NCBI RefSeq assembly: GCF_000021945.1
Contig: NC_011831.1
Location: 3,981,353 to 4,045,352, forward strand
Origin: Chloroflexus aggregans DSM 9485
GTDB taxonomy: Bacteria; Chloroflexota; Chloroflexia; Chloroflexales; Chloroflexaceae
Reading direction: 5' to 3'
Length of the DNA: 64,000 nucleotides
The notes under the pieces: generated by a model
What the model saw: the letters and a program-made list of their open reading frames with translations, nothing else
The model's database searches: none
Told to the model about the DNA's origin: nothing
Shown here: piece after piece, positions 1 through 64,000 of the stretch
Position numbering within the stretch: position 1 is the first letter of the stretch
Layout: every line of letters starts with the position of its first letter
Translations under genes and position numbers: made by a program

Positions 1-444
1 GGGTGAAAGTGGCTGCACGGTTACCGGTTGCGCCGGGGTAATGCACGCCGGCCTTGACCCAGATTTCGTCTCCGCTGACGGCGTTGGTCAGCGCGGTTTT
101 TAGGGTGCAGGCGTTGCCCAGTCAGAACAGTTGCCGCTGCCCGATGCCGTCGGCGCGGCGTAGCGGATGGCGGCATGCGGTGCAGTCGGCCCATACCAGA
201 AGCCGCCGCCGAGCGTGTAACTGCCCCCGCTCAGCGTCCCGGCATCGGGTTACCCGATGGTGCCGCCCAGCGAGTACGTCCCACCGGTGCTGAACGTTGC
301 GCCGCCGCCATCTATCGTGTTCCATTCCAGGTTGTACCCGCCGCCGGATTGGGCCAGGACAACCGACGGGAAAAGCAGCAGAGCGAGCAACGTGACCAGG
401 CTCATTAACTTGGTTTTGGGATGGCTGATTCCAAAGGTTTTCAT
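1..444 (-). pseudogene. Secreted surface protein, N-terminal part, broken
   Basis: The ATG at 444 follows a good ribosome site (AAGGAG, 6 nt) and a clear signal peptide (Lys-rich start, Leu-rich core, VVLAQ cleavage region). The mature part begins with the Gly-rich 'GGTYSLGGTIG' pattern common in Chloroflexota cell-surface proteins. An in-frame TAA at 250-252 stands where a Gln would be expected (GGTIG-stop-PDAG). Reading on in the same frame gives 'LSGGSYTLGGGFWYG', so homology resumes after the stop. A second lesion, one missing base near 118-120, shifts the frame before 'TLKTALTNAVSGDEIW'. The gene runs off the left edge. A secreted beta-helix or anchor-type protein is likely; its function is unknown. 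Confidence 0.6.
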
Positions 445-459
445 CGCTGCTCCTTACTC

Positions 460-1489
460 TTACGGCACTGTCATGCAGATAGCATAGGCTCTAATCCACC
501 AGTCGTTCAATGTTGGCGTATTCCTGCCGTAACCACATCTCCAGCCGTTTGTAACGGGATATGAATGAGTGATCAAATAGTTGTTACCTGAGTATTCGAC
601 CTCACATCCGCCGCTAATCCGATAGGCATTGGAAGGACAGTAAGTAACGCAAAACCCATAACTGTCCGTTAAGGACATTTGACAATCACTAGATTGGACA
701 AAAATGCCAAGCTCCCCGCAAACCACCGAACCATTAGCGTTGATGGCTTTGAGATAATGACCTACCGGGCCGGCGTCGTTCACGCGGCGCTGAAGGTAGA
801 TGGTATACGCCGCGAGAGTGACATCGCCCCTCGCGCCGCCGCCGGTCAATCCCGTTCCCGCGGTGACGGCGGTGATGTCGCCGCTCCCGCCAGAAGCGCA
901 CGTCCAGGCGCTGCCGTTCCACTGGGCCACCTGACCATTGGTACAGGTTTGCGGCAGTCGGTAGGATGTGGCAAGGCTGAACTGGTTGCCGCTTAAGGAC
1001 AGCCCCGTCCCGGCCGTGTAGGTGGTGTCGTTGTCCACCCCATCGGCAAAGCCGGCCGGGATGCCGGTCAACCCGCTCCACGGGGCGCGCAGGGTAAGCA
1101 GCGTAGGGCGCAGCGGTGAGCGGCTGGCGCGGCGTCAGCGTCGTGTACGCGCCGGTGTCACTGCCCGGGCGGACGCCGATTTCCAGATAGAGCGCCGTCC
1201 CGTCAAAGACGTCCCCAAAATCCAGCGTCACGGTGAACAAGCTGTCGCTCACATTCACGTTGTCCTTCGTCACCGTGCTACCGACTTGTGTGCCGGCGGT
1301 CGGGTCGTCGTAGAGCGTGAAGGTCGAGTCGTAGGCCCCGTTGGCGGGAGCGCCGCCGTCGGTCAGGCGGCCCTGATAGGTGAAGCCGGTGCCTGCGGGT
1401 GCCTGCAAATTCCGCGCCCGCCCTAGGCCCGCCGTCCCTGCCAGGTCCACATAGAGTAAGATGGTGACAAGCAAAGTCACATTTTTCAT
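460..1489 (-). pseudogene. Secreted fibre-like protein, frameshifted
   Basis: The ATG at 1489 has AGGAG 6-7 nt upstream and a hydrophobic signal segment. The N-terminal half (to about 1098) contains 'GTGFTYQGRLTDGG', a module of secreted proteins in Chloroflexota and Planctomycetes. The frame is then lost by an apparent 2-nt deletion near 1098: 'LTAAPYAAY' continues in another frame as 'LRAPWSGLTGIPAGFADG'. The C-terminal half (460-1071) has 'TAGTGLSLSGNQF' and 'TAGTGLTGGGARGD' repeats typical of trimeric fibre or tail-spike-like proteins, followed by a Cys-containing tail. One original gene of about 340 codons is inferred. Translation is coupled to the small gene upstream. Confidence 0.6.
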
Positions 1490-1491
1490 TG

Positions 1492-1737
1492 TTAGTCTCC
1501 TATATCAGGTTCTTGAAATTTCGCTGCGAAATCTTGAGCGTTTTGAGACGCCTCTGGATTCTCAAGCCCCCCTGTCTCCAAAAACATCTTTAGCCCGTCC
1601 AGATCGCTGAATCCCATGCGCTCGCCCGTGGCGATGTTCTCCAGCAGCGCCCGGCAGGTCATCCGGTCCTGCTCGCAGACGCGCCACACGCGCAAAAGGT
1701 AAGACGTGTAGTGAGATGGAACACCGTCGGCTGACAT
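1492..1737 (-). CDS. Small hypothetical protein (81 aa)
   Basis: The ATG at 1737 has GGAGG 4 nt upstream, and the TAA lies 2 nt before the ATG of the secreted fibre-like gene, whose ribosome site sits inside this gene's last codons. The two are therefore probably one operon. The product is soluble and acidic at the C-terminus with no signal peptide. The central segment 'CRALLENIATGERMGFSDL' looks like a short globular fold. I do not recognise a named family. A REP palindrome lies in its 5' leader. Confidence 0.6.
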   Translation of the reverse strand: MSADGVPSHYTSYLLRVWRVCEQDRMTCRALLENIATGERMGFSDLDGLKMFLETGGLENPEASQNAQDFAAKFQEPDIGD

Positions 1738-1746
1738 GGGGCCTCC

Positions 1747-1772
1747 GTAGCACAGGATTAATCCTATGCTAC
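1747..1772. repeat. REP palindrome class 1, left copy
   Basis: This 26-bp inverted repeat has arms GTAGCACAGGATT / AATCCTATGCTAC, with one mismatch to perfect symmetry. It belongs to the same family as 1883-1908 and 2550-2575, which frame the neighbouring RAYT transposase gene. It lies in the leader of the leftward 81-aa gene. Confidence 0.85.
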
Positions 1773-1845
1773 AATGTACGCGATGGGCGTCAGGAAAACG
1801 TCAGGAGGAGGTAGAAGGAACGATACTGCTCCAGCTCATTCGGGC

Positions 1846-1873
1846 TTGACGTACCCAGAGGTATGACTACAAT
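1846..1873 (+). promoter_or_regulatory. Putative promoter of the RAYT gene
   Basis: A TTGACG -35 box (1846-1851) and a TACAAT -10 box (1868-1873) are separated by 16 nt. The start site would fall near 1880, just before the REP palindrome at 1883, so the palindrome would be at the 5' end of the transcript. Confidence 0.45.
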
Positions 1874-1882
1874 GTGTCATAC

Positions 1883-1908
1883 GTAGCACAGGATTAATCC
1901 TGTGCTGC
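1883..1908. repeat. REP palindrome class 1, copy 5' of RAYT
   Basis: Same 26-bp palindrome, with arms GTAGCACAGGATT / AATCCTGTGCTGC (one mismatch). It ends 11 nt before the RAYT start codon and includes an alternative GTG start at 1902. Confidence 0.9.
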
Positions 1909-1919
1909 GGGGAGGAAAT

Positions 1920-2564
1920 ATGGCTGCTTTTTACCGCCGCAATCTGCCGCACATCCATCCCAGCCATGCGGCCTTCTTCATCACCTTTCGGCTGGCGGGT
2001 TCGCTGCCGCCGGAGGTCATTGAACGCTTGCGGGAGGAATTCCAGGCAGAGGAACGGCGGTTGCAACAAACCCTGAGCGGCGCGGCACTGCTGAGCGAAC
2101 GGTACAAAATCCAAAAGAAATTCTTTGGACGCTACGATGCATGGCTGGATCAAATGGCGCACGGCCCGACCTGGCTGCGTCAGCCGGAAATTGCCCAACT
2201 CGTTGCGGACGAGATTCGGCGTCTGGATGGCGCGCACTATGACCTGTGGGCCTATTGCATCATGCCCAACCACGTTCACCTGCTAGTGAATATGGCACGT
2301 TTTGGTGACGTTGATACCAGAGGGCATCCTTCCGCACTGAGCCGGGCCTTGCATCTACTCAAAGGACGCACGGCGCGCTACGCCAACCGCTTGCTGGGGC
2401 GAAGTGGAAAATTTTGGCAGGACGAAAGTTACGATCACGTCGTTCGTGATGAGGCGGAATTGCAACGCATTCTCCAGTACATCGTCAACAATCCCGTTAA
2501 GGCAGGTCTTGTTGCCGATTGGCAAGACTGGCCCTATACGTTTGTAGCCGTAGCACAGGATTAA
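1920..2564 (+). CDS. REP-associated tyrosine transposase (RAYT), IS200-like
   Basis: A Y1-type HUH transposase of the TnpREP/RAYT group that recognises REP hairpins as single-stranded DNA. 'YCIMPNHVHLLV' is the HUH metal site and the Tyr in 'FWQDESYDHVVRDEAE' is the likely nucleophile. The tail 'QYIVNNPVKAGLV' is diagnostic of the family. The 214-aa length is normal. I chose ATG 1920 (GGAGG 4 nt upstream) over the GTG at 1902, which lies in the repeat. The stop codon falls inside the downstream palindrome (2550-2575), so the last residues are encoded by the repeat itself. The gene and its framing palindromes form a REPtron-like unit, and this is the only RAYT in region 1 that looks intact. 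Confidence 0.9.
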   Translation: MAAFYRRNLPHIHPSHAAFFITFRLAGSLPPEVIERLREEFQAEERRLQQTLSGAALLSERYKIQKKFFGRYDAWLDQMAHGPTWLRQPEIAQLVADEIRRLDGAHYDLWAYCIMPNHVHLLVNMARFGDVDTRGHPSALSRALHLLKGRTARYANRLLGRSGKFWQDESYDHVVRDEAELQRILQYIVNNPVKAGLVADWQDWPYTFVAVAQD

Positions 2565-2575
2565 TCCTGTGCTAC
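2550..2575. repeat. REP palindrome class 1, copy 3' of RAYT (perfect)
   Basis: A perfect 26-bp palindrome with arms GTAGCACAGGATT / AATCCTGTGCTAC. It contains the RAYT stop codon and lies 15 nt before the start of the next gene. Confidence 0.9.
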
Positions 2576-2590
2576 GATTAGGAAGAATTC

Positions 2591-5500
2591 GTGTCGCAGC
2601 TCTCGCTCACTTTATTGGGGACACTGGCGATCACCCTGGATGGCCAGCCCGTCGCCGGCATCGAGTCGGACAAGGCGCGCGCGCTGCTGGTGCGCCTGGT
2701 GCTGGAGCCGGAGCGCGCCTTCCGCCGCGAGGCGCTGAGCGCGCTCTTGTGGCCCGAAGCCGCGCCCGCACAGGCTGCCCAGAACCTCCGTCAGGCGCTC
2801 TATAGCCTGCGCCGCGCTCTCGGCCAAGCCTTTTTGCTGACGACGCCTCAAACCGTGCAGTTCAACGCCGCCGACGTGACGGTGGACGCGCTGACTTGGC
2901 GTCGCCTGTGGAGCGAGACGCAGACGCATCGCCACCGCCGCCGCGAGACCTGCCGTCCCTGCCTGGAACGCCTGGAGCAGGCCGTGCCCCTCTATCGCGG
3001 CGACCTGCTGGTCGGCTTCGCGCTCAAGGACAGTGCAGAGTTCGATGACTGGCTGACGATGGAGCGCGAGCGGCTGCACGTACAGGCGCTGGAGGCGTTT
3101 ACCCTGCTGGCGAACGCTGCCGAACGGCGCGGCGATTACCCTGCCGCGCAGGAGTACGTGCGGCGGCTGCTGGCGCTGGAACCCTGGCAGGAGGTCGCGC
3201 ATCGGCATCTGATGCGCCTGCTGGCCCTGGACGGTCGGCGCGCGGCGGCGCTGGAGCAGTTTGAGGTGTGCTGGCGCGTCCTGGCCGAAGAGTTGGGCCT
3301 GGAGCCGACCGAGGAGACCCGCGCCCTCCACGCGCGCATCCGCGCCGGCGAGCCGCTTTCCGCCGCGATGCCGCTTCCCCCCGCGCCGCCCACCGATTTG
3401 CCGCTGCAACTCACCTCGTTCATCGGCCGCGAGCGCGAGGTGACGCTGTTGAGCGAACGCCTGGGCAACCCCGCCTATCGCCTCATCACCCTCACCGGGC
3501 CGGGCGGGGTGGGAAAGACGCGCCTGGCGCTGCAACTCGCGGCGACCCTCGCGGAACAGTTTGCCGATGGCGTCTGTTGGATCTCGCTGAGCGACGCCGT
3601 CACCGAAAGCAACCTGATTCTGGCGATTGCCGACGCGCTGCACCTGCGCCTTTCCGGTGCGCAAGCCCTGCGCGCGCAACTCTTGCAGGCGCTGCGTCAC
3701 GACCGGCGCGACCTGCTGCTGGTGCTGGACAATTTCGAGCAACTGCTGTCCGTTGGCGGCGCGACGCTGGTGCTGGACGTGCTGCGCGCCGCCCCGCGCT
3801 TCACCCTGCTGGTCACCTCGCGCGAGCGGCTGAATCTGCAGGCCGAGTCGGTGCTCCCGCTGGAAGGCCTGGGCTGCGATCTGCCTGCTCCTGACGCGCC
3901 GCCCTCTGAAGCCGCGCAGTTGTTCGTCGAGCGCGCCGGACGTGCCCGAATGGACCTGAGCGTGGGCGCGGCAGACCAGGCGACGGTCGCGGAGATTTGT
4001 CATCTGCTGGAAGGCTCGCCGCTGGGCATCGAGCTGGCCGCCGCCTGGGCCGGTGAAATGTCGCTGGAAGGCATCGCTGAAGCCATCACCGCCACGCGCG
4101 ATTTCCTCGCCTCCACCAGTCCCGACATGCCCGACCGTCACCGTAGCCTGCGCGCAGTCTTTGAAGGCTCCTGGCAATTGCTTTCTCCGGAAGAGCAGTT
4201 CGCGCTGATGCGGGTTTCCATCTTTCGCGGCGGCTTTCAGGCCGAGGCCGTGCAGCACGTCGCCGGGGTGAGCGCGGCAACGCTCAGCCGTCTGGTGCGC
4301 AAATCGTTGCTCTTCCTGGATGAGCCGTGCGGTCGTTACGGACTGCACGGCGACATCCGCTACTATGCGGCGGAGAAGCTGGCCGCGCAGCCGTCCACCG
4401 CGCAGGAAGTGGCCGCGCGTCACGCCGCGTATTTTGCTGACCTGGTGAAGCGACGAGAACAGGCCCTGCGCGGACGCGCGCAGCAGGCGGTGCAGGCCGA
4501 GCTGGAACCCGAATGGCAGAACGTGCTCGCCGCTTGGCAATGGGCCATCGCCCACGGCGACGAGGCGCTGCTCACCCACCTGACGCACGGGCTGTTTGCC
4601 TTCTGCGAAGCCAAATCCTGGTTCCGCGAAGGTGCGACCCTCTTCCAGCCCGCTTTAGAGCGGATGCGGGAAGCGGCCCGCGCCGACCTGGCTGCAGCGC
4701 GCCTCCTCCGCCGCCTGTTGGGACGGCAGGCTGTCTTTTGCCGACAACTCTCGCAGTACGCGCAAGCGCATCACCTGATTGAAGAGGGCCTGGCTCTGCC
4801 GGGCCTGCCTGACGATGAGGAGCACGCTTTCCTGCTGTATCAAAAGTCCTGGGTGGACTTTTTGCAGGCGCGGTACGTGCAGGCGCGCACGTGGGCCGAG
4901 GCGAGCCTGGAGCGTTACCGCGCGCTGGGGCAGCCGGTGGGCATCGGCGATAGCCTCTATATGCTCGGCTGGACGGCCTACGAGTTGGGGGATTTTGCCG
5001 CCGCCGAGGCGCTCTGCCTGGAGGCGCGGGCGGTATGCGCGCAGGCCGATTATGCCTGGGGAGTGCAGTACGCCATCTATGGGCTGGGGCTGGTGCGACG
5101 CGCGCAGGGGGACTATGCTGCCGCCCGCCGCTGTTTCGAGGAGAACATGACGTTTTGCGACGCCATCGGCTACCTGTGGGGCGTGGCACAGGCGCGCATC
5201 AATCTGGGGCTGGTGGCGCTGGCCCAGGATAAAGTGGAAGATGCCGAAACGCACTTTCAGAAAAGTCTGCTCATCGGTGAGCAAATCGGCAATGAATGGG
5301 TCAACGCGCAGAGTCAGAAAGGCCTGAGCGCAGCGGCTTTGGCGCGCCGCGACCTGCCCACCGCGCTGACCTTGGCGGAGCGCAGCCTGGCGCTCTATCA
5401 AGCGATGCAGGATCGGGATGGGATGGCGGATAGCCTGCTGCTGCTGAGCCAGATCGCGCTGGCAAGCGGTGATCTCCCCGCCGCCCACCGCGCCCTGACG

Positions 5501-5725
5501 GAAGCCGAGGGGTTGATCCAGGCTACGGAAAACGGCTTCCGCGCCGCCAGAGCGCTGGTGCAGCGGGCGGACATCCTGCTGCGGGAAGGGGAAACTGCGC
5601 AGGCGCGGGCGCTGCTGGAGGAAACGCTGCGCCATCCGGACTGCGAGGCGTCCATCCGTGCGTACGCCACGGCGGCGCTGGCGCACAAAATCAAAGGGGA
5701 CTGTCTATGCGAATCACGTACATAG
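2591..5725 (+). CDS. SARP/AfsR-type transcriptional regulator (BTAD, NB-ARC, TPR)
   Basis: A 1044-residue multidomain STAND-type regulator. Residues 1-95 are the DNA-binding winged-helix part and about 95-255 the bacterial transcriptional activation domain (BTAD; 'VDALTWRRLW', 'AHRHLMRLLALDGRR'). A P-loop follows at about residue 300 ('LTGPGGVGKTRLALQLA'), with Walker B at about 376 ('LLLVLDNFEQL') and 'LLVTSRERL' as sensor I. Residues 700-1030 are a TPR superhelix. The GTG start has AGGAAG 5 nt upstream. Family members switch on target operons after ATP-dependent oligomerisation; the signal here is unknown. It overlaps the larC remnant by 19 nt, so it was probably co-transcribed with it. The frame is intact, unlike its neighbours. 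Confidence 0.9.
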   Translation: MSQLSLTLLGTLAITLDGQPVAGIESDKARALLVRLVLEPERAFRREALSALLWPEAAPAQAAQNLRQALYSLRRALGQAFLLTTPQTVQFNAADVTVDALTWRRLWSETQTHRHRRRETCRPCLERLEQAVPLYRGDLLVGFALKDSAEFDDWLTMERERLHVQALEAFTLLANAAERRGDYPAAQEYVRRLLALEPWQEVAHRHLMRLLALDGRRAAALEQFEVCWRVLAEELGLEPTEETRALHARIRAGEPLSAAMPLPPAPPTDLPLQLTSFIGREREVTLLSERLGNPAYRLITLTGPGGVGKTRLALQLAATLAEQFADGVCWISLSDAVTESNLILAIADALHLRLSGAQALRAQLLQALRHDRRDLLLVLDNFEQLLSVGGATLVLDVLRAAPRFTLLVTSRERLNLQAESVLPLEGLGCDLPAPDAPPSEAAQLFVERAGRARMDLSVGAADQATVAEICHLLEGSPLGIELAAAWAGEMSLEGIAEAITATRDFLASTSPDMPDRHRSLRAVFEGSWQLLSPEEQFALMRVSIFRGGFQAEAVQHVAGVSAATLSRLVRKSLLFLDEPCGRYGLHGDIRYYAAEKLAAQPSTAQEVAARHAAYFADLVKRREQALRGRAQQAVQAELEPEWQNVLAAWQWAIAHGDEALLTHLTHGLFAFCEAKSWFREGATLFQPALERMREAARADLAAARLLRRLLGRQAVFCRQLSQYAQAHHLIEEGLALPGLPDDEEHAFLLYQKSWVDFLQARYVQARTWAEASLERYRALGQPVGIGDSLYMLGWTAYELGDFAAAEALCLEARAVCAQADYAWGVQYAIYGLGLVRRAQGDYAAARRCFEENMTFCDAIGYLWGVAQARINLGLVALAQDKVEDAETHFQKSLLIGEQIGNEWVNAQSQKGLSAAALARRDLPTALTLAERSLALYQAMQDRDGMADSLLLLSQIALASGDLPAAHRALTEAEGLIQATENGFRAARALVQRADILLREGETAQARALLEETLRHPDCEASIRAYATAALAHKIKGDCLCESRT

Positions 5726-6297
5726 ATTTGGTCTCGGGCGCCAGCGGCGACATGCTGCTAGGCGCGTTGGTGGATGTCGGTTTGCCGTTCGACCAGTTGC
5801 AACATGCACTCGACGCACTGCACTTGCCCGGCTGCCATCTGACGCAAGAACGGGTGATGCGCGGAGCCTTTGCCCCACCAAAGTAGAGGTCATCGTCACC
5901 GATCACGCTACCTCGCGCCATCTAGCCGACATCGAAGCGGTGCTGGATGCCAGTGAGATCGCTGCCTAGGTGCGCGAGCGCGCCCGGCGCATCTTTCGCC
6001 GCATGATCGAGGCCGAGGCCAACATTCATAACATCTCAATCGAGGAGGCGCACCTGCACGAGCTGGGTGCGCTGGACACGATTGCGGATGTGGTGGCGTG
6101 TTGCTGGGGTTCGAGTTACTCTGCATTGAAGAGATAATTGTTTCACCAGTACCGTTGGGGCGGGGGATGCTCAAGACATCGCACAGGCAAATGCCGCTCC
6201 CTGCGCCAGCCACGTTGGCGCTGTTACGGGGCGCGCCTGTGGTCGGCGTCGAGCACGCCGTCGAAACAGTGACACCCACGGCCGCCGCCTTGCTGCC
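5707..6297 (+). pseudogene. larC: LarC nickel-pincer cofactor synthase remnant
   Basis: The beginning 'MRITYIDLVSGASGDMLLG' matches LarC, which inserts nickel to make the pincer cofactor of lactate racemase and related enzymes. Four lesions are visible. A one-base loss near 5875 moves 'RVMRGAFA' into the frame of 'TKVEVIVTDHATSRHLADIE'. A TAG stands at 5967-5969, before 'VRERARRIFRRMIEAEA'. A frameshift near 6092 leads into 'LLGFELLCIEEIIVSPVPLG'. The homology ends abruptly after 'VETVTPTAAALL' at about 6297. There the reverse-strand amidase gene begins, so the LarC C-terminal half is lost. Known larC genes can use one programmed frameshift; several lesions plus truncation argue for decay here. 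Confidence 0.8.
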
Positions 6298-7585
6298 ATC
6301 AATGGCATTGAGCATGCTACTTCCCCAATCGGTGCTACGATTGCCCAAGTGTATACCCGTCTTGTCCTTCATCGGCGGATAGTCGCGCATTACCACTGGC
6401 AAGTACATATGCGACTTGATGACCTCCGTGTTTGCGTGCAGGTAGGTCTTGACGTAGGTCGGGTTGCCGTTGTCGTAGCAATACATTGTACTGGCTAACG
6501 TCCACAACTCCGCTGAATGAGTTGCCAGCGTGGGATTGGTGCCTGGCACCATCACCAACCCGCTCCAGCGCGGATTGTCAAATGGTCCCATGATTGCTAC
6601 GTCGCCCACCATTGCTTGCGCCGCGGGCGTAGTTGTCCATCCATCTCCCACCAGCCAATCACGCAGAGCGGCCACATTGATCACGGCAGCATTCCACAGC
6701 CCTAGAATGGCCGCCCACCCGCGGCCACGGCGCGATTGACAAAGTGTGCGCCATCCACGCCATAGTCACTAGAATGGTAGGTGCAGTCCAGGGTGCTGCC
6801 ATTGTGCCGCAGGTAGCAGCCATCACTGTTGTTCTGTGTGTTCCACCAAGTTGCCGCGTAAGCGTAAGCTGCGTTTCGGTCGTAACTCACAACCTGAGGT
6901 GAGCTGGGAACAATGCCTGCTTGCCCTGGCCTGTCATTGTTGGGTGACACAGGCGGCGGCCCTGGCGCGCGTTGCCAATCCACGTCGGTTACTTGCAGCG
7001 TGGACAGCATTTGCCGCAATTGACGCTCGCTCTCGGCGCACTTGTCAGGCCGACAGTGCAACCGAAAGCGGTAGACTCGCTCGCTCGAATCAACCCACAG
7101 CGTTCCTGCCAATTCCATCGCTTTCAGCGGCTTGGTGGTGTGAATCCACCAAGCGTGGTGTTCTTGAACAGTCACCGTTTCCACCAAGTGGTTGTGATAT
7201 TTGCCTGGTTGTTCCCAATACGCCAGTTCAGCCTCCATGACTGCTGTGCCGGCGGTCATGTCCATGACTTCTAACACATCAATCTGTGCGCTGGTCTCAA
7301 GTTCATCCATCCGAATGAATTGGTAAGTTACGCCATTCCAAACACCGCCTTGTGTCTGGTGTAAACGCACCTCCCATCCAGTCGGGTAATGCAGCGTGTG
7401 ACCAACGCCCGCAAAAACGGTCCATTCCTCTTTTGTTTCGCTTGGAATAGGCAAGGTACATTCTTCCCCATTAATATTTGTGGTGAGGGCAGCGTAGGGG
7501 ATTGCGCTCTGACTGTCAGCACTAACAAAGCAACCAGCGCAAAAGAACCCGATAAGATGACAATGATATTGACGGCTCGTCTCAT
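6298..7585 (-). pseudogene. Secreted amidase-like protein, frameshifted and 3'-truncated
   Basis: The ATG at 7585 (AAGGAAC upstream) starts a signal peptide 'MRRAVNIIVILSGSFALVA'. A one-base loss in the C4 run at 7466-7469 shifts the frame into 'TKEEWTVFAGVGHTLHYP'. The next part ends in a segment resembling the putative amidase domain PF12671 ('VSYDRNAAYAYAATWWNTQ'), but the usual DCTNF cysteine motif reads 'VDGAHFVNRAV'. A second frameshift near 6705 connects to 'LGLWNAAVINVAALRDWL'. A Chloroflexota-style 'MYLPVVMRDY' tail follows. After 'DWGSSMLNAIDG' the frame runs into antisense larC, marking a recombination junction at about 6297. Family assignment is moderate; inactivity is very likely. 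Confidence 0.55.
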
Positions 7586-7637
7586 TGTTCTGTTCCTTTC
7601 ATTGGTTGCTGAACCATGATTGCGGCATGGGGCGGGC

Positions 7638-8290
7638 ATCGCGGTAGGGAGGGCAGTTACCCGCCCTCCCCCCCGCACAGATCCCGGCGTGCAGTTTTTC
7701 CGCACCGGGCTCTTCGGACAGCCTCGCTTCCGCAATACGCTACTGACGCAGCGTCTGTGCTGTTCCCCACAGTGAGGTTTGCTTTGCTAATCCGGCCCAC
7801 CAAGTCCGGTCAAGGTTCCCTTTATGGACTACGGCTGCCCGTCAGTCCCTTCCCCCCGGCAGCTTGGCTGCCGCGTGAACGGCCCTACCGTCTCCGAGTA
7901 CTATGGACTGATCCGACTCCCTGGCGTCTTCGGCTCTCCTACTCTGGCTTTCGGTCGGCCTACCTGTTGCCGGCAGGGAGTCTCTCCACATACCGGCTCA
8001 GGAGCGCCCAGGGCCTCCCAAGTCCCTGATGCTTCTCTTCACGCATCCCGTGCTCTTCGTGGGCCCCGGCAGACCCTCGGCGCACTCACCCTGTCGCGCG
8101 CTCTGTGTGGGCTGCCCGGCCGTTAACACGGTCGCCGTCTGCTTTATCCGCTCTTACGAGGCTGTATCAAGCTTCAGAGAGGGCGGTCTCCCCTACCGGG
8201 CTACGTAGTTCCCTGTGTACGCTTCAACTCCCCCTACCCGGCAGGTATTCCCCCGCCGGAGAAATATGCCTGCTCACCGGCACGACGGGC
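7638..8290 (-). mobile_element. Group II intron remnant (3' end with domain V), ORF-less
   Basis: On the minus strand, 7712 to 7679 is a 34-nt domain V: it begins GAGC (catalytic AGC triad), has a GGAAAAAC apical region and closes with CCGGGATCT. A domain VI-like hairpin follows (GGGAGGGC / GCCCTCCC around GGGTAACT). The sequence then reads CTACCGCGAT, a typical group II 3' end finishing in a purine-pyrimidine pair at 7638. Upstream on that strand are structured, intron-like segments without any reverse-transcriptase frame. The 5' boundary is uncertain; 8290 is a working limit. The element sits about 50 bp upstream of the amidase-like gene. Confidence 0.6.
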
Positions 8291-8490
8291 GAATTGTGGT
8301 ATCATACCCCCTGCGCCAAAAGCAAGACCGGCACACGCGCTGGTGCCTCGCGCCCGCGCTGGAACTTGGTCCCGATCCCCTCGTGATTTCACCACTAGCG
8401 GCACGCTCTGCTTGACCCCGATCAGGATCGTACTGCTCGCTTCGGGAATCGGTTGGCGCAGACCCCTATCCTTTGCTCACGGAGGTTGCA
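8291..8490 (+). other. IS110 left flank; possible bridge-RNA region
   Basis: No ORF occupies this stretch between the intron remnant and the IS110 transposase start. In IS110-group elements the non-coding bridge RNA that guides recombination lies in this position, 5' of the transposase gene. The segment is GC-rich with local inverted repeats, for example around 8325-8360. Assignment rests on position, not on a matched structure. Confidence 0.3.
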
Positions 8491-9412
8491 ATGAACAACT
8501 TGGACGCTCTGGCAGTCGTCCACCCCAACGCGGCCGGCCTCGACATCGGCAGCCACGAAATCTGGGCCGCCATCCGCCCAGACCACCCCGGCGAGACGGT
8601 GCGCCGTTTCGCCACCTTCACCCCCGACCTGGAAGGCCTCGCCGATTGGCTGCTCGCCTGCGGCGTGGACACCGTCGCTATGGAATCCACCGGCGTCTAC
8701 TGGATTCCGGCCTTCGAGGTACTCGAACAGCGCGGCATCGAGTGCTTCCTGGTCAACGCACGCTCCGTCAGGCACGTCCCTGGCCGCAAGTCGGATGTGC
8801 AGGATTGTCAGTGGCTGCAAAAGCTCCACTCGTTGGGGTTGCTCTCCGCCTCCTTCCGCCCTGACGCCGAGATGCGTTCCCTCCGCACACTCTTGCGCCA
8901 CCGCGCGCAGCTCATCCAGCATCGCGCGCCGCACATCCTGCATATGCAGAAGGCGTTGCAGCAGATGAACCTCCATGCACCACGTCATGGCGGATATCAC
9001 CGGCGAGACCGGCCTCAAGATCGTGCGCGCCATCGTCGCCGGCGAGCGCGACCCGCTCACCCTGGCCCGCCTTCGTCACCCCTCCTGCAAGTCCTCCGAG
9101 GAGACCATCGCCAAGGCCCTCACCGGCCATTGGCAGGAGGAGCAGCTCTTCGTCCTACAGCAGTCCCTCGAGCTGTACGCCTTGACACCTCCAAGACGAA
9201 GAACAAGCCTGCCGATTCCACCCGCGCCGAGCTCTTCCGCATCACCGGCGTTGACCTCGTCGCCGTGGACGGCATCAGTGCCAGTCTCGCCCAGACCATC
9301 CTCTCCGAGATCGGCACCGATATGTCTCGCTTCCCCTCTGGCGGCCCTTCAACGCAAGGCCGCCCAACTCGGCTTCGAGCTCACCCCGAAGGCTGCGCCG
9401 GGCCAGAGTTAG
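8491..9412 (+). pseudogene. IS110-family transposase remnant
   Basis: The ATG at 8491 has GGAGG 6 nt upstream. The N-terminal DEDD/RuvC-like domain is recognisable: 'GLDIGSHEIWAAI' (first Asp), 'AMESTGVYW' (Glu) and 'SDVQDCQWLQKLHSLGLL' (last acidic pair). A frameshift near 8973 moves into 'MADITGETGLKIVRAIVAGE'. Another near 9180 returns to the first frame with 'ELFRITGVDLVAVDGI' and 'LSEIGTDMSRF'. The serine-containing Tnp_20 domain is mostly deleted, because the frame jumps from 'DMSRF' to the natural C-terminus 'AAQLGFELTP' at about 9412. The protein is too short for the family's usual 330-450 residues and must be inactive. Confidence 0.85.
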
Positions 9413-9652
9413 CCGGTTCGCCTGCCCGACTTGCGCTTACGCGAGCGTCCAATTCGGACGGTCGCGCATTTCGCGTTGTGTGATTTTGCCCCTCACCGCC
9501 GCTCAGACGGGTTCGGATGCCCGTCGTGCCACTGGCATGCCCCTCTTCTGCCACCTCTGAGCCCTTTCTTACCAATTCTGCTCTTGCTGTTTTGGACTTC
9601 TCACCTTGGCTGCGGTCGGCAGTTTCTCAGGACCGGTTGTTAGACGCCCCTC
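9413..9652. other. Gap between IS110 remnant and hsdR
   Basis: No supported gene or RNA. It probably contains the right flank of the IS110 element; I could not identify its terminus. Confidence 0.4.
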
Positions 9653-12600
<2,948 letters not shown>

Positions 12601-12856
12601 GGTTCGTTCCCTGTCGCAGTAGGTTCAGAACCCGCCTCCTGCAATGCCCAGATTTTCCCGCTCCAATTGCCATTTTAGCGGGTTGTTTGCGATGTATTCG
12701 CGGATGCAGTTTAGTGATTCCTCGTTGCGGATGATATGTTCGTCGTCATTGCGTTGCCAAACCGAAACGCCAGGTGTGCCGCGCATTTCGTTTATTCGAC
12801 GCGCAGAAAATGTTTTGAATTGCCGGACGATTTCGGGCAGGCCGTGGCGGGTCGTC

Positions 12857-12885
12857 GTAGGGGCGGGTTTCAAACCCGCCCCTAC
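12857..12885. repeat. REP palindrome class 2, inside RAYT
   Basis: A perfect 29-bp inverted repeat: arms GTAGGGGCGGGTTT / AAACCCGCCCCTAC around a single C. It is translated in the RAYT frame as 'VGAGLKPAPT', just after the HUH strand. Confidence 0.9.
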
Positions 12886-13125
12886 GATGACAACGATCCC
12901 ATGCACATGGTTCGGCATCACAACGAACGCGTCCATTTCTACACCTGCATAATGGTTTGGCAAATTATTCCAAACGCCATGCACAACCTAGCCGAAATCA
13001 TTCAACCGCATTTCGCCATTCACCACCTCTCCGAATAGGCACGCGCGATCCTTTGTACAAATCGTGATGAAATACGCCCCGGCCTGCGAATAATCGTATC
13101 CCTTCAGGCGGATGCTGCGGCGGTT

Positions 13126-13148
13126 GGGGCGGGTTTCAAACCCGCCCG
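13126..13148. repeat. REP palindrome class 2, partial, at RAYT 5' end
   Basis: Shortened copy (GGGGCGGGTTT / AAACCCGCC) encoding 'GTGGFETRP' at the N-terminus of the broken RAYT. Confidence 0.8.
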
Positions 13149-13163
13149 TACCATGGTGATCAG

Positions 13164-13295
13164 TCATAGCCCCCGCTCCTTCAAAAACCGTTCCGCATCC
13201 CTCACCCGCAGCTCGCCGGAGATGAGCTTGGGCAGCAGCGCATCGCGCAGGGCGGCGAATTCAACGGTTGCTTTGCTCAATTCTGAAATGCTCAT
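13164..13295 (-). pseudogene. Duplicated hsdS C-terminal tail (43 aa)
   Basis: The ATG at 13295 encodes 43 residues ending 'PKLISGELRVRDAERFLKER'. This is almost the same as the last residues of the full hsdS ('TKLISGELRVKDAEKFLREC', 14182-14300). The start overlaps the DUF3800 stop (ATGA), and its own stop overlaps the RAYT start in the same way the real hsdS stop overlaps DUF3800. It may be translated as a free coiled-coil peptide, but a recombination scar is the simplest reading. Confidence 0.75.
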
Positions 13296-14181
13296 CGTCT
13301 TTCCTTTTGCGGTGCCTTGTCCTCCGAATGCTGAGGTTCATATATCCAGAAATTGATGGGGTTTTCTGGTTTGGGCGTCCACAGCCCGCGCTTCGTCTCC
13401 AAGCTCACGCCGAGTTTTCTCTGTTTGCACAAGCAGTCGAACATTTTTAGGACTTGAAAACGTTCCAGAGAACTACGGGATGGACTGTCTGAAGCGTTGC
13501 CTTCGTCGAACAGGCGGACCTGCGGTGAAGTGGCCTGCAACCACTTCTGATAGTCGTCGAACTTATCGCGCGAGAATACGGCCAAACCTGCAAACAGATC
13601 AGCAAGCTGGAGAAGCGGATGCGCCCAAGAAGATACTGCTTGGATTTCTTGTATGCCGAACTCCCGCTGCAGCCGGATGCGAAACTGGCCACCAGTAAAA
13701 AGGGAACAATCCACTTCAGTACTTGTGCTCTTATTCTTGAGGTAGTCCTGAAGGGTTCTCCAATCCTGTGCAGTATGCTCGTCGGGGCAAAGCCTCCAGA
13801 GAGCATCATTTGGCCAGCGCGCTCGGAGCACGTTTCGGAACAAGTGGTAGTACATGCGTCCAAGATTCGCGATGTCGTCCCTCCTCGCGATCTTATGCCG
13901 GCTGTCTTCGATGTCCCAGACGAGCACATCCACGCGAAACTGACCCGCGCATGCCTTATCTACAGCGAATCTACAAAGCTTCTCGGCTGCGAATCGCTCT
14001 TTGGCTCCATCCAGCTTTTTCCATTTGAATTCCTTAACCTGCGACTCGTCCAGCAGTTGTCTCACTTCGCTTTCCATGGCCTGCAGGCAATCCAAGGGCA
14101 GCGTCACCATCCCAAGACTGCGAAATCGGCCCGTATTCCAATATGATTCGTCGGCGAAGCCAACGTGGGTGATATTGCTGT

Positions 14182-14185
<4 letters not shown>
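13292..14185 (-). CDS. DUF3800 family protein
   Basis: A 297-residue soluble protein with the DUF3800 signature: an early acidic motif 'HVGFADES', a central 'RVDVLVWDIEDSRHK' strand, and the late 'SSWAHPLLQLADLFAGLAVF' helix with conserved Asp. The family has an RNase H-like fold and is common beside restriction systems and in mobile islands; its biochemical role is not established. The start ATG 14185 overlaps the hsdS stop (ATGA), so it is translationally coupled to hsdS; an upstream ATG at 14194 also exists. It is flanked on both sides by copies of the hsdS tail, indicating insertion at the 3' end of hsdS. The frame is intact. Confidence 0.8.
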
Positions 14186-15463
<1,278 letters not shown>

Positions 15464-15474
<11 letters not shown>

Positions 15475-15817
15475 AGCCTTGCTCCTCCAACCGTTTCACA
15501 AGCGCCTCGACCTGCTGTTTTAGCACGGGGAGGTCTCTTTCCACCGTCCTCCAGACTTCCTGCAAGTCCACCCCGAAATACTCGTGAACGACCACATTCC
15601 GCATGGCGACAATCTGCGCCCAGGGTATCTCAGGGTGAGACTCATGAACGGCGTTGCCGAGCCGGACGGCCGCCTCGCCGATGAGCTGCATGTGGTATAC
15701 GACCTCGGTCTGGATCCGTTCTTCCTGTTCAAACGCCGCTTGACCCCGGGCGGCATAGCGCCCGATCCGGGAGATGGCATCGAGGATGGCTCGGAGGCGC
15801 TCCTTCGGATCCCTCAT
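15464..15817 (-). CDS. hepT: HepT-like ribonuclease toxin
   Basis: A 117-residue all-helical HEPN protein (DUF86). The RX4-6H catalytic motif appears as '[12 protein letters not shown]'. HepT toxins cleave RNA and are neutralised when the partner MntA adds AMP groups to a Tyr near the motif; the Tyr in 'VHEYFG' fits. The start ATG overlaps the mntA stop (ATGA) and its end overlaps hsdS, so the pair is embedded in the hsd operon. The frame and key residues are intact. Confidence 0.88.
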
Positions 15818-16093
15818 AGCGGCACAGCCTCCTTGAGCACACGCTCTCGAATCCTGGGCCTAATGCCGCGGCTGCTCACCACGTCCACCTTCACCCCCAC
15901 CAGCTCCTGCAGCTCCAGCCAAAGCCCGGCATGGTCCAGCAGACTGCGGCCGGGCTCGAAGTCAACGATGAGGTCAAGGTCGCTTTGTTCGTCTGCCTCC
16001 CCGCGGGCGACGGAGCCGAAGACCCGCACATTGCGGGCCCCATACTTGGCGCACACCCTCAGGATTTCCTCGCGTTTGACGCGCAACAGCTCC

Positions 16094-16104
<11 letters not shown>
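15814..16104 (-). CDS. mntA: MntA-like antitoxin nucleotidyltransferase
   Basis: A 96-residue minimal nucleotidyltransferase with the GS-X10-DxD motif '[20 protein letters not shown]' and a third Asp in 'VKVDVVSS'. It acts as the antitoxin of HepT by AMPylating it. The gene starts inside the last codons of hsdM (11-nt overlap), so it depends on hsdM translation. Its location between hsdM and hsdS suggests it stabilises the RM locus. Confidence 0.88.
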
Positions 16105-17728
<1,624 letters not shown>

Positions 17729-17959
17729 GGTTCAGGGGCGTCTCACGTCAAAGCTCAGCCGCCCGCCGAAGCGCCGGCGGAGGCGGGTCGCCTGCAGCGG
17801 CGGGTTGGGCGGCGACGTAACTGAAATAGGAGGCACGGCGACACCCGAACCCCTGCCCCGCCCAAACCCCACCGACCAGACGCACTTCCACGCCCCGCGC
17901 ACCCACCCAATCCGGGAGCATTCTACCATAAACAAAAAAGCGTTGATCTGCCGACCACT
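17729..17959. other. Junction region, no gene
   Basis: No supported ORF, RNA or promoter for the leftward hsd operon could be identified. A GC-rich segment (17755-17820) with 'CCGCCGAAGCGCCGGCGG'-type symmetry is present. At about 17945 the sequence becomes the DUF305 remnant, which marks the border between the damaged island and the core-like genes. Confidence 0.5.
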
Positions 17960-18205
17960 GTGCCGCCGACCGGCGGGATAGGGATGGAGATGGGGCCAAT
18001 GGCGGTACCTGATGGTGATGAACCATTTGATCGGCGCTTTCTCGAGGCGATGATCCCCCACCACGAGGGGGCAGTGGCGATGGCGCGCGATGCGTTGCAA
18101 AAGGCTGAGCATGCCGAGATTCGTGAGCTGGCCCAAGCAATTATCACAGCCCAAGAGGCTGAAATTGCCCAGATGAAACAATGGTTGACCGAGTTTGGTC
18201 GGTGA
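17960..18205 (+). pseudogene. DUF305 protein, C-terminal fragment
   Basis: Eighty-one residues containing the DUF305 core: 'RFLEAMIPHHEGAVAMARDA' followed by 'AIITAQEAEIAQMKQWL'. Full-length members are exported, His/Met-rich proteins often linked to metal handling. Here the signal peptide and N-terminal half are missing and the frame begins at a GTG with no clear ribosome site, so it is a truncated remnant at the island border. It lies directly upstream of the two-component genes. Confidence 0.8.
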
Positions 18206-18269
18206 TATGGTGATATGATGATAGTAGCGGTGGATTGTGCTGCCACCGCTACGAGACACACCCTGACGT

Positions 18270-18965
18270 ATGTCCACACCGACGATTCTGATTGTTGATG
18301 ATGAAGCGCGCTTGCGCGAGTTGGTGCGACGCTATCTCGAGCAGGCCGGCTTTCGGGTCGTGCAAGCTGCGGACGGAGTGACTGCGCTTGAACAGGCGCG
18401 CGCTTGGACTCCTGATGTTGTGATCCTCGACATTATGTTGCCGGTGTTGGATGGTCTTGCAGTGTGCCGGCGTTTACGTACCTTTTCCGATGCCTACATT
18501 CTCATGTTGACGGCTCGGGCCGAGGAGTCTGATCGGGTTACCGGGTTGGAAACAGGAGCCGATGATTATCTTACTAAACCCTTCGCTCCTCGCGAGTTGG
18601 TTGCACGGGTACGAGCCTTGTTACGACGACCACGCCATACAGAGGTGTCAATGCCATCGTCGTTGATTCACTATGGTGGTTTGGTGATCGATCCGGTAGC
18701 GCATACGGTAGCACTGGATGGGCAGTTGCTCACCCTGACACCAATCGAGTATGCCTTGCTCTCAGTGATGGCTGCCGCACCCGGACGGGTGTTTTCACGC
18801 ACGCAATTGCTCGACCGGATATGGGGTCATGACTATTTCGGCGATGAGCACGTTGTTGAAGTTCATATCACAAATTTGCGCAAAAAGCTAGGGGATAATC
18901 CGAACCGACCACAGTATATCTTCACAGTGCGAGGGATCGGTTATCGGTTTGGGGAGCGCCGATGA
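18270..18965 (+). CDS. OmpR/PhoB-family response regulator
   Basis: A 231-residue regulator. The receiver domain has the acidic pair in 'ILIVDDEARL', phospho-acceptor Asp54 in 'VVILDIMLPVLDG' and Lys in 'YLTKPFAPRE'. The winged helix covers about 135-230, with 'TPIEYALLSVMAAAPGRVFS' and the recognition region 'VVEVHITNLRKKLGD'. The stop overlaps the kinase start (ATGA). The signal is unknown; a DUF305 neighbour hints at metal or envelope stress. Confidence 0.93.
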   Translation: MSTPTILIVDDEARLRELVRRYLEQAGFRVVQAADGVTALEQARAWTPDVVILDIMLPVLDGLAVCRRLRTFSDAYILMLTARAEESDRVTGLETGADDYLTKPFAPRELVARVRALLRRPRHTEVSMPSSLIHYGGLVIDPVAHTVALDGQLLTLTPIEYALLSVMAAAPGRVFSRTQLLDRIWGHDYFGDEHVVEVHITNLRKKLGDNPNRPQYIFTVRGIGYRFGERR

Positions 18966-20125
18966 ATGCGTGGTTGCGACGTGGTAGTCTACGACAAAGA
19001 TTGTTGCTCACGCATATGGTCACGATTGCGGTAGGTGCATTGACATGAGGTGGCGTGACCATCCTCTTTGCGCCAGGTATCCACGACCGCTCGATGATTG
19101 CTTGGTTGGGGCCACAATGGGTGGAGACGGCGGATGCGAGTATGGTCGAGATGGAGCGGGCAACCAATGAGATCTTCACCCTTGCCATGCTGCAAGCACT
19201 ACTGATCAGCAGTGGGGTCGCAATCGCTGTCGCAGTCCCGGTAAGTTGGGTGGCATCGCAGGGGATTGTTCGGCCTATCGAACGCCTGTTGGCGACTGCA
19301 CAGCGGATTGCCGACGGTTATTACCACGAGCGTGTACCGCTCCAGGGTGAGCGTGAGCTAGTGCGGCTGGCCGCGCAATTCAATACAATCGCGGCGGTGC
19401 TCGAGCAGGCCGAGCAACGTCGCGTGGCTCTCATCGGCGATGTCGCACACGAGTTGCGCACACCATTGGCGACCATTGCCGGTTATGTTGAAGGAGTGCT
19501 CGATGGTGTCGTGGAGGCCGATGAAGACACGTGGGTACTGGTGCTCGATGAGGTCAACCGGTTGCACCGATTGGCAGGTGATTTGCAGGAATTGTCGCGG
19601 GTCGAGGCCAAACAGATCGTGTTAGCACGGCAAAACGTTCATCTCGAACCCCTCATCGAAGCTATCTGCGCGCGCTTAGAACCGCAGTTTACCGAAAAGG
19701 GTGTGCGATTACAGGTGCAGCTTGCGAACAGTCTGCCATCGGTTTGGGTCGATCCTGATCGGATCCTTCAGGTGTTGATGAATCTCGTCGGCAATGCGTT
19801 GCAGTACACGCCGCGTGGTGGTTCCGTCACGATACGGGCATTGGTAGTTGAGAAGATGGTACAGGTGTGCGTACACGATACCGGGATCGGGATTGCCGCC
19901 GAACATCTACCGCATCTCTTCGAGCGGTTTTATCGAGTTGACAAAGCACGCGCGCGGGCTACCGGTGGCGCCGGTATTGGCTTGACCATCTGCAAAGCGT
20001 TAGTGGAGTTGCATGGCGGGCAGATTGGGATCCATAGTGATGGCCCGGGGCAGGGGACGACGTGTTGGTTTACCCTGCCCCTATTCGACCACAACGTACA
20101 GCGCTTGAGCGATGCGTTGGCCTAA
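18962..20125 (+). pseudogene. Sensor histidine kinase with an in-frame TGA
   Basis: The frame starts at ATG 18962, coupled to the response regulator. TGA at 19046-19048 interrupts the first membrane helix ('VTIAVGALT-stop-GGVTILFAPG'). Downstream everything is intact: second membrane helix 'LISSGVAIAVAVPVSWVA', HAMP, HisKA 'DVAHELRTPLATIAGYVEG' (His near codon 162) and ATPase motifs 'NLVGNALQYTP' and 'GGAGIGLTICKAL'. A GTG at 19055 with GAGG just upstream could restart translation and give a kinase lacking the first helix. Possibilities are a base error, a recent nonsense mutation or re-initiation. The 3' end overlaps the convergent dtxR-like gene by 45 nt. Confidence 0.75.
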
Positions 20126-20770
20126 CACGGTCGGTCGTTGATTGAGTTGGATAACCGTCTTGGATAACGGATCAGGGACCCGGATCAGTGTGCATCCTGG
20201 TACGATTTCATAACTCCATAGATGCCGGACGAGCTGTGGATCGTAACAGATCCATTCAGCAATGCGTGTGAGACGACAGCGTTGACCGAGCGGTGCATTT
20301 GATAACGACACTTCGCCGGCGGTGAACGTGCTGCGTCCGGGGATAGGGTTGCCGTGTGGGCAGACAGTTGCTTGGCGCGTGTGTACAATGACTCGCTCGA
20401 TGAAGCATGGTGAGACCATCTGGGCTAATCGCGCAGCCTCACGATGGACGAATATCCACGGCACACCGACAACGTCGAGGAGAAATCGTTCGAGTAATCG
20501 GTGTTGGATGAGGTAGTGGTGGGCCAGTAGCCAACCGTTAGCGGTGAGTGTAAGCGATCCAACCGTAGTCGCATTGATGAGTTGTCGCTTGAACAGGCTC
20601 TGTAGTGTGGAGAGCATCGTTTCGGGGGTGAAATGCAAACAACGCGCTAATTGGTCGGCAGTCGTGGTTGGTTCTGTTTCGATCAGATCGGCCAAGGTGG
20701 TTAAGCAAGCCGCTTCGGTGGTAGTGAGTTGGATAATTCGGTTTGATGCGGGATAGGAAAAGGTTTGCAT
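20081..20770 (-). CDS. DtxR/MntR-family metal-dependent repressor
   Basis: 229 residues from ATG 20770. The N-terminal winged helix ('TADQLARCLHFTPETMLSTL') is followed by the dimerisation and metal-binding domain with 'RLLERFLLDVVG', 'VHREAARLAQMVSP' and 'VCPHGNPIPG', all typical of DtxR proteins. A FeoA/SH3-like C-terminal domain closes it. As the last gene of the haem operon it probably senses Fe2+ or Mn2+ and feeds back on the operon promoter at 24185-24213. It is separated from isdG by 69 nt containing a GGGGGGT/ACCCCCC hairpin. It converges on the kinase gene. Confidence 0.85.
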   Translation of the reverse strand: MQTFSYPASNRIIQLTTTEAACLTTLADLIETEPTTTADQLARCLHFTPETMLSTLQSLFKRQLINATTVGSLTLTANGWLLAHHYLIQHRLLERFLLDVVGVPWIFVHREAARLAQMVSPCFIERVIVHTRQATVCPHGNPIPGRSTFTAGEVSLSNAPLGQRCRLTRIAEWICYDPQLVRHLWSYEIVPGCTLIRVPDPLSKTVIQLNQRPTVLGQRIAQALYVVVE

Positions 20771-20839
20771 AGGACAACTGAAGTGTTGTACAGCGTGTGG
20801 GGGGTGAGGTATGCTACCCCCCGACACAAATGCGACTGA

Positions 20840-21202
20840 TTACTGATGATGGACTTTAAACGGTTTGCCGCGTGGCTCAACCGGCACATCAGGCCGGCTG
20901 GTATCCATAATGATCTCATGCAGCTCAAGCTTATTGGGTGCGGTAAACGCCTCTTTTGGCAAGGTGCCCGAACGGGCGTGTCCTTGGCGGAATTCATCCG
21001 AGCGCACCCACGCCTCGAAGTGTGCCCGGCTTTCCCACGTAGTGAGAACGATGTACGGATCGCCGGGATTCACCGGGCGCAACAATTGGTTACTGATAAA
21101 ACCGGGCATACGGTCGACCAATCGTGCGCGTGTGCGGAACGTCTCTTCAAACAGATCGGCGTAATCGGGATGAACGTAGATGCGGTTGGCAGTCGTGATC
21201 AT
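20840..21202 (-). CDS. IsdG-family haem-degrading monooxygenase
   Basis: A 120-residue ferredoxin-like ABM-fold protein. The triad of IsdG/IsdI (Asn7, Trp67, His77) aligns as Asn6, Trp65 and His75 ('TTANRIY', 'HFEAWVRSDEFRQGH'). It would open imported haem and release iron in the cytoplasm. It lies 9 nt downstream of the permease gene, in the same leftward operon, which fits a haem-uptake role. Confidence 0.85.
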   Translation of the reverse strand: MITTANRIYVHPDYADLFEETFRTRARLVDRMPGFISNQLLRPVNPGDPYIVLTTWESRAHFEAWVRSDEFRQGHARSGTLPKEAFTAPNKLELHEIIMDTSRPDVPVEPRGKPFKVHHQ

Positions 21203-21211
21203 ACAATCCTC

Positions 21212-22276
21212 CTAATGAAACCCATAGTGTTTTCGGCTACGTAAGATTAGGGCGAGGAAAAACGGCCCACCGGCGAAAGAGGTAAAGAGACCAACCGGAA
21301 TCTCGGCGGGGGCAGCCAGGGTACGGGCAAGCAGATCGGCCAAGACGAGCAAGATAGCACCGCCCAAAGCGCAAGTTGGGATCAATCGGCGGTGATCGGG
21401 ACCGATAGCGAGACGTACAATGTGCGGTACGATCAAGCCGATGAACCCAATCGGGCCGGCGAGAGCCACGGCAGCACCGGTAGCTAATGCGGCCAGTAAG
21501 ACGACCGCTCGTTTGATCCACTCAGTATTGACGCCAAGATGGCGGGCTTCGGTCTCGCCAAGGGCGAACAGATTGAGGTACGACCCCAGGCGTGGAGCGA
21601 TGAGAAGTGCCAAAACAATCGGTGGCACCGCCGTCAATACCGTTTCCCACAATGCCCCACCGAGACCGCCAAGCGTCCAGAAGACGATCGAGCGCAACTG
21701 GGCATCATCGGCCAGATAGGTGAGTAGACCGGTTGTAGCGCCGGCCAGCGCATTGAGCGCTAATCCGACCAACAACAGCATGGCGACATCGGTCCGACCA
21801 GAGCGGTGTGATAACCGATAAACAAGCAGGGTCGTGGCTGCACCGGCAAGGAATGCTGCGATCGGTAAGGTATAGATTCCGAACACAGCAATCCCACTGA
21901 TAATCGTAAAGACGGCACCGAGGGCTGCGCCACTGCTCACGCCGATCAAACTGGGATCGGCGAGGGGATTGCGAAAGATCCCTTGCAGGAGCGCACCGCT
22001 AACCGCTAACGCAGCGCCGACAAATGCGCCAAGGATGACACGTGGCAGCCGAATGTTCCACAAGACGGCCACTTGCTGCTGAGTAACGGCCACCTCGAAC
22101 GGGAGGCCAACTTTACTTAAGATAATGGCCAGTACTACATCAGGTGGGACGGCAACGGCGCCGATCCCGACGGCCAAAAGTAACGTACCGATAAGAGCGA
22201 GGACCAATGCAGGTAGCACGTAGGTACGTCTTCTAACGACGGTGTGGCGGAAAGTTGGCATCGTCGTTGCGCTCAT
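21212..22276 (-). CDS. hmuU: Haem/iron ABC transporter permease (FecCD family)
   Basis: 354 residues with about ten hydrophobic helices. FecCD hallmarks are 'LRLPRVILGAFVGAALAVSG', 'GIFRNPLADPSLIGVSSGAA' and the coupling helix 'FALGETEARHLGV'. It forms the membrane channel with the ATPase HmuV and receives substrate from the lipoprotein HmuT. The start overlaps the hmuT stop (ATGA). Haem rather than siderophore is inferred from the downstream isdG gene. Confidence 0.9.
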   Translation of the reverse strand: MSATTMPTFRHTVVRRRTYVLPALVLALIGTLLLAVGIGAVAVPPDVVLAIILSKVGLPFEVAVTQQQVAVLWNIRLPRVILGAFVGAALAVSGALLQGIFRNPLADPSLIGVSSGAALGAVFTIISGIAVFGIYTLPIAAFLAGAATTLLVYRLSHRSGRTDVAMLLLVGLALNALAGATTGLLTYLADDAQLRSIVFWTLGGLGGALWETVLTAVPPIVLALLIAPRLGSYLNLFALGETEARHLGVNTEWIKRAVVLLAALATGAAVALAGPIGFIGLIVPHIVRLAIGPDHRRLIPTCALGGAILLVLADLLARTLAAPAEIPVGLFTSFAGGPFFLALILRSRKHYGFH

Positions 22277-23346
22277 GAACCCTCCTTCTGAGCAACTGCA
22301 TCGCGAAACGCAGCGACGAGATCGGCCAGCGCCTGACCGGTGCGTGGTCCCATTCCGTTCAGATAGAGATCATCGAAATCGATAACTCGTCGTTGTTGAC
22401 CGGCAGGTGTATCGGCCAGACCGGGAATCTTGAGGAGTCCATCGATACCGCCGACCGATTCAAGACCCTTTGTAAGGACGAGTATCACATCAGGTTGGGC
22501 AGCGATCACCACTTCTGCGCTCAACGGCGCATAATTGACAATCCCAACTTCGGCACCGGCATTGATACCACCGGCAGCCGTTATCATTGCATCAATCGAT
22601 GTATTGGCGCCGGCCACTTGCTGTACATCGGTACCGCGCAAATACAGGAAGAGGACCCGTGGTTGGCGCGTCAAGGAGCTAGCTTCGGCACGAGCACGGG
22701 CAATATCGGCCTCAACCTGTCCGGCCAGTTCGTAGCCGCGTTGTGGAATACCTAATGCACGCGCCACGAAGAGGATCTTCTGGATAGGCGATTCAAGCGT
22801 TGGAGGGGCGGCAGTGAGGGCAATTGGTATCCCGGCTGCCCGCACTTGTGCCAACGCTTCCGGTGGACCGGCCGACTCGGTACCGATCACGACGGTCGGA
22901 TTGAGCGACAGAATACCTTCGGCGTTCAGGCGGCGCTGATAGCCGATACTAGGAAGGGCCTTCACTTTATCGGCGGGATACGTCGCGCTAATATCAACCC
23001 CGACAATGTTATCACCCATGCCAAGTGCAAAGATGATCTCAGTTATATCACCGGACAAACTCACAATCCGTTCAACCGACTCGATAACAACCGTTTCGCC
23101 TTGATAATCGGTGACGGTAGCCGGCAGTATCGGTTCGACGGTTGAGGCGGGTCGGGTGGTGGGTACCACAACGGGCGCGGTGGTCGGCGCAGGTGCGGTG
23201 GTCGGCGCAGGCGCGGTGGTCGGCGCAGGCGCGGTGGTCGGTGCAGGCGCGGTGGTCGGCGCATTAGCGCCGGGATTCGCACCACATGCACTAAGAAGTG
23301 CGAGCAAAACCAGCACAATAAGCGGCTTAGTGAACTTCGATACCAT
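22273..23346 (-). CDS. hmuT: Haem ABC transporter substrate-binding lipoprotein
   Basis: 357 residues from ATG 23346. A lipobox 'LLALLSACG' is followed by a low-complexity linker of six-residue APAPTT units (an 18-nt repeat at 23170-23262), then a class III binding protein: 'VERIVSLSGDITEIIFALG', 'IVGVDISATYP' and 'QPDVILVLTKGLES'. It captures haem at the outside of the membrane. The linker type is shared with the rhamnose-binding lipoprotein of this window. It overlaps hmuV by 20 nt. Confidence 0.88.
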   Translation of the reverse strand: MVSKFTKPLIVLVLLALLSACGANPGANAPTTAPAPTTAPAPTTAPAPTTAPAPTTAPVVVPTTRPASTVEPILPATVTDYQGETVVIESVERIVSLSGDITEIIFALGMGDNIVGVDISATYPADKVKALPSIGYQRRLNAEGILSLNPTVVIGTESAGPPEALAQVRAAGIPIALTAAPPTLESPIQKILFVARALGIPQRGYELAGQVEADIARARAEASSLTRQPRVLFLYLRGTDVQQVAGANTSIDAMITAAGGINAGAEVGIVNYAPLSAEVVIAAQPDVILVLTKGLESVGGIDGLLKIPGLADTPAGQQRRVIDFDDLYLNGMGPRTGQALADLVAAFRDAVAQKEGS

Positions 23347-24142
23347 AGGTAACGGAACTCCCTGTACTATGCTCCGGTAGACTAAGCACAAGAGGTGCTG
23401 CCGTATGGGGATGTTGTTGAACCTTGATCGGCACACCGTACACGTCGCTGAGCAGGGTAGCTTGCAAGACATCCCATGGTCTCCCGATAGCGCACAAACG
23501 GCCCTGATGCATCACTCCGATCCGGTCGGCGTACAAGGCAGCCAGATTCACATCGTGCAGCACGATCAGAGCGGCGCCTCCCTGAGCGGCTGCTTGCCGG
23601 GCCAGGTGTAACACGCGGTGTTGGTGACGTAAATCGAGGGCTGCGGTTGGTTCGTCGAGAAGCAGGACGGGGGTCGTTTGAGCCAGAACACGCGCGAGCT
23701 GGACACGTGCCTGCTCGCCGCCGGAGAGGGTTGGCAACGAGCGCAGAGCAAACGTAGCCGTCTCAGTTTGGGCCATTGCGTCACGGGCAATGGCGAGATC
23801 GTGTTCACCTTCCCGTTGCCCACGAAGATGCGGCGCGCGACCCATGAGAACCACTTCAAGCGCGGTGAAAGGAAAGGTAACGACAACCTGCTGACGCAAC
23901 ACAGCACGTCGTCGGGCTTGTGCCGTTGCCGATAGCCGACCCAATTCTTGACCTTCTAGTCGGATCGTCCCGGTGGTTGGCGGCCAATCACCGGCCAGCA
24001 AGCTTAATAACGTACTCTTGCCGGCACCGTTTGGCCCGACGAGAGCCACCACCTCGCCGGCGGACAAGCTCAGGGAGACGTCTTGCACCAGCCAGCGCCC
24101 GTCGATACGGTACCCAACGTGTTGTGCAACCAACAGTTCCAT
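23327..24142 (-). CDS. hmuV: Haem ABC transporter ATPase
   Basis: 271 residues from ATG 24142 (GAGGT 10 nt upstream; an upstream GTG at 24163 has no ribosome site). Walker A '[14 protein letters not shown]', Q-loop region 'LRQQVVVTFPF', signature 'LSGGEQARVQLARVLAQ', Walker B 'VLLLDEPTAALDL' and His switch 'VLHDVNLAALYAD' are all intact. First gene of the operon hmuV-hmuT-hmuU-isdG-dtxR. Confidence 0.92.
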   Translation of the reverse strand: MELLVAQHVGYRIDGRWLVQDVSLSLSAGEVVALVGPNGAGKSTLLSLLAGDWPPTTGTIRLEGQELGRLSATAQARRRAVLRQQVVVTFPFTALEVVLMGRAPHLRGQREGEHDLAIARDAMAQTETATFALRSLPTLSGGEQARVQLARVLAQTTPVLLLDEPTAALDLRHQHRVLHLARQAAAQGGAALIVLHDVNLAALYADRIGVMHQGRLCAIGRPWDVLQATLLSDVYGVPIKVQQHPHTAAPLVLSLPEHSTGSSVTYGIEVH

Positions 24143-24184
24143 GGTGGTGTGTACCTCATTCACTACGTGCTAAGCGACAAAGTT

Positions 24185-24213
24185 AGAATATACTAATTTG
24201 ACAAATTTGTCAA
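24185..24213 (-). promoter_or_regulatory. haem operon promoter with palindromic operator
   Basis: On the minus strand, TTGACA (24213-24208) and TATTCT (24190-24185) are spaced by 17 nt. The -35 box is part of a perfect 16-bp palindrome TTGACAAATTTGTCAA (24198-24213). The start site would be near 24178, about 35 nt before hmuV. A repressor bound here would block RNA polymerase; the DtxR-like gene at the operon's end is the obvious candidate. Confidence 0.7.
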
Positions 24214-24310
24214 CCAAAAACACAAAAAACTTATATAACGCTTTGGTAAGCGATAAACGACACCACCAGCCGTAAACAGATGGAAGATGTTTGCTAGTAT
24301 AACCGGAGAC

Positions 24311-24339
24311 TTGACACACCACCTGAGCTGTGCTATACT
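24311..24339 (+). promoter_or_regulatory. tRNA-Ile promoter
   Basis: Consensus TTGACA (24311-24316) and TATACT (24334-24339) with a 17-nt spacer, ending 14 nt before the tRNA-Ile gene. Confidence 0.8.
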
Positions 24340-24353
24340 TCACCGCGTTGCGA

Positions 24354-24430
<77 letters not shown>

Positions 24431-24434
24431 GCAC

Positions 24435-24479
24435 GAGAGAATAGAGAATGAGCTGGCATTCTCTATTCTCTCTTGTTTT
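24435..24479 (+). terminator. Perfect 16-bp hairpin between the two tRNAs
   Basis: GAGAGAATAGAGAATG (24435-24450) pairs fully with its reverse complement (24457-24472) around a 6-nt loop and is followed by TTGTTTTG. This is either an intrinsic terminator behind tRNA-Ile or a processing stem. The T-rich tail abuts the first base of tRNA-Ala, which has no other evident promoter. Confidence 0.65.
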
Positions 24480-24555
24480 GGGGCGATAGCTCAGTTGGTA
24501 GAGCATCTGCTTTGCACGCAGAAGGTCAGGGGTTCGAATCCCCTTCGCTCCACCA
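24480..24555 (+). tRNA. tRNA-Ala (UGC)
   Basis: A 76-nt cloverleaf with encoded CCA. GGGGCGA pairs with the TCGCTCC end, the anticodon loop TTTGCAC gives UGC, and the T-arm is GGGGTTCGAATCCCC. Confidence 0.97.
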
Positions 24556-24689
24556 TCTCAATCCTTCCTCCTGCTGTACGAGCGGGCCGTAGTTGTACTA
24601 TGCTACGGCCCGTCGTATTTTATGCTGCGCCGAATGTACGATGCGATGGGGAATGGGCAGCCCGGGGTGGTTGATGGGTTGCGTTGTTG

Positions 24690-26172
24690 CGGGATGGAGG
24701 CCCGCCGTGCCCCGACCATTGTGGGCGACCCGCCGGGTCGCCCCGCCGCGATGGGCGACGCGGTGCAATGGGCGACGCGCACCGGTATGCGGTGGTGTGG
24801 TGATGGTTGGGATACGGTACGGCCTGTGGGAGGTACGGTATGTAGGGGCGACCCGCCGGGTCGCCCCGCCGCGATGGGCAACCCGACATGGACGACGCAC
24901 CGCGTCATTCCGACGCGCACCGGGACGGCAGGATGGGCACGGTAGGTAGGGGCACGGCATACCGTACCCCGACCATTGTGGGCGAACCGACGGGTCGTCC
25001 CTACCCGATGGGCAACTCGACGCAATGGGCGACGCGGTACAATGGGCGACGCACCGCGTCATCCCGACGCGCACCGGGACGGCAGGATGGGCACGGTAGG
25101 TCGGGGCACGGCATACCGTACCCCGACCATTGTGGGCGACCCGATGGGTCGCCCCGACACGATGGGCAACCCGACGTAATGGACGACGCACGCGATGGGT
25201 GACGCACGCAATGGGCGACGCGGTGCGTTGCCCCGACGCGAACCGGCATACCGTGGTGGGGGTTGGGGTATGGTATGGTATGTGGGGGTACGGTAGGGGC
25301 GACCCGACGGGTCGCCCCGACGCGATGGGCAACCCGACGCGATGGGTGACGCGGTGCAATGGGCGACGCACCACGGCGTCCCGACGCGCACCGGCACGCG
25401 GTGGTGGGGGTTGGGGTATGGTATGGTATGTGGGGGTACGGTAGGGGCGACCCGGCGGGTCGCCCCGACCATTGTGGGCGACCCGGCGGGTCGCCCCGAC
25501 GATGGGCAACCCGACGTAATGGGCGACGCACGCGATGGGTGACGCACGCAATGGGCGACGCGGTGCGATGGGCGACGCGCACCGGTATACCGTGGTGGTT
25601 GGGGTGCGGCCTGTGGGGGTACGGTACGTAGGGGCGACGCGCCGGGTCGCCCCGCCGCGATGGGCGACGCACCGCGTCGTTCCGACGCGAACCGACATAC
25701 CGTGGTGGGGGTTGGGGCGCGGCCTGTGGGGGGTACGGCATGCCGTGCCCCGACCATTTTGGACGACCCGCCGGGTCGCCCCGACGCGGTTGGTGACGCA
25801 CCGCATCGCCCTGACGCGAACCGGCGTACCGTGGTGGGGGTTGGGGCGCGGCCTGTGGGGGGCACGGCATGCCGTGCCCCGACCATTTTGGACGACCCGC
25901 CGGGTCGCCCCTACAATGGGCAACCCGACGCGATGGGTGGCGCACGCGATGGGCGACGCACCGCGTTGCCCCGACGCGCACCGGGACGGCAGGATGGGCA
26001 CGGCATACCGTACCCCGACCATTGTGGGCGACCCGGCGCGATGGGCGACGCGAACCGGTATGTCGTGGTGGTTGGGGTGCGGCCTGTGGGGGTACGGTAC
26101 GTAGGGGCGACCCGTCGGGTCGCCCCTACGATGGGCAACCCGACGCGATGGGCGACGCACTGCGTCGGGACG
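24690..26172. repeat. GC-rich palindrome array A (class 3 REP/BIME-like)
   Basis: About 1.5 kb without a credible gene, built from recurring modules: the palindrome GGGCGACCCG-N-CGGGTCGCCC, a GGCACGGCATGCCGTGCC-type palindrome, and unpaired linkers such as GATGGGCAACCCGACG. A perfect 29-bp example (arms GTAGGGGCGACCCG / CGGGTCGCCCCTAC) lies at 26101-26129. The same modules form arrays B (38331-39725) and C (42960-44728) and occur inside the RAYT gene at 44724. Long open frames across it on both strands are repeat translations (Arg/Pro-rich) and are not annotated. Confidence 0.9.
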
Positions 26173-26267
26173 ACGCTGAGACCAATACCCGTAATATACC
26201 GGCAACGGTCATCTGCTTATCGTACTTCTTTCGAGTTTTTCGTCAATTCGTAAAATATCGAAAATAC

Positions 26268-26296
26268 TTGACAGATTTTGAAAATTACTCTAGACT
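26268..26296 (+). promoter_or_regulatory. Promoter of the rhamnose regulon
   Basis: TTGACA (26268-26273), a 17-nt spacer and TAGACT (26291-26296). Just upstream an inverted repeat, TTTTTCG (26236-26242) / CGAAAAT (26259-26265), could be the operator of the DeoR-type regulator encoded next. The first base of the transcript would be near 26303. Confidence 0.65.
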
Positions 26297-26387
26297 ATGG
26301 AAACAATAATTCTCTGATATGAGGCCTAAGCAAGCGATTGGCCGATGCGGCGTTCATCGGTTTGCCGATCAACATGAGGCAAGGCGC

Positions 26388-27170
26388 ATGGTAGAACACA
26401 CCAACGACACGCTCCCGCCGGAAATGCGACGCAGCCAGATAATGGCACTCCTCCAGCGGTATGGGCAGATCACGGTGAAATGGTGTGCCGAACAATTAGG
26501 GGTTTCGGAGGTCACTATTCGCAGCGATTTCGCCTTGCTTGAGCGCGAAGGTTTACTGCGGCGAGTCTGGGGTGGAGCGGTGCTTGACCGGCCACTGTGG
26601 CCCGAAGGCAGTTTTGCCTCACGGTTGAAGGTCTGTGCAGCGGAAAAAGAACGTATCGCCCGTGTAGCTGCCGAATTGATCAACGATGGTGATACGGTGA
26701 TGCTCGATGCGAGTACAACTGCCTACGCGATAGCACGTCAGATCGCCGACCGCCGTAATCTGACCGTGATTACCAACGGTATGCACTTAGCGTTGGCTTT
26801 AGGGGTGAATCCGGCCATCACCACGATTGTGATCGGTGGGCAGGTGCGCGGTGATACCGGATCGTTAACCGGTACGCTCGCCGAAGAGATGTTGCAACGA
26901 TTACACGCCGATAAAGGGTTCTTTTCGGCGCGTGGTCTGACGGTGGCAAAAGGGTTGACCGAAAGCTCAATTCCCGAAGGGTTGTTGAAGGCGGAAATGG
27001 TACGTCATGTCGATCGGGTGATCGCGGTGCTTGATAGTAGTAAACTCGGTCAGACGGCGCTTACGAGTTTTTGCCCGGTTGAGGCAATTCATCATCTGAT
27101 AACTGCCGGCTCGGAAGCAGCCGAGCGAACGGCACCCTTCACCGACTTCTTTCCGGTCACGATCGTATAG
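26388..27170 (+). CDS. rhaR: DeoR-family regulator of rhamnose catabolism
   Basis: 260 residues from ATG 26388; an in-frame ATG at 26319 has no ribosome site. The HTH is '[20 protein letters not shown]' and the sugar-phosphate-sensing DeoRC domain includes '[20 protein letters not shown]' and '[17 protein letters not shown]'. It is first in an operon with the rhamnose ABC transporter and enzymes, like the DeoR-type RhaR of Rhizobium. Repression relieved by a pathway sugar phosphate is inferred. It ends 10 nt before the ATPase gene. Confidence 0.85.
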
Positions 27171-27180
27171 CGAGGAGGCT

Positions 27181-28698
27181 ATGCAAACGACTCCCGTGCT
27201 GGAGATGCGCGATATTTCGCGACGGTTTGGTAACACGCAGGCATTGGCCGGTGTTAGTTTACGGTTGTATCCAGGCGAGGTGCATGCACTGTTGGGAGAA
27301 AATGGCGCCGGCAAATCGACCTTAATCAAAATTATGACCGGCGTTTATCAACCAGACAGTGGTCAGATTCTGCTTGACGGTCGTCCGGTACGAATCGGGA
27401 GTACGCTCGAAGCGCAGCGATTGGGGATCGCGGCGATCTATCAAGAGCCGTTGATGTACCCAGATCTAAATGTAGCCGAGAATATCTTTATTGCGCACGC
27501 CGGGCGTGGGCCGCTCGTGGATTGGGGCAAGCTGTATCGTGAGGCAGAAGCAATTCTCGCCCAACTCGATGTACATCTCGATGTACGTCAGCCGGCGCGT
27601 GGGCTGAGTGTTGCTGCCCAACAAACGGTTGAGATCGCGAAAGCGCTATCGTTACAGGTGCGTGTCTTGATCATGGATGAGCCGACCGCGGCTCTTTCGG
27701 CGCATGAGGTTGAGCAATTGTTTACGATTGTACGCCGGTTGCGCGATCAAGGTGTTGCCATTCTCTTCATTTCCCACCGCTTAGAAGAAGTTTTCACCAT
27801 CGCCGACCGAATTACGATCTTTCGTGATGGACGACTGATTTCGTCCGCACCGCGTACTGACGTGACCGTAGCGCAGGCTATCCGCGATATGGCCGGGAGG
27901 AGTGTTGAGCAGCTCTTTCCCCGTCGTCATACCGTGCGCGATGAAGTGTTGGTACAAGTGCGCGATTTGGGTCGTCAAGGCGTCTTTCAAGGTATCTCGT
28001 TTGATGTGCGGGCCGGTGAAGTACTCGGATTTGCCGGTTTGGTCGGTGCGCGTCGGACCGATGTTGGTTTGGCGCTATTCGGTATTGCTCCGGCCGATCA
28101 GGGTACGGTAACGATTGCCGGCCAGCCGGTACGTATCACGAATCCGCGGCAAGCGATGCGTTACGGTATTGCCTATGTAAGCGAGGATCGGCGCGGTTTG
28201 GGCTTATCGCTCCCTATGTCGATTGCGGCTAATATCACCCTACCCACGCTCGGTCGGTATCTAAACCCGTTGGGCTTGCTGCGCCGTCAGGCTGAATTGG
28301 CTACTGCCGAAGAGTTTCGTCGGCGCCTGGCGATCCGAGCACCGTCGGTTGAGGTAGAGGTGGGTAAGCTGTCGGGGGGTAATCAGCAGAAGGTCATGCT
28401 GAGCAAGTGGCTCAATACCCGTCCACGTTTGCTTATTCTCGACGAGCCGACACGCGGGATTGATGTTGGTGCGAAGGCTGAAGTTCACCAAATGATCGAT
28501 GATTTGGCCGCTGAAGGAATTGCGATCATTCTCATCTCTTCCGATCTGCCGGAAGTGTTGGCAATGAGTGATCGAGTGTTGGTGATGCGAGAAGGTCGCC
28601 AGATGGGTATCTTTTCGCGCCACGAGGCAACGCAAGAACGGGTGTTGGCGGTAGCAATGGGTCAAGAAGCGCACAATGCGACAGGAGCGATGTCATGA
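27181..28698 (+). CDS. rhaT: Rhamnose ABC transporter ATPase
   Basis: A 505-residue double ABC protein of the CUT2 (RbsA) group. The first domain has '[20 protein letters not shown]', '[15 protein letters not shown]' and '[14 protein letters not shown]'. The second has the usual degenerate P-loop '[18 protein letters not shown]' with '[16 protein letters not shown]' and '[15 protein letters not shown]'. It powers sugar uptake with the two permeases that follow. AGGAGG lies 4 nt before the ATG and the stop overlaps the next start (ATGA). The symbol follows the Rhizobium rhaSTPQ system. Confidence 0.88.
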
Positions 28699-29726
28699 AT
28701 ACTTGGCGGCAGCGGATTCGCCCGGAGCAGATCCGTGAGTTGAGTTTGATCGGACTGATTGTCATTGCGCTGCTGATCTTTGGGTGGCAGATTGAAAACT
28801 TTTTGTCGGCCCGCACCTTTAATCGGATTACTTCCAGTGTTGCCATTGTCGGTATGGTGGCAATTGGGCAGACGCTGGTCGTGTTGACGCGCAACATTGA
28901 TCTGTCGGTGGGATCGATCGTGGGCTTTACTGCCTATTTTGTCGGGTCGCAGTTGGCTGCAAATCCCGGTATACCACCGGTGATGGCGGTAGCTTTAGCA
29001 GTGCTGACCGGTGGTGTGTTAGGGTTGGTGAATGGTCTGATCGTCGCTTATGGCCGGGTACCGGCGATTATCACAACGCTCGGGACGCTCGCTATCTATC
29101 GTATGCTGCTCATCAACTATGCCAATGCGCGCACGATTACGGTCGATTCGTTGCCGTCGTGGGTGGTTGAGCTGAGCCGGCAGACACTCTTTACGATAGG
29201 TGATTTCGCGGTGCGGCCGTTGTTTGCGATCACCATTGCTGCCGTGATCGTGTTTCAGTTTGTTCTGGCCTATACCGTGTTTGGCCGGCGCTTGTACGCG
29301 ATTGGCTCTAATCCCGAAGCGGCTCGTTTTGCCGGCTTGCCGGCCCAGCGCACGGTGTTGGCCGCGTTTGTCCTTTGCGGAATGCTGGCCGGTATGGCAG
29401 GTTTTCTCTTCCTAGCGCGTTTTGGCAATATTACGGCGGTGGCCGGGCAAGGGATCGAGCTAGAGTCGGTTGCTGCCGTGGTTGTGGGTGGAGTGAATAC
29501 GTTTGGTGGGGCGGGGACGGTGTTTGGGGCATTGTTAGGTGCGTTCTTAATCGATTTGCTGGGTCAAGGACTATTGCGTTGGTTAGGGATCAGTGAGTTT
29601 TGGCGCGATGCGCTGCTCGGATTGCTGATCCTGCTGGCAGTGGCTTCCGACTCGGTCATCTTGGGCTGGTTGCGCCGGATTTGGGCCGCACCGGCAATGC
29701 GCGCGGAGGTGAGTAATGAAGGCTAA
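28695..29726 (+). CDS. rhaP: Rhamnose ABC transporter permease 1
   Basis: A 343-residue CUT2 permease with eight to ten membrane helices and family signatures '[20 protein letters not shown]' and '[20 protein letters not shown]'. It forms a heterodimeric channel with the next gene product and overlaps both neighbours by a few bases. Confidence 0.88.
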
Positions 29727-30729
29727 GTTGCGTCGCCTGCTGAGCTGGGAAGGGTTGCTGCTGGCGATTTTGGTGTTGGTAGCAGCAGTGAATGCTAACC
29801 TCGCTCCGGTATATATGAGCTTGAATAACCAGATCAACCTCTTTCAGTTGTCGATCGAAAAGATTATTGTCGCGCTGGTGATGACGTTCATCATCATCAA
29901 CGGAGAGATCGATCTGTCGGTGGCCTCGGTCATGGGACTGGCCGCATGCGTGGTTGCGGTTCTGTTCGATCGTGGCGTACCGATGGAGATAGCGATTGTG
30001 GTGGCACTCTTGGTCGGTTTGCTTTGTGGTGCGTTCAATGGCTTTTGGGTCGCTTATGTTGGCTTGCCGTCATTGGCGGTTACGCTGGCCGGGATGATCG
30101 GTTTTCGTGGTGTGGCCCGTATTCTCATTGAAGATCGTTCGATTGGTGACTTCCCGGCGTGGTTTACCGCACTTGGTCAGCAGCCGTTGATTGGCCCGTT
30201 TCCCTTTAGCCTGATCCTCTTTGCGCTGCTGTTTACGCTGGCGTTGATCGTGCTGCAATACTCTGGCGTAGGCCGCTTGCTCTACGTAGTCGGCCACAAT
30301 GCCGCCGTAGCTCGCTATTCCGGCATCGATGTTCCCCGCCTCAAACTTGGCCTATTTATCGCTTCCGGCTTTGTCGCTGCCCTTGCCGGCGTCTTGCTTG
30401 CCGCCCGTCTTGGTGCGGTGCGCGGCAATACCGCCGATGGCTTCGAGATCGACATCATCACAATGGTGTTGCTCGGCGGGGTGAGCATCTTTGGCGGCAC
30501 CGGCAATCTGGCCGGCGTTGGTCTGTCTATTCTCGTCATCCTCAACTTGCGCAACGGAATGTCGTTGCTCAATGTGACCGGCAACGTGCAGACCGGCGTG
30601 GTTGGGATGTTGTTGATCCTGTCGGTGTTGTTGCCCAATCTAGCGCAGATGGCGCGTGAACGCTGGCAGCAGCGCGCCGTGCAACGAAAGGAGGTACAGG
30701 CTGGGGTCGAGACCAGTGTTTCATCGTAG
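29716..30729 (+). CDS. rhaQ: Rhamnose ABC transporter permease 2
   Basis: A 337-residue CUT2 permease paralogous to the previous gene ('[20 protein letters not shown]', '[20 protein letters not shown]'). The start lies 11 nt inside the upstream gene, so translation is coupled. The binding-protein gene follows after 56 nt. Confidence 0.88.
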
Positions 30730-30785
30730 GTGATGTTCGCACAATGTGGTGTGTAAGTAGTGTTTGTGGAGAGAGGAGTGTGCCC

Positions 30786-32912
30786 ATGCAGGCGACCAAA
30801 CGATACCTGTTCGTAGCTATGACGCTGATGATTGCCTTGTTGTTGGCGGCATGTACGCCACAGGCTCAGACTCCTGCACCGACGGCAGCACCGGCGCCGA
30901 CGACAGCTCCCGCGCCGACCAGCGCTCCCGCGCCGACGACTGCCCCGACCGGTGGTATAGTCTCGGCGACCCCCGGTCTTGACATCAACATGATCCTGTT
31001 GCCTAAGTTCCTTGGCATCGCCGTCTTTGATCAGGCCTACGAAGGCGCGAAAGAGGCGCATGCCGAATTGGGCAACAAAGGCAATCTGATCTTCACCGGT
31101 CCGACGGCCGAGAACTCGGTGGCGGGGCAGATCGAGACGTTGACCAACGCGGCGACACAGGGAGTGAAGGCGGTGATGCTCTCGAACAACGCCGGCGACC
31201 AGATTGCGGCAGCGGCGCAAGCGGCGCAGGCGGCGGGGGTGAAGGTGGTGACGTGGGATTCACCCATTCCGTCGGCGCAAGGCGAGAGCGTGTTCGTGGC
31301 GCAGGTTGATTTCAACGAGACGGGGCGGGTGATGGCGGATATGGCGCTGTCGATCCTTGGCCCGCAGGGTGGTGAATTCGCGATCTTGTCGGCCTCGCCC
31401 GACGCGGCGAACCAGAATGCGTGGATTGCGGCGATGAAGCAGGTGCTGACCGAGCCGAAGTACGCCAATCTGAAGCTGGTGGATACGGTGTACGGCAACG
31501 ACCAGTCGGAAGAGAGCTACAATCAGGCGCTGGCGTTGGTCGACAAATACCCGAACTTGAAGTTGATAATGGCGCCGACGACGGTGGGGATTGCGGCGGC
31601 GGCCAAGGCGATGACCGACGAGGGCTTGTGCGACAAGGTGAAGGTGTCGGGCTTGGGCTTGCCGTCGGAGATGGTGAGCTACACGCTGAGCGGGTGTGCG
31701 CCGCAGTTCGCCTTGTGGAGCTTCAAAGACCTCGGTTACTTGACTTACTATCTCGCTTACGGTCTGGCCACCGGCCAACTGCAAGGCGTTGAAGGCGAGC
31801 GGTTCAATGCCGGGCGAATGGGGACGTACACCATTGAAAAAGACCCAACCCGGCCCAACGGCTTGCGCGTGCTGATGGGGCCGTTCACCGTCTACACCGC
31901 TGAAAATATTCTGCAAGAGGTCGAAGCGCCGAGCGGCACGGTGCGCGATCCAATCACGCTGCGAGCCGGCCAGCGCGCCGATATGATCCTGTTGCCCAAG
32001 TTCCTTGGCATCGCCGTCTTTGATCAGGCCTACGAAGGCGCGAAAGAGGCGCATGCCGAATTGGGCAACAAAGGCAATCTGATCTTCACCGGTCCGACGG
32101 CCGAGAATTCGGTGGCGGGGCAGATCGAGACGTTGACCAACGCGGCGACACAGGGAGTGAAGGCGGTGATGCTCTCGAACAACGCCGGCGACCAGATTGC
32201 GGCAGCGGCGCAAGCGGCGCAGGCGGCGGGGGTGAAGGTGGTGACGTGGGATTCACCCATTCCGTCGGCGCAAGGCGAGAGCGTGTTCGTGGCGCAGGTT
32301 GATTTCAACGAGACGGGGCGGGTGATGGCGGATATGGCGCTGTCGATCCTTGGCCCGCAGGGTGGTGAATTCGCGATCTTGTCGGCCTCGCCCGACGCGG
32401 CGAACCAGAATGCGTGGATTGCGGCGATGAAGCAGGTGCTGACCGAGCCGAAGTACGCCAATCTGAAGCTGGTGGATACGGTGTACGGCAACGACCAGTC
32501 GGAAGAGAGCTACAATCAGGCGCTGGCGTTGGTCGACAAATACCCGAACTTGAAGTTGATAATGGCGCCGACGACGGTGGGGATTGCGGCGGCGGCCAAG
32601 GCGATGACCGACGAGGGCTTGTGCGACAAGGTGAAGGTGTCGGGCTTGGGCTTGCCGTCGGAGATGGCGAGCTACACGCTGAGCGGGTGTGCGCCGCAGT
32701 TCGCCTTGTGGAGCTTCAAAGACCTCGGTTACTTGACTTACTATCTCGCTTACGGTCTGGCCACCGGCCAACTGCAAGGCGTTGAAGGCGAGCGGTTCAA
32801 TGCCGGGCGAATGGGGACGTACACCATTGAAAAAGACCCAACCCGGCCCAACGGCTTGCGCGTGCTGATGGGGCCGTTCACCGTCTACACGGCGGAAAAT
32901 GTGAACAAATAG
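30786..32912 (+). CDS. rhaS: Rhamnose-binding lipoprotein with two tandem binding domains
   Basis: 708 residues from ATG 30786 (GGAG about 8 nt upstream). A lipobox '[11 protein letters not shown]' and an APAPTT linker precede two periplasmic-binding domains of the RhaS/CUT2 type (about residues 69-374 and 400-705). Each begins '[20 protein letters not shown]' and has '[17 protein letters not shown]' and '[19 protein letters not shown]'. Ordinary RhaS has one domain of about 330 residues. The copies differ by eye at only about five bases in 918 bp, joined by the natural C-terminal segment '[15 protein letters not shown]'. The frame is open throughout. Either a very recent unequal crossover or an assembly duplication. 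Confidence 0.85.
30990..31907 (+). repeat. 918-bp direct repeat, copy 1 (in rhaS)
   Basis: The DNA of binding domain 1. It recurs at 31983-32900 with a 993-bp period (an exact multiple of three), so the fusion stays in frame. Confidence 0.95.
31983..32900 (+). repeat. 918-bp direct repeat, copy 2 (in rhaS)
   Basis: Second copy, encoding binding domain 2. Visible differences from copy 1 include CCT/CCC near the start, AAC/AAT in 'AENS', a Val-to-Ala change (ATGGTG/ATGGCG), and two silent changes at the end. Confidence 0.95.
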
Positions 32913-32925
32913 GATTTTCCAACCC

Positions 32926-32951
32926 GTGGGGCGCATCACGCTGCGCCCCAC
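32926..32951 (+). terminator. Hairpin after rhaS (attenuator-like)
   Basis: A perfect 10-bp stem GTGGGGCGCA / TGCGCCCCAC with a 6-nt loop, followed by a moderately T-rich stretch. It lies between the binding-protein gene and the catabolic genes, so it may stabilise the rhaS message or reduce read-through. Confidence 0.6.
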
Positions 32952-32991
32952 CACTGTTCTATTCTCAAGAGAACGATCGGCGAGGTGATCT

Positions 32992-33315
32992 ATGAAACGA
33001 GTTGGTTTTACCCTCAAAGTCAAACCCGAACTGATCGAAGAGTATAAAGCGCATCACGCCAATGTCTGGCCAGAAATGCTAGACGCGCTGCGCCGGCATG
33101 GTTGGCATAACTATACGCTCTTTATGCGCGACGATGGCTTATTATTTGGTTATGTTGAAGTACCTGAGAGTTTTGAGCAAGCATTGGCCGGGATGGCAAC
33201 CGAAGAAGTAAATGCACGTTGGCAGGCGATGATGACGCCGTATTTCGAGAATCTGAGCGGTGCGTATGCCGATCAGAGTATGGTGCAGCTTGAAGAGGTG
33301 TTTCATCTCGATTGA
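32992..33315 (+). CDS. rhaM: L-rhamnose mutarotase
   Basis: A 107-residue protein of the RhaM/RhaU family (dimeric ferredoxin-like fold) interconverting alpha- and beta-L-rhamnose. Diagnostic segments are 'FTLKVKPELIEEYKAHHANV', with the catalytic His in the 'HANVWPEM' loop, and 'HGWHNYTLFMRDDGLLFGYV'. The usual C-terminal 'MVQLEEVFHLD' is present, so it is full length. Confidence 0.93.
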   Translation: MKRVGFTLKVKPELIEEYKAHHANVWPEMLDALRRHGWHNYTLFMRDDGLLFGYVEVPESFEQALAGMATEEVNARWQAMMTPYFENLSGAYADQSMVQLEEVFHLD

Positions 33316-33342
33316 GCAATGCTATCGTATGGAGGACACCGT

Positions 33343-34626
33343 ATGACCTTTTCTGCTCCGCAGCCAGCGCAGATCGAAGCTGCATATGCCATTGCCCGTG
33401 AACGCTACGCTGCGCTGGGCGTTGATACCGAAGCCGCAATGACAACGTTAGCGACGGTCAGCCTCAGCTTACACTGCTGGCAGGGCGATGATGTGAGTGG
33501 GTTTGAGAACCCCGGCGGCCCGCTCGAAGGTGGGATCGCCGCGACCGGTAACTATCCGGGGAAGGCACGGAACGGTGATGAACTCCGCAGCGATCTTGAC
33601 CTTGTGTATCGTCTGTTACCGGGGCGTCATCGCCTCAACCTCCATGCAATCTACGCTGAAACCGGCGGCGTGAAGGTCAGCCGTGACGAGCTGCGCCCTG
33701 AGCATTTTGCCACGTGGCTCGATTGGGCGAAGGCGAATAATCACGGTATCGACTTTAACCCAACCTGCTTTTCGCACCCACTGGCTGCCGACGGGATGAC
33801 GTTGGCGCATCCCGATCCCGCTATTCGCCGGTTCTGGATCGACCATTGCATCGCATGCCGGCGGATCGGCGCCCATTTTGGCCGTGAACTTGGCACGCCT
33901 TGCATTACCAACATCTGGATTCCTGATGGTACGAAGGATACTCCGGTTGACCGGTTGGGGCCACGTCAGCGTCTCCGTGAGTCGCTCGATGCGATATTGG
34001 CCGAGCCGCTCGACCCGGCGCACAACCGTGATGCGGTAGAGGCAAAGCTTTTCGGTATCGGCTCAGAGAGCTACGTGGTCGGTTCACACGAGTTTTACCT
34101 TGGTTATGCGGTAAGTCATCCCGGCGTTCTGATCTGTCTCGACAGTGGTCATTTCCATCCGACCGAGGTTATCTCGGATAAAATCTCGTCGGTCTTGCTC
34201 TTCGTTGACGAACTTTTACTTCACGTGAGCCGCGGTGTGCGGTGGGATAGTGATCACGTTATTACGCTCGCGGACGAAACCCAAGCGATTATGCAAGAGG
34301 TCGTGCGTGGCGGTTTTCTGACGCGCACCCATATCGGTCTCGATTTCTTTGACGCCAGTATCAATCGAGTTGCAGCGTGGACGATTGGGGCACGGAACGC
34401 GCTGCGTGCCTTACTGATAGCGTTGCTCGAACCAACCGATCGTCTCCGGAAGCTTGAGTTAAACGGTGACACTACCGCTCGCTTAGCATTGCTCGAAGAG
34501 TTGAAAGGTATGCCATGGCAAGCGGTGTGGGATGTCTATTGCTATCGCAACGACGTGCCGGTTGGGATCAGCTTTCTCAACGAGATTCGGCGCTATGAAG
34601 CCGAGGTTCTGTCGGCGCGGGGGTGA
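33343..34626 (+). CDS. rhaA: L-rhamnose isomerase
   Basis: 427 residues from ATG 33343 (GGAGG upstream). Very close to enterobacterial RhaA by motif: '[18 protein letters not shown]', '[20 protein letters not shown]', '[17 protein letters not shown]', '[17 protein letters not shown]' and '[13 protein letters not shown]'. The metal-binding Glu, Asp and His residues of the TIM barrel lie in these segments. Converts L-rhamnose to L-rhamnulose. Confidence 0.95.
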
Positions 34627-34661
34627 CCGCGATCTGCTGTCTGTCAACAGGGAGTTTCCCA

Positions 34662-36854
34662 ATGAATACCGATATTACTCGCTTTCGACATGTCTCCTAT
34701 GGCTGGGATACCGCGTATGCTGCGACGCTCGATCCGGTGGCCCGGCTGGTCTACCGCTCGAACTTGTTAGGGAGTGATCAGCGGATTACCAATACCGGTG
34801 GCGGCAATACATCGGCCAAAATCCTCGAACGCGATCCACTGACCGGTGCGCCGGTCGAGGTGTTGTGGGTGAAGGGGTCGGGCGGCGATCTGCGCACCAG
34901 CACCCGCGCCAATTTCGCCTCGCTCGAGTTGAACAAGCTGCGTGAATTGCGCGCGATCTATCTGCGCGATCCTAACCGTGGCCCGAAAACCGCCATCGAA
35001 GACGCGATGGTTGATCTCTACCCCCATTGCACCTTCAATCTCAACCCGCGTGCCTCATCAATTGATACGCCACTGCATGCCTTTATTCCCTATCGTCATG
35101 TCGATCACATGCACCCCAATGCGGTGATCGCAATCGCTGCCTCGCGCAACGGCGAGCGGCTGACCCGCGAAATCTACGGCGATGAGGTGATTTGGACGCC
35201 GTGGCAGCGGCCCGGTTTTGATTTAGGCATGAAACTGGAACGGATTTGCCGCGAGCATCCGCAGGCGAAGGGGGTAATTTTGGGCGGGCACGGTTTGATC
35301 AATTGGGCGGATGATGATCAAGAGTGTTACGAGCGCACACTGACGTTGATCGAACGAGCCGCGCGCTATATCGAAGAGCGTGATCGTGGTGACGCGACCT
35401 TCGGCGGACCGAAGTATACCGCCTTACCGCTTGAAGCGCGACGAGCTACGCTCGCTGCAATCTTACCGTGGCTGCGTGGCCAAATCAGCCGCCAGCGCCG
35501 GTTTATCGCCACCATTCAAGACGATGAGCGTACTCTCCGCTTTGTGAACAGCGTCGATGCGCCGCGTTTGGCCGAGCTAGGCACCAGTTGCCCCGACCAC
35601 TTCCTGCGCACCAAGATCAAACCGCTCTATATTGACTGGAACCCGCAAGCCGAGAGTCTGGCCGATCTGCGCCGCAAGCTGGCTGATGGCCTTGAAGGCT
35701 ATCGAGCCGATTACACCCGCTACTACGAAACCCACCGCCGGCCCGACTCGCCGCCGATGCGCGATCCAAATCCGACCGTGATTCTGATTCCCGGTTTAGG
35801 CATGATTGCGTGGGGCAAAGACAAGAGCGAGTCGCGGGTGACCGCCGAGTTCTATACTGCGGCGATCGAGGTGATGCGCGGGGCCGAGGCGATTGATGAG
35901 TATGTGGCGCTGCCGTTGCAAGAGGCGTTTGATATCGAGTATTGGCAGCTCGAAGAGGCGAAGTTGCGCCGGATGCCGCCGGAAAAAGAGCTAGCCCGGC
36001 AGGTGATCGCAGTGGTGGGAGGCGGCAGTGGGATCGGGCGCGAGGTGGCGCTGCGTTTAGCCAACGAGGGGGCGCACATCGTGTGCGTTGACAAAGACGG
36101 CGCCGCAGCGCAGGCGACAGCGCAGGCTATCATTGACCGGCACGGTATGGGGATCGGCGTCGCTGGCAGCGATATTTCGGCCTGCGGCCCAGCCATTGGC
36201 TTGGTGGCCGATATTACCGACCGCGCGAGTGTGCGCGCGATGCTCCAGCAAGCGACGTTAGCCTATGGCGGCCTCGATGCGGTGGCCGTCACTGCTGGCA
36301 TCTTCGTTTCCCCTGATGCCGAAGGCCGCATCCGCGACGAGCAGTGGGCTTTGACCTTTGCGATCAATGTTACCGGTCACTATCTGGTCGCCGATGAAGC
36401 GGCCAAAATCTGGCGCGAGCAGGGTTTGCCGGCCAGTCTTGTTTTGACCACCTCGGTCAATGCGGTGGTCGCCAAGAAGGGGTCGTTGGCCTATGATACC
36501 AGTAAAGCGGCGGCCAATCATCTCATCCGCGAACTTGCCATTGAACTCGCACCGTTAGTACGGGTCAACGGCGTCGCACCGGCGACGGTTGTGCAGGGCA
36601 GTGGTATGTTCCCTCGCGAGCGGGTGATTTCCTCACTCATCAAATACGGCATTCCTTTTTCCACCGACGAACCAACCGAGGCGCTGACCGAGAAACTGGC
36701 CCGCTTCTACGCCGAGCGGTCGTTGCTCAAGCGACCCATTACCCCCGTCGATCAGGCGGAAGCCTTCTTTCTCTTCCTCAGCCAACGGCTCAGCCAGACG
36801 ACGGGACAGATTATTACGGTTGATGGCGGCTTACACGAAGCCTTTTTACGTTAA
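34662..36854 (+). CDS. Bifunctional rhamnulose-1-phosphate aldolase / short-chain dehydrogenase
   Basis: 730 residues from ATG 34662 (GGGAG 7 nt upstream). Residues 1-430 are a class II aldolase ('RITNTGGGNTSAKI', zinc site 'YRHVDHMHPNAVIA', 'VILGGHGLINWADD'). Residues 445-730 are a Rossmann short-chain dehydrogenase ('VVGGGSGIGREVALRLANEG', catalytic Ser/Tyr/Lys in 'TTSVNAVVAKKGSLAYDTSK'). In other bacteria this RhaD-type fusion splits rhamnulose-1-phosphate into dihydroxyacetone phosphate and lactaldehyde and oxidises the latter to lactate. The kinase gene follows after 11 nt. Confidence 0.92.
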   Translation: MNTDITRFRHVSYGWDTAYAATLDPVARLVYRSNLLGSDQRITNTGGGNTSAKILERDPLTGAPVEVLWVKGSGGDLRTSTRANFASLELNKLRELRAIYLRDPNRGPKTAIEDAMVDLYPHCTFNLNPRASSIDTPLHAFIPYRHVDHMHPNAVIAIAASRNGERLTREIYGDEVIWTPWQRPGFDLGMKLERICREHPQAKGVILGGHGLINWADDDQECYERTLTLIERAARYIEERDRGDATFGGPKYTALPLEARRATLAAILPWLRGQISRQRRFIATIQDDERTLRFVNSVDAPRLAELGTSCPDHFLRTKIKPLYIDWNPQAESLADLRRKLADGLEGYRADYTRYYETHRRPDSPPMRDPNPTVILIPGLGMIAWGKDKSESRVTAEFYTAAIEVMRGAEAIDEYVALPLQEAFDIEYWQLEEAKLRRMPPEKELARQVIAVVGGGSGIGREVALRLANEGAHIVCVDKDGAAAQATAQAIIDRHGMGIGVAGSDISACGPAIGLVADITDRASVRAMLQQATLAYGGLDAVAVTAGIFVSPDAEGRIRDEQWALTFAINVTGHYLVADEAAKIWREQGLPASLVLTTSVNAVVAKKGSLAYDTSKAAANHLIRELAIELAPLVRVNGVAPATVVQGSGMFPRERVISSLIKYGIPFSTDEPTEALTEKLARFYAERSLLKRPITPVDQAEAFFLFLSQRLSQTTGQIITVDGGLHEAFLR

Positions 36855-36865
36855 GAGAGCAGACT

Positions 36866-38299
36866 ATGGCCGAACGAGCGCATTGGATTGCCATTGATAT
36901 TGGTGCGTCTAGTGGTCGCGTGATCTTAGGCCGATGGGATGGTAGTCGGGTTGTATTAGAGGAACTGCACCGCTTCCCAAACGGTATGATCGAGCGTGAG
37001 GGTCATCTGTTTTGGGAGGTGGGACGGCTATGGGTAGAGGTACAACGTGGCTTACAGCAGTATGCTGCGAACGAAGAGGTGACACTCCTGCGGAGCATCG
37101 GTATCGATACGTGGGCGGTTGATTATGGCCTGCTCGATGCCCAGGGTGAGCTGATCGGCGATCCGTTTGCGTATCGCGATCCGCGCAACAATGGTATTGC
37201 CGAGCAGGTTGATGCGCTTATCTCACCGACCGAGTTGTACCAACGCACCGGTTTGCAGCGATTACCGTTTAATACACTTTACCAATTGTACGCTGAACGG
37301 CATAGTGGCCGGTTGGAGCGAGCGACGGCCCTTCTCCTCATTCCTGACCTGTTCCATTATTGGTTGACCGGACAACGAGTGGCGGAATATACCAACGCCA
37401 GCACCACCATGTTTCTCGATGCACGGCAGCGGGTTTGGGCAACCGATCTGCTCACCCCGCTGGGCATTCCAACGCACATCTTGCCGCCGTTGGTGATGCC
37501 GGGCACGCGCCTTGGCCCGTTGCGGCCTGAACTCCAAGCCGATCTGGGGTTGCCGGCGAGCGTGACGGTAGTGGCAGTAGGCACTCACGACACGGCCAGT
37601 GCAGTTGCCGCCGTACCGCATCTTGATGCGCAGAGCGCTTACATCAGCAGCGGCACGTGGAGTTTGGTTGGCGTCGAGCGGACTGAACCGCTGATCAATG
37701 ATGCGGCTCGTCAATTGAATGTGACGAACGAAGGCGGCGTGTACGGCACAATCCGTTTGCTCAAGAACGTAAGCGGGTTGTGGCTGTTGCAAGAGTGCCA
37801 ACGGCGCTGGCACGAAGATGGTCTCAACCTACGTTGGGACGATATTGTCGCGCAAGCTGCCACCGCGCCGCCGCGTCGGTCGCTGATCGATCCCGATGCG
37901 CCGGAGTTTCTCGCCGTCGGTGATATGCCGGCGCGCATTCGCGACTACTGCCGGCGTACCGGCCAGCCGGAGCCGGAAACGGTAGGTGAAATTGCCCGCT
38001 GCTGCCTTGATAGTCTTGCCCTACGCTACCAACAGGTGATTGACGCGCTGGCCGAACTCACCGGGCAGACCATCACCACGGTGCGGATCGTTGGCGGTGG
38101 CAGTCAGAACGCCCTGCTTTGCCAATTAACTGCCGACGCCTGCCGGCGGCCGGTCGTAGCCGGTCCGACCGAAGGTACGGCGCTGGGGAACATCCTTGTG
38201 CAAGCAATTGCGACGGGCTATCTACCCAATCTGTCAACTGCACGACAAGTAGCCGCTGCTTCGGTTGGGCAGCAACGTTACGAACCGCGCGTTGGGTGA
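36866..38299 (+). CDS. rhaB: L-rhamnulokinase
   Basis: A 477-residue FGGY-family kinase: phosphate loop 'AIDIGASSGRVILGRWDG', 'SIGIDTWAVDYGLLD', catalytic Asp in 'AVGTHDTASAVAAVP', 'YISSGTWSLVGVE' and 'RIVGGGSQNALLCQLTADA'. Phosphorylates L-rhamnulose before aldol cleavage. Last gene of the operon; palindrome array B begins about 30 bp downstream. Confidence 0.95.
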   Translation: MAERAHWIAIDIGASSGRVILGRWDGSRVVLEELHRFPNGMIEREGHLFWEVGRLWVEVQRGLQQYAANEEVTLLRSIGIDTWAVDYGLLDAQGELIGDPFAYRDPRNNGIAEQVDALISPTELYQRTGLQRLPFNTLYQLYAERHSGRLERATALLLIPDLFHYWLTGQRVAEYTNASTTMFLDARQRVWATDLLTPLGIPTHILPPLVMPGTRLGPLRPELQADLGLPASVTVVAVGTHDTASAVAAVPHLDAQSAYISSGTWSLVGVERTEPLINDAARQLNVTNEGGVYGTIRLLKNVSGLWLLQECQRRWHEDGLNLRWDDIVAQAATAPPRRSLIDPDAPEFLAVGDMPARIRDYCRRTGQPEPETVGEIARCCLDSLALRYQQVIDALAELTGQTITTVRIVGGGSQNALLCQLTADACRRPVVAGPTEGTALGNILVQAIATGYLPNLSTARQVAAASVGQQRYEPRVG

Positions 38300-38330
38300 T
38301 GGAACGTATTATCACGAATAGAGACGTTGA

Positions 38331-39725
38331 TAGGGGGCACGGTAGTGCCGTGTCCCTACGGGTGGGACGTACCGTTGGTGTGGGGGAGGGCACGGCAGCA
38401 CGGCACGTCGGGGCGACCCGCCGGGTCGCTCCTACGATGGGCAACCCGACGCGATGGGCGACGCACGCGATGGGCGACGCACCGCGTCATCCCGACGCGA
38501 ACCGGCACGGATGTGGGGGCACGGCAGGATGGGCACGGCACGCCGTGCCCCGACCATTGTGGGCGACCCGCCGGGTCGCCCCGACGCGATGGGCAACCCG
38601 ACGCGATGGGCGACGCACGCGATGGGCGACGCACGCGATGGGCGACGCACCGCGTCATCCCGACGCGAACCGGCACGGATGTGGGGGCACGGCAGGATGG
38701 GCACGGCACGCCGTGTCCCGACCATTGTGGGCGACCCGCCGGGTCGCCCCGACGCGATGGGCAACCCGATGCGATGGGCGACGCACGCGATGGGCGACGC
38801 ACCACGGCGTCCCGACGCGCACCGGCACGCGGTGGTGGGGGTTGGGGTATGGTATGGTATGTGGGGGTACGGTAGGGGCGACCCGACGGGTCGCCCCGAC
38901 GCGATGGGCAACCCGACGTAATGGACGACGCACCGCGTCATTCCGACGCGAACCGGGACGGCAGGATGGGCACGGTAGGTCGGGGCACGGCATGCCGTGC
39001 CCCGACCATTATGGGCGACCCGCCGGGTCGCCCCGACGCGATGGGCAACCCGACGCGATGGGTGACGCACGCGATGGGCGACGCACCACGGCGTCCCGAC
39101 GCGCACCGGCACGCGGTGGTGGGGGTTGGGGTATGGTATGGTATGTGGGGGTACGGTAGGGGCGACCCGACGGGTCGCCCCGACGCGATGGGCAACCCGA
39201 CGTAATGGACGACGCACCGCGTCATTCCGACGCGAACCGGGACGGCAGGATGGGCACGGTAGGTCGGGGCACGGCACGCCGTGCCCCGCCCATTTTGGGC
39301 GACCCGACGGGTCGCCCCGACACGATGGGCAACCCGACGCGATGGGTGACGCACACGATGGGCGACGCACTACGGCGTCCCGACGCGCACCGGCACGCGG
39401 TGGTGGGGGTTGGGGTATGGTATGGTATGTGGGGGTACGGTAGGGGCGACCCGACGGGTCGCCCCGACGCGATGGGCAACCCGACGTAATGGACGACGCA
39501 CCGCGTCATTCCGATGCGCACCGGGACGGCAGGATGGGCACGGTAGGTAGGGGCACGGCATGCCGTGCCCCGCCCATTTTGGGCGACCCGCCGGGTCGCC
39601 CCGACGCGATGGGCAACCCGACGCAATGGGCGACGCGCACCGGTATACCGTGGTGTGGTGATGGGTGGGACACGGTACGGCATGGGGGGTATGGCAGGAT
39701 GGGCAGGGCAGCGCCGTGCCCCTAC
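38331..39725. repeat. GC-rich palindrome array B (class 3)
   Basis: The same modules as array A, in a more regular tandem. The core palindrome GGGCGACCCG-N-CGGGTCGCCC appears roughly every 140-160 bp (near 38411, 38569, 38731, 38877, 39015, 39159, 39299, 39443, 39581). Linkers contain a GTATGGTATGTGGGGGTACGG segment. No gene is supported. Confidence 0.9.
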
Positions 39726-39913
39726 TGTGACAGCCGCACGTTCGGTTGGATTTAACTGCTTCAACTTTATATATCGCCGGCCCAAGGTGAGGGTTAGCGC
39801 ACAGGTGTTCGTCGTTGTGATATGGAATATGGCCGTTTGAGTCGTACTCGTTACGGGGTGGTCGTCGTTGATAGCGCTGCGCATCAGCCGAGTGCGATGT
39901 CGCGATTACCCAA
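39726..39913 (-). other. Spacer with a degenerate photolyase-tail copy
   Basis: No intact gene. On the minus strand 39776-39825 encodes 'HNDEHLCANPHLGPA', which resembles 'NHEERLRANPRLGPA' at the C-terminus of the adjacent photolyase. This suggests a decayed partial duplication of its 3' end. Confidence 0.4.
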
Positions 39914-41407
39914 CTACAACTGCTCTATTCGTTCTAACACCTCTTCTGCCTGCGCCGCAATTGCTTCCCGCTCAGCGGCGCTAAGCCGGCTTAGCCCCAA
40001 CACCGCCGGGCCAAGACGAGGGTTAGCGCGCAGACGCTCTTCGTGGTTGATAAGAAAGTTCCAGTAGAGGGTGTTAAATGGGCAAGCACGTGGCCCGACC
40101 CGAGCCTTTCGATCGTAGAAACAACCTTTGCAGTAGTCGCTCATCTTATCGATGTAAGCGGCGCTGGCAATGTATGGCTTGGTCGCCGTGCGTCCCCCGT
40201 CGGCGTTTAACCCCATCCCGATCACATTCGGCGTGACTACCCACTCATACGCATCGACATAACATTCGAGAAACCAGTCGTTCACCGCTTGAGGCTGTAC
40301 CCCGGCCAGCATAGCAAAATTGCACAGCACCATCAGGCGCTCGATATGGTGGCAATAACCATTCTGCAACACTCGTTGAATCACGCAGTGCAAACAGCGC
40401 ATACGAGTCTGACCCGTCCAGTACCATGCCGGTAACGGTCGTTCGGCCTGCCACGCATTGGCCTGCAAGAGGTCGGGCATTAGTTCCCAGTAGCGGTAAT
40501 AGATATATTCGCGCCAGCCGATAATCTGGCGTACAAAGCCTTCGACCGAGGACAACGGTGCGTGGCCGCGCTCGTAGGCGTTCACCGCAGCTTGCGCCGT
40601 TTCCAGCGGATCGAGCAAGCCGATGTTGAGCAGCGGTGAGAGGCGGGAATGGAAGAGCAGCTCGTGCTCGGCGCTCATCGCGTCTTCAAACGGGCCGAAG
40701 TCAGGTAAACGGTGCGTGATAAAATCATCGAGTGCGGTGAGGGCTTGGGCTCGCGTAACCGGCAAGTCGAACTCCTCGACACTCCCGATGGCGTGAGGAC
40801 AGGCAACGGCGAGGTCGGCAATCGTCTGCCGGGTAATTGTGTCGGGCGGGAAGCGCAACGGCGGCGGTACCGGTCTTCCATCGTACCGACGACGATTCTC
40901 GCGGTCAAAATTCCACACACCACCGGTAGGTTGACCGTCTGGCTCAATCAAGAGGCCGGTCTGCCGGCGCATCATGCGGTAAAACGGTTCCATCAACGCC
41001 GGTGAGCGGGGCGGAGGGAAGCGTTCGACGAGGAAGAGAGTATTAGGCAGGATCGTCACCGGAATACCGAGTTCGGCTGTGAGACGGTGTTGGAATTGGC
41101 GGGTGGCATATTCGGCGGCGGCGAGGCAGTACAAGTGCTGTACCCCAAACGTATTGACATGATCACGTAAGCCGCTCAGAAAATCGGGTGCTACACGGAG
41201 ATCGACGTCGTAGCCGGCTGCACGTAGTTCAGCAGCGTAATGGCGCATGGCGCTGATAATCAGCACCAGCTTGTGCCGGTGGTACGGGCGTTGATTAAGG
41301 CGAGCCAGCGATTCGATCAGCACTACGCGGCGGTTGGGGGCCAAACCGGGATGGGTCGGGCTGAGTTGGTCGCCGAGGATCCAGACCGATTCAGAAAGCG
41401 TGGTCAT
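39914..41407 (-). CDS. Fe-S bacterial cryptochrome/photolyase (PhrB type)
   Basis: 497 residues, start ATG 41407. The N-terminal Rossmann antenna domain is 'SVWILGDQLSPTHPGL'. FAD-domain motifs are 'EGFVRQIIGWREYIYYRYWE' and 'NVIGMGLNADGGRTATKPYI'. Cys338, Cys426, Cys429 and Cys442 keep exactly the spacing (88, 3, 13) of the four [4Fe-4S] ligands of Agrobacterium PhrB, a (6-4) photolyase. A light-driven DNA repair role is therefore likely, though some relatives are photoreceptors. Upstream lies a 36-bp tandem array that occupies the promoter region. Confidence 0.88.
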   Translation of the reverse strand: MTTLSESVWILGDQLSPTHPGLAPNRRVVLIESLARLNQRPYHRHKLVLIISAMRHYAAELRAAGYDVDLRVAPDFLSGLRDHVNTFGVQHLYCLAAAEYATRQFQHRLTAELGIPVTILPNTLFLVERFPPPRSPALMEPFYRMMRRQTGLLIEPDGQPTGGVWNFDRENRRRYDGRPVPPPLRFPPDTITRQTIADLAVACPHAIGSVEEFDLPVTRAQALTALDDFITHRLPDFGPFEDAMSAEHELLFHSRLSPLLNIGLLDPLETAQAAVNAYERGHAPLSSVEGFVRQIIGWREYIYYRYWELMPDLLQANAWQAERPLPAWYWTGQTRMRCLHCVIQRVLQNGYCHHIERLMVLCNFAMLAGVQPQAVNDWFLECYVDAYEWVVTPNVIGMGLNADGGRTATKPYIASAAYIDKMSDYCKGCFYDRKARVGPRACPFNTLYWNFLINHEERLRANPRLGPAVLGLSRLSAAEREAIAAQAEEVLERIEQL

Positions 41408-41444
41408 AAGCGATCGGTTGAGAAGGTGTCATCAGGACGCAGAG

Positions 41445-41980
41445 TAGCGCCGGACGGCTGTCCGGTTCGCCAAGGCGCGGTAGCGCCGGACGGCTGTCCG
41501 GTTCGCCAAGGCGCGGTAGCGCCGGACGGCTGTCCGGTTCGCCAAGGCGCGGTAGCGCCGGACGGCTGTCCGGTTCGCCAAGGCGCGATAGCGCCGGACG
41601 GCTGTCCGGTTCGCCAAGGCGCGGTAGCGCCAGACGGCTGTCCGGTTCGCCAAGGCGCGGTAGCGCCGGACGGCTGTCCGGTTCGCCAAGGCGCGGTAGC
41701 GCCGGACGGCTGTCCGGTTCGCCAAGGCGGGTAGCGCCGGACGGCTGTCCGGTTCGCCAAGGCGGGTAGCGCCGGACGGCTGTCCGGTTCGCCAAGGCGC
41801 GGTAGCGCCGGACGGCTGTCCGGTTCGCCAAGGCGCGGTAGCGCCGGACGGCTGTCCGGTTCGCCAAGGCGCGGTAGCGCCGGACGGCTGTCCGGTTCGC
41901 CAAGGCGCGGTAGCGCCGGACGGCTGTCCGGTTCGCCAAGGCGCGGTAGCGCCGGACGGCTGTCCGGTTCGCCAAGGCGC
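41445..41980. repeat. 36-bp tandem repeat, 15 copies
   Basis: The unit contains CCGGAC/GTCCGG and GGCGC/GCGCC inverted arms and the TTCGCCAAGGCG motif. Thirteen junctions are exactly 36 bp and two units (near 41730 and 41766) lost one base. There are no unique spacers, so it is not CRISPR. All frames stay open on both strands (12-residue repeats such as ANRTAVRRYRAL), which makes long ORFs here meaningless. It fills the interval between the J-domain gene and the photolyase start. Confidence 0.95.
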
Positions 41981-42048
41981 AAAGGAACCCAATGGTTGGA
42001 TCATAAGCCTCGGCGTCTTCTGCATGCTCGGTGGTAAGAAGATATGCA

Positions 42049-42495
42049 CTACTGACGGAAGAGGCGGTCGAGGGCAGCGTTCCACGCCTTCATGCGCTCA
42101 GGATCACCGCCGACATCAGGATGGTGCAGACGGGCCATTGCTTTACGGATAGCGTTTGCTTCATCTTCGCTAATCTGGCCGGCGAGCGAACTAATATCAA
42201 TGACTGCACCGGGACGAGGTTCTTCGTGTCGTTGGGCTTCGAGGCGCTGAGCGCGAGCACGCCACATATCACGTTCGTGGCAGAGAATCGTATTTTCGCG
42301 CATCGTTTCGGTCAGCGTCTCGACCATCTTCGCGTGAGCGCGCTGAGCCTCTTGGGCTGCCGCCATCGTCTTCTCCAACTGGCGACGCAGCGAACGGATC
42401 AGCGCCTGCGCTTCATTCAATTCACGGCGCAGGATTTCTAACTCACGTTGCGTGCAGCCATTACTCGTTGGCGTCAACTCATCTGAGGTCAACAC
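42049..42495 (-). CDS. Small coiled-coil J-domain protein
   Basis: 148 residues from GTG 42495 (AAGGAG 6 nt upstream). A long coiled coil ('LEILRRELNEAQALIRSLRR', 'MVETLTETMRENTILCHERD') is followed by a C-terminal J-domain core with the HPD tripeptide ('AIRKAMARLHHPDVGGDPER') and helix IV 'MKAWNAALDRLF'. HPD stimulates DnaK ATPase in this family, so it is probably a DnaK co-chaperone with a specific client held by the coiled coil. No G/F or zinc region, hence a class C type. Confidence 0.75.
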   Translation of the reverse strand: MLTSDELTPTSNGCTQRELEILRRELNEAQALIRSLRRQLEKTMAAAQEAQRAHAKMVETLTETMRENTILCHERDMWRARAQRLEAQRHEEPRPGAVIDISSLAGQISEDEANAIRKAMARLHHPDVGGDPERMKAWNAALDRLFRQ

Positions 42496-42695
42496 ACCCG
42501 ACTCCTTAAAGCCTTGCTCGTCGCTACATATTTTAGTATAACGCAATTGCGGTGCGAGTGTGTTGTCATTATACCGTACTGCAGATGTCTGTTTGGCAGG
42601 TGGGATAACCAACCGTTTGCCTCCCGTTCAGCAATACGTTCTAGCGTTTGTCCCCGGCACAGCTATGTTGGTATCAACCCTGTAAAAAGCGGGAG

Positions 42696-42835
42696 GGGTC
42701 GCGGGGCATTGCCGCCGCGACCCGTCACACATGTGGCAACGGCCACTTGCCGGTGGCCGTAGGGGGATTATGGGGAGCAACAGTGAGGATTAGGAGGAGT
42801 GATGTCGAGCGACGTCTGTTGCTCCATCGCTCGAC
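42696..42835 (+). ncRNA. Structured intergenic segment, possible pseudoknot RNA
   Basis: Four perfect inverted repeats lie in 140 nt. GGGTCGCGG/CCGCGACCC (42696-42704 / 42715-42723) and ACGGCCAC/GTGGCCGT (42739-42746 / 42753-42760) are simple hairpins. GGAGCAACAG/CTGTTGCTCC (42774-42783 / 42816-42825) and GTCGAGCGA/TCGCTCGAC (42804-42812 / 42827-42835) interleave, as in an H-type pseudoknot. A strong AGGAGG plus ATG (42802) opens a 26-codon frame inside the knot. No known riboswitch or RNA class was recognised; strand is inferred from the AGGAGG-ATG. Confidence 0.4.
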
Positions 42836-42959
42836 CTGTGAAAAGTATAGCAAGCTTCGCAAGGGATGTCTATCCGCCTTAAGGCTGATCTTATTGGGGT
42901 CGCACCTTTTTTCAAAGACATAGCCCTTCAAGTAGACTGGCTGACCGGCATCTAACGAG

Positions 42960-44728
42960 TGAGGTATGGGCACGGCATGGCGTGCCCCGACGACCATTCG
43001 TTTGGGCAACCCGACGGGTCGCCCCGACGCGAACCGGCGTGCCGTGGTGATGGTTGGGGTATGGCCGGTGGGGGTGCGGCACGTAGGGGCGACCCGACGG
43101 GTCGCCCTTACACGATGGGCGACGCACCGCGTCGCCCCTACCCGATGGGCAACCCGACGTAATGGGCGACGCACCGCGTTGCCCCGACGCGAACCGGCGT
43201 GCCGTGGTGATGGTTGGGGTACGGTATGTGGGGGTGCGGCATGTAGGGGCGACCCGACGGGTCGCCCTTACACGATGGGCGACGCACCGCGTCGCCCCTA
43301 CCCGATGGGCAACCCGACGTAATGGGCGACGCACCGCGTTGCCCCGACGCGAACCGGCGTGCCGTGGTGATGGTTGGGGTATGGCCGGTGGGGGTGCGGC
43401 ACGTAGGGGCGACCCGTCGGGTCGCCCTTACACGATGGGCGACGCACCGCGTCGCCCCTACCCGATGGGCAACCCGACGTAATGGGCGACGCACCGCGTT
43501 GCCCCGCGACGCGAACCGGCGTGCCGTGGTGATGGTTGGGGTATGGCCGGTGGGGGTGCGGCACGTAGGGGCGACCCGTCGGGTCGCCCTTACACGATGG
43601 GCAACCCGACCCGATGGGGACGCACGCAATGGGCGATGTACCGCAATGGGCAACGCACCGCAATGGGCAACGCACCACGTCGCCCCGACGCAAACCGGCG
43701 TGCCGTGGTGATGGTTGGGGTATGGCCGGTGGGGGTGCGGCACGTAGGGGCGACCCGACGGGTCGCCCTTACACGATGGGCGACGCACCGCGTCGCCCCA
43801 ACCCGATGGGCAACCCGACCCGATGGGCAACGCACCACGTCGCCCCGACGCGAACCGGCGTGCCGTGGTGATGGTTGCGGTACGGTATGTGGGGGTGCGG
43901 CATGTAGGGGCGACCCGGTGGGTCGCCCCAACCCGATGGGCAACGCACCGCGTCGCCCCAACCCGATGGGCAACCCGACCCGATGGGCAACGCACCACGT
44001 CGCCCCGACGCAAACCGGCGTGCCGTGGTGATGGTTGGGGTACGGTATGTGGGGGTGCGGCACGTAGGGGCGACCCGTCGGGTCGCCCTTACACGATGGG
44101 CAACGCACCACGTCGCCCCAACCCGATGGGCAACCCGACCCGATGGGCAACGCACCACGTCGCCCCGACGCGAACCGGCGTGCCGTGGTGATGGTTGCGG
44201 TACGGTATGTGGGGTGCGGCATGTAGGGGCGACCCGTCGGGTCGCCCTTACACGATGGGCGACGCACCGCGATTGGGCGACGCACCGGGTCGCCCCGACG
44301 CGAACCGGCGTGCCGTGGTGATGGTTGGGGTACGGCCGGTGGGGTGCGGCACGTAGGGGCGACCCGGTGGGTCGCCCCAACCCGATGGGCGACGCACCGC
44401 GATTGGGCAACGCACCGGGTCGCCCCGACGCGAACCGGCGTGCCGTGGTGATGGTTGGGGTACGGTATGTGGGGGTGCGGCACGTAGGGGCGACCCGTCG
44501 GGTCGCCCTTACACGATGGGCAACGCACCACGTCGCCCCGACGCAAACCGGCGTGCCGTGGTGATGGTTGCGGTACGGTATGTGGGGGTGCGGCACGTAG
44601 GGGCGACCCGTCGGGTCGCCCTTACACGATGGGCAACGCACCGCGTTGCCCCGACGCGATGGGCAACCCAACCCGATGGGCGACGCACCACGTCGCCCCG
44701 ACGCGAACCGGCACGACGTGCCCCTACC
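42960..44728. repeat. GC-rich palindrome array C (class 3), 160-180 bp units
   Basis: Tandem units start at GAACCGGCGTGCCGTGGTGA (43031, 43191, 43351, then about 43513, 43692, 43853 and on). Each contains the class 3 core palindrome (near 43089, 43249, 43409, 43569, 43749, 44070, 44229, 44490, 44607). It ends directly at the 3' end of the RAYT gene at 44724, the arrangement expected for a BIME cluster beside its transposase. No genes. Confidence 0.9.
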
Positions 44729-45317
44729 ATTCGTCAGGGTTTTCCCGGTCCAGGTGCCAGCGCAGGGGGTTGGTGGCGATGTATTCACGGATGCGTTGCA
44801 GGGCGTCTTCGGTGCGGATGATGTGTTCGTAATAATTGCGTTGCCAGACGGGTGCGCCCGGTGTGCCCCGTAGGGCATTGATCCGTTTGGTGGCGATGGA
44901 TTTGAATTGGCCGACGATGGCGCCAATGGAACCTGACGCCGGCCCCCGCGGCGGATCGGTAGGGGCGACGCGGCGCGTCGCCCCCACGCGATGGGCGACC
45001 CGCCGGGCAGGGGCGACCCGCCGGGTCGCCCCTACGTCGTCGTTGATGATCCAGATGATCCCGTGTATGTGGTTGGGCATGACCACAAATTCATCGTCGT
45101 ATAAACGCACATATGGGCGGATTTGCGCGGTCCTGAACCATTCTGCGCAAACAACCTCCCCCACCGCATTCACCTGCATCTCCCCGTCCACGACCTCGCC
45201 GAACATGTTCGTCCGGTCGTGGGTGCAGATGGTGATGAAGTATCCCCCCGCCTGCACGTAATCATATCCGGGTAACCGAATGCTGCGCCGATGGTGCTGT
45301 TCCGGGTCGTAGGTCAT
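44724..45317 (-). CDS. REP-associated tyrosine transposase (RAYT), class 3
   Basis: 197 residues: 'SIRLPGYDYVQAGGYFITIC', HUH site 'VVMPNHIHGIIWI', catalytic Tyr region 'VWQRNYYEHIIRTEDALQRI' and tail 'EYIATNPLRWHLD' are all intact, so it may be active. Between the HUH strand and the next helix it carries two class 3 palindromes in frame, encoding 'VGATRRVAP' twice. It abuts array C and starts 4 nt inside the methyltransferase stop region. It is a good candidate for having spread arrays A-C. The insert sits at the same protein position as the class 2 insert in the RAYT at 12625. Confidence 0.9.
   Translation of the reverse strand: MTYDPEQHHRRSIRLPGYDYVQAGGYFITICTHDRTNMFGEVVDGEMQVNAVGEVVCAEWFRTAQIRPYVRLYDDEFVVMPNHIHGIIWIINDDVGATRRVAPARRVAHRVGATRRVAPTDPPRGPASGSIGAIVGQFKSIATKRINALRGTPGAPVWQRNYYEHIIRTEDALQRIREYIATNPLRWHLDRENPDEW
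44959..44987. repeat. Class 3 palindrome inside RAYT, copy 1
   Basis: 29 bp, GTAGGGGCGACGC / GCGTCGCCCCCAC around three central bases, in the coding frame of the RAYT gene. Confidence 0.85.
45007..45035. repeat. Class 3 palindrome inside RAYT, copy 2
   Basis: 29 bp, GCAGGGGCGACCCG / CGGGTCGCCCCTAC around one central base, 48 bp from copy 1. Confidence 0.9.
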
Positions 45318-48300
45318 GGCTTCACACTCCGCGCTTTCTCCAGCCGCGCGCGCACCAGCGCCACCACCGCCTCATACACCGCCTCCCGCTCCCCAGCCGT
45401 CAATCCCAACACGTCAAACACCACATCGTCCAACGCGCGACGGTCGGGCGAATTCAAGTCAATCCGACCGACATGTTGAAGTGCGCTCCGGCATCTGGAA
45501 AGGGGCAAGGTGCTTGGGGCTAAAACTTCCATCGCAGCCACCTCGTATGTTTGGATCTTCATCAAGCCGCCGCCGAAGTTTGCGCGCCCTGTAATGTTGG
45601 CAAAAAGTTGGAAAACGGTGCTGTTTGCAGCAACCCCGGCCTGCCAAAAATCGTCTGCTGAAACGTGCCACTCTTGGAAATTGTCGCTCACGTAGAAGCC
45701 GTCTTCTTTCATGAAAAAGCGCATGGTTTCGTCAACAAGGTAATTGATACTCACCCTCGCTTTAGGACGGACACCCACATCCCACCACCTCTGCCTACCC
45801 CTACAACTGGGCCGCTCGTGGAAGCCCTGCGTTTCGCCCCACGTGATGTATTCGAGCGCGGCGGTGCCTTGGAGTTCGGCTTTGTCTTTGTGGCACATGA
45901 AGATTTTGTACTTGAGGTCTTCGGGCTTGATGACGATGGAGCGGCATTCGCGCGGGCTTTTGATGACCGGCTTGAGAAACTCCTCTTCGATGCCCCACTG
46001 GCGGATTTTCTCGTCGTCGAGGTAGAAGAACTCGTTCGCGCCGGTCTTGATGCCGAAGCGCACCTCGGCGATGTCGCCCAGGCGAACGAGCTTGCCTTTG
46101 CCCTTTTCTAGAATGGTGAAGAAGATGTCCGGCGCGCGCAGGTATTTGCCGCCCCATTTGTTGGCTTCGTAGCGGGCGGTTTTGATGAGCGGGCCGCGGG
46201 ATTTTGTGGGTTTGCCGGGCGTTGCTTCCTCGTCGTCCTCGCGGACGAGGCCTTCTTCAAAAAGCTGGCGTTGGGGCACGACGGTGATGCGCCAATGGTC
46301 GGTGCGCTGGCGTTCGGTGGCGGCCTCGAGCGCCTTGAACGTCTCGGCGCTGAGCACCTCCTCGAACGGCACCGTGAACATCACAAAGCGCGCGGTGTGC
46401 TCCAGCCCGTGCTCGCGGCGGTCGTCGGGCGGGGCGAGCAGCGCGATGATCGTGTTGACATCGGCCTGCGCAAACGAGCGCTTGCGCTCGTTGTCGAGGA
46501 TGAACCGAACGTGGCTGTGTTTGAGCAGAAACTCCTGCAAGTCTGCGCCGTAGCCGACGTCGAGCCACGAGTTGGACGTGATGAAGCAGAAGCTGCCCTG
46601 CGGGTTGAGCAGCGCTAGCCCGTGCAGGTAAAAGTAGATGTACAGGTCGCTTTTGCCGTCTAGCTTGCGGAAATCGGCCTTGCCGGATTTGTAGCGAAAG
46701 AACCGCGGCCACGCAGCGGCAACCGACTGCTGGAGTTTGGCTTTGTAGGCTTTTTTCTGCTCTTTCCAGCGGTCGGACGTTTCGCCGCCGAAGTCGTTCG
46801 GGTCGAGCCGGGGCGGGGCGATCATCTCCTGCCGAACGTAGGGCGGATTGCCGATCACGATGTCGAAGCCGCCCTTGTCGCCCTCAAAGATTTCCACAAA
46901 GGCGATGTCCCAGACAAAGGGGACGTGCTGCGCGCTGCGGAGCGCCGCGAGCGCGTCGGTGATGCGGGCGAGTTCGGCGTGCTTCTCCTCGCGTTCGGCG
47001 CGGAGCTGCTCGAGGCGGCGCTGGTATGCAGCGCGATCGGTGGGGGCCTCCAGGCCCGGCAGCGCGACTTGCTCGACCGGCGATTCAATCTGGTGGGTGA
47101 GCGTGGCAATGTGGGTTTGCAGCACGTGTTGTTTGTAGTCAAGGATGGCACGGAAGAGATTGACCTCTTCTTGTTTGAGGTCGGCTTCGCGCAGGTCCTT
47201 CTGGCCTTGGTAAAAGCGGAGTTTTTTGCCTTTGAGCTGGGTGATACGACCTTTGAGCTGGGCCGAGATGGCGAGATGCGCCCGGTGCAGGCCGAAGTCG
47301 ATGCCGCCGATCTCTTGCACGAGGCTATCGCCGCAGCGTATTTTGAACGAGAGATTGGGCAGCAACGGGCGGAACTTCAGTTCGGCCGGCGCCAGCTCGG
47401 TTTCGACGACCAGTTGCAGCCAGAGGCGCAATTCGGTGACGTGGACGGCCCAGTCCATCACGTCTACGCCGTACAGTTGCTCGCCGATGATGCGGCGGCG
47501 GCGTTCGTAGGGTGTTTCATCAATGCCGAGTTGGGCATTGGCGCGGGCCTGAAGGTCGTCGAGCACGAGCAGCATCCCGACGAGAAATGCACCGGAGCCA
47601 CAGGCGGGGTCGCAGATGGTGGTTTCGCGCAGCATACGGTTGAGGTCGGGCCACAGGTTCTGGTCGGCGATCGCAGCATCGGCAGCCTCTTTCTCGGCAG
47701 GTTCGTAGGCAAAGATGGCGTCGTAGAGGAGCGGTTTTTTGTCTGTGCCGAGCCGATTGGTCAGCGCGTCCACGAGCGCGAGGCGGCACATCAGGTCAAT
47801 CTCCACCCGCGAGGTGTAGAAAATGCCGGCCGAGCCGCGACGGTCGTCATCGGTGATCCCCTCGAACGTGATGTTGACCAGCGACTCGTAGACCTTGCCG
47901 ATCATTTCGGGGTCAACGGCAACCTCGATATCGAGCGGCGTCGATTCGGCGATGGTGAAGTTGTAGCGTTCGAGAAAGCCGGGTCTGCTGCCGTCGAACT
48001 CGTCGAAGAGCGTGGCAAAGAACGCATCGGGTACCGTCACACTGTGGGCATCGTCGAGCCGGTTGCGGGTGAAGAGTCCGCCGTTGAGATATGGCGCAAG
48101 CTGGAGCGCCTCGTAAATCGCAGAGGGAAACTGCCGATGGCCGCCGTGGAAGGTGTTGTTGAACGCCTCGAAGAACAGTACCGAGAGCCAGCGCTCGAAG
48201 AAGCTGTTGTTGGGCTGGTTGGAAGCCTTGTATGCGCGCCAGAACTCGGCGATGAATCGTGGGTTGCCGCCGAGCCAGCCTTTGCGCTGGATGAAGTAGA

Positions 48301-48946
48301 GGAACATCAGCCGGTTGAGCAGTTGCAGCGCGTAATCGTGCGCCCAGACCTTATCGCCGGTGGCGTCGAAGAGCAGCCGTTGCAGGGTGGCAAAGACCTG
48401 TTTGTAATCGGCAAAGAACCGCCGGGTGACCGCTTCGACATCAAATGCGCGGTTGAGTTTGTCGGTGAGGGTGGTGATGGGAGGCTCGCCATGGGCCAGC
48501 TCGTCGAGGGTGAACGCCAGTTCGGCGAGACGTTCAACGGTGGTACGCGCCGGCGATCCGACGTCGTAGGGGAGCGTGCGCAGTTCAATTTTGCCGTCGG
48601 ATCGCTCACGCGCCCATGTGAAGGCAAGCTGGCGGGCGTCTTGGGTGACGTAGCAGAGCACATGCTCGGCATGCACCGGCTTGAGTGCGCGCTGGACGGC
48701 GCGGCGGGCGGTGATGCCCGGCAGCCGATCCCCCGGCCAGATGACGCGATAGACCGGCAGGCCCGAAAGCCGGGCAACGGGCTGGAGCGTGATGCTCTGG
48801 TTGATGGGCGCGCCGAAATCGAGCGTGCGCGGCAGCAAGCCGCGCGGCGCGCTCCAGTTGAGCGTTTGGCAGAAGAGTTCGCCGAGTTTCTGCGGTGAGC
48901 CGGCGCTATTCAAGCACGATTGAATGCGTTGAAGTAGATTGTTCAT
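45314..48946 (-). CDS. Large Eco57I-type adenine-specific DNA methyltransferase
   Basis: 1210 residues. A long N-terminal helical region ('LLNRLMFLYFIQRKGWLGGN') precedes SAM motif I 'ICDPACGSGAFLVGMLLVLD' at about 447 and 'LYGVDVMDWAVHVTELRLWL'. The catalytic N6-adenine motif 'DIVIGNPPYVRQEM' is at about 699. The last 350 residues ('KLVRLGDIAEVRFGIKTGAN') look like a target-recognition domain. A 50-residue coiled coil (about 620-680) separates motif I from NPPY. Its start overlaps the stop of the PLD-helicase gene (ATGA), so both are one operon. Protects host DNA while the partner attacks unmodified DNA, by inference. Confidence 0.87.
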   Translation of the reverse strand: MNNLLQRIQSCLNSAGSPQKLGELFCQTLNWSAPRGLLPRTLDFGAPINQSITLQPVARLSGLPVYRVIWPGDRLPGITARRAVQRALKPVHAEHVLCYVTQDARQLAFTWARERSDGKIELRTLPYDVGSPARTTVERLAELAFTLDELAHGEPPITTLTDKLNRAFDVEAVTRRFFADYKQVFATLQRLLFDATGDKVWAHDYALQLLNRLMFLYFIQRKGWLGGNPRFIAEFWRAYKASNQPNNSFFERWLSVLFFEAFNNTFHGGHRQFPSAIYEALQLAPYLNGGLFTRNRLDDAHSVTVPDAFFATLFDEFDGSRPGFLERYNFTIAESTPLDIEVAVDPEMIGKVYESLVNITFEGITDDDRRGSAGIFYTSRVEIDLMCRLALVDALTNRLGTDKKPLLYDAIFAYEPAEKEAADAAIADQNLWPDLNRMLRETTICDPACGSGAFLVGMLLVLDDLQARANAQLGIDETPYERRRRIIGEQLYGVDVMDWAVHVTELRLWLQLVVETELAPAELKFRPLLPNLSFKIRCGDSLVQEIGGIDFGLHRAHLAISAQLKGRITQLKGKKLRFYQGQKDLREADLKQEEVNLFRAILDYKQHVLQTHIATLTHQIESPVEQVALPGLEAPTDRAAYQRRLEQLRAEREEKHAELARITDALAALRSAQHVPFVWDIAFVEIFEGDKGGFDIVIGNPPYVRQEMIAPPRLDPNDFGGETSDRWKEQKKAYKAKLQQSVAAAWPRFFRYKSGKADFRKLDGKSDLYIYFYLHGLALLNPQGSFCFITSNSWLDVGYGADLQEFLLKHSHVRFILDNERKRSFAQADVNTIIALLAPPDDRREHGLEHTARFVMFTVPFEEVLSAETFKALEAATERQRTDHWRITVVPQRQLFEEGLVREDDEEATPGKPTKSRGPLIKTARYEANKWGGKYLRAPDIFFTILEKGKGKLVRLGDIAEVRFGIKTGANEFFYLDDEKIRQWGIEEEFLKPVIKSPRECRSIVIKPEDLKYKIFMCHKDKAELQGTAALEYITWGETQGFHERPSCRGRQRWWDVGVRPKARVSINYLVDETMRFFMKEDGFYVSDNFQEWHVSADDFWQAGVAANSTVFQLFANITGRANFGGGLMKIQTYEVAAMEVLAPSTLPLSRCRSALQHVGRIDLNSPDRRALDDVVFDVLGLTAGEREAVYEAVVALVRARLEKARSVKP

Positions 48947-51900
48947 CGTTGATCGTCTCCCGTGTTCACCGGTATCGGTGCAGTGAGGGCAAGTCCCATC
49001 GAGCAGATGATGCGCGGTTCAGCCGGCGCCTGAGCGTCCTCGGTGGTCACGTCGCAGAGGTTCTCATTCGCTGCATACTGCACCACAAGGTCAAGCAGTG
49101 CTTCATCGGTAATGCCGAGCCGCATCTGCCGGCTGATGGCATCTTGCGCAGCACGGCGGAGTGGGTAGCGCCAGAGCATATCGAGCACACGCTCAAGCTG
49201 TTCAAGCGTTTCGTTGATAAAGAGCGTGGGCCTTGCCTGAAGCTGCTCACGATAGCCTTTGAGCCGGTCGTAGAGCTTGCGGCGGACGCTGCGGAGCGAG
49301 CCGAGCTGACCGCCGGGGTCGACCTGCTCTTTCATGACATGGTTGAAGCAGTGGGTAACGAGTTCGTGATGGTTTTCTGCGCGCGGCAGTGGTGGCGTGT
49401 CCGGCGCGCATGCAAGCGTCCGAAAGATAGCCGAGACCGATTGCGAGACGAAACGGCCGTGCTCATCCACGCGCACCAGCGCGTCGGTGCCATCGGGGTA
49501 GCGAACATAGGTGATGACACCCGGCGGCGACTCCCGTGCGTCGGCGGTTTCAGCGATTGCCCGTGTTGCCGAGACGATGGGCGGCAGCGCCACGGCCTTC
49601 CGTTGATCGTCGGCAGCGGCACTCTTCCAGACCTGAAGCGCAAGGCTCGCCAGATCAATATCGTCGTCAGATGGGTCATCGTCGAGCGAGCCGGTTTTTT
49701 CGGTGTAGAGATCGCGCAGGGTATTGGCAGCCGCTTCGCCAAAAAAGGTTTCATCGGTGCCGATAACTTCCTGGTTCTGCTGGAGCCGATGGAAGAGGCG
49801 CTGGCGCAGCCGGATGATGCGCTCGACGCCTTCGGCGGGGAGGAAGGAGTACACGAGGATCGTGTCGTGTTGCTGACCGATACGATCCACGCGGCCGGCA
49901 CGCTGGATAAGGCGAATGATCGCCCATGGCAGGTCATAGTTCACGATGATGTGGGCGTCTTGCAGGTTCTGACCCTCGGCGAGCACATCGGTGGCAATCA
50001 AGATGCGCAGCTCCTGCTCGCCCGGAGGCAAGCCGCCGTTCGAGCGCGGGCTAAACCGTCGTGCCAGTGTCACCGGATCGTCGGTCTGGTTGGTGACGAT
50101 CGCGAGATCGGTAATGTTCTGCCTGGTAAGCTCGCGTTGCAAGTACTGCGCGGTATCGGCGAATTGCGTGAAGACGAGCACTTTATCGCGGGCGTGCTGT
50201 GTGGTCAGCAACTTGGTGAGTTCTTCAAGCTTCGTATCGCGGTTGGGGTTCCACTCACCGATGCGTGCGAGGATGCCCAGCAGCGCAGTGGCGTCGGCTT
50301 CGAGCGCCTGCCGGAGTTCAGGGCGGAAGAACTTCGCAGCGAGCCAGTCGAAACGGTCGCGAAATTGCCGGGTGTATGTCTCGTACACAGCGGCAGCGCG
50401 CGCTTTGAATGCTGCCAGCGTGGGCGGTGCGTTGCCCGCTGCTGCGCTCTCGGCCGCGCTTTCGTCCGGTGGAGGCACCTCATCGGTCGCGATAGCGTCA
50501 TCGTCGGTATCGCTGACGGCTGTGTCGAGCATTGCGGCATCTTGTGTGCCGATGGGCACCGGCAGACCGTGTTCGAGCGCATGCAACGTGACCAGATTGC
50601 GCAGGATGTGGCGGCGCACGGAGAGCAGAAAACTGTGGCCACTCGATTCAAGCCGTTTGAACAGGTTGGTCCGGCAAAAGCCGATCAGGCGACGACCGGC
50701 ACGGTTGAGGTTATCAAGGATGCGCTTCTCATCGCTTTTGGCCATCCGTTCGGCACGAGCGACGAGGTACTGCGCCAGCCCGTAGCGGGGGAGGATGAGC
50801 TGCTCGATGACCTCCACGACATCATCGCGAAACAGGCGCGCGTATTGATCGGTCGGATCGTTTTCGGTAATCGTAAACGATAGCCGCTTCGGCTCACGGA
50901 GCGGAAAGTATGCGGGCTTGCCGTTGAGCATGACGTAGTGACGCTGCTTTTCCTTGTCGAACGTGGCGTAGTGATCAATGATGAACCGGCGCGTGCGCCG
51001 CACCAGAAAGAGGCGCATCAGGTCACGCCAATCTTCCGGGTGGGAACTTTGCTCGAACGCGCGCAACGAACACGGGGACGTTTGGAAGCGTGCGATGAAA
51101 TCCTGCTCATGCTTCCCACTCGCTGCCCAATCGTGGAAAAAGCGTTCGGGTCGCACGTGGAGGTCTTGGTTTTCGTCCAGAAACAGGCGTAGTTGGTTGC
51201 CAAGATCGCTAAACTGCTTGTTATACGGGGTCGCGGTGAGCAGCAGCACACGCGGTTCGTTGCGCTCGATGTAGTCCCGCAGGGCGCGGTAGCGCTTGCT
51301 TTCGCGATTGCGCAGGTTGTGGCTTTCGTCAAGGATCAGCAGCCGGTAGCGCGGTGCATCGTCTCTCCCCAAGGTTTCGATGACTTTGCCGACCGAGAGC
51401 ACGCGACCGTTGATCTCATACGTTTGCAGGTACCGTTCCCACATCGGTGCCAGTTTGGGCGGACAAACAACCAGCGTGTTGCTCTGATCATCTTCCTGAA
51501 AGATGCGGGCAATGGCCGTCGCCATCAACGTCTTGCCCAGCCCCACCACATCGCCAAGCAATACCCCACCCCGGCGGTAGAGATAATGGGCCGCCAGGGA
51601 AACGGCCCGCTCCTGAAAATCGAGCAACGGTGTGCCTTTGTCATGAAATATCCGCGGGAGGCGGAACTCGCGTTCGCCTTCGCGAGCTTCTTCGGAGAGG
51701 TGATACGCCACTTTGAGATAGACGAGATACGGGCGAACCAACTCGGTACGCGCCCAACTCGTTTCAATGAGTTCAGCGAGCGTATCGGTAAGGTCAATCG
51801 CCAGCTCATCGCGCCACCGCTCCTCAAACCAAACTTGCAATTTCGTGGCGGCATCTTGTTCGACGACATCCACATTCAACTCGCCCTGCTGCGAAAGGCC

Positions 51901-52404
51901 GGCGAGCGTGAGGTTGCTGCTGCCGACAAAGCCGATGAGGGGCGTGACTGGATCGTTGCGCCGCACGAGGTACAGCTTGGCATGTAACGGGTAGCGGAGA
52001 AACGCTTTGAGGAAGACCTTGCGCGCGCGAAGCTGGGCGGCCAGTCGGCGGAGCGTGCGTTCGGCGTGCGCCGACGGTACCCCAAACTCCAGTTGCTGCT
52101 TGAAGCGCTCGGTGAACTGCCGTTTCAGCCGGGCAAGCGTGATACCATCAACCACGTGCTCGTGCTCACGCCTGAGATAGGCAAGGGCTTTCATCTCCTC
52201 TTCCGGCGGACGGTACATCCCAACCAGCACGCGACAGGCGGCATCTTCCTTCCCACCCGGCAAACGCTCGACGAGATCGGCTACGTGATCCCAGCCGCGC
52301 AGGTTGAGATAGCCAACGCAGAATGCGAACGATTGGGCACCGCCGCTGAATGCCTTCAAACCGTCCGCTAGGGTTAGGTGGGTATTGTCGAAAATGCGAG
52401 GCAT
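48943..52404 (-). CDS. PLD-nuclease / SNF2-type helicase fusion
   Basis: 1153 residues from ATG 52404 ('MPRIFDNTHLTLADGLKAF'; an upstream TTG at 52479 is less likely). About 1-220 is a phospholipase D-like nuclease with one HxK..GSSN motif ('HAKLYLVRRNDPVTPLIGFV' then 'GSSNLTLAGL'). From about 280 there is a SNF2 motor: Walker A 'LLGDVVGLGKTLMATAIA', DESH box 'LLILDESHNLRNRESKR', 'LLLTATPYNKQFSDLGNQ'. Helicase C has 'KVLVFTQFADTAQYLQREL' and 'IQRAGRVDRIGQQ'. ATP-driven translocation with DNA cutting is inferred. The operon with a methyltransferase resembles a restriction or phage-exclusion module. Frame and motifs are intact. Confidence 0.87.
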   Translation of the reverse strand: MPRIFDNTHLTLADGLKAFSGGAQSFAFCVGYLNLRGWDHVADLVERLPGGKEDAACRVLVGMYRPPEEEMKALAYLRREHEHVVDGITLARLKRQFTERFKQQLEFGVPSAHAERTLRRLAAQLRARKVFLKAFLRYPLHAKLYLVRRNDPVTPLIGFVGSSNLTLAGLSQQGELNVDVVEQDAATKLQVWFEERWRDELAIDLTDTLAELIETSWARTELVRPYLVYLKVAYHLSEEAREGEREFRLPRIFHDKGTPLLDFQERAVSLAAHYLYRRGGVLLGDVVGLGKTLMATAIARIFQEDDQSNTLVVCPPKLAPMWERYLQTYEINGRVLSVGKVIETLGRDDAPRYRLLILDESHNLRNRESKRYRALRDYIERNEPRVLLLTATPYNKQFSDLGNQLRLFLDENQDLHVRPERFFHDWAASGKHEQDFIARFQTSPCSLRAFEQSSHPEDWRDLMRLFLVRRTRRFIIDHYATFDKEKQRHYVMLNGKPAYFPLREPKRLSFTITENDPTDQYARLFRDDVVEVIEQLILPRYGLAQYLVARAERMAKSDEKRILDNLNRAGRRLIGFCRTNLFKRLESSGHSFLLSVRRHILRNLVTLHALEHGLPVPIGTQDAAMLDTAVSDTDDDAIATDEVPPPDESAAESAAAGNAPPTLAAFKARAAAVYETYTRQFRDRFDWLAAKFFRPELRQALEADATALLGILARIGEWNPNRDTKLEELTKLLTTQHARDKVLVFTQFADTAQYLQRELTRQNITDLAIVTNQTDDPVTLARRFSPRSNGGLPPGEQELRILIATDVLAEGQNLQDAHIIVNYDLPWAIIRLIQRAGRVDRIGQQHDTILVYSFLPAEGVERIIRLRQRLFHRLQQNQEVIGTDETFFGEAAANTLRDLYTEKTGSLDDDPSDDDIDLASLALQVWKSAAADDQRKAVALPPIVSATRAIAETADARESPPGVITYVRYPDGTDALVRVDEHGRFVSQSVSAIFRTLACAPDTPPLPRAENHHELVTHCFNHVMKEQVDPGGQLGSLRSVRRKLYDRLKGYREQLQARPTLFINETLEQLERVLDMLWRYPLRRAAQDAISRQMRLGITDEALLDLVVQYAANENLCDVTTEDAQAPAEPRIICSMGLALTAPIPVNTGDDQR

Positions 52405-52773
52405 AGATGTGGTTTCCGTGGATTTAATGAACGGAGGGATGCTACATACCTTGCTGAAGGACGCTCTCACGCCCGGCAAAGCGTTACGTTGGCGCCGACG
52501 TCATCGTGCAGATGCTACCAGAAGCATCGTGGTTTCCCGTCTAACGCTCGAATCACACCACCATGAGGTTTCTCATCACCGGGCATGGCTGTACCATAGA
52601 ATAGCCTCTATTTTAGCATAGATTTTATGGCTGTATTATCATCAAATCGGGCACATCCGGCGTCGGCCCAAGACCCACCCGGACAACCGTTCGCCATCGT
52701 ACATGGTGTATCATCGCACTGCTATGCTACAATTGGCCGCCGATACGGTTCTTGTCGATGTGAGGAGATGGCT

Positions 52774-55251
52774 ATGACGCACGCGCCGGCACGGGTCGGC
52801 TTGACCGATACCCGTTATTTTCTGCCGTTGTCACGCCTTGAGCGGGTGCAACCGATTGAACGCGGGATCCTGGCCGCGCTCGATCATGAGTGGCTGCGGG
52901 TGGAGTTTATCCGCGATGATATTGTTCGTTTGAAGATCAGTCGTGGTGGGGTGTTCGATGAGCATCCGACGTATGCCGTCGCTGTTGATGTGATGGCGAC
53001 GCCGATCCCTGTGTTTCACATCGTTGAGACGGAGGCGACCGTTGTCGTGCGTGGGGTGCAGCTTGAGGTGGTGATTGGGCGCGATCCGTTTTCGGTGCGC
53101 GTGTGTCGCGCCGACGGGAGTGTGGTGGCTGAGACGGCCCGTGGCCCTGATGGTGTACCTTGGGCTTACGCGACCCTCAATGATTCGTTTGCGTTTCACC
53201 GGGTGTGTGCCCGTGAAGATGCTTTTCTCGGTTTGGGTGAGAAGACCGGTCGCCTGAACCGTAAGGGGCGCGATTTTATTTTGTGGAACAACGATGTTCT
53301 CAGTCCGCAAGGTGAAGCGGAATTCGCCGTTGGGCGTGATCCGTCTGATCCGCGTGCCAAGAATACCAGTACCGAATTTGATCCCTACTACGTCTCGATC
53401 CCGTTTTTTTACCATCTTGATCGGCACGGCAACGCCGCGGGGTTTTTTCTCGATAATAGCTATCGGGTGCATGTTGATTTTACCCCGCCTGAAACGTATG
53501 GTATCTGCGCGCTCGGTGGTCAGTATACCGAATACATCTTTGCCGGGCCGCAGATGGCTGCAATCCTGGAGGGATTTACCTGGCTAACCGGTCGACTTGC
53601 GCCACCGCCGATCTGGGCGTTGGGCTATCATCAGTGCCGTTGGCATCGCTACAGCCAATCTGAAGTGCTGGCACTCGCTGCTCGGCACCGCGAACGCAAT
53701 ATTCCCTGCGATACGCTCTGGCTCGATATCGAGCACATGGATGGGTATCGGGTCTTTACGTGGAACCGTGAGCTGTTTCCCGATCCGCGCACCCTTGCCC
53801 AACAATTGCATGACCAAGGCTTTCGCCTGATCACGATTGTCGATCCGGGGGTGAAGGTTGACCCGCAGTTTGCGCTGTACGAAACGGGTCGGGCCAACGA
53901 TTTCTTCTGTCGCACGAGTAGTGGTGACATCTACATCGGGCAGGTCTGGCCGGGTCGTACTGCGTTTCCTGATTTTGTGAAGCCCGATGTGCGAACGTGG
54001 TGGGGGCAGCTCAACGCCGACCATGCGCGGTTGGGCATCGCCGGTATTTGGAATGACATGAATGAACCGGCCACCGGTGATATTCCGCCTTACGCGATGC
54101 GCTTTAACGGTGGGCGTGAGCCGCACGAGCGTTATCACAATCAGTATGCTCTTCTCATGGCAATGGCGACCGTCGAAGGGTTGCGCGCCGCCTTTCCCGA
54201 CCGGCGCACGTTTGTGTTGTCGCGGGCCGGTTTTGCCGGTATTCAACGGTACGCCGCCAACTGGATGGGTGATAACTGTGCGCGCTGGGATCACCTCTGG
54301 TTGAGTATGCCCATGGCGATGGGATTGGGCCTCTCCGGTCAGGCGTTTGTCGGCGCCGATGTCGGCGGGTTTGCCGGTGATGCCTCTCCCGAATTGTTCG
54401 CACGGTGGATGCAGTGTGCGGCGCTGACGGCGTTTTGTCGGAATCATAGCGCCTATGGTCATATTGACCAGTACGTCTGGTCGTTTGGTCCGGCTATTGA
54501 GCGTATCGCCCGCGCTGCGATCGCGTTGCGTTACCGGCTGATGCCGTATCTCGTCACGGCCTTTATGCACACGGTCGAAACCGGTGAACCGGTGCAGCAG
54601 CCGCCGGTGTTTGCCTATCAGTCCGACCCGCTCACCCACACAATTGACGACCAATTCTTGTTGGGTCGTGATCTGCTGGTAGCGCCGGTATATGTCGCCG
54701 GTGCTACCTCCCGCCAGCTCTACCTCCCGGCGGGCGAGTGGTACGACTGGTATAGCGATGCGTGCTACACCGGCGAGCAGTTTATCGTTGTGGCAGCACC
54801 GCTCGACCGTATCCCGCTGTTGGTGCGCGCCGGTGCGGTGATCCCGCTCTGGCCGGACGTGCCCCCTTCCACAATGGGCTACTACCCCACGCGGCTTGAG
54901 TTGCACCTGTTTGTACCGCTATTCGATGGTACCTACACCTCCGACTTGCACGAAGATGATGGCTTGACCATGGCGTTCCAGCACGGCGCCTACTACCGTA
55001 CCACCTTCACTGTCGAACGACGCGGTCAACAGATTACGTTGACGGCGACGGTGCGCGGCGATGGGTTTGCCGAGTTTGCGCGCGAAGCGGTGACACTCGT
55101 GATCCACGGTGCGCAGCCGGTTTCCATCACCGTTAACGGTGAACGTCACGCTGTGCTCGGTGAACAGGTGACGTTTGCCGATCACGGGCAGGGGTTTGTG
55201 GTGGTACTTGAGGAAGCTGCTCCCGGTGACGTATCGGCTCAATCCGAATGA
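52774..55251 (+). CDS. Glycoside hydrolase family 31 (alpha-glucosidase-like)
   Basis: 825 residues from ATG 52774 (GAGGAG 6 nt upstream). The N-terminal beta-sandwich ('LGLGEKTGRLNRKGRDFILW') precedes the barrel 'PPPIWALGYHQCRWHRYSQS'. The nucleophile Asp is in 'AGIWNDMNEPATGD' (about 427) and the acid/base Asp in 'NWMGDNCARWDHL' (about 499). 'FVGADVGGFAGDASPELFAR' is also typical. No signal peptide, so probably cytoplasmic cleavage of alpha-glucosides or maltodextrins. A hairpin terminator follows. Confidence 0.93.
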   Translation: MTHAPARVGLTDTRYFLPLSRLERVQPIERGILAALDHEWLRVEFIRDDIVRLKISRGGVFDEHPTYAVAVDVMATPIPVFHIVETEATVVVRGVQLEVVIGRDPFSVRVCRADGSVVAETARGPDGVPWAYATLNDSFAFHRVCAREDAFLGLGEKTGRLNRKGRDFILWNNDVLSPQGEAEFAVGRDPSDPRAKNTSTEFDPYYVSIPFFYHLDRHGNAAGFFLDNSYRVHVDFTPPETYGICALGGQYTEYIFAGPQMAAILEGFTWLTGRLAPPPIWALGYHQCRWHRYSQSEVLALAARHRERNIPCDTLWLDIEHMDGYRVFTWNRELFPDPRTLAQQLHDQGFRLITIVDPGVKVDPQFALYETGRANDFFCRTSSGDIYIGQVWPGRTAFPDFVKPDVRTWWGQLNADHARLGIAGIWNDMNEPATGDIPPYAMRFNGGREPHERYHNQYALLMAMATVEGLRAAFPDRRTFVLSRAGFAGIQRYAANWMGDNCARWDHLWLSMPMAMGLGLSGQAFVGADVGGFAGDASPELFARWMQCAALTAFCRNHSAYGHIDQYVWSFGPAIERIARAAIALRYRLMPYLVTAFMHTVETGEPVQQPPVFAYQSDPLTHTIDDQFLLGRDLLVAPVYVAGATSRQLYLPAGEWYDWYSDACYTGEQFIVVAAPLDRIPLLVRAGAVIPLWPDVPPSTMGYYPTRLELHLFVPLFDGTYTSDLHEDDGLTMAFQHGAYYRTTFTVERRGQQITLTATVRGDGFAEFAREAVTLVIHGAQPVSITVNGERHAVLGEQVTFADHGQGFVVVLEEAAPGDVSAQSE

Positions 55252-55282
55252 TGGTGTTCCAGATGAGCTGTATGCCGTAGGG

Positions 55283-55303
55283 CAGAGAGGCTAACCCTCT
55301 CTG
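55283..55303 (+). terminator. Terminator-like hairpin after GH31 gene
   Basis: An 8-bp stem CAGAGAGG / CCTCTCTG with a 5-nt loop, followed by TCCTATCTGTTTGGCTTG. Confidence 0.55.
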
Positions 55304-55390
55304 TCCTATCTGTTTGGCTTGTAACGTCATCTTCAGTTGGTGCATCTTAATCGTAAGAAGTTTGTGCTTGAACGACAGGAGTCCCATCTG

Positions 55391-55921
55391 ATGAAGATGA
55401 CCGAATATCAAAACCATCTCCGTACCTACACACAACCGGTTGTGGTTGATGTTTGGGCGCCGTGGTGTATGCCATGCCGGGTGACACGACCGATCCTCAA
55501 GCGATTGGCCCAAGAATATCAGGGTCGCGTGGCACTGTGGGAAGTGAATGCGGAGGAGCATCCCGATCTACTCCGCGAACTACGGATTTACGGTATCCCT
55601 ACGTTGATTGCATACCGCGATGGTCAAGAGGTGTCCCGCCAGCTCGGTGCCAAATCTGAGGCAGAGTTACGCTCACTCTTCCAGCATTTGGCTGAAGGCA
55701 AGACGCCGCCGCGCTTGCAGCCGCTCGAACGCCTGTTGCGGATCATGATCGCGTTGGTATTGGTCGGTCTGGTGTGGTTTGGGGTTGGTGGCTGGCCCTT
55801 GTTGGTATTGGCCGGTCTCATTTTCTTTAGCGCGGTGTACGACCGCTGCCCGATCTGGAAAGCGGTTACGTCATGGGTGCGCGATGTTACCGCGAAGCGA
55901 TCAACTGGGAGGACGCCGTGA
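55391..55921 (+). CDS. Thioredoxin-domain protein with membrane tail
   Basis: 176 residues. The redox site is 'VVDVWAPWCMPCRVTRPILK', the cis-Pro loop 'RIYGIPTLIAYRDGQEV'. The C-terminal part has two hydrophobic helices ('IMIALVLVGLVWFGVGGWP', 'LLVLAGLIFFSAVYDRCPIW') of the YgaP/DUF2892 kind, with a Cys after the second. It is probably anchored with the thioredoxin domain in the cytoplasm. The stop overlaps the start of the next gene (GTGA). Confidence 0.87.
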   Translation: MKMTEYQNHLRTYTQPVVVDVWAPWCMPCRVTRPILKRLAQEYQGRVALWEVNAEEHPDLLRELRIYGIPTLIAYRDGQEVSRQLGAKSEAELRSLFQHLAEGKTPPRLQPLERLLRIMIALVLVGLVWFGVGGWPLLVLAGLIFFSAVYDRCPIWKAVTSWVRDVTAKRSTGRTP

Positions 55922-56304
55922 AAATTGCGTTTGCGACCGATGATCATCATACGATAAGTCCACATCTTGGCCGGGCGCAGTGGTATGAGGTGGTGACGAT
56001 TGAGCAGGGGCAGGTGGTGAATCGGGAAGCGCGTCCGAAAGGGCGGCACCATCATCATGGAGATGAAGAGCACGATCATCATCATCACCATCACCGTCAC
56101 GACGCGCACCACTGGTTGGTGGAAGCCGTGTCTGATTGCCAGATGATTGTGGCCCGCGGCATGGGTGAACCGGCTTTCCAAGGTGTGCAAGCTGCCGGGA
56201 TACAGGCCATCTGCACTCCCTTGCGCACGATTGATGAAGCCGTGCAGGCGTATGTGAACGGTACGCTGACCCACCATCCTGAACGGGTGCATCACCGGCA
56301 TTGA
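55918..56304 (+). CDS. NifX/NifB-type Fe-Mo cofactor-binding-like protein, His-rich
   Basis: 128 residues from GTG 55918 (GGGAGG upstream). The dinitrogenase cofactor-binding fold shows 'KIAFATDDHHTISPHLGRAQ', 'CQMIVARGMGEPAFQGVQAA' and 'TIDEAVQAYVNGTL'. A loop of about 22 residues between strands carries 16 His plus acidic residues ('HHHHGDEEHDHHHHHH'), and the C-terminus is also His-rich. No nif genes are nearby, so a metal-binding or redox-linked role with the coupled thioredoxin is more likely than nitrogenase maturation. Confidence 0.8.
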   Translation: MKIAFATDDHHTISPHLGRAQWYEVVTIEQGQVVNREARPKGRHHHHGDEEHDHHHHHHRHDAHHWLVEAVSDCQMIVARGMGEPAFQGVQAAGIQAICTPLRTIDEAVQAYVNGTLTHHPERVHHRH

Positions 56305-56599
56305 GCAGCGCTGTGTGCTTTGCCCCGATGTAATGGGCTTCGTCTCCTTGGGTGGCCCTCATCTCCCGGATCGCTGATCCTGAGAGCGCAGGGTCGCCGG
56401 GATGACCGCCATCCCAACTATCTTCGCGTCCTCTGCGTTCCTCTGCACCTTTGCGTTCCCATCCTTATGCGCGTTTGCCTGCTTTGCGCCGTGCTCACCT
56501 CCCGGCGAGCAAGGGGTGAGAGCCAAAGCGATTGAGGCCGCCCGTGAGGACTATCGGAATGCATCACGCGATTGAAGAATACCGACCCCGATCCCACCG

Positions 56600-56900
56600 A
56601 TCCGCTGGGACCCCTCCCACCGAGCGGCGATTCGTGCCGATCTCGATGCGTATCTGGCCTATCGGTATGGATTGACCCGCGAACTCTTCGGTATCTGTTG
56701 GATCGGGACGATCTGACCGACCACGAGCGTGCCGACCTGCTTGATCCATGGGAAGAAATTGCCGACCCCCTCGACGAATCGGCCTATGCGCAGCGAACGA
56801 TGCGTTCCCGCAGAGGGTATTCCGGTCACGACCACTGCTCGCCATGGGAAGACCGCCGATACCGGGGGCGACCCTGCGGTGAACCAATCCTTCCATGATG
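56600..56900 (+). pseudogene. Remnant of a DNA methyltransferase C-terminus
   Basis: In one frame 'AIRADLDAYLAYRYGLTREL' is read until about 56690. In the next, 'LRYLLDRDDLTDHERADLLD' and 'PWEEIADPLDESAYAQRTMR'. Together they resemble the C-terminal end of Eco57I-like methyltransferases of Chloroflexota, whose usual text is AYLAYLYGLTRDELRYILD. The frame is broken and the rest is missing. The upstream 56305-56599 holds no supported gene. Confidence 0.45.
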
Positions 56901-57049
56901 GGCACCGTCATCGAGTTACATTCTCCCCCTGCCGATCCGCATGCGTGCGTTGCGCATCAACGCTACCGCGGGGAAGCTGCCGGGGTCTTGGTAAGACCCG
57001 GAAACACCGGTATGGTATATTTTGGAAAATACGGAAAGGAGTGACATCC

Positions 57050-59601
57050 ATGGACGCCCGTCGTGTGATTCTGCTGCTGCTGCTCCCCATCCTCCTGCCC
57101 CCCATCCTCCTGCCGACGTCGGTGCTCCCATCGGCAGCGGGGCAGACCTATACCGTCACAACCCTCGCCGATACCGTTGCGCCTGACGGCTCCTGTTCCC
57201 TGCGGGAAGCCATCTTGGAGGCGCAACACGAAACGGACACCGATTGCCCCGGTTCGCCGAGCAATGCCGATGACACGATTACGATTGCCGTCTCAGGCAC
57301 CATCGTGTTGTCCGAACCCCTCCCCGATATTATCGGGCGACGATTTGTCATTACGCCGGATCGGGTCGACGAATTCCGGTTCGGTGCATTGACCATCCGG
57401 GGCAACCCCACCCTGACCATCAGCGGCGATGGCCGCCACCGCATCATTACCGTCAAGGACGCCGGATCGCTGACCCTCGATACGCTCACCCTCACCGATG
57501 CCGTTGCCCCCGACCCCGGTGGTGCCATCCGTATCATCAATGCCGACCAGGTGACGATTACCAACAGTCGCGTGACCAACAGTACCGCACCCCGCGGTGG
57601 TGCGATCTCCGCGAGCAACACCCGCGTGACCGTCGAACGTTCGGTAGTTGCCGAGAATCGGGCCTCCGATCGCGGCGGTGCGATTGACGTTTTCGCAGGG
57701 CAGCTCATCATCCGCGATTCCGAGCTGTCCCGGAACACGGCAGAGTATTCCGGCGGGGGGGCGTTTCCCTCACAAGCGTGCAGGAGGCCGTCATTGTGCA
57801 GACGGTCTTTACCGAGAACGAGGCCAAGACCGCCGACAGCTCAGGCGGACAAGGGGGGGCGATCCTGATAGATGGGGATACGGCCATCACCGTGCAGGGT
57901 GCCGTCTTCCACGAGAATACGGCGATGCGTGATGGCGGGGCAATCGCCATCAGGGACGCCAGGCGTGTCGATGTGACGGATAGTCACTTCGCCAACAATA
58001 CCGCCGGATCCGCGACCTTGAGAGCCAGCGGTGGCGCGATATGGGCGGTGAAGGCCGACTACACGCCGGCAGACCCACCACTGACCATCACGGCCGGCAC
58101 GTTCACCGCAAATTATGCATGGGACCGAGGCGGGGCGATCTTTGCACAATGGTATGCGACGGTGATCGCGCAGAGCCGGTTCACCGAGAACGGCTCCGAC
58201 TATGACGGTGGTGCCATCTCCATGTCCATGGGATCGCTCGTCATTCGGGATTCCGAGCTGACGCAGAATCGATCGGTGTCTTATGGAGGAGCAATCTACG
58301 CATACATCCACGACCATACCCTCACCGTGACCAACACCGTCTTTCGCGGCAACGAGTGCGACGGTGACGGGGGGGCGATCTGGAAACGACGGGGCCATGC
58401 ACGGATTGAGGCCTCTCGGTTCATCGAGAATCGCACCGGCGGCTTCGGCGGGGGACTAAAGGTTACCGTTGGCACGACCGACGTTATCGGTAGTGAGTTC
58501 AGGGGTAACACGGCCCGGCTTGGTGGCGGGATTCACAGTGATACCGAGACCCTGACCGTGCGGGCATCGTCCTTTGTGGCAAACACGGCCCGGCTTGGTG
58601 GCGGCATTGCCAATGATACCTTTGGCCATGGAGGATCGGCCCGCATCGAAACCACGACGTTTGTCCGAAACGCCGCAACCGTCGGCGACGAACGCGAGGC
58701 GGATGCTCTCCCACCTGTCGGGTCCGGCGACGAAGATCCTCCACCTGTCGGGTCCGGCGACGAAGATCCCCTACCTTTCGGATCCGGCGGGGCACTCTTC
58801 AACACCGCCACGCTCGAAGTCGTCGCTGCGACCTTGCACGAGAATACGGCGGAACGGCAGGGTGGCGGCATCTTTAGCGCGACCAAATCCGACAACCCGC
58901 CGAGCCGGCTAACGGTGGTAAACACCATCATCACCGGCAGTCCCCACGGCGGGGATTGTGTCTCCTTCTCACCGGTGGACGGGCATCACACCATCATCGG
59001 AACCCCGACCGCGGCATGTGGTCTGAGCGAAAGCCCGCTCATCGGTATCGACCCCCGGCTGGGCGAGTTGACCGGCGACCCACCCTACCTGCCGCTCCTT
59101 CCCGACAGTCCGGCCATTGATGCCGGCGATAGTACGATGTGTCCCGGTCCGGGGCAAAACGGGGTCCCGCGTCCGGTTGGGTCGGCATGCGATATTGGAG
59201 CAGTGGAATGGACGGCGGATACCGACCCGCCAACCCTGACCGCCGTGGCATGCATCACCGATCCGCCCGCCGGCACGTCGGTGCAGTTTCGGGTCGTGTT
59301 CTCCGAAGCCGTTCGCGATGTCGATGCGACCGATCTGGTTGTTGAGGCATCACCCGCATCAACACCGGCAACGATTACCGACCTGACGGCACGGTCTGCC
59401 GCCGAGTACCTCGTGACCGTCGGCGAGTACGGGTCGGATACCGAAACCCTGACCCTCGCCATCGCGTCAACGGCGACCATTACCGACCTGGCCGGGCATC
59501 CGCTCGTGCCGCCGTCGGCGATGACCGGAGGACGCTGCGCGGTGGGACGTTCCCCGTCCACGCCGGACCGTCAGATCTTCCTCCCGTTGATCGTCCGCTA
59601 A
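57050..59601 (+). pseudogene. Secreted CSLREA/beta-helix surface protein, frameshifted at a G tract
   Basis: The ATG at 57050 (AGGAG 7 nt upstream) starts a Leu-rich signal peptide, then 'TYTVTTLADTVAPDGSCSLR' (CSLREA domain). Repeated GGAI-type turns ('NSTAPRGGAISASNTRVTVE', 'SGGAIWAV', 'RGGAIFAQ') form a right-handed beta helix like Pmp adhesins. The frame breaks at a G7 run (about 57753-57759): 'EYSGGG' continues one base later as 'VSLTSVQEAVIVQTVFTENE'. After that the frame is open to 59601, with a choice-of-anchor-like 'SPAIDAGDSTMC', an Ig-like domain and the terminal 'IFLPLIVR'. With one more G it encodes about 850 residues. Slippage phase variation or base error are both possible. Confidence 0.8.
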
Positions 59602-59629
59602 TGTCCGCTCCGTTCCTCCCGGCCGCAGC

Positions 59630-59700
59630 AGGGCGGGGAGCGCAGGATCGCGCTCCCCGCCCTGTGCGGTGCTGCGGTGTTAGCGGAACACCGCAGCACC
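59630..59700. terminator. Two back-to-back perfect hairpins between convergent genes
   Basis: Stem 1: AGGGCGGGGAGCGC (59630-59643) with 59650-59663, 14 bp, 6-nt loop. Stem 2: GGTGCTGCGGTGTT (59668-59681) with 59687-59700, 14 bp, 5-nt loop. Stem 2 contains the stop codon of the tadE-like gene. They probably terminate both transcripts, although no T-run is present. Confidence 0.6.
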
Positions 59701-60228
59701 GACGACGGTGACCGATTCCCGCACGGGAAGGATCCCGAACCCACGGACCGGCACCGTGATCTCCACACACGCCTGCGGAATACCGACGTCAAACCGTGGA
59801 CACCCGGCCAATGCCGGGTGCATGTAATCACAATCTTGATCCAGACAATAGCGCACACTCTGCAGGATCTGCTGCCGTTCGGCGGCGGTCCAGTACCGTG
59901 CGGCGATCGGGTTGGTGACGGCGAAGAAGTCCATCCCCCTGCGATTACATGCGCCACGCACTGCCTGCGTCACGCCAAGGTTCATCATGAGAACTTCGCA
60001 CATCCGGGCCGGCGCCCTGTGCCTATCTAACCGAACATCAGTGTCCTGAATCGTCTCCAAGTCTAATTCGGTGGTTGCGGCGCGGGCGGCAAAGGTCGCG
60101 ATGGTGTGCGCGGTGGCGAGCGCGTTGTGGCGTTCGTAGTAATCAAGGATCCCGAACACAAACGGTGTAAACACCGCGAGAAAGACGGCAATCCACGCAA
60201 GTGATTGTCCGGGGACACGCGACATCAT
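59680..60228 (-). CDS. TadE-like pseudopilin
   Basis: 182 residues from ATG 60228 (GGAGG 4 nt upstream). 'GQSLAWIAVFLAVFTPFVFG' is a type IV pilin-like N-terminal helix with TadE character, followed by a short soluble domain with six Cys ('YCLDQDCDYMHPALAGCPRF') suggesting disulphides. It would be a minor subunit of a Tad/Flp pilus or of a secreted complex. No other tad genes are present; a small hydrophobic frame upstream may be its partner. Confidence 0.65.
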   Translation of the reverse strand: MMSRVPGQSLAWIAVFLAVFTPFVFGILDYYERHNALATAHTIATFAARAATTELDLETIQDTDVRLDRHRAPARMCEVLMMNLGVTQAVRGACNRRGMDFFAVTNPIAARYWTAAERQQILQSVRYCLDQDCDYMHPALAGCPRFDVGIPQACVEITVPVRGFGILPVRESVTVVGAAVFR

Positions 60229-60247
60229 GGAACCTCCCATCTGGTGC

Positions 60248-60390
60248 TTAGATCTTCCCGATAAGGTTCAGGGTGTCACTCCCGACCACGGCCACGAACA
60301 GGATCTGCCCAACCACAGCGAGCACCGAGAAGGCCGTACACAGGAGGAGCAGGAGTTTGCGGCGAGGGAGAAGATGATTTATTGCGAGAA
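60248..60390 (-). pseudogene. Small hydrophobic frame upstream of tadE (start unclear)
   Basis: The minus frame ends at 60248 with 'RRKLLLLLCTAFSVLAVVGQ' followed by 'ILFVAVVGSDTLNLIGKI'. It is a single-membrane-helix peptide 20 bp upstream of the pseudopilin. No good ATG, GTG or TTG with a ribosome site is seen, so it may be a truncated Flp/TadF-like gene. Confidence 0.35.
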
Positions 60391-60468
60391 CTGGTCGCCG
60401 ATCAAGTCGAAAGTCTCTGTGGTTATCAGCCGGATTTAGGTATAGTAGTTCGTTGTCTCAAAGATCGT

Positions 60469-60581
60469 GTTCGAATAATAATTTTGCCTGAAGGTTGTCC
60501 ACAAGTGATATACCGGAGCACCGAGGAGTTCGTAGGATCGTGAAGTTCGAATAATAATTTTGCCTGAAGGTTGTCCACAAG
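60469..60581. CRISPR. Possible two-repeat CRISPR-like element
   Basis: An identical 37-bp sequence (beginning GTTCGAATAATAATTTTGCC) occurs at 60469-60505 and 60545-60581, with 39 unrelated bases between. Repeat and spacer lengths fit CRISPR. There is no third repeat and no cas gene in the window, so an orphan mini-array or a plain duplication are both open. Confidence 0.3.
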
Positions 60582-60592
60582 GTTTTTTCCGG

Positions 60593-60722
60593 TTTTCGTT
60601 TCAAAGGGTGTGATTATCGCATCTCAAAAGCTAAGTATGTGGTGATTCAGGTTGTTGAAGTTTTGTCTGAACATGATCCGGCATTCCCGGCACGATTTAC
60701 TGCCTTGCCGATGCACGGTTAG
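60593..60722 (+). pseudogene. Short remnant with conserved-looking frame
   Basis: The plus frame reads 'GFRFKGCDYRISKAKYVVIQ' and 'EHDPAFPARFTALPMHG' before a TAG. It recalls a short conserved Chloroflexota protein of unknown function that contains FAALPKHG. No start codon is visible and it begins inside or just after the second repeat. Nothing else is seen up to 60814. Confidence 0.3.
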
Positions 60723-60814
60723 CATTGGCTGCCGGTCAGCTCACGCCGGTTGTATTTCACAAGCGGCGCATGCTAAATGCATCCATACCTGCGAAATGGT
60801 CTGAACGAGGTTTA

Positions 60815-62410
60815 CTATTCCTTATTCCTACTCGTCGTACTCACACCTTGCAACCACGCTATCACCTTTGCTTGGGCGATTACCGTCGCCTGAACCTCGG
60901 TGCGCCGGCGCACTTCGACTTGTCCGGCGGCTAGCAGTTTCTCGCTTACCACCAATCGCCACGGTGCGCCGATCAGGTCGGCGTCGTTAAACTTCACCCC
61001 GGCCCGCTCGTCACGGTCATCAATCAACACCGACCAACCGGCGTTGCGTAGCTCGGTAGCGAGGGTATGCGCTGCGGTTACGACGGCTTCTCCGCGCCCA
61101 ATCGTGACGAGATGAATATCCACCGGTGCGATGGCTGCCGGCCATACGATCCCTCGTTCGTCGTGGTGCTGTTCAACGCCGAGATGGATGAGTGGTTCGA
61201 GATCGAGTTCGATGCCGGCTATCCAGAGGGGCCGGTTTTGCCCACCGGCATCTTGGATGGGCAGTGCAGTTTGGTACGGAGCAGTGATTGTTCCAACGGC
61301 TGCTCCATACCCTTCAATCCGTGCCGTTCCACAGCGCGGACACGGATCACCGACCACCGCTTGCGCAATATCTGCGACCAGCGTCGCTTCCCAATCGCGC
61401 CCGTAGATCACATCGCGCAAATGATAGCCTGGTCGATTGGCGCCGGCCACCAGCGGTGTTCCATTCACGACGGTATAGTCGGCGACAACCAACACATCGT
61501 GTACGCCAACCGGTGAAGCGTAGCCCGGCATTGCGCCACAAGCTACGATCTGCTCGGCACTGGCCGGTGTGAGTTCACCGGCGCCAATCGCAGCGGCTAA
61601 TTTTGCGAGGCTCGCTTCACGGTCACCCCGCACCACAGCAAAGACGAGACGTTGGGCGTCGTCACGACGGTCGGTGAAAAAGAGGGCTTTTGCCGTACTC
61701 GCGGTGGGAATGTCGAGGTACGCAGCCAGTGCGGCAATAGTGTTTGCGTTGGGTGTTTCAACCAAACTCATCGTCGGCGTAGGGCCGACATACGGCGGTA
61801 ACGGCGCCAGTGGTGCTTGTTCCAGAGGGGCACGGAATCCGCAAGCCGGGCAATCGAGGGTGGCGACCGGCTTGGCAAGGCTATCAACGATAATCGTTAC
61901 GGTGCCGGGTGCTTGCAATGCCGCAGCGACATGATCAAGGCCACATTGATGCAGCGCGATGCTCAGCCGGTTGCGAGTTACCGTAAGGTGCTGCTGAGCC
62001 TGCTCCTCATCGAGTGCTAGCACGGCCCAACTCAACGTTGTTGGCGTAGGCATGTCAACTAATCCGCGTGGGCGGGTTGCCAAACGTTTGCGGCGTCGCC
62101 AACTCCACAACAATTGTGGCAATTGGCGGTACGAATCGATGTCGCGCCGAGCCAGTGCCGTTACCGTATCGCTCCACGACGCGGTGGTCGTCGTTGGTAC
62201 AACGATCTCTTGGGCGCCATCGTTCTGCACAGCGGTACCAAGGATCGCAGCGAGTCGGCGAAGTATGGCACTGCCGAGTGGCAGCAGCACCGGTTCACCG
62301 TCGTTCAGCGTGCGTAACATCCCTGCCCGCCAGAGCAGTTGAGTGGCAAGTGTATCTGCTTCAGCAGGTGCTTGACGTAGCGTGCGGCCAAACAGGGTAG
62401 CTAGTTGCAT
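60815..62410 (-). CDS. Prolyl-tRNA synthetase paralogue with degenerate catalytic site
   Basis: 531 residues with bacterial ProRS architecture. The N-terminal class II part is 'LLPLGSAILRRLAAILGTAV'. A YbaK/INS editing domain (about 225-350) keeps its Lys ('STAKALFFTD') and the GxxPG/GPVG-like 'GAMPGYASPVG'. The C-terminal anticodon-binding domain is 'GWSVLIDDRDERAGVKFNDA'. Motif 2, normally FRDExRPR, reads 'RRRKRLATRPRGLVDM'. Motif 3, normally GIGVSR, reads 'AGIELDLEPLIHLGVEQHHD', so the ATP-binding Arg is gone. Two CxxC sites ('LDCPACG', 'DPCPRCG') flank the insert. It probably cannot aminoacylate; an editing or regulatory role is inferred. Confidence 0.75.
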   Translation of the reverse strand: MQLATLFGRTLRQAPAEADTLATQLLWRAGMLRTLNDGEPVLLPLGSAILRRLAAILGTAVQNDGAQEIVVPTTTTASWSDTVTALARRDIDSYRQLPQLLWSWRRRKRLATRPRGLVDMPTPTTLSWAVLALDEEQAQQHLTVTRNRLSIALHQCGLDHVAAALQAPGTVTIIVDSLAKPVATLDCPACGFRAPLEQAPLAPLPPYVGPTPTMSLVETPNANTIAALAAYLDIPTASTAKALFFTDRRDDAQRLVFAVVRGDREASLAKLAAAIGAGELTPASAEQIVACGAMPGYASPVGVHDVLVVADYTVVNGTPLVAGANRPGYHLRDVIYGRDWEATLVADIAQAVVGDPCPRCGTARIEGYGAAVGTITAPYQTALPIQDAGGQNRPLWIAGIELDLEPLIHLGVEQHHDERGIVWPAAIAPVDIHLVTIGRGEAVVTAAHTLATELRNAGWSVLIDDRDERAGVKFNDADLIGAPWRLVVSEKLLAAGQVEVRRRTEVQATVIAQAKVIAWLQGVSTTSRNKE

Positions 62411-62449
62411 TAGTATCGTTCCCTCTTATCCTCTCGCGTTCTAACCATC

Positions 62450-63304
62450 TCAAAACAAGCCCAACTGTGCCGGTGGCTCATTCGGCTTCGGCTCCGCCTC
62501 GGCAATTGGCGCACCACGGTTCCGCAATCGTGCTGTAATATCGCGGCCCAAGCGTGGCGACTGCGCTTCATCGGGGCAGTGCATAAACAGATACATATGC
62601 GGGTCAGTTTGTGCCCATTCCGTCACACGCGCTGCCCATTCCTCAAGAAACGGATCGTTACGCTCAAGATCGGGATGCCCGATATAGCGGATCAACGTCG
62701 GCCCACCACCGCGTAATGGGCGGAGTGGCACATCGGGTTTACGCTCACGCGCATCATTGAGTAATGCACCACCCGGATCATCCGGGTCACGAATTGGACG
62801 CACATCCATCACTACCCGACCGATCCGATAACGGTCGAGCAACGCCATCAGTGGCTCCTCACCCACCGGCACATACCAATCAGGATGCCGTACTTCTACC
62901 GCCAACGCCGCTTCTGTCGGCCAACCGGCCAGAAATCGCTCCAGATCGGCCAGTCGCGTCGGCCCGTACCCCGGCGGTAGTTGCAGGAAGAAGGGTCCAC
63001 ACCGTTCACCGAGCCCCTGCATCCGTTCGATAAACGCACGCGCAAGTGGCAATTTCTCGGCCAGTGGCCCACCATGGCTCACCTCACGCGGTAGCTTGCA
63101 GCAAAACCGAAAACCGACCGGCGTCTCGGCGGCCCATCGTGCAACGGTTGCCGGTGATGGTGTGGCGTAGAAGGTCGTATTCCCCTCGACGGTCGTAAAT
63201 TGCCGACTATAAAGCTTAAGAAATTCGCTACTGCGCGTCCCCGGCGGGAAGAGGTCACCCACCCAACCGGGGTACGCCCAGACAGCACAACCAATTCTGA
63301 TCAT
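62450..63304 (-). CDS. DUF72 family protein (YecE-like)
   Basis: 284 residues from ATG 63304. The TIM-barrel DUF72 signature shows 'IRIGCAVWAYPGWVGDLFPP', 'FTTVEGNTTFYATPS', 'FFLQLPPGYGPTRLADLERF' and 'LAVEVRHPDWY'. The biochemical role of the family is unknown. It lies 40 bp upstream of the ProRS-like gene on the same strand. Confidence 0.88.
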   Translation of the reverse strand: MIRIGCAVWAYPGWVGDLFPPGTRSSEFLKLYSRQFTTVEGNTTFYATPSPATVARWAAETPVGFRFCCKLPREVSHGGPLAEKLPLARAFIERMQGLGERCGPFFLQLPPGYGPTRLADLERFLAGWPTEAALAVEVRHPDWYVPVGEEPLMALLDRYRIGRVVMDVRPIRDPDDPGGALLNDARERKPDVPLRPLRGGGPTLIRYIGHPDLERNDPFLEEWAARVTEWAQTDPHMYLFMHCPDEAQSPRLGRDITARLRNRGAPIAEAEPKPNEPPAQLGLF

Positions 63305-63364
63305 CGTAGGCTCCAAAGCTCTTCGTGTGGGCACGGCGATGGTATGCCCCTACGGGTGGCGTCC

Positions 63365-63540
63365 TTTGCGCCCTCTGCGCCTTTGCGTTAGTATCCTTTG
63401 CGTTACCGTCCTTTGCGCCTTTGCGTTACCGTCCTTTGCGCCTTTGCGTTACCGTCCTCTGCGCCTTTGCGTTACCGTCCTCTGCGCCTTTGCGTGACCG
63501 CCCTTTGCGCCTTTGCGTGACCGCCCTTTGCGCCTTTGCG
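63365..63540. repeat. About 23-bp tandem repeat
   Basis: Repeats of (G)TCC-TTTGCGCC-TTTGCG-TTACC, about seven units, with later units reading GTGACCGCC. A shorter relative of this text occurs at 56425-56470. It separates the DUF72 and dehydrogenase genes and contains no gene. Confidence 0.85.
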
Positions 63541-63544
63541 TTAA

Positions 63545-64000
63545 CTAAAACCGCTCGCTGATCACCTTTGGCTGAGTGAACAAGCGCAAATAATCACTCC
63601 CACCGGCCTTACTATCGGTACCCGACATATTAAAGCCACCGAACGGCTGGACACCCACCAACGCACCCGTACACTTACGGTTGAAGTACAGATTACCGAC
63701 GTGAAACTCCTCACGCGCACGCTCCAACCGCTCAAGACTACGACTGTACAAACCGCCGGTCAGGCCATATTCAGTATCGTTGGCGATGGCTAGGGCTTCG
63801 TCGAAGTTGGCGGCGCGGATAAACGCCAGCACCGGCCCGAAAATCTCTTCTTGGGCAATGCGGGCATGCGGCTTAACATCGGCGAAGATGGTCGGATTAA
63901 TGAAGAAACCACCATCCTTGACCAGCTCGTGATCGATCACCTCACCACCGCAGACTAAGCGACCTTCTTCCTGCCCAATCGCAATATACTGGCTGATCGA
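63545..64000 (-). CDS. 1-pyrroline-5-carboxylate dehydrogenase, C-terminal part
   Basis: The gene enters from the right edge. 152 codons are visible, ending 'QPKVISERF'. '[20 protein letters not shown]', '[20 protein letters not shown]' and '[17 protein letters not shown]' are typical of P5C dehydrogenase (RocA/PutA C-domain), which oxidises glutamate semialdehyde to glutamate. The catalytic Cys lies outside the window. Confidence 0.9.

Follow-up and report, generated by a model that had tools for sequence, protein, structure and literature searches.

A candidate two-gene ATP-dependent restriction-modification module combining a PLD–SNF2 motor-nuclease and an adenine methyltransferase in Chloroflexus aggregans

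Two overlapping genes of Chloroflexus aggregans DSM 9485 probably encode a two-subunit, ATP-dependent restriction-modification system resembling type I, in which the N-terminal domain (N-domain) of a methyltransferase (MT) carries a motor-nuclease. The window, meaning the whole stretch of 64,000 nucleotides that was analysed, spans positions 3981353–4045352 of a 4,684,931-base single contig. Gene 1 (48943–52404, reverse strand, ATG at 52404) encodes a PLD nuclease–SNF2 motor of 1153 aa and gene 2 (45314–48946, reverse strand, ATG at 48946) an Eco57I/BrxX-like N6-adenine MT of 1210 aa with a putative target recognition domain (TRD) of its own. Nuclease, motor and methyltransferase are encoded together at the locus. 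The stop of gene 1 and the start of gene 2 overlap as ATGA at 48943–48946 on the reverse strand, as the first-pass annotation had described, and the 1153 and 1210 aa frames are kept across phyla and are therefore not due to chance. The MT stop is itself overlapped, again by ATGA, by a RAYT-like gene at 44724–45317.

According to the proposed mechanism, the MT would recognise its site via the C-terminal TRD and methylate adenine of self DNA, and its N-domain (residues 1 to ~175) would dock the PLD–SNF2 subunit. At an unmodified site the MT would load or activate the motor, the SNF2 motor would translocate double-stranded DNA and paired PLD domains would cut. Specificity may shift by exchange of the C-terminal half of the MT within a class or, less often, by substitution of the entire MT body, the docking domain being retained. 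Binding, methylation, translocation, cleavage, phage restriction and PLD pairing are activities that we infer, with the steps from site to cleavage modelled on SauUSI and CglI, the nucleases of which are both of PLD type. If the reading is true, the pair would represent an ATP-dependent restriction system that is very small and has modification on a subunit of its own; it occurs in many phyla, and no name for it was found in the literature searched. In the open-licence literature, a scope that places REBASE outside, no description of the pair as a stand-alone system was found.

Gene 1 matched PLDc_2 (34.5 bits against a cut-off of 27), RE_NgoFVII (24.6 against 23.8), SNF2-rel_dom and Helicase_C above the Pfam cut-offs on one chain, and gene 2 matched Eco57I (105 bits against 25.3) and MmeI_Mtase. 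These matches bear out the earlier assignment of nuclease and motor to one chain and of modification to another. The HxK of the PLD nuclease (H141 and K143; 51976–51984, reverse strand) was invariant in 20 aligned homologues and is followed by GSSN at residues 161–164. The SNF2 motor core (residues 234–885; 49750–51705, reverse strand) was recognised by fold match of AF2 model m9bbe8cb9af92 (pLDDT 72, pTM 0.52), which gave Z ~18 to the Ino80, ISW1 and Sulfolobus SWI2/SNF2 cores. It contains the Walker A motif GDVVGLGKT (residues 284–292; 51529–51555, reverse strand), invariant in 20 of 20 homologues, and the DESH box (residues 359–362; 51319–51330, reverse strand), of which D359, E360 and S361 were invariant in the 20. 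Pattern counts over the 99 members of the motor family returned DES(H/Q) in every member, GSSN in 97, HxK and GDxxGxGKT in 95 each and QR.GR.DRIGQ in 93. The best PADLOC match of gene 1 was the candidate model C3a139 'HKD+Snf2', as it was for 5 of 5 relatives scanned, so the motor-gene component has already been seen before. C3a139 is a single-protein model, in contrast to the two genes described here, and was named in no paper found in the open-licence literature.

The AF2 model of the MT (residues 1–1200) was of higher quality (pLDDT 84, pTM 0.82). Motif I of the methyltransferase, DPACGSGAF, lies at residues 446–454 (47585–47611, reverse strand) and the catalytic NPPY at residues 700–703 (46838–46849, reverse strand); DPxxGSGAF was found in 68 of 74 MTs and NPP(Y/W/F) in 73 of 74. 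When models were superposed, MT residues 172–1195 matched BrxX 1–918 (Z 25.7, rmsd 4.8, 668 aligned), 170–945 matched M.EcoKI HsdM 1–486 (Z 22.4, rmsd 6.2, 410 aligned), 136–1181 matched the type ISP enzyme LlaBIII 659–1577 (Z 23.9, rmsd 6.3, 558 aligned) and ~330–370 to 1182 matched CamA (Z 27.1, rmsd 6.0, 545 aligned). The CamA and M.TaqI superpositions reach MT residues 1146–1182, which places the C-terminal part of the MT at the position of the CamA/M.TaqI recognition domain. The model is consistent with the earlier proposal that this part is a TRD. The putative recognition region comprises approximately residues 950–1160 (45467–46099, reverse strand), includes a sub-threshold Pfam match to M_Eco57I_C at 955–1067 and shows no correlation with gene 1. 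The description of the MT, of 1210 aa, as giant is relative: partner frames in a sister group reach 1486–1862 aa as called by script.

Since the superpositions on HsdM and BrxX begin at residues 170–172, roughly 170 N-terminal residues are added before the HsdM/BrxX-like core. This extra N-domain (residues 1 to ~175; 48422–48946, reverse strand) is the proposed docking plug, on structural and co-variation grounds. Type IIG enzymes carry an active endonuclease N-terminal to the methyltransferase on the same chain; in a 17-row alignment of the N-domain only F25 was invariant, and no conserved acidic/lysine triad of the PD-(D/E)xK type was found in these rows. The motor and methyltransferase cores dominated the fold searches, which hardly reached the PLD domain or MT residues 1–169. 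Not noticed in the first-pass annotation were the N-domain and the fact that it is inherited with the motor, how widely the pair is distributed and the accessory genes at a minority of loci.

The pair was found to recur well outside the genus. A motor gene or its sister was present in 50 of 301 Chloroflexota genomes (E ≤ 1e-40); the search covered six other genomes of the genus, all without a match. Twenty further Chloroflexota motor places were fetched, and in all 19 that had room the MT adjoined the motor or was one to two small frames off. A scan of a species-genome collection with the motor alignment yielded at least 577 relatives, the best 80 of which carried titles from Acidobacteria, Latescibacteria, Proteobacteria, Bacteroidota, Cyanobacteria, Verrucomicrobia, Spirochaetaceae and others. 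Within these best 80, an MT-family frame lay on the same strand within ~2 kb of the motor in 72, tblastn added an MT at three more (L108, L118 and L140) and the remaining five motors stop within 94 bases of a contig end. This left 75 testable loci, of which 74 have an MT-type partner, the exception being L171; the survey of the pair suggested earlier was thereby carried out and upheld the pairing. Several of the 75 MTs are cut by contig ends and L118 shows the N-domain part only. Frames were taken from a longest-ORF script, which did not call the L108 pair.

Neighbour clustering over 99 loci, a set in which at least three genomes are present twice, gave a DprA/Smf-like gene as the commonest third gene (25 of 99), followed by AAA-type ATPases and recombinase-like genes (7 of 99 each). 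PF02481 matched both DprA/Smf-like members that were tested singly and 5 of 125 neighbours. A conserved third gene was rejected on this basis, the DprA/Smf-like gene being confined to 25 loci and absent from the window. A PADLOC and Pfam scan of 125 same-strand neighbours out of 199 matched GajA/OLD-type ATPases in 6–7 and GmrSD in 4. No single system recurred within the top 25 families listed for these neighbours, out of 216 and 141. The two-gene reading was supported: the module recurs with no known larger system around it.

Co-variation of the motor with segments of the MT was analysed in order to see which part of the MT follows the motor. Starting with 128 motors, 88 with a full-length MT were kept, reduced to 86 by removal of copies and to 79 by removal of seven giant-MT loci. 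The MT was split into N-domain and body by HMM, and the 420 residues that follow the split point served as the body. Distances of motor and MT were correlated overall (Mantel r 0.75, 86 pairs). In the 79 pairs the motor correlated with the N-domain at r 0.78 and with the body at r 0.65; partial r was 0.61 for the N-domain given the body and 0.29 for the body given the N-domain, the latter being reached in 1 of 500 shuffles. Within the main MT class (n=65) partial r was 0.63 for the N-domain and -0.07 for the body; for the window's class together with L035 (n=13) the values were 0.85 and 0.27. Along the MT of 63 motor-first main-class loci, r was 0.55–0.76 up to residue 188, dropped stepwise across residues 189–691 (0.25–0.55) and was 0.00–0.10 for residues 692–1207, which hold NPPY and the TRD. 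The N-domain co-varies with the motor and the C-terminal half does not. TRD segments were near saturation (~20% identity); the tail, at 38%, likewise gave r 0.00. A docking patch on the motor was sought by segment-wise correlation and discarded, as no segment stood out.

The four main MT classes, MT0–MT3, can be placed on the motor tree with three changes, the fewest that four states allow, which indicates that replacement of a whole MT class is rare. Together with the Mantel correlation this suggests that recombination usually happens within a class, mostly in the C-terminal half, and that classes are replaced rarely, as at L035. Among the loci listed, L035 has the motor most similar to that of the window (68–69%). 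The N-domain of the window MT is 68% and its body 33% identical to that of L035, and identity along the MT runs at 76–80% over residues 61–180 and at 13–45% per 60 residues thereafter, which reads as a clear exchange of the MT body. For the MT body of the window, L144 is in turn the closest among the loci listed (80–85%; 63–98% over residues 181–960, after which the L144 MT is cut by a contig end), while motor and MT N-terminus are 50–52% and 43% (31–51%) identical. As identity to L144 climbs gradually over approximately residues 120–360, this would be a second, less sharp swap. Natural relatives that keep the proposed plug with another MT body point to a possible subunit contact, and retargeting is testable.

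A model of the N-domain built from the motor–MT loci was further searched against the 301 Chloroflexota genomes. Strong matches (E<1e-25) were found in 32 genomes, all of which have the motor (hypergeometric p ~1e-30, relatedness ignored), and with weaker matches included the motor was present in 36 of 38 genomes. The motor lay within 9 kb of 28 of the 38 strong N-domain places; nine of the other ten are on motor-less contigs and one is 3.3 Mb from the motor.

The tie between N-domain and motor may alternatively reflect gene linkage through crossovers inside the MT gene, an explanation that rivals the docking step only and that we consider possible but not favoured. The motor is upstream, beside the MT 5' end, in 69 of the 79 loci, an order that could alone tie the MT N-terminus to the motor; the correlation declines along the MT gene, and both L035 and L144 are motor-first. 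In the ten MT-first loci, however, the N-domain is the far end and still tracks the motor (r 0.79; partial r 0.64 with the whole body as control; 0 of 1000 shuffles). Body segments correlate in these loci too, one TRD-side segment at r 0.67, and the MT-first control is accordingly supportive and not decisive. Also at odds with linkage, the L035 break after residue 180 coincides with the start of the HsdM/BrxX core at 170–172, and L171 (Pseudanabaena) retains the N-domain, followed by TPR repeats in a frame two bases after the motor, with no methyltransferase of this family downstream. The L171 frame may be a broken gene. By eye, an HsdR-like gene is seen downstream on the other strand.

Extending the docking proposal, the N-domain could tentatively be read as a dedicated plug for the PLD–SNF2 protein, behind which sensors are interchangeable: mostly the recognition half within one MT class, at L035 a body from a different class, and at the cyanobacterial locus L171 a TPR-repeat protein that lacks a methyltransferase. 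If this were true, the motor-nuclease would be an effector with interchangeable sensors and not one fixed restriction enzyme.

The type I-like reading was set against known systems. Type I systems likewise have a separate motor-nuclease subunit, and the MT core superposes on HsdM; they use HsdS and the HsdR nuclease-motor, however, whereas the pair has a TRD-like region in the MT chain and PLD and SNF2 domains in the other. Pfam gave no HsdS-type match in the neighbouring window ORFs that were scanned. Type ISP enzymes consist of nuclease, SF2 motor, methyltransferase and TRD. They have parts in common with the pair (LlaBIII, LlaGI), but on one chain, in contrast to two chains and a PLD nuclease. 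The earlier view that the layout differs from type I, type ISP, DISARM and BREX is in agreement with these comparisons and those that follow.

In a BREX-like exclusion mechanism, the BrxX-like MT would mark self DNA and the motor would block or displace unmarked phage DNA, cleavage being secondary or absent. The superposition of the MT core on BrxX/PglX is compatible with this. On the other hand, the motor family retains the PLD motifs HxK and GSSN at the frequencies given above, as expected of a working nuclease, neither PglZ nor BrxC was found among the ORFs scanned beside the pair, and the genome's single PglZ match is more than 2 Mb away, near another helicase match. Exclusion of this type is thus an improbable account of the pair.

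Slightly less probable still is that one operon serves two functions, a solitary MT being joined by a PLD-motor that works on modified DNA by itself in the manner of SauUSI. SauUSI is reported to be an endonuclease that depends on ATP and recognises a methylated target through its TRD, with an ATPase activated by the target, translocation and a dimer held by the nuclease domains (PMC7913695); PMC5737866 describes CglI as an ATP-driven motor-coupled nuclease in which nuclease and motor are two proteins. Coupling of a nuclease to an ATP-driven motor is what is proposed for the pair, but according to these accounts SauUSI acts on methylated target and CglI divides nuclease and motor between proteins, unlike the proposed pair. 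Against two separate functions, no TRD was matched by Pfam in the motor chain, the parts of which outside the motor core were barely covered by fold search, motor ancestry tracks the MT N-domain, and motor and MT are almost constantly paired.

Related multi-gene systems share components with the proposed restriction-modification pair. In the part of PMC12839542 available, type 2 BREX-related loci comprise a DUF499 ATPase, an N6-methyltransferase, a helicase of N-terminal HKD–Swi2/Snf2 type and DUF3780, and the available part of PMC7641849 assigns the methyltransferase at DUF499 loci to COG1743. The HKD nuclease–Swi2/Snf2 helicase and N6-methyltransferase described there for DUF499/Hma loci are common to the pair, whereas the DUF499 ATPase is not, the MT is of another family and the motor falls in a separate helicase group. 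DUF499 was not found in the genome by a search whose positive control matched in Thermotoga maritima; DUF3780 had no match in the genome, and its control matched nowhere either. In the 301 genomes DUF499 occurred in 64, together with the motor in 12 against 10.6 expected, and on shared contigs the two were always ~85 kb or more apart. The helicase matched the motor model at 11 of 16 DUF499 loci, at only 60–112 bits, and these 11 formed one fully supported FastTree group that carries a long-branch warning; the MT described here was at none of the 16 loci (E 1e-5). Assignment of the pair to DUF499/Hma/BR was consequently dropped. A second sister group of seven loci has a similar motor and the longer MT frames of 1486–1862 aa, the one scanned being of Eco57I type.

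For DISARM class 1 and ARMADA, the partial sources available describe an SNF2/RapA-like helicase and a PglX/DrmMI-like adenine methyltransferase, which the pair has in common with them. The window pair has no DrmA/DrmB or YprA-type helicase, and its PLD domain is fused to the motor as opposed to a separate DrmC; no Drm match was found among eight other window ORFs scanned and no YprA-family helicase among the window ORFs scanned. It is highly unlikely that the pair derives by decay from, or is an accessory piece of, DISARM class 1, ARMADA or a DUF499 system (Hma/BR type 2). In favour of such an origin are a distant similarity of the motor to DrmD and HmaA (PADLOC), the N-terminal HKD nuclease that type 2 BR helicases also bear (PMC12839542) and the presence of MZB/DUF1998-type and PglZ genes elsewhere in the genome. 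The DUF499 results above speak against it, and the genome's single MZB/DUF1998 match is 0.87 Mb from the pair, near another helicase match. As far as tested, the pair is not a DUF499, DISARM, ARMADA or BREX locus; constant membership of a known multi-gene system, which the first-pass annotation had named as refuting, was not observed. The comparison helps to sort systems with an SNF2 helicase and a PglX-like protein (DISARM, ARMADA, BREX, DUF499) into core and added parts. Related literature, in the portions available, is found in PMC12458937, PMC3874165, PMC10853773, PMC2292703, PMC3710099, PMC9142583, PMC12715929 and PMC11090510.

The pair is an acquired unit with patchy presence and an empty site in four genomes of the genus. 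Positions 42890–52720, which hold the pair, the RAYT-like gene and a repeat array, have no aligned counterpart in these genomes by blastn: aligned blocks stop at 42889 and resume at 52721 in three genomes or 52761 in one, and 0.6–0.9 kb of the relatives' DNA between the blocks fails to align. The flanks are a photolyase-related gene and a GH31 gene, which are 11.2 kb apart here, 1.4–2.9 kb apart in the four genomes and far apart in two others. Carriage by phages was considered and rejected: a phage collection gave no match at E 1e-30, and 24 plasmid records matched at 1e-60. On the Synechocystis plasmid pSYSX, the relative of gene 1 is annotated by NCBI as 'helicase-related protein' and its partner as 'DNA methyltransferase', and both align with the family models along almost their whole length. 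For Synechocystis, PMC6560206, PMC7296061 and PMC6604393 list five MTs or methylation activities.

The RAYT-like gene has a Y1_Tnp match just under the Pfam cut-off, lies beside the repeat array and has other copies in the genome. A match to it was found at one of the 99 other loci, L035, where it is 55% identical and ~220 bases after the MT; neighbour clustering used script-called ORFs, which do not include the window's RAYT-like gene. A role as third subunit is not favoured in view of this single locus, the genomic copies, the repeat array and the sub-cut-off Y1_Tnp match. As L035 is also the closest locus by motor, in this lineage the RAYT-like gene may move together with the pair. At the distant locus L081, a Y1_Tnp gene lies between MT and motor.

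A member of the family was observed on plasmid pSYSX of Synechocystis PCC 6803 (NC_005232.1), where a VapC-type toxin gene sits between the PLD nuclease–SNF2 motor and the adenine methyltransferase, and this pair represents the family in a laboratory model. In Pseudanabaena, a domain of the type added at the N-terminus of the methyltransferase, proposed to dock the motor, is fused in one frame to TPR repeats immediately after the motor gene (L171:9592-12177); a methyltransferase of the window protein's family was looked for at this locus and was not found. Sister PLD–SNF2 motors at loci L085, L086 and L089–L093 are partnered by methyltransferase frames of 1486–1862 aa. At three of these loci the pair adjoins a large frame, all from a single cluster, whose representative at L086 is a DUF2298 membrane protein.

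Accessory genes were also identified. A DprA/Smf-like gene lies close to the pair in 25 of the 99 loci clustered for neighbour genes (for example L105:14714-15349 and L101:14728-15258). Directly 3' of the methyltransferase, an AAA_21-type ATPase with a partner gene is found at L109 (14860-16673, the partner being DUF4276) as well as at L116, L117 and L155, and possibly constitutes a second defence module. Within the C. aggregans chromosome, helicase matches occur at two further sites far from the pair, one close to PglZ (BREX-like; 1387465-1390852) and one close to MZB/DUF1998 (3161220-3163745).

Downstream of the window methyltransferase, a RAYT-like (Y1_Tnp) gene on the minus strand (44724–45317) starts inside the methyltransferase stop (ATGA). 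Its reading frame contains repeat-derived VGATRRVAPT segments. The genome holds three more long matches to it, one of which is split into two parts and contains a stop, and a 55%-identical gene lies 3' of the methyltransferase at L035, the locus with the closest motor. A REP-like inverted repeat array (43080–44430, spacing partly 160 bp, GTAGGGGCGACCCG... motifs) is perhaps tied to this neighbouring gene; many spurious ORFs arise from the array. A further repetitive stretch (41390–42000) carries tandem LGEPDSRPALPR-type units encoded in several frames.
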